A DNA stretch of 12,103 nucleotides from Muribaculaceae bacterium (GTDB taxonomy: Bacteria > Bacteroidota > Bacteroidia > Bacteroidales > Muribaculaceae): contig JAFZSS010000173.1 in NCBI GenBank assembly GCA_017619255.1, positions 1 through 12,103 on the forward strand. Direction: 5' to 3'. The notes beneath the pieces are model-generated. The model was given only the letters and a program-made list of their open reading frames with translations. It was not told the DNA's origin and searched no databases. Positions 1 through 12,103 of this stretch are shown here, one piece after another. The translations under genes were made by a program, and so were the position numbers. Each line of letters begins with the position of its first letter. Position 1 is the stretch's first letter.

Positions 1-1060
1 CGGCAGGGAAGTTGGTATAGGAACCGGTGTCATAACCGTATTTGTTCTTCACGAATTCACTCACGCGGGCCAGGTCGGCAAGCGAGGTGCGGGAGATATA
101 CTGGTCGGGAACGGCAACACCGTTCTGAGAAGCACGCCACATGTTGACGATGGTCGGTTGCTTGGTCATCTCACCGTTCACAAAGAAGAACAGCTTGTCC
201 TTGATGATCGGGCCGCCCAGGGTGGCACCGTAGGTGGTCACCTGCATCTTCTCGCGGGCCTGACCGATCTGGGTGCGCTCAACGGCGTCACCACGCATGT
301 TCTCGTTGCGGTGGAACCAATAGGCGCTGCCACGCAGCTTGTTGGTACCGCTCTTGGTGATAGCGTTCACACCACCACCGATGAAGTTGGTCTGACGAAC
401 ATCATAAGGTGAAATCACCACCTGAAGCTCCTCGATAGCCTCGATGCTGATGGGGTTGCCACCACCAGGCAGGTTGCTGCTCAGACCGAAGTTGTTGTTG
501 AAATTCGCACCATCGACAGTGAAGTTGGCTGTACGACCATCGGTACCGGCAAAGCTCATGCCATTGCCGCCGTAGGGGGACAGACGGGTCACATCGGTAA
601 GGTTGCGGGTAACCGTAGGCAGACTGCTGATCTGGGTGCTGTTGATGTTGGTTGCGGCACCGGTCTTCTCTGCCCTGAACTTGGTTGCGGCAGTGGTAAC
701 GACGACCTCACCCAGGGTGTTGGCATTAACACTCAAGTCGAAATCAAGGTTGGAGGTCTCGGCAAGCTGCAGATTCACTCCCTCGATACTGCGGGGCTCG
801 TAGCCGATGTAGGACACGCTGACGGTGTAAGGGCCACCGGGACGCATACCCTGGATGGTATAACGGCCATCCATGTTGGTCACGGCGTTGTACTTCGTGC
901 CCGAGGGCGTGTGCAATGCGGTGATCGTAGCGCCAATCATCGCCTGCTGGTTTTCATCGGTCACAACACCCGACAAAGCCGAGGTTGTTACCTGAGCGCT
1001 TGCCGACAATGCTACGAAAAACATTGCCACCAATGCCATAAGCTTAACTGTTCTCAACAT
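1..1060 (-). CDS. TonB-dependent receptor, Oar-like (5' part, runs off the left edge)
   Basis: This is the N-terminal 353 residues of an outer-membrane TonB-dependent transporter; the C-terminal barrel lies beyond base 1. Residues 1-23 are a signal peptide (MLRTVKLMALVAMFF..., cleavage after ASAQ likely). Residues about 25-110 form a carboxypeptidase-regulatory-like beta-sandwich (SGVVTDENQQAMIGA, then NMDGRYTIQGM). A TonB-box-like LGEVVVTT follows, then a plug domain with the typical stretches TRLSPYGGNG, FTVDGANFNNNFG, GGGNPISIEAIEELQV and GGGVNAITKSGTN. The order regulatory domain, plug, barrel, and the absence of the usual SusC sequence between box and plug, favour an Oar-like receptor over a SusC glycan importer. 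The start is the ATG opening a clean signal peptide. No SusD gene can be seen, but the downstream side is outside the window. The substrate is unknown; peptides or proteins are possible for this class. Confidence 0.9.
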   Translation of the reverse strand, partial: MLRTVKLMALVAMFFVALSASAQVTTSALSGVVTDENQQAMIGATITALHTPSGTKYNAVTNMDGRYTIQGMRPGGPYTVSVSYIGYEPRSIEGVNLQLAETSNLDFDLSVNANTLGEVVVTTAATKFRAEKTGAATNINSTQISSLPTVTRNLTDVTRLSPYGGNGMSFAGTDGRTANFTVDGANFNNNFGLSSNLPGGGNPISIEAIEELQVVISPYDVRQTNFIGGGVNAITKSGTNKLRGSAYWFHRNENMRGDAVERTQIGQAREKMQVTTYGATLGGPIIKDKLFFFVNGEMTKQPTIVNMWRASQNGVAVPDQYISRTSLADLARVSEFVKNKYGYDTGSYTNFPA

Positions 1061-1310
1061 AACTGAAAAACTTAATTTAATTGATTAAAAAATAGTAATT
1101 ATTAAAAATATGATTTACGCACTATTGAAACCAACAAAAGAATTCGCGCCACATTAGGGGGTATTATCCCGTCTAATCTGGCGCGTCTATCGCTGACTTC
1201 CCTCACTTGCAGAGGGTTATAAAACTGGCTGGCAGCTTCACCACTGCAAGTTATTAAAAAAGGTATTCCAAATGAATATACTATCATTCTTTACACTTCA
1301 GCCCTTAATT
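1061..1310 (-). promoter_or_regulatory. Long structured 5' leader of the TonB-dependent receptor gene
   Basis: About 250 nt separate the likely promoter from the receptor start, and the middle is rich in inverted repeats. At 1145-1185 a near-symmetrical hairpin has outer arms CGCGCCA/TGGCGCG (7 bp), one C/C mismatch, inner arms ATTAG/CTAAT (5 bp) and a GGG/CCC top. At 1200-1216, CCCTC/GAGGG closes a 7-nt loop, and that loop lies within ACTTGCAG (1205-1212), which is exactly complementary to CTGCAAGT at 1244-1251. Read in the transcript, the upstream copy could pair with the loop as a pseudoknot or open the small hairpin as a switch. The last 70 nt before the start are very AT-rich. I do not recognise a named riboswitch. 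A separate small RNA, or an attenuator at 1145-1185 (followed only by AATTCTTTT), are alternatives. Confidence 0.4.
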
Positions 1311-1316
1311 CGGGGG

Positions 1317-1347
1317 CAAAGGTAAGCATTTTCCTCCGCCCCACCAA
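1317..1347 (-). promoter_or_regulatory. Bacteroidetes-type promoter for the TonB receptor leader
   Basis: On the minus strand, TACCTTTG (1324-1317) matches the -7 consensus TAnnTTTG. A TTGG within TTGTTGG (1347-1344) lies 19 bp upstream, where the -33 TTTG element is expected. This would start transcription near 1310. A weaker alternative nearer the gene, TTGG then TATTTTTA around 1104-1135, lacks the final G. Confidence 0.5.
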
Positions 1348-1445
1348 CAAGAATCCAAAAGATTTATTAACACTCCTGCCACTTTAACAAATTTAACCAA
1401 AAACCGGGAAGGGAGGAGAGAGTGAGAAGTGAGATAGCGGATGCC

Positions 1446-1471
1446 AACTCCTAACTCCTAATTCCTAACTA
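1446..1471. repeat. Heptad CTAANNN array at the ruvC stop codon
   Basis: CTAA occurs at 1451, 1458 and 1465 with exact 7-nt spacing, and a further CTA at 1469 is the ruvC TAG stop read on the minus strand. Units are CTAACTC, CTAATTC and CTAACTA. On the minus strand the extra TAGs fall in all three frames; on the plus strand TAA does the same. Confidence 0.75.
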
Positions 1472-2035
1472 TTCCTTGACTCTGTCGGGGTGCTGGGCGA
1501 TAAAGGACTTCCAGGATTTGGCGCCCTTGGTGCTGATGGGCTTGCTGCGCTCGTAGAAGTGGCACAGTGCCGCGGCGAGGGCATCGGTAGCGTCGAGCAG
1601 GTCCGGCATCTGCGCCTCGTCGATGTTCAGCGTGCGCTGCACCATCATCGCCACCTGCTCCTTGCTGGCGGCACCGTTGCCGGTGATGGCCATTTTGATT
1701 TTGCGCGGCTCATACTCGGTGATGGGAATCTCGCGGTTGAGGGCAGCGACCATCGCCACACCCTGAGCGCGGCCCAGCTTGAGCATCGACTGCACATTCT
1801 TGCCGTAGAACGGCGCCTCGATGGCCATCTCGTCGGGCAGGTACTCGGCGATGACGCCGCTCACGCGCTCATAGATGTGGTGCAGACGCATGTAGTGGTC
1901 CTCCATGCGGTTGAGCCTCAGCACGCCCATGACGATGAGTTCGGGCTTCTTGCCGTTCACGCCAAGCAAGGCATAACCCATGACATTGGTGCCCGGGTCG
2001 ATGCCGATGATGATATTCTCGTACTGCTTTTCCAT
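1469..2035 (-). CDS. ruvC: Crossover junction endodeoxyribonuclease RuvC
   Basis: This is the Holliday-junction resolvase that acts with RuvAB in recombinational repair, making paired nicks in four-way junctions. The 188-residue product has the RNase H-like RuvC fold signatures: [15 protein letters not shown] with catalytic Asp13, [22 protein letters not shown] with Glu73, and [15 protein letters not shown] with Asp148 and Asp151. These correspond to the four acidic residues of the E. coli enzyme, and the length is usual for the family. A TTG at 2047 would add four residues, but it lies inside the -7 box, so ATG 2035 is preferred. The last 25 residues or so ([17 protein letters not shown]) form a basic tail. 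The gene is transcribed alone and divergently from the YARHG gene, and no ruvA or ruvB is seen here. Confidence 0.96.
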
Positions 2036-2044
2036 TGATGGCTG

Positions 2045-2076
2045 CAAAGTTAACTAATATTCCACACCTTTACAAA
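2045..2076 (-). promoter_or_regulatory. ruvC promoter (-33/-7, near-leaderless)
   Basis: On the minus strand TTTG (2076-2073), 20 bp and TAACTTTG (2052-2045) match the Bacteroidetes sigma-70 consensus closely. Transcription would begin about 4-6 nt before the ATG at 2035, so the mRNA would be almost leaderless. Confidence 0.75.
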
Positions 2077-2084
2077 AAAAGCAT

Positions 2085-2092
2085 TACCTTTG
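2085..2092 (+). promoter_or_regulatory. Promoter -7 box for the YARHG-domain gene
   Basis: TACCTTTG followed by CA matches TAnnTTTG. No good -33 TTTG is found 19-21 bp upstream, where the ruvC promoter lies instead. The predicted start near 2099 leaves about 20 nt before ATG 2119. Confidence 0.55.
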
Positions 2093-2118
2093 CACATCAC
2101 ACCAAAACACATCAAGTC

Positions 2119-3300
2119 ATGACACGAGTCAACCCCCATTCATTTGTGCTTATGCGGCACCTGCTGCAGCTATTGCTTGTCATGGCCACGCTGACGGCCC
2201 AGGCACAGCAGTTTGAGCGTTATGCCCGCTATTACATCAACGAGCGGGACCTCGAGGACACCGTCGCTGTGCTGACGGCCCGCCAATGGGAGGTCCACAC
2301 AGGCAAGCACTCGATAACGCCGATGTCCAAGACCCTTCTCGACAAAAGCCAGGAGCATGTATGGACCGACGGCATCAACATCTACAGCTCCTGGTATGAC
2401 ACCGACGAGCAGGTGGTCTCCTTCATCATCCAACCCGATATCTATCCTGTTGAGGAATGTGACCAATACGCCCCCTTTACCGTGAGGAAAGGGCAAGTGT
2501 GGGCCAATAGCGTGAAACAGGGGACGCGCGTGACGACCGAACAGGTGGCGGGCCGCGTCATGCTGGTCATGCGCGATGCCCAGGGCAAGCCCTTCAAGAC
2601 CTTCTACCACCTCGACTATGACCACGAGTACCAGGGTGGCTTGTGGACACTGCTCTTGCCGCAGCTCTTCAATGGCAACTACACCACTCCCGCGGGCGAG
2701 AACGCCATATTCGGCCCCAGGCAGGAACACTACACCGGCTCGAAATACAGCCATGACCCAGGCGTCTTCAATGGCTACAGGTTCATCCCCGGCAAGCGCC
2801 AAATCAACATCCTCTACGGCAGCGGCAGGGTCAGCGGTGGAGACCCCAGCGACCCCAAGTGGGGCAAGATGCCCGGCGGCGGTGGCGCGGCAGCCATCAT
2901 GGGTCCCATGGAGTGGGTCATCACCCCCACCCTCGACGGCCTGCAAGCCAAAGTGCTGCATGACGAGCCGTTTGTGGAGCACATGCCCCCTATCGGCAAG
3001 AGCGGCGACACGGTCCAGCTTACCATGGTGCAGCAGCCCTTCAACGACCTGCCCGGCAAGTGGGCGTTTGCCTCGGTCTTCCCATTGACCCACAAGATGC
3101 TCGAACTCTATCCCAAAGAGGTGCTCACGCTGATGCGCGGCGAAATCTACGCCCGCCATGGCGACACCTTCAAGGACCCCGCCACGCAGCGCTATTTCAA
3201 CGCTCAGCCCTGGTACATAAAAACGGGCAAGCCCGTCAAGCTCACCGATGTGGAGCGCTTCAACTACCAGCTCATCAAGCAAGTCGAGTTCACCAGGTGA
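2119..3300 (+). CDS. Secreted YARHG domain-containing protein
   Basis: This 393-residue exported protein has unknown function. The N-terminus MRHLLQLLLVMATLTAQAQ is a signal peptide; the ATG at 2119 gives an 11-residue extension and the ATG at 2152 gives the cleanest signal, so either may be used. The open frame extends upstream to 2035, but that part precedes and includes the promoter. The C-terminal 64 residues are a YARHG domain: MRGEIYARHGDTFKDPATQRYF with the YARHG motif at 344-348, then QPWY. This small extracellular module is found in bacterial envelope proteins. The middle (about 60-320) is beta-rich with no domain I recognise; it holds a GPRQEHYTGSKYSHDPGVFNGY stretch and a glycine-rich KMPGGGGAAAIMG loop. 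It has no lipoprotein cysteine and no C-terminal sorting signal, so a periplasmic location is likely. It is a single gene, convergent with the amylase. Confidence 0.85.
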   Translation: MTRVNPHSFVLMRHLLQLLLVMATLTAQAQQFERYARYYINERDLEDTVAVLTARQWEVHTGKHSITPMSKTLLDKSQEHVWTDGINIYSSWYDTDEQVVSFIIQPDIYPVEECDQYAPFTVRKGQVWANSVKQGTRVTTEQVAGRVMLVMRDAQGKPFKTFYHLDYDHEYQGGLWTLLLPQLFNGNYTTPAGENAIFGPRQEHYTGSKYSHDPGVFNGYRFIPGKRQINILYGSGRVSGGDPSDPKWGKMPGGGGAAAIMGPMEWVITPTLDGLQAKVLHDEPFVEHMPPIGKSGDTVQLTMVQQPFNDLPGKWAFASVFPLTHKMLELYPKEVLTLMRGEIYARHGDTFKDPATQRYFNAQPWYIKTGKPVKLTDVERFNYQLIKQVEFTR

Positions 3301-3322
3301 CCACCGAGCCCTCCGAGAACTC

Positions 3323-3346
3323 GTAGGGCCTCGCCTCGGCGTGGCC
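3323..3346 (+). repeat. REP-like palindrome, copy 1
   Basis: GTAG (3323-3326) is directly followed by an imperfect hairpin: GGCC, T, CGCC, a 2-nt TC loop, GGCG, T, GGCC (3327-3346), with one T/T mismatch. It differs from copies 2 and 3 only in the loop. It begins 22 nt after the YARHG stop codon. Confidence 0.7.
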
Positions 3347-3371
3347 GTTTCCTTGAGCATTCACCACCGCT

Positions 3372-3395
3372 GTAGGGCCTCGCCTTGGCGTGGCC
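3372..3395 (+). repeat. REP-like palindrome, copy 2
   Basis: Same structure as copy 1 with a TT loop: GTAG at 3372-3375 and the hairpin at 3376-3395. It is in direct orientation 49 bp from copy 1. Further GC-rich inverted repeats follow (GCCCG/CGGGC around 3418-3432) before the terminator. Confidence 0.7.
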
Positions 3396-3447
3396 GCACG
3401 AGGCCGCAGAGGGCATGGCCCGCCCTCACGGGCGTCTTCCAAACATA

Positions 3448-3479
3448 AAAACGGGCGGCCCTTGCGGGTCGCCCGTTTT
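3448..3479. terminator. Bidirectional rho-independent terminator between the YARHG gene and the amylase
   Basis: AAAACGGGCG, G, CCC / GGG, T, CGCCCGTTTT forms a 14-bp stem (one G-T pair) with the 4-nt loop TTGC at 3462-3465. The A and T tracts on either side let it end both convergent transcripts. Homologous hairpins recur at 9478 and 11636. Confidence 0.88.
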
Positions 3480-3487
3480 ATTGTCAA

Positions 3488-3509
3488 CTAAAAGCTAAAG
3501 CCTAACTCA
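3488..3509. repeat. Heptad CTAANNN array at the amylase stop codon
   Basis: CTAA at 3488, 3495 and 3502 has exact 7-nt spacing (units CTAAAAG, CTAAAGC, CTAACTC). Read on the amylase strand these give TAG in all three frames directly after the TGA at 3509-3507, followed by the terminator hairpin. Confidence 0.75.
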
Positions 3510-6500
3510 CCAAGTGCCTGTCAGCAGATAACTGATCAGAGTCGTCACATCCGAGATGTCGATTTCGTTGTCCTGGCAACAGTCGGCATTCGCCATGTTC
3601 ATGCCCGTGGAATCGCCATAGAGCAAATAATCTATCAGCAGCGTCGCATCCGAGATATCAATCGAGCCGCTGCCATTCACATCACCGCGCAAAACGGGGC
3701 TCCACTTGTCAACGACCAGAACACGGTTGGTGAGGTAGAATGTCAGATTATACTTACCCGTGGCAATCTTGAAGGCATTAGTGCCGGGGACAACGCTCAA
3801 CTGCGTACCCAGCAGGGCGTCGGTGATGAGGAGGTTCCCAGTGGTGGCGCCCATGCGGTCGGCGGCAATCTCATCCCATGTGCTGCCCAGGGCAGTCGAG
3901 AAGCTGAAGTAGCTGTAGCCACCGTAGGGGTCAACGAAGTTGATGGTGGCGGTATATTTCTCACCGTTGGTGGTCGTCATCTGATAGCCATTGCTGGGAG
4001 ACCAACCTGTGCTGTTGATGTTGCCCAGCACATACACATGCTCATAGTTGTTGGTACCGGCATATTTCTCGGTCACATCGAGGTAGGTGTCGGCAGCAGC
4101 ATAGTTGAAGCCCGTCAGGTCGCTGTTGGGATAGAGGAAGTAAGTGTCACGCGTCACATCGATGACATTGGTCTGATTCTCGAAGCCGCTCTCGCCATTG
4201 TTGAAAATCATCCATGCCTCATCGGCATCCACATGCAGGCGGCGCCACTCGAGGTCGTTGATGGTCACCTTGTCCAGACTGCTGATGGCCTTGCCGGGCC
4301 ACATGTCACCGGTTTCATTGCCATTGGAGCTCCATGCCCAAATGTTGGCATTGTTCATCGTGGACCTCACATAGATGTTGATGCCCGTAGAGGCCGTTTT
4401 GGTGATGGTGTAGATGTAGTTCTCCACATTTTCTACCTGGTCGCCGTTGAGCACACCCACCTTGAGCGTGGTGTTCTCGGTGAAAGTGAAAGCAGTCGAT
4501 GAGGTAATGGTCGGGCTGCTGGCAGTGGGCACGCTGCCGTTGGTCGTGTAGACGAGCGTCGTGCCGCTCTCATTGGGCGCCACGGTGAGGCTCACGCTGC
4601 CCACATAGTTGCCGGCAGGCTTGCTCACCACGGGATAGCCCACGATGGTGCCGTCCTTGGCCACATGACGCCAGTCGATGCCGTAAGTGATGTACAACGC
4701 GTAATTTTCGCCCACCTGTACAGGCTCAAAGCCATAGGGGCAGCCATTGGCGACAGCGCCGCCCAGCTGCAGGTACAGGTTGCCGCGTGTGCCCGCGGTC
4801 TCCAGGATGTAACCGCCGTTGCTCTCCTCTTGGGTGACGATACCGCTCTGGTTGTGGACACCGGCGGCACGGCGAGCCTTGATGCAGTTGTTCATCTCGT
4901 CGGCATAGACATTGTAGTGCTTGTAGAAGACACACGGCGTGCCGGGCATCGTCAGGATGAAGGCATTGGCTGCCATCACATTGGTCTTCAAGCAGTCATA
5001 GTTGCTGCCTTGACCCGTGTCGTGGTTGTCGACAAAGGTAACAGCATAGCGCTGGTAATCAGCATCAGCCGCCAAGCCCTTGTCGTTCAAGGCGCTCCAA
5101 TTACCGCTACTAAAGGCGTTCTGCATCGGGTATTTCAGCGAGAAGTCAAATACGGCGGTCTGGATGCGGTCATTCTGCTTGGTCTCGTTCAGCCACCAGC
5201 GCAGCGTCTCGGGATTGCCGTCCCAGTACTCGCCCACCGAGAAGGCCGGCGTCGAAGCTGCATTGTACAGACCCACATAGTAGCCCGCATAACCCTTGCA
5301 CATGTCATAGCGGAAACCGTCATAACCCAACTCGTTGATGAGATACTTTTGATAGGTATTGACATTCTGCTGCACATTGGCGCTGGTATGGTCCAGGTCA
5401 CGGCTGCCGTCAAAGTTCTCGCCCTCGTCGGCAGCGCCCGTGGCAGCATAGCCTTGCGCCACACACTCGTCGGTGTTGCAGATGTCGGCCAGAGACCATG
5501 TCATGCTGTAGTTCAAGCCCGTCACAGGACCCGTGACGCTCTCGTTGGCAAAGTCCACCCAGCCGGTCTTGCCGCTCTTGTGGTTCAGCACCATGTCCAT
5601 CAGCACACTGGTGTTGTGGTTGTGGAAGGTGCTGATCATCTCGCGCAGCTGCGACTCGGTACCGAAGCAGGTGTTGTGCTTCAACCAGTAAACGGGCATG
5701 TAGCCCATGCTCTCGGCGCTGCCATAGGCATCGACGCTGCCCGAGTTAGGCACCCAGATCACATCGAAATACTGGCTCAGCTCTTGGGCCTTCTCGGTCA
5801 GCGTGGTCCAGCGCGTCGCATCGTAGCTGTCCCAGTAGAAGCCCTGCAGCATCACGCCGCCAAACATCGCGGGCCACCCCTTGCCGGTAACGGGACCGCC
5901 GCCGCTCTTGCGCGTGATGAGACAGGTGCGGTCTTCCACATTGACCGTCAACTCATAGGTGCCCTTAGGAATGCGGATAGCCACATCGACGCAATCACCG
6001 AACTCGTTCATCGGGATAGGCACACCGAGTGTCGCCGAGGTCACCCAGAAGTTGCCCTCGCTGATGGGTGTCAACCGATAGGGCGCTATGCCACTCCAGT
6101 CGTCGGTGCCGTTTCCCAGCTTGGAAGTGAAAGAGAAGTAGCTCACATTGGCATCCTCCTCATCCCAAATCCCGTTAAAAGTGACTTCGGCGGTGAACAG
6201 GTTGCCATCGGTGGTGTTCATTTCCACGCCCACACTGGGATCCCAGGCGTTACCCTCAGCCTCGCCGATGATGTAGAGGTGGCCGGTCACCGGATTCACG
6301 GGGGTGTCGTTACCGTTAATCCTGAAACGCTTGTTGATGGTGTCAAATTTGATGACATATTCCGAACCGTTGCCCGTAAAGCAATAAGCGCCCTCAGAGC
6401 TCCTCTGCGTCGTTATCCATGTGTTGGCGGTCACCGTCTCGCCATCGGTCAGCGGGCCATAACGGTAGTTGTTGTTGAAAGTGTCCCAATCGCCAGATGA

Positions 6501-6713
6501 CGCGGCGAGATGGTCAGCAAAGACAAAGTACACCTTGCCATTGATGGTTGTCGTGTAAGAGTAAGTCCCGCCGGTGCCGACAGTCATCGGCACTCCGCCG
6601 GCAGGGTTCCAACCGCCGAACGGTGCATCGCCCACGATATACATCTGGGCACCGACTTGCAGCGTCAGCAGCGACACCGCAAGCGCGAGTAAGCATGTAA
6701 ATGTCCTTTTCAT
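3507..6713 (-). CDS. Secreted multidomain GH13 alpha-amylase with SusE/F-like modules and C-terminal dockerin-like repeats
   Basis: This 1068-residue enzyme should cleave internal alpha-1,4 bonds of starch outside the cytoplasm. A signal peptide (1-23, ending VGAQ) has no lipoprotein cysteine. Residues 24-135 and 143-268 resemble SusE/SusF starch-binding modules (MYIVGDAPFGGWNP; HLYIIGEAEGNAWDP). The GH13 domain spans about 285-690 with the conserved regions DMVLNH (373-378), GFRYD with nucleophile Asp470, VGEYWDG with acid/base Glu495, and FVDNHD with Asp565. A chitobiase C-terminal-like module follows (about 697-770), then a CBM26-like starch-binding module with IWAWSSNGNETGDMWPG (about 778-865), then a third SusE/F-like module (about 892-1002). 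Two dockerin-like repeats end the protein (GDVNGSGSIDISDATLLIDYLL and the ADCCQDNEIDISDVTTLISYLL region). The gene stands alone with no sus cluster in view. Catalytic family and fold are near certain; module boundaries are by eye. Confidence 0.94.
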   Translation of the reverse strand: MKRTFTCLLALAVSLLTLQVGAQMYIVGDAPFGGWNPAGGVPMTVGTGGTYSYTTTINGKVYFVFADHLAASSGDWDTFNNNYRYGPLTDGETVTANTWITTQRSSEGAYCFTGNGSEYVIKFDTINKRFRINGNDTPVNPVTGHLYIIGEAEGNAWDPSVGVEMNTTDGNLFTAEVTFNGIWDEEDANVSYFSFTSKLGNGTDDWSGIAPYRLTPISEGNFWVTSATLGVPIPMNEFGDCVDVAIRIPKGTYELTVNVEDRTCLITRKSGGGPVTGKGWPAMFGGVMLQGFYWDSYDATRWTTLTEKAQELSQYFDVIWVPNSGSVDAYGSAESMGYMPVYWLKHNTCFGTESQLREMISTFHNHNTSVLMDMVLNHKSGKTGWVDFANESVTGPVTGLNYSMTWSLADICNTDECVAQGYAATGAADEGENFDGSRDLDHTSANVQQNVNTYQKYLINELGYDGFRYDMCKGYAGYYVGLYNAASTPAFSVGEYWDGNPETLRWWLNETKQNDRIQTAVFDFSLKYPMQNAFSSGNWSALNDKGLAADADYQRYAVTFVDNHDTGQGSNYDCLKTNVMAANAFILTMPGTPCVFYKHYNVYADEMNNCIKARRAAGVHNQSGIVTQEESNGGYILETAGTRGNLYLQLGGAVANGCPYGFEPVQVGENYALYITYGIDWRHVAKDGTIVGYPVVSKPAGNYVGSVSLTVAPNESGTTLVYTTNGSVPTASSPTITSSTAFTFTENTTLKVGVLNGDQVENVENYIYTITKTASTGINIYVRSTMNNANIWAWSSNGNETGDMWPGKAISSLDKVTINDLEWRRLHVDADEAWMIFNNGESGFENQTNVIDVTRDTYFLYPNSDLTGFNYAAADTYLDVTEKYAGTNNYEHVYVLGNINSTGWSPSNGYQMTTTNGEKYTATINFVDPYGGYSYFSFSTALGSTWDEIAADRMGATTGNLLITDALLGTQLSVVPGTNAFKIATGKYNLTFYLTNRVLVVDKWSPVLRGDVNGSGSIDISDATLLIDYLLYGDSTGMNMANADCCQDNEIDISDVTTLISYLLTGTW

Positions 6714-6749
6714 ATCCCTCGGTTTTTAAAGTTATGTTCTGATCAGGTG

Positions 6750-6784
6750 GTTACGATGGTAACAAGCGACGCCTTATGTCGCTT
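6750..6784 (-). promoter_or_regulatory. Tandem hairpins in the amylase 5' UTR
   Basis: Two perfect hairpins abut: AAGCGAC/GTCGCTT (7 bp, 7-nt loop, 6764-6784) and GTTAC/GTAAC (5 bp, 4-nt loop, 6750-6763). The palindrome CTGATCAG (6739-6746) follows. They would lie at the 5' end of the amylase mRNA, where they could stabilise it or bind a regulator. No function is shown. Confidence 0.5.
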
Positions 6785-6794
6785 AGATGTCCCA

Positions 6795-6802
6795 CAAAGT
6801 TA
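6795..6802 (-). promoter_or_regulatory. Amylase promoter -7 box
   Basis: TAACTTTG on the minus strand matches the Bacteroidetes -7 element. Only AT-rich sequence, no TTTG, lies at -33. The predicted start near 6788 gives a UTR of about 75 nt beginning with the tandem hairpins. The weak -33 would suit a promoter that needs an activator. Confidence 0.55.
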
Positions 6803-6947
6803 ATGATTTTATACACATTATATATATACCCCACACTATCACCATCCCAAAAATCAACGCAAACGATTGCACCCCACTTTCCACCCCATGACTGCATTGA
6901 ATGTCACGGTTACTGGCGAGATTGTCGGGTATATCAAATAAAATGAC

Positions 6948-6955
6948 TAACTTTG
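6948..6955 (+). promoter_or_regulatory. Promoter -7 box for the gph-aspT-type operon
   Basis: TAACTTTG followed by CAGCC matches the -7 element and is identical to the ruvC core. The nearest -33-like TTG (6922-6924) is 23 bp away, slightly too far. The predicted start near 6960 leaves about 17 nt before ATG 6978. The rest of the 264-nt gap between the amylase and this gene shows nothing further beyond the amylase promoter and hairpins. Confidence 0.6.
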
Positions 6956-6977
6956 CAGCCTAAACAACTGATTTGAC

Positions 6978-7646
6978 ATGAAGAAGCTGGTGATTTTTGA
7001 CTTGGACGGCACGCTGCTCAACACCATCGAGGACTTGGGACAGGCCGCCAATTATGCGCTCGAGCGCAACGGCTTTGCCACCCACTCGATGGCAAGCTAC
7101 CCCTACTTTGTGGGCAACGGCGTGAGGCGACTGATGACGCGCGTGCTCCCCGAGGACGCCCGCGACGACGCAACAGTGGACCGCGTCCTCGGCGACTTCC
7201 TCGAGCACTATGACGAGCACTGTACCGACTTCACCAAGCACTACAGCGGCATGCCCGAACTGCTGCAGGACCTGCGCGACATGGGCGTGGCAACGGCCGT
7301 CGCCAGCAACAAGTACCAGAAAGCCGTTGACAAGATTATTCCGCACTTCTTCCCCGACATCAACTTCATCGCTGTCGAGGGGCACCGCGAGGGCGTGAAT
7401 GTCAAGCCCGACCCCAGCGTGATTTTTGCCATCCTCGCCAAGGCCGGCGTCGCCAAGGCCGACACCCTCTATGTGGGCGACAGCGGCGTGGACATGGAAA
7501 CCGCGCGCCGCGCGTGCATCGACTCGGTGGGCGTGACATGGGGGTTCCGCAACAAGAAGGAACTTGTCGAGTACCATGCCAATGTCATCGTCAACAACCC
7601 CGTCGAGATTCTCGATATCGTCGAGAACGGCATCTCCATCTCCTAA
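6978..7646 (+). CDS. HAD-family hydrolase, phosphoglycolate phosphatase-like
   Basis: This 222-residue cytoplasmic phosphatase has all four HAD motifs: FDLDGT with nucleophile Asp8 and acid/base Asp10, AVASNK with Ser110, VKPDP with Lys143, and YVGDSGVDMETARRA with Asp168 and Asp172. A helical cap insert lies at about 15-90, which places it with the Gph/PGP subfamily; the length fits. The likely reaction is dephosphorylation of 2-phosphoglycolate from DNA repair, but related HAD enzymes act on pyrophosphate or sugar phosphates, so the substrate is uncertain. The start is the first ATG, directly at the MKKLVIFDLDGT motif. It leads a probable two-gene operon: the transporter follows 23 nt later, and the gap is almost entirely a heptad stop array. 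Confidence 0.92.
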   Translation: MKKLVIFDLDGTLLNTIEDLGQAANYALERNGFATHSMASYPYFVGNGVRRLMTRVLPEDARDDATVDRVLGDFLEHYDEHCTDFTKHYSGMPELLQDLRDMGVATAVASNKYQKAVDKIIPHFFPDINFIAVEGHREGVNVKPDPSVIFAILAKAGVAKADTLYVGDSGVDMETARRACIDSVGVTWGFRNKKELVEYHANVIVNNPVEILDIVENGISIS

Positions 7647-7669
7647 AATCTAAAGTCTAAAGTCTAGAA
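7643..7669. repeat. Heptad CTAANNN array filling the gph-transporter gap
   Basis: The gph stop TAA (7644), then TAA at 7651, TAA at 7658 and TAG at 7665 are spaced exactly 7 nt, one CTAAAAT and two CTAAAGT units ending in CTAGAA. Stops therefore fall in all three plus frames, and CTAA/CTAG gives them on the minus strand too. The transporter ATG starts at 7670. Confidence 0.8.
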
Positions 7670-9355
7670 ATGAACTGGTTCACTGAATTATGGCTTGGTA
7701 ACGGGGTTGCGCACACCATCATCGTTTACGCGATTGTCATCGTCATCGGCGTGCTCCTCGGCAAGGTGAAATTCTTCGGCATTTCGCTCGGAGCGACCTT
7801 TGTGCTCTTCTGCGGCATCCTCATCGGCCACCTGGGCGTGACCGTCGACGCCGCCACCCTCAAGTTCATTCAGGAGTTCGGCCTCATCCTGTTCATCTTC
7901 TCCATCGGTTTGCAGGTGGGTCCCAGTTTCTTCTCGTCGTTCAAGCAAGAGGGCATCCAGCTCAATGGCGTCGCCATGCTCATCGTGGCGCTTAACGTTG
8001 TTGTCGCTCTCGCCATCTACTTTATCGCGGGCAACATCTCGATGACCGACCTCGTGGGCGTCATGAGCGGTGCCGTGACCAACACTCCCGGCTTGGGTGC
8101 TGCCCAGCAAACCCTCATCGAAACCGCGCCCGACATTGCCACCGACCTCAACGAGTCGATGTCCCTAGGCTATGCCGCCGCCTATCCCCTGGGCGTCGTG
8201 GGCGTCATCCTGTCGATGGTGCTGCTCAAGGCCCTGTTCAAGGTCAATGTCGACAAGGAAGCCGAGGAAATCGAGCGCGAGAAGGAAGACAGCCAGCTCA
8301 AGCCCCACGTCATCACCTATCAAGTGACCAACAAGCTCATCTATGACATCACCGTGACGCGCCTGCACGCCATCATCGACCACAACTTCACCATCTCACG
8401 CCTCAAGCGTGTCGACGGCAGCGTCGAGATTCCCCAGGGCGAGACCATCATCCACCAGGACGACGTGCTGCGCATCGTCATGAGCGCCAACGACCAAGAT
8501 ATCTTTGATGCCATCATCGGACCACACGTGGACTTTGACTGGCAGCTCGAGACCTCGCCCAAGGGCATCGTGAGCAAGCGAATCATCATCACCAACAGCG
8601 AGCTCAATGGCCGTAAGATAGGCTCCATCCGTCTCCACGAGGGCTACAAGGTCAATGTCACACGCGTCTATCGTGCCGGCGTCGAGCTGCTCGCCAGCCC
8701 CAACCTGTCGCTGCAGGTGGGCGACCGCCTCACCGTCGTGGGACGTGAAGAGGACTTAGACCGTCTGGGCAAGCGCATGGGCAACTCCTACAAGCGCCTG
8801 GAGCACCCCAACCTGTTCACCATGTTCATCGGCATTGTCCTGGGTATCATCGTCGGCTCCATCCCCATCATGCTCCCCGGCATGTCGGTACCCATGAAAC
8901 TGGGTCTCGCCGGAGGACCGCTCATCGTCGCCATCTTCATTGGCCGTTACGGCTACAAGGCGCGCCTGGTCACCTATACCAGCACCGCCGCCAGCCTTAT
9001 GTTGCGTGAGCTGGGCTTATGCCTCTTCCTCGCCTCGGTAGGCATCGCGGCAGGCGGCAAGTTCGTTTCCACCATCCTGAGCGCCAATGGCGCGTTGTGG
9101 GTACTCTACGGCTTCCTCATCACCATCATCCCGCTCATCGTAGCGGTCATCGTCGCCCGTGGCAAGCTGCATCTCAACTACTGCACCATCATGGGTCTCG
9201 TAGCCGGTGCCACCACCGACCCGCCCGCCCTGGGCTATGCCAACAATACTGCCGGCAACGACGCGCCCGCTGTGGCCTATGCCACTGTCTATCCCTTGAC
9301 GATGTTCATGCGCGTGCTCATTGCCGAGCTCATCATCCTCTTCACCTTCGCTTAA
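7670..9355 (+). CDS. AspT/YidE/YbjL-family transporter with two RCK_C (TrkA_C) domains
   Basis: This 561-residue inner-membrane transporter belongs to the aspartate:alanine exchanger family (TC 2.A.81). It has the family's internal duplication: membrane domain 1 (about 15-190) and membrane domain 2 (about 380-560), each with about five helices. They share mirrored signatures: GAVTNTPGLGAAQQT at 134 with AAYPLGVVG at 170, and GATTDPPALGYANNT at 513 with TVYPLTMFM at 539. A cytoplasmic insert holds two RCK_C-like domains (about 212-285 and 295-372), preceded by a charged linker of Glu/Lys residues at 194-210. The length matches YidE-type proteins. Such proteins may exchange dicarboxylates or amino acids, as AspT does for aspartate and alanine; the substrate here cannot be told. 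The upstream phosphatase is probably co-transcribed, with no clear functional link. Confidence 0.92.
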   Translation: MNWFTELWLGNGVAHTIIVYAIVIVIGVLLGKVKFFGISLGATFVLFCGILIGHLGVTVDAATLKFIQEFGLILFIFSIGLQVGPSFFSSFKQEGIQLNGVAMLIVALNVVVALAIYFIAGNISMTDLVGVMSGAVTNTPGLGAAQQTLIETAPDIATDLNESMSLGYAAAYPLGVVGVILSMVLLKALFKVNVDKEAEEIEREKEDSQLKPHVITYQVTNKLIYDITVTRLHAIIDHNFTISRLKRVDGSVEIPQGETIIHQDDVLRIVMSANDQDIFDAIIGPHVDFDWQLETSPKGIVSKRIIITNSELNGRKIGSIRLHEGYKVNVTRVYRAGVELLASPNLSLQVGDRLTVVGREEDLDRLGKRMGNSYKRLEHPNLFTMFIGIVLGIIVGSIPIMLPGMSVPMKLGLAGGPLIVAIFIGRYGYKARLVTYTSTAASLMLRELGLCLFLASVGIAAGGKFVSTILSANGALWVLYGFLITIIPLIVAVIVARGKLHLNYCTIMGLVAGATTDPPALGYANNTAGNDAPAVAYATVYPLTMFMRVLIAELIILFTFA

Positions 9356-9422
9356 CCCCCACGCACCACATCATCTCACGCTAAGACGCAAAGATAGATT
9401 ACTATATCTTATCGTTAGCTTG

Positions 9423-9435
9423 CCTGTAGGGCCTC
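9423..9435 (+). repeat. Truncated REP-like element
   Basis: These 13 bases (CCTGTAGGGCCTC) are identical to the head of the complete copy at 11588-11600, including the GTAG tetranucleotide, but the hairpin's second arm is missing. It lies 48 nt before the terminator module, the same relative position as the full copies. The rest of 9356-9476 holds only a weak AAGATA/TATCTT inverted repeat (9391-9410). Confidence 0.45.
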
Positions 9436-9477
9436 ATTGACCAGATAAGTTTTCCACGACACTAATAAAGCCAAATA

Positions 9478-9510
9478 AAAACAGGCGGCCCTGTGCGGGT
9501 CGCCCGTTTT
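9478..9510. terminator. Bidirectional terminator between the transporter and the adhesin-like gene
   Basis: A stem of 14 positions (one A·C mismatch, one G-T pair) with a 5-nt loop, flanked by A and T tracts. It is a variant of the hairpin at 3448-3479 and can end both convergent genes. Confidence 0.85.
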
Positions 9511-9518
9511 ATTGTCAG

Positions 9519-9539
9519 CTAATAGCTAAAGCCTAATTA
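9519..9539. repeat. Heptad CTAANNN array at the adhesin-like gene stop
   Basis: CTAA at 9519, 9526 and 9533 is spaced exactly 7 nt (CTAATAG, CTAAAGC, CTAATTA). It gives TAG in all three frames of the minus strand just after the real TAA at 9539-9537. Confidence 0.75.
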
Positions 9540-11426
9540 CTTGATCACCTTAGCGGCGCTGGTGGTGCCGTCGGTGTAGGTGGTAACGACGATCGTCATG
9601 CCGTTAGCCTCCTGCATCTCCTGACCAGCTACATTGAAGTAGCGTACGCTCGATACGGTCTTGCCACCATTGATCTCGTTAACAGCGGTCTGCGGGCCCT
9701 GAGCAACGAGCAGGTAGTACTGACCATCCTGGAGCTGCAGACCCCAAGTGTAGGTGTAAGTTGAGGGAACATAGAACATGTTCTCACCCTCGAATACGGG
9801 ATTGAGGACGGTCTGGGCCTCGTCACCCATCTGAGGCAGATACATGTCGGTCTCAGCACCCATCTGTACACCGTCTACCATGAAGTAGAAGGGAACATTC
9901 TCGTTCCAGGGATAGTGGTGCAGGGTGAGCATCAAGAACCAGTTGTTCTCACCTTCGGGATCATCGTTCATGGCGTACCATACCTCGTCGCCATCCTGAT
10001 TGATGAGCACGAGCCACTTGCCGGTCATGTGGGGATCCTCGGGCTCGGGAGGAGTTACCTGACCAGCCTCACCGGTGGTGAACAGAACAACCTCGGTCCA
10101 GTTGCCAGTGGTCTCGTTAGCGCCGATAGCCTGTACCTGTACCTCATAGGTGGTCTCGGCCTCCAGGCCCTCGAGCAGATACTCGTTGCCCTCGATGCCC
10201 TCAACTACAGTCCACTCGCCGGGCTCGTTGCCGGGAACAGTGTAGGTTACATCGTCAACGAAGATGCGGAACTGGTCGTAGCAGTCATAGTGACGGAAGG
10301 CGAAGTGACCATTGCCACGCAGCTCAGCGGGAATCTCAAAGGTGTACTCCTCAAAGGCTTGTCCAGGCTCGATGTTGTCTTCAATCAGCACGAAGGCCTC
10401 GGGATCGAAGTTGTCAAAGTCGATGTCACCTTCGATAGCATAAACAGCAATCTTGTCAATGTAGTAGCCAGAGTAGTTAGCAGTCCAGAACTTCAGCGTG
10501 CCACCCAGCTTAACCTCGGGCGAGAATACCCAGTTGTCGGGGCTCAGTGCGCCGCTATAGTAGCTGTCAGATACCAAGCAGTAAGAACCGTCTATGCCTT
10601 GAGCATCAAGGCGCCAGGGATAACCGTCACCGTCAGCGTCATAGGTCATCCAACCCTCAAGCGACTCGTCGCTGTCGAAGTCCCAGAAGAGGTCCTGAGC
10701 CATGTCGGGATCGTAAACCCTGTAGCGCAGGTTGAAGGCGGGATCGTGGTCGTTGGTCCAAGCTACATTAGCGTTGGTACCGTCAACAGTGACATTTAAG
10801 CCCTCAACAGCAACGGGAGCGGTCGGGTCAACGATCTCCAGCTCAACCTGGTCGTTGTAGCCACCGAAGCTTACGTAGAAAATGTAGGTTGCGCCATCAG
10901 CGAACTCGAAGTCGTCATAGCGGCCGGGGCAAGTACCATTGCTCGAAGCAATCCAAACCCTGTCACCAGGAGTCGGGTTGGTGATGCACCAGTCATAGAC
11001 ACCGGCGGGAATCAGGATGGTGACTGCATCGTCACATACCATGTTCTGAGTGGTGAGAGAACCATCGGCATTCTCCGGGATCTTGTACTCAAACTCGGCA
11101 TAGGTTGCTGCATCAGCATCGCCGCTGGTGGTCAGACCACCGGTCTCGGGGATGATGGTGCCAAAAGCGGTAGCATCGGCATCAAGCAGCATCTGGTAGC
11201 CAGAGCCGTCACCCCATACATCGTCGGCAGCCAGGGTTACGCTGGCATAGCCTGCGGGAACCTCGTCGCGGTTAGCAACAACCTGTACATGCTGGCGTTG
11301 CAAGGTAAAGCTGGGAACAGCAGCCCTGCGGTAGTTAGCCATAGCAGCGGCCTCATCAGCCTTAGTCTGAGCCATCATCGGCAGTGCCAATGCGGCTGTC
11401 AACAGAACGAATAATAATTTCTTCAT
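9537..11426 (-). CDS. Secreted gingipain/hemagglutinin-like adhesin with T9SS-type C-terminus
   Basis: This 629-residue exported protein carries adhesin modules known from Porphyromonas gingivalis gingipains and HagA but no protease domain. The signal peptide is residues 1-20 (MKKLLFVLLTAALALPMMAQ). Residues about 60-200 match the DUF2436 gingipain domain: WGDGSGYQMLLDADATAFGT, FEYKIPENADGSLTTQNMV, and IPAGVYDWCITNPTPG with RYDDFEF. An Fn3-like strand set follows (about 203-240), then a cleaved-adhesin domain at about 245-398 (FWDFDSDESLEGW, LSPDNWVFSPEV, FRHYDCYDQFRIFVDDV). A second Fn3 lies at about 400-452 and an uncharacterised beta region at 466-578. Residues 590-629 (VRYFNVAGQEMQEANGMTI to AKVIK) resemble the type A C-terminal signal of the type IX secretion system. 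Surface attachment and binding of host or matrix proteins are inferred from the family. The gene has its own promoter and is monocistronic. Confidence 0.88.
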   Translation of the reverse strand: MKKLLFVLLTAALALPMMAQTKADEAAAMANYRRAAVPSFTLQRQHVQVVANRDEVPAGYASVTLAADDVWGDGSGYQMLLDADATAFGTIIPETGGLTTSGDADAATYAEFEYKIPENADGSLTTQNMVCDDAVTILIPAGVYDWCITNPTPGDRVWIASSNGTCPGRYDDFEFADGATYIFYVSFGGYNDQVELEIVDPTAPVAVEGLNVTVDGTNANVAWTNDHDPAFNLRYRVYDPDMAQDLFWDFDSDESLEGWMTYDADGDGYPWRLDAQGIDGSYCLVSDSYYSGALSPDNWVFSPEVKLGGTLKFWTANYSGYYIDKIAVYAIEGDIDFDNFDPEAFVLIEDNIEPGQAFEEYTFEIPAELRGNGHFAFRHYDCYDQFRIFVDDVTYTVPGNEPGEWTVVEGIEGNEYLLEGLEAETTYEVQVQAIGANETTGNWTEVVLFTTGEAGQVTPPEPEDPHMTGKWLVLINQDGDEVWYAMNDDPEGENNWFLMLTLHHYPWNENVPFYFMVDGVQMGAETDMYLPQMGDEAQTVLNPVFEGENMFYVPSTYTYTWGLQLQDGQYYLLVAQGPQTAVNEINGGKTVSSVRYFNVAGQEMQEANGMTIVVTTYTDGTTSAAKVIK

Positions 11427-11485
11427 AAATGTTGAAAATTAAAAAGTTAAACAAAAAGGTAAATACACATTACGGGTTTAGACTG

Positions 11486-11516
11486 CAAAGTTACAAATAA
11501 TAATCGAACTTCCAAA
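11486..11516 (-). promoter_or_regulatory. Promoter of the adhesin-like gene
   Basis: TTTG (11516-11513), 19 bp and TAACTTTG (11493-11486) on the minus strand fit the Bacteroidetes consensus well. Transcription would start near 11480, leaving an AT-rich UTR of about 53 nt with no clear structure. Beyond the terminator-REP unit, the rest of 11517-11589 shows nothing. Confidence 0.75.
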
Positions 11517-11589
11517 ATAAAATGAAAAAAAATCAGACCACCGCACCAATAATCCATAGCCTCATGCGCTCAAAGCACCCCAAAAACCT

Positions 11590-11613
11590 GTAGGGCCTCG
11601 CCTTGGCGTGGCC
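11590..11613 (+). repeat. REP-like palindrome, copy 3
   Basis: GTAG at 11590-11593, then the GGCC, T, CGCC / GGCG, T, GGCC hairpin with a TT loop (11594-11613). It is identical to copy 2 and in the same orientation. The terminator module starts 22 nt further on, after a CGCC/GGCG inverted repeat (11613-11625). Confidence 0.7.
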
Positions 11614-11635
11614 GCCCTTCAGGCGTCTGACACAA

Positions 11636-11668
11636 AAAACAGGCGGCCCTGTGCGGGTCGCCCGTTTT
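11636..11668 (-). terminator. Terminator of the right-edge secreted protein gene
   Basis: Same hairpin as 9478-9510, including the A·C mismatch and 5-nt loop. On the minus strand it follows the stop codon by 26 nt and ends in a T tract. Here it separates two genes in the same orientation, so it keeps them as separate transcripts. Confidence 0.85.
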
Positions 11669-11676
11669 ATGGTCAG

Positions 11677-11697
11677 CTAATAGCTAAAGCCTAATCA
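11677..11697. repeat. Heptad CTAANNN array at the right-edge gene stop
   Basis: CTAA at 11677, 11684 and 11691 has 7-nt spacing, giving three-frame TAG stops after the TGA at 11697-11695. It is part of the 153-bp repeat, so it is not independent of the array at 9519. Confidence 0.75.
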
Positions 11698-12103
11698 CTT
11701 GATCACCTTAGCGGCGCTGGTGGTGCCGTCGGTGTAGGTGGTAACGACGATCGTCATGCCGTTAGCCTCCTGCATCTCCTGACCAGCCATGTTGTAGTAG
11801 CGCACGCCGGCAACGGTCTTGCCGCTGGCCAGCTCGCTCAGACCGGTGAACGGAGTCACATAGAACTCGTAGGAGATGGGATAGCTATCGAGCTTGCCCG
11901 GAGCAACAGCATAAGCCTCTACGCGATAGTGGCCGTCCTCGGTGAAGCTCAGGACATCCTCATACTCTGCCCAATCGGTGAACTCCTCGTCATTGTACTG
12001 GATGCGGTAGTAGATGGTACTGGGCTCGGTGGGGAGAATCTCAATGAAGTAGGCGTGGATGCCGTCGGTGGTGTAGCCGTTGAAGGTGGGAGCACCGGTC
12101 CTC
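11695..12103 (-). CDS. Secreted protein with chitobiase-like module and T9SS-type C-terminus (3' part, runs off the right edge)
   Basis: These are the last 135 residues of a minus-strand gene whose start lies beyond base 12103. The visible start APTFNGYTTDGIHAYFIEI, followed by STIYYRIQYNDEEFTDW, SFTEDGHYRVEAYA and KLDSYPISYEFYVTP, resembles the beta-sandwich of chitobiase C-terminal-like or Fn3-like modules that are common near the end of Bacteroidales secreted proteins. Residues from VAGVRYYNMAGQEMQE to AKVIK form the same type IX secretion-like signal as the adhesin gene. Its last 30 codons are identical at DNA level to that gene. The catalytic or binding part, if any, is not visible, so the function is unknown. 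The stop is TGA, where the neighbour has TAA. Confidence 0.8.
   Translation of the reverse strand, partial: RTGAPTFNGYTTDGIHAYFIEILPTEPSTIYYRIQYNDEEFTDWAEYEDVLSFTEDGHYRVEAYAVAPGKLDSYPISYEFYVTPFTGLSELASGKTVAGVRYYNMAGQEMQEANGMTIVVTTYTDGTTSAAKVIK

Follow-up and report, generated by a model that had tools for sequence, protein, structure and literature searches.

Previous work on bacterial heptamer repeats has connected them with quadruplexes, with the regulation of translation or with slippage of the polymerase. In work on STRR (Calothrix) and on long simple sequence repeats (LSSR; Mrazek 2007), heptanucleotide repeats are reportedly over-represented in prokaryotes and polymerase slippage is said to have been proposed; we know of no anchor or polarity rule for STRR or LSSR. 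Contiguous 7-bp repeats with variable bases are also found in the omega/parS heptads (WATCACW) of pSM19035. These resemble the arrays described here in form, but they serve in plasmid partition and their ligand is known.

The closest described systems are intergenic heptamers of two kinds. According to Rehm 2015 (PMC4692102), the G-rich heptamers GGGAATC and GGGGA(C/T)T of Xanthomonas and Nostoc are mostly intergenic, lie mostly between aligned ORFs and are under-represented between divergent ones. The G-rich strand is on the coding side after stops and on the non-coding side before starts, and some arrays lie over stops. Convergent inverted pairs number 70 in Xcc and 75 in Xac, the number of units varies, and no function is assigned to the repeats (PMC4692102). 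Intergenic arrays of a second heptamer, TAACTGA, also present in five Bacteroidetes, are described in MacGregor 2015 (PMC4679880). They have stops on the forward strand only, and between two Cyanothece strains their indels are mostly in 7-nt increments.

The sequence studied here, the window, is a stretch of 12,103 nt from a Muribaculaceae bacterium (assembly GCA_017619255.1, contig JAFZSS010000173.1). A preliminary description reported ladders of CTAA at 7-nt steps after or at gene stops in it, and knew of no described element of this kind. Such elements have in fact been described, as both papers report intergenic heptamer arrays and the former also the placement at gene ends seen here (PMC4692102, PMC4679880). 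With the Xanthomonas and Nostoc heptamers the arrays share the 7-nt unit, the intergenic bias, polarity at gene ends, inverted pairs and length variation by whole units. They differ in having 39 consensus units, mostly with a CT(A/G)(A/G) anchor, in a Bacteroidota genus, and in a core sequence, GCGGATGCC, in part of the elements. They also resemble the TAACTGA arrays as intergenic heptamers with indels of 7-nt increments between relatives. TAACTGA differs in being one fixed unit that, in its main genome, lies in most cases immediately before a start, and the 169 direct sets in that genome, with one indirect repeat, speak against general head-to-head pairing there (PMC4679880). A literature search, with subscription journals mostly outside its coverage, found no account of the CTAA anchor, of the GCGGATGCC core or of a genus-wide survey in Bacteroidota.

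Heptad arrays of the window

The pattern CTAAN3CTAAN3CTAA has five matches in the window, exactly where the preliminary description had placed them, and none in any of 200 dinucleotide shuffles (Table 1). Every one of the five 18-nt arrays has a stop in all six frames, so the observation that three CTAA units close six frames also holds. Five of the seven stops of window ORFs taken as genes touch an array, and those ending at 3300 and 9355 are free of array contact. The HAD-hydrolase array (7643-7660, with CTAG at 7664) occupies the spacer as far as the ATG that follows at 7670. Pfam identifies the seven proteins scanned as an outer-membrane barrel protein, RuvC, a YARHG-domain protein, an alpha-amylase with dockerin, a HAD hydrolase, an Asp-Al_Ex/TrkA_C transporter and a DUF2436/cleaved-adhesin protein. 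An Rfam scan of the window at gathering scores found no family.

Table 1. Positions of heptad arrays and adjoining features in the window.
Feature	Positions	Strand	Remarks
Heptad array CTAACTC CTAATTC CTAA	1451..1468	-	directly 3′ of ruvC stop 1469-1471
Core GCGGATGCC	1437..1445	+	adjoins ruvC array
Putative weak opposing arm AGTGAGA AGTGAGA	1414..1436	.	read from the sequence; under the detection threshold used
Heptad array	3488..3505	-	3′ of amylase stop (3507-3509)
Terminator-like hairpin, module copy 1	3448..3479	-	amylase end; z -3.15 for 3440-3512
Heptad array	7643..7667	+	contains HAD-hydrolase stop TAA 7644-7646
Heptad array	9519..9536	-	at stop of cleaved-adhesin-domain gene (9537-9539)
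Terminator-like hairpin, module copy 2	9477..9510	-	z -3.47 for 9470-9543
Heptad array	11677..11694	-	at stop of right-edge gene (11695-11697)
Terminator-like hairpin, module copy 3	11636..11669	-	by alignment

The amylase, adhesin and right-edge arrays belong to one module of terminator-like hairpin plus array, with a mean column identity of 92% over 71 columns. Thus the window has three independent arrays. The proposal of several independent origins is upheld; of the further view that only the last two arrays are copies, their likeness stands, and the amylase array is a third copy. The hairpin of the module, found by folding in two copies and by alignment in the other, is no part of the ruvC or phosphatase arrays.

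A palindromic REP-like repeat, TAGGGCCTCGCCTTGGCGTGGCCG preceded by G, is present in three copies in the window (3324-3347, 3373-3396 and 11591-11614) and also in spacers of a relative (genome G009, locus L160).

Occurrence in the genome, genus and phylum

In its own genome the pattern has 31 forward and 31 reverse matches, with overlapping ones counted apart, and the reversed control pattern has none on either strand. Matches are found in 46 of the 61 genomes searched (the own genome, 36 of the genus and 24 of the order). The 30 loci fetched by the pattern from the own genome contain 25 distinct arrays, none of them inside a called ORF. For 18 of the 25 the distance to a called stop is at most 10 nt, for 22 it is at most 30 nt, and three have a start within 10 nt; it should be noted that the ORF calls, made with a simple codon model of our own, blur gene ends, most of all in this fragmented genome (coding fraction 0.425).

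Stretches were sampled from 38 named relative loci, from 20 contigs of the own genome together with the window, and from four array-rich genomes with ten stretches each, and self-match was scored at each lag from 4 to 16. The 38 relatives are metagenome-assembled genomes whose titles give Bacteroidales, Prevotellaceae, Muribaculaceae or Porphyromonadaceae, and several titles mention goat, sheep, roe deer or water buffalo. Because a transporter gene served to select the relatives, and high pattern counts the four genomes, the array frequencies are not genus averages.

In the six sets, lag 7 gave 131 intergenic arrays and five coding ones. Lag 9 gave 23 intergenic arrays, and the remaining lags at most eight, with the exception of 14, a harmonic of 7. 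The two control sets, from genus genomes poor in arrays (G012 and G084), had no lag-7 arrays, and none were found in the stretches taken from three of eight other-family genomes (G205, G345 and G325). Per base, arrays are most frequent in spacers whose flanking genes run in the same direction (99 in 107.9 kb), with 15 in 40.3 kb of convergent and 11 in 53.8 kb of divergent spacers. The strong intergenic bias of the period-7 arrays, with few in divergent spacers, matches the class of intergenic heptameric repeats. GGG or CCC is found in only two of 133 genus consensus units and in none of the five window arrays. The arrays are therefore not heptamer repeats of the G-quadruplex kind, which have four runs of at least three G.

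The 23 period-9 intergenic arrays are from the same genus stretches, and a TCTAGAATA-like run in locus L157 may be one of them.

Placement at stops and starts

Of 125 arrays, 55 are within 10 nt of a stop, where random placement within the same spacer would give 32.9, and 37 are within 10 nt of a start, where 31.2 are expected. The reported proximity to stops is therefore supported. In convergent spacers, nine of 15 arrays are near a stop (2.8 expected), and in divergent spacers four of 11 are near a start (1.1 expected). With the 39 ORF-overlapping arrays removed, the excess is equal at both gene ends: the 86 arrays left include 21 near stops (13.0 expected) and 20 near starts (13.1 expected). 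A called stop is overlapped in 34 array-gene pairs, in 24 of them by more than 3 nt, and a start in five. Thus an array can enter the end of a gene and become its stop, and rarely lies across a start.

All six frames are closed by 71% of the arrays, compared with 10% of spacer windows taken at random. Such closure is little less frequent near starts (34/52) than near stops (54/75), and in the arrays near stops the three sense frames are all closed in 65 of 75 and the antisense ones in 56. The consensus units of the genus are rich in stops, which are carried by 127 of 133 on the ACT strand (62.0 expected with shuffled letters) and by 116 of 133 on the AGT strand (72.0 expected). In other Bacteroidota families, 20 arrays from five genomes have stops in seven and 13 on these strands (6.6 and 11.3 expected), and five of the 20 have no stop on either strand.

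Turnover of units and constancy of the anchor

In the spacer between the hydrolase and transporter genes, an array is detectable in 17 of 39 species and undetected in 22. The arrays of this spacer fall under 12 consensus labels, some of them one base apart and two at threshold. With 'none' included as a label, the tree has 16 changes, the least possible being 12, and 27 of 200 shuffles have as few. Five pairs of relatives were aligned, three of which have no array or have spacers too different to compare. In the other two the length differs by whole units: L037 has one heptad (7 nt) more than L035, with a separate 5-nt indel at the end of the array, and L049 has two heptads (14 nt) more than L065; the transporter genes are 92% and 95% identical, respectively. 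Neighbouring units are also more alike than in shuffled order (40 arrays, combined p 1.3e-4). The comparison of orthologous loci proposed in the preliminary description thus gives differences of exactly 7 and 14 nt, which agree with the microsatellite-like reading offered there.

The four anchor positions vary less. CTAA is steadier than the NNN positions in 73 CTAA arrays, and the opposite is found in three. Slippage predicts change at all positions, and thus slippage alone is not enough. The anchor is also steadier at more than 100 nt from any stop, in 15 arrays, with one array showing the opposite. An A to G change at the anchor keeps the stop on the CTAA strand and was used as a test of stop preservation; of the changes at A's, 17 of 32 in the anchor and 52 of 98 in NNN are of this kind, an odds ratio of 1.00.

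Within 30 nt of a stop, however, anchor variability is about 2.8 times lower than elsewhere (14 of 928 anchor cells changed in 46 arrays near stops, against 36 of 856 in 34 other arrays; array-level permutation p 0.008, or 0.006 when scaled by NNN). The NNN cells are alike in both groups (132 of 696 and 128 of 642 changed). In arrays of three to five units the gap is small, with 10 of 468 anchor cells changed near stops and 10 of 316 elsewhere. The lower variability near stops points to some constraint linked to stops. CTAA is kept wherever arrays lie, and near gene ends such a constraint may act in addition.

Polarity and core of the elements

Neighbouring arrays are paired head to head, with AGT/TTAG on the left and ACT/CTAA on the right, in 19 of 23 cases; the other four are in line, two in each direction, and the converse order is absent. 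In a search of genus genomes, the head-to-head arrangement was found in 57 of 101 (1,174 overlapping matches) and the converse in nine (22 matches). In the phylum the corresponding figures are 92 and 13 of 296 genomes, and in at least four of the 13 (G125, G188, G240 and G377) the units contain both ACT and AGT. Several phylum genomes also match the control pattern with the string reversed, and thus ACT is not the sole heptad word there. Of the 125 arrays, 88 face outward from the gene end closest to them and 37 inward. Set against the conserved palindromic unit or terminal inverted repeats of REP, BIME and MITE elements, the two arms of an element are inverted to each other, yet often consist of different units, and a shared core is confined to part of the elements.

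The core GCGGATGCC is exact in 17 of 58 distinct head-to-head elements and has one mismatch in four more, where about 0.2 are expected in shuffled centres; 32 of the 58 elements had been fetched by the pattern itself. Beside CTA heptads the core is found in one of 247 order genomes, that of the window, in a sample that holds no other genome of the genus. So far it is known from this genus alone, in part of the elements, and the word is also found in ORFs and away from heptads.

Away from heptads, GCGGATGCC is present at L151:3614, at L164:558 and 609, and at L158:2484, where it precedes spacer repeats that are AATTCGTATAATTCG-like or AATTAG-like. In two other genomes (G250:C8:176537-176597 and G294:C12:371766-371825) the head-to-head arms have mixed units and are near-perfect inverted repeats of each other, unlike the listed elements of the window's own genus.

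Discussion

The ladders are probably the arms of a dispersed non-coding heptamer-repeat element, a Bacteroidota counterpart of the repeats of Xanthomonas, Nostoc and Beggiatoaceae. They are real and non-random, and the best reading of the CTAA arrays is that of a variant of intergenic heptamer repeats rather than primarily a backup of termination; the functional label given in the preliminary description is partly right at best. In such an element, slippage or unequal exchange would add or remove units, 7 nt at a time. ORFs would be cleared of arrays, since steps of 7 nt shift the frame and most of the units carry stops. Contact with stops would arise in two ways: a tight spacer begins at the stop, and an array that enters the 3′ end of a gene would itself supply the stop ('stop capture'). 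The stop codons would then be for the most part incidental, perhaps with a further constraint in cases where the array serves as the stop. The reading does not extend to the constancy of CTAA beside a variable NNN or to the polarity; a propagation mechanism or a bound protein would account for either. Counting against the heptamer element are the stop-linked constraint on the anchor, which this reading does not predict, the larger excess at stops than at starts when overlapping arrays are included, the stop-rich units of the genus and the 37 inward arrays.

Several of these points bear on the function first proposed, a fail-safe ladder that would be kept since three 7-nt steps stop readthrough or frameshifted ribosomes in all frames. 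The steadier anchor near stops, the six-frame closure, the excess of arrays within 10 nt of stops, the closure of sense and of antisense frames by most arrays there and the stop-rich units all favor it. However, CTAA is steadier far from stops as well, stop-preserving A to G changes are no more frequent at the anchor, closure is nearly as common near starts, the start excess equals the stop excess once overlapping arrays are removed, and the arrays of other families have no stop enrichment. In addition, Ho and Hurst 2019 (PMC6764699) report no evidence that selection favors extra stops in eubacteria. Support for a backup that guards against readthrough or frameshifting is thus weak or absent, and we regard it as unlikely. 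An array bound by protein or RNA, with a repeat-binding protein that reads CT(A/G)(A/G) every 7 nt, would explain anchor and polarity, in the manner of the omega repressor, a ribbon-helix-helix protein that reads 7-bp heptads. The steady CTAA among variable NNN, the head-to-head polarity and the recurrent core agree with this, but orthologous spacers differ in their units and 22 of the 39 species have no detected array there; it is likewise unlikely.

Two further explanations start from the paired arms. If the arms formed an intercistronic RNA hairpin or a bidirectional terminator, their mutual inversion would be explained, and three of the window arrays do adjoin a terminator-like hairpin. 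Native elements, however, fold no better than those with the right arm swapped within the same genome (mean -18.5 and -20.9 kcal/mol, respectively, n 20, p 0.45), so arm-to-arm folding is not supported, and it is co-directional spacers that have the most arrays per base; this explanation is very unlikely. No matching account was found for Rho rut spacing in the literature search. Templated addition to the 3′ ends of broken spacers with subsequent end joining, similar to telomere fusion, predicts exactly the observed polarity, as a T/G-rich heptad strand on both 3′ ends would leave TTAG on the left and CTAA on the right. Telomeric repeats resemble the heptads in form, which counts in its favor. 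It is nevertheless highly improbable, as the arms of one element often differ in unit and a nine-base core recurs. Reverse-transcriptase genes (PF00078) are not associated with the elements among 101 genomes, many of them incomplete, as they are found in 27 of 57 genomes with pairs and in 16 of 44 without (p 0.31).

Within the joint reading as a heptamer-repeat element, a more specific form can be tentatively considered, although it is doubtful: a class of self-propagating non-coding elements across Bacteroidota, related in kind to the heptamers of Xanthomonas and Nostoc. Starting from a short core, a dedicated activity would build 7-nt arms that face outward. Candidates for this activity are a protein that reads heptads or a polymerase that uses CT(A/G)(A/G) for priming. 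Anchor and polarity would thus be fixed while the other bases drift.

In this Bacteroidota genus, placement and polarity are kept almost without G-runs, and thus the quadruplex is not the common cause of heptamer repeats. The anchor is constrained while the surrounding unit turns over, and this raises the testable question of which activity recognizes CT(A/G)(A/G) at a spacing of seven bases. In annotation, the C-terminus of a gene can be miscalled where an array supplies its stop.
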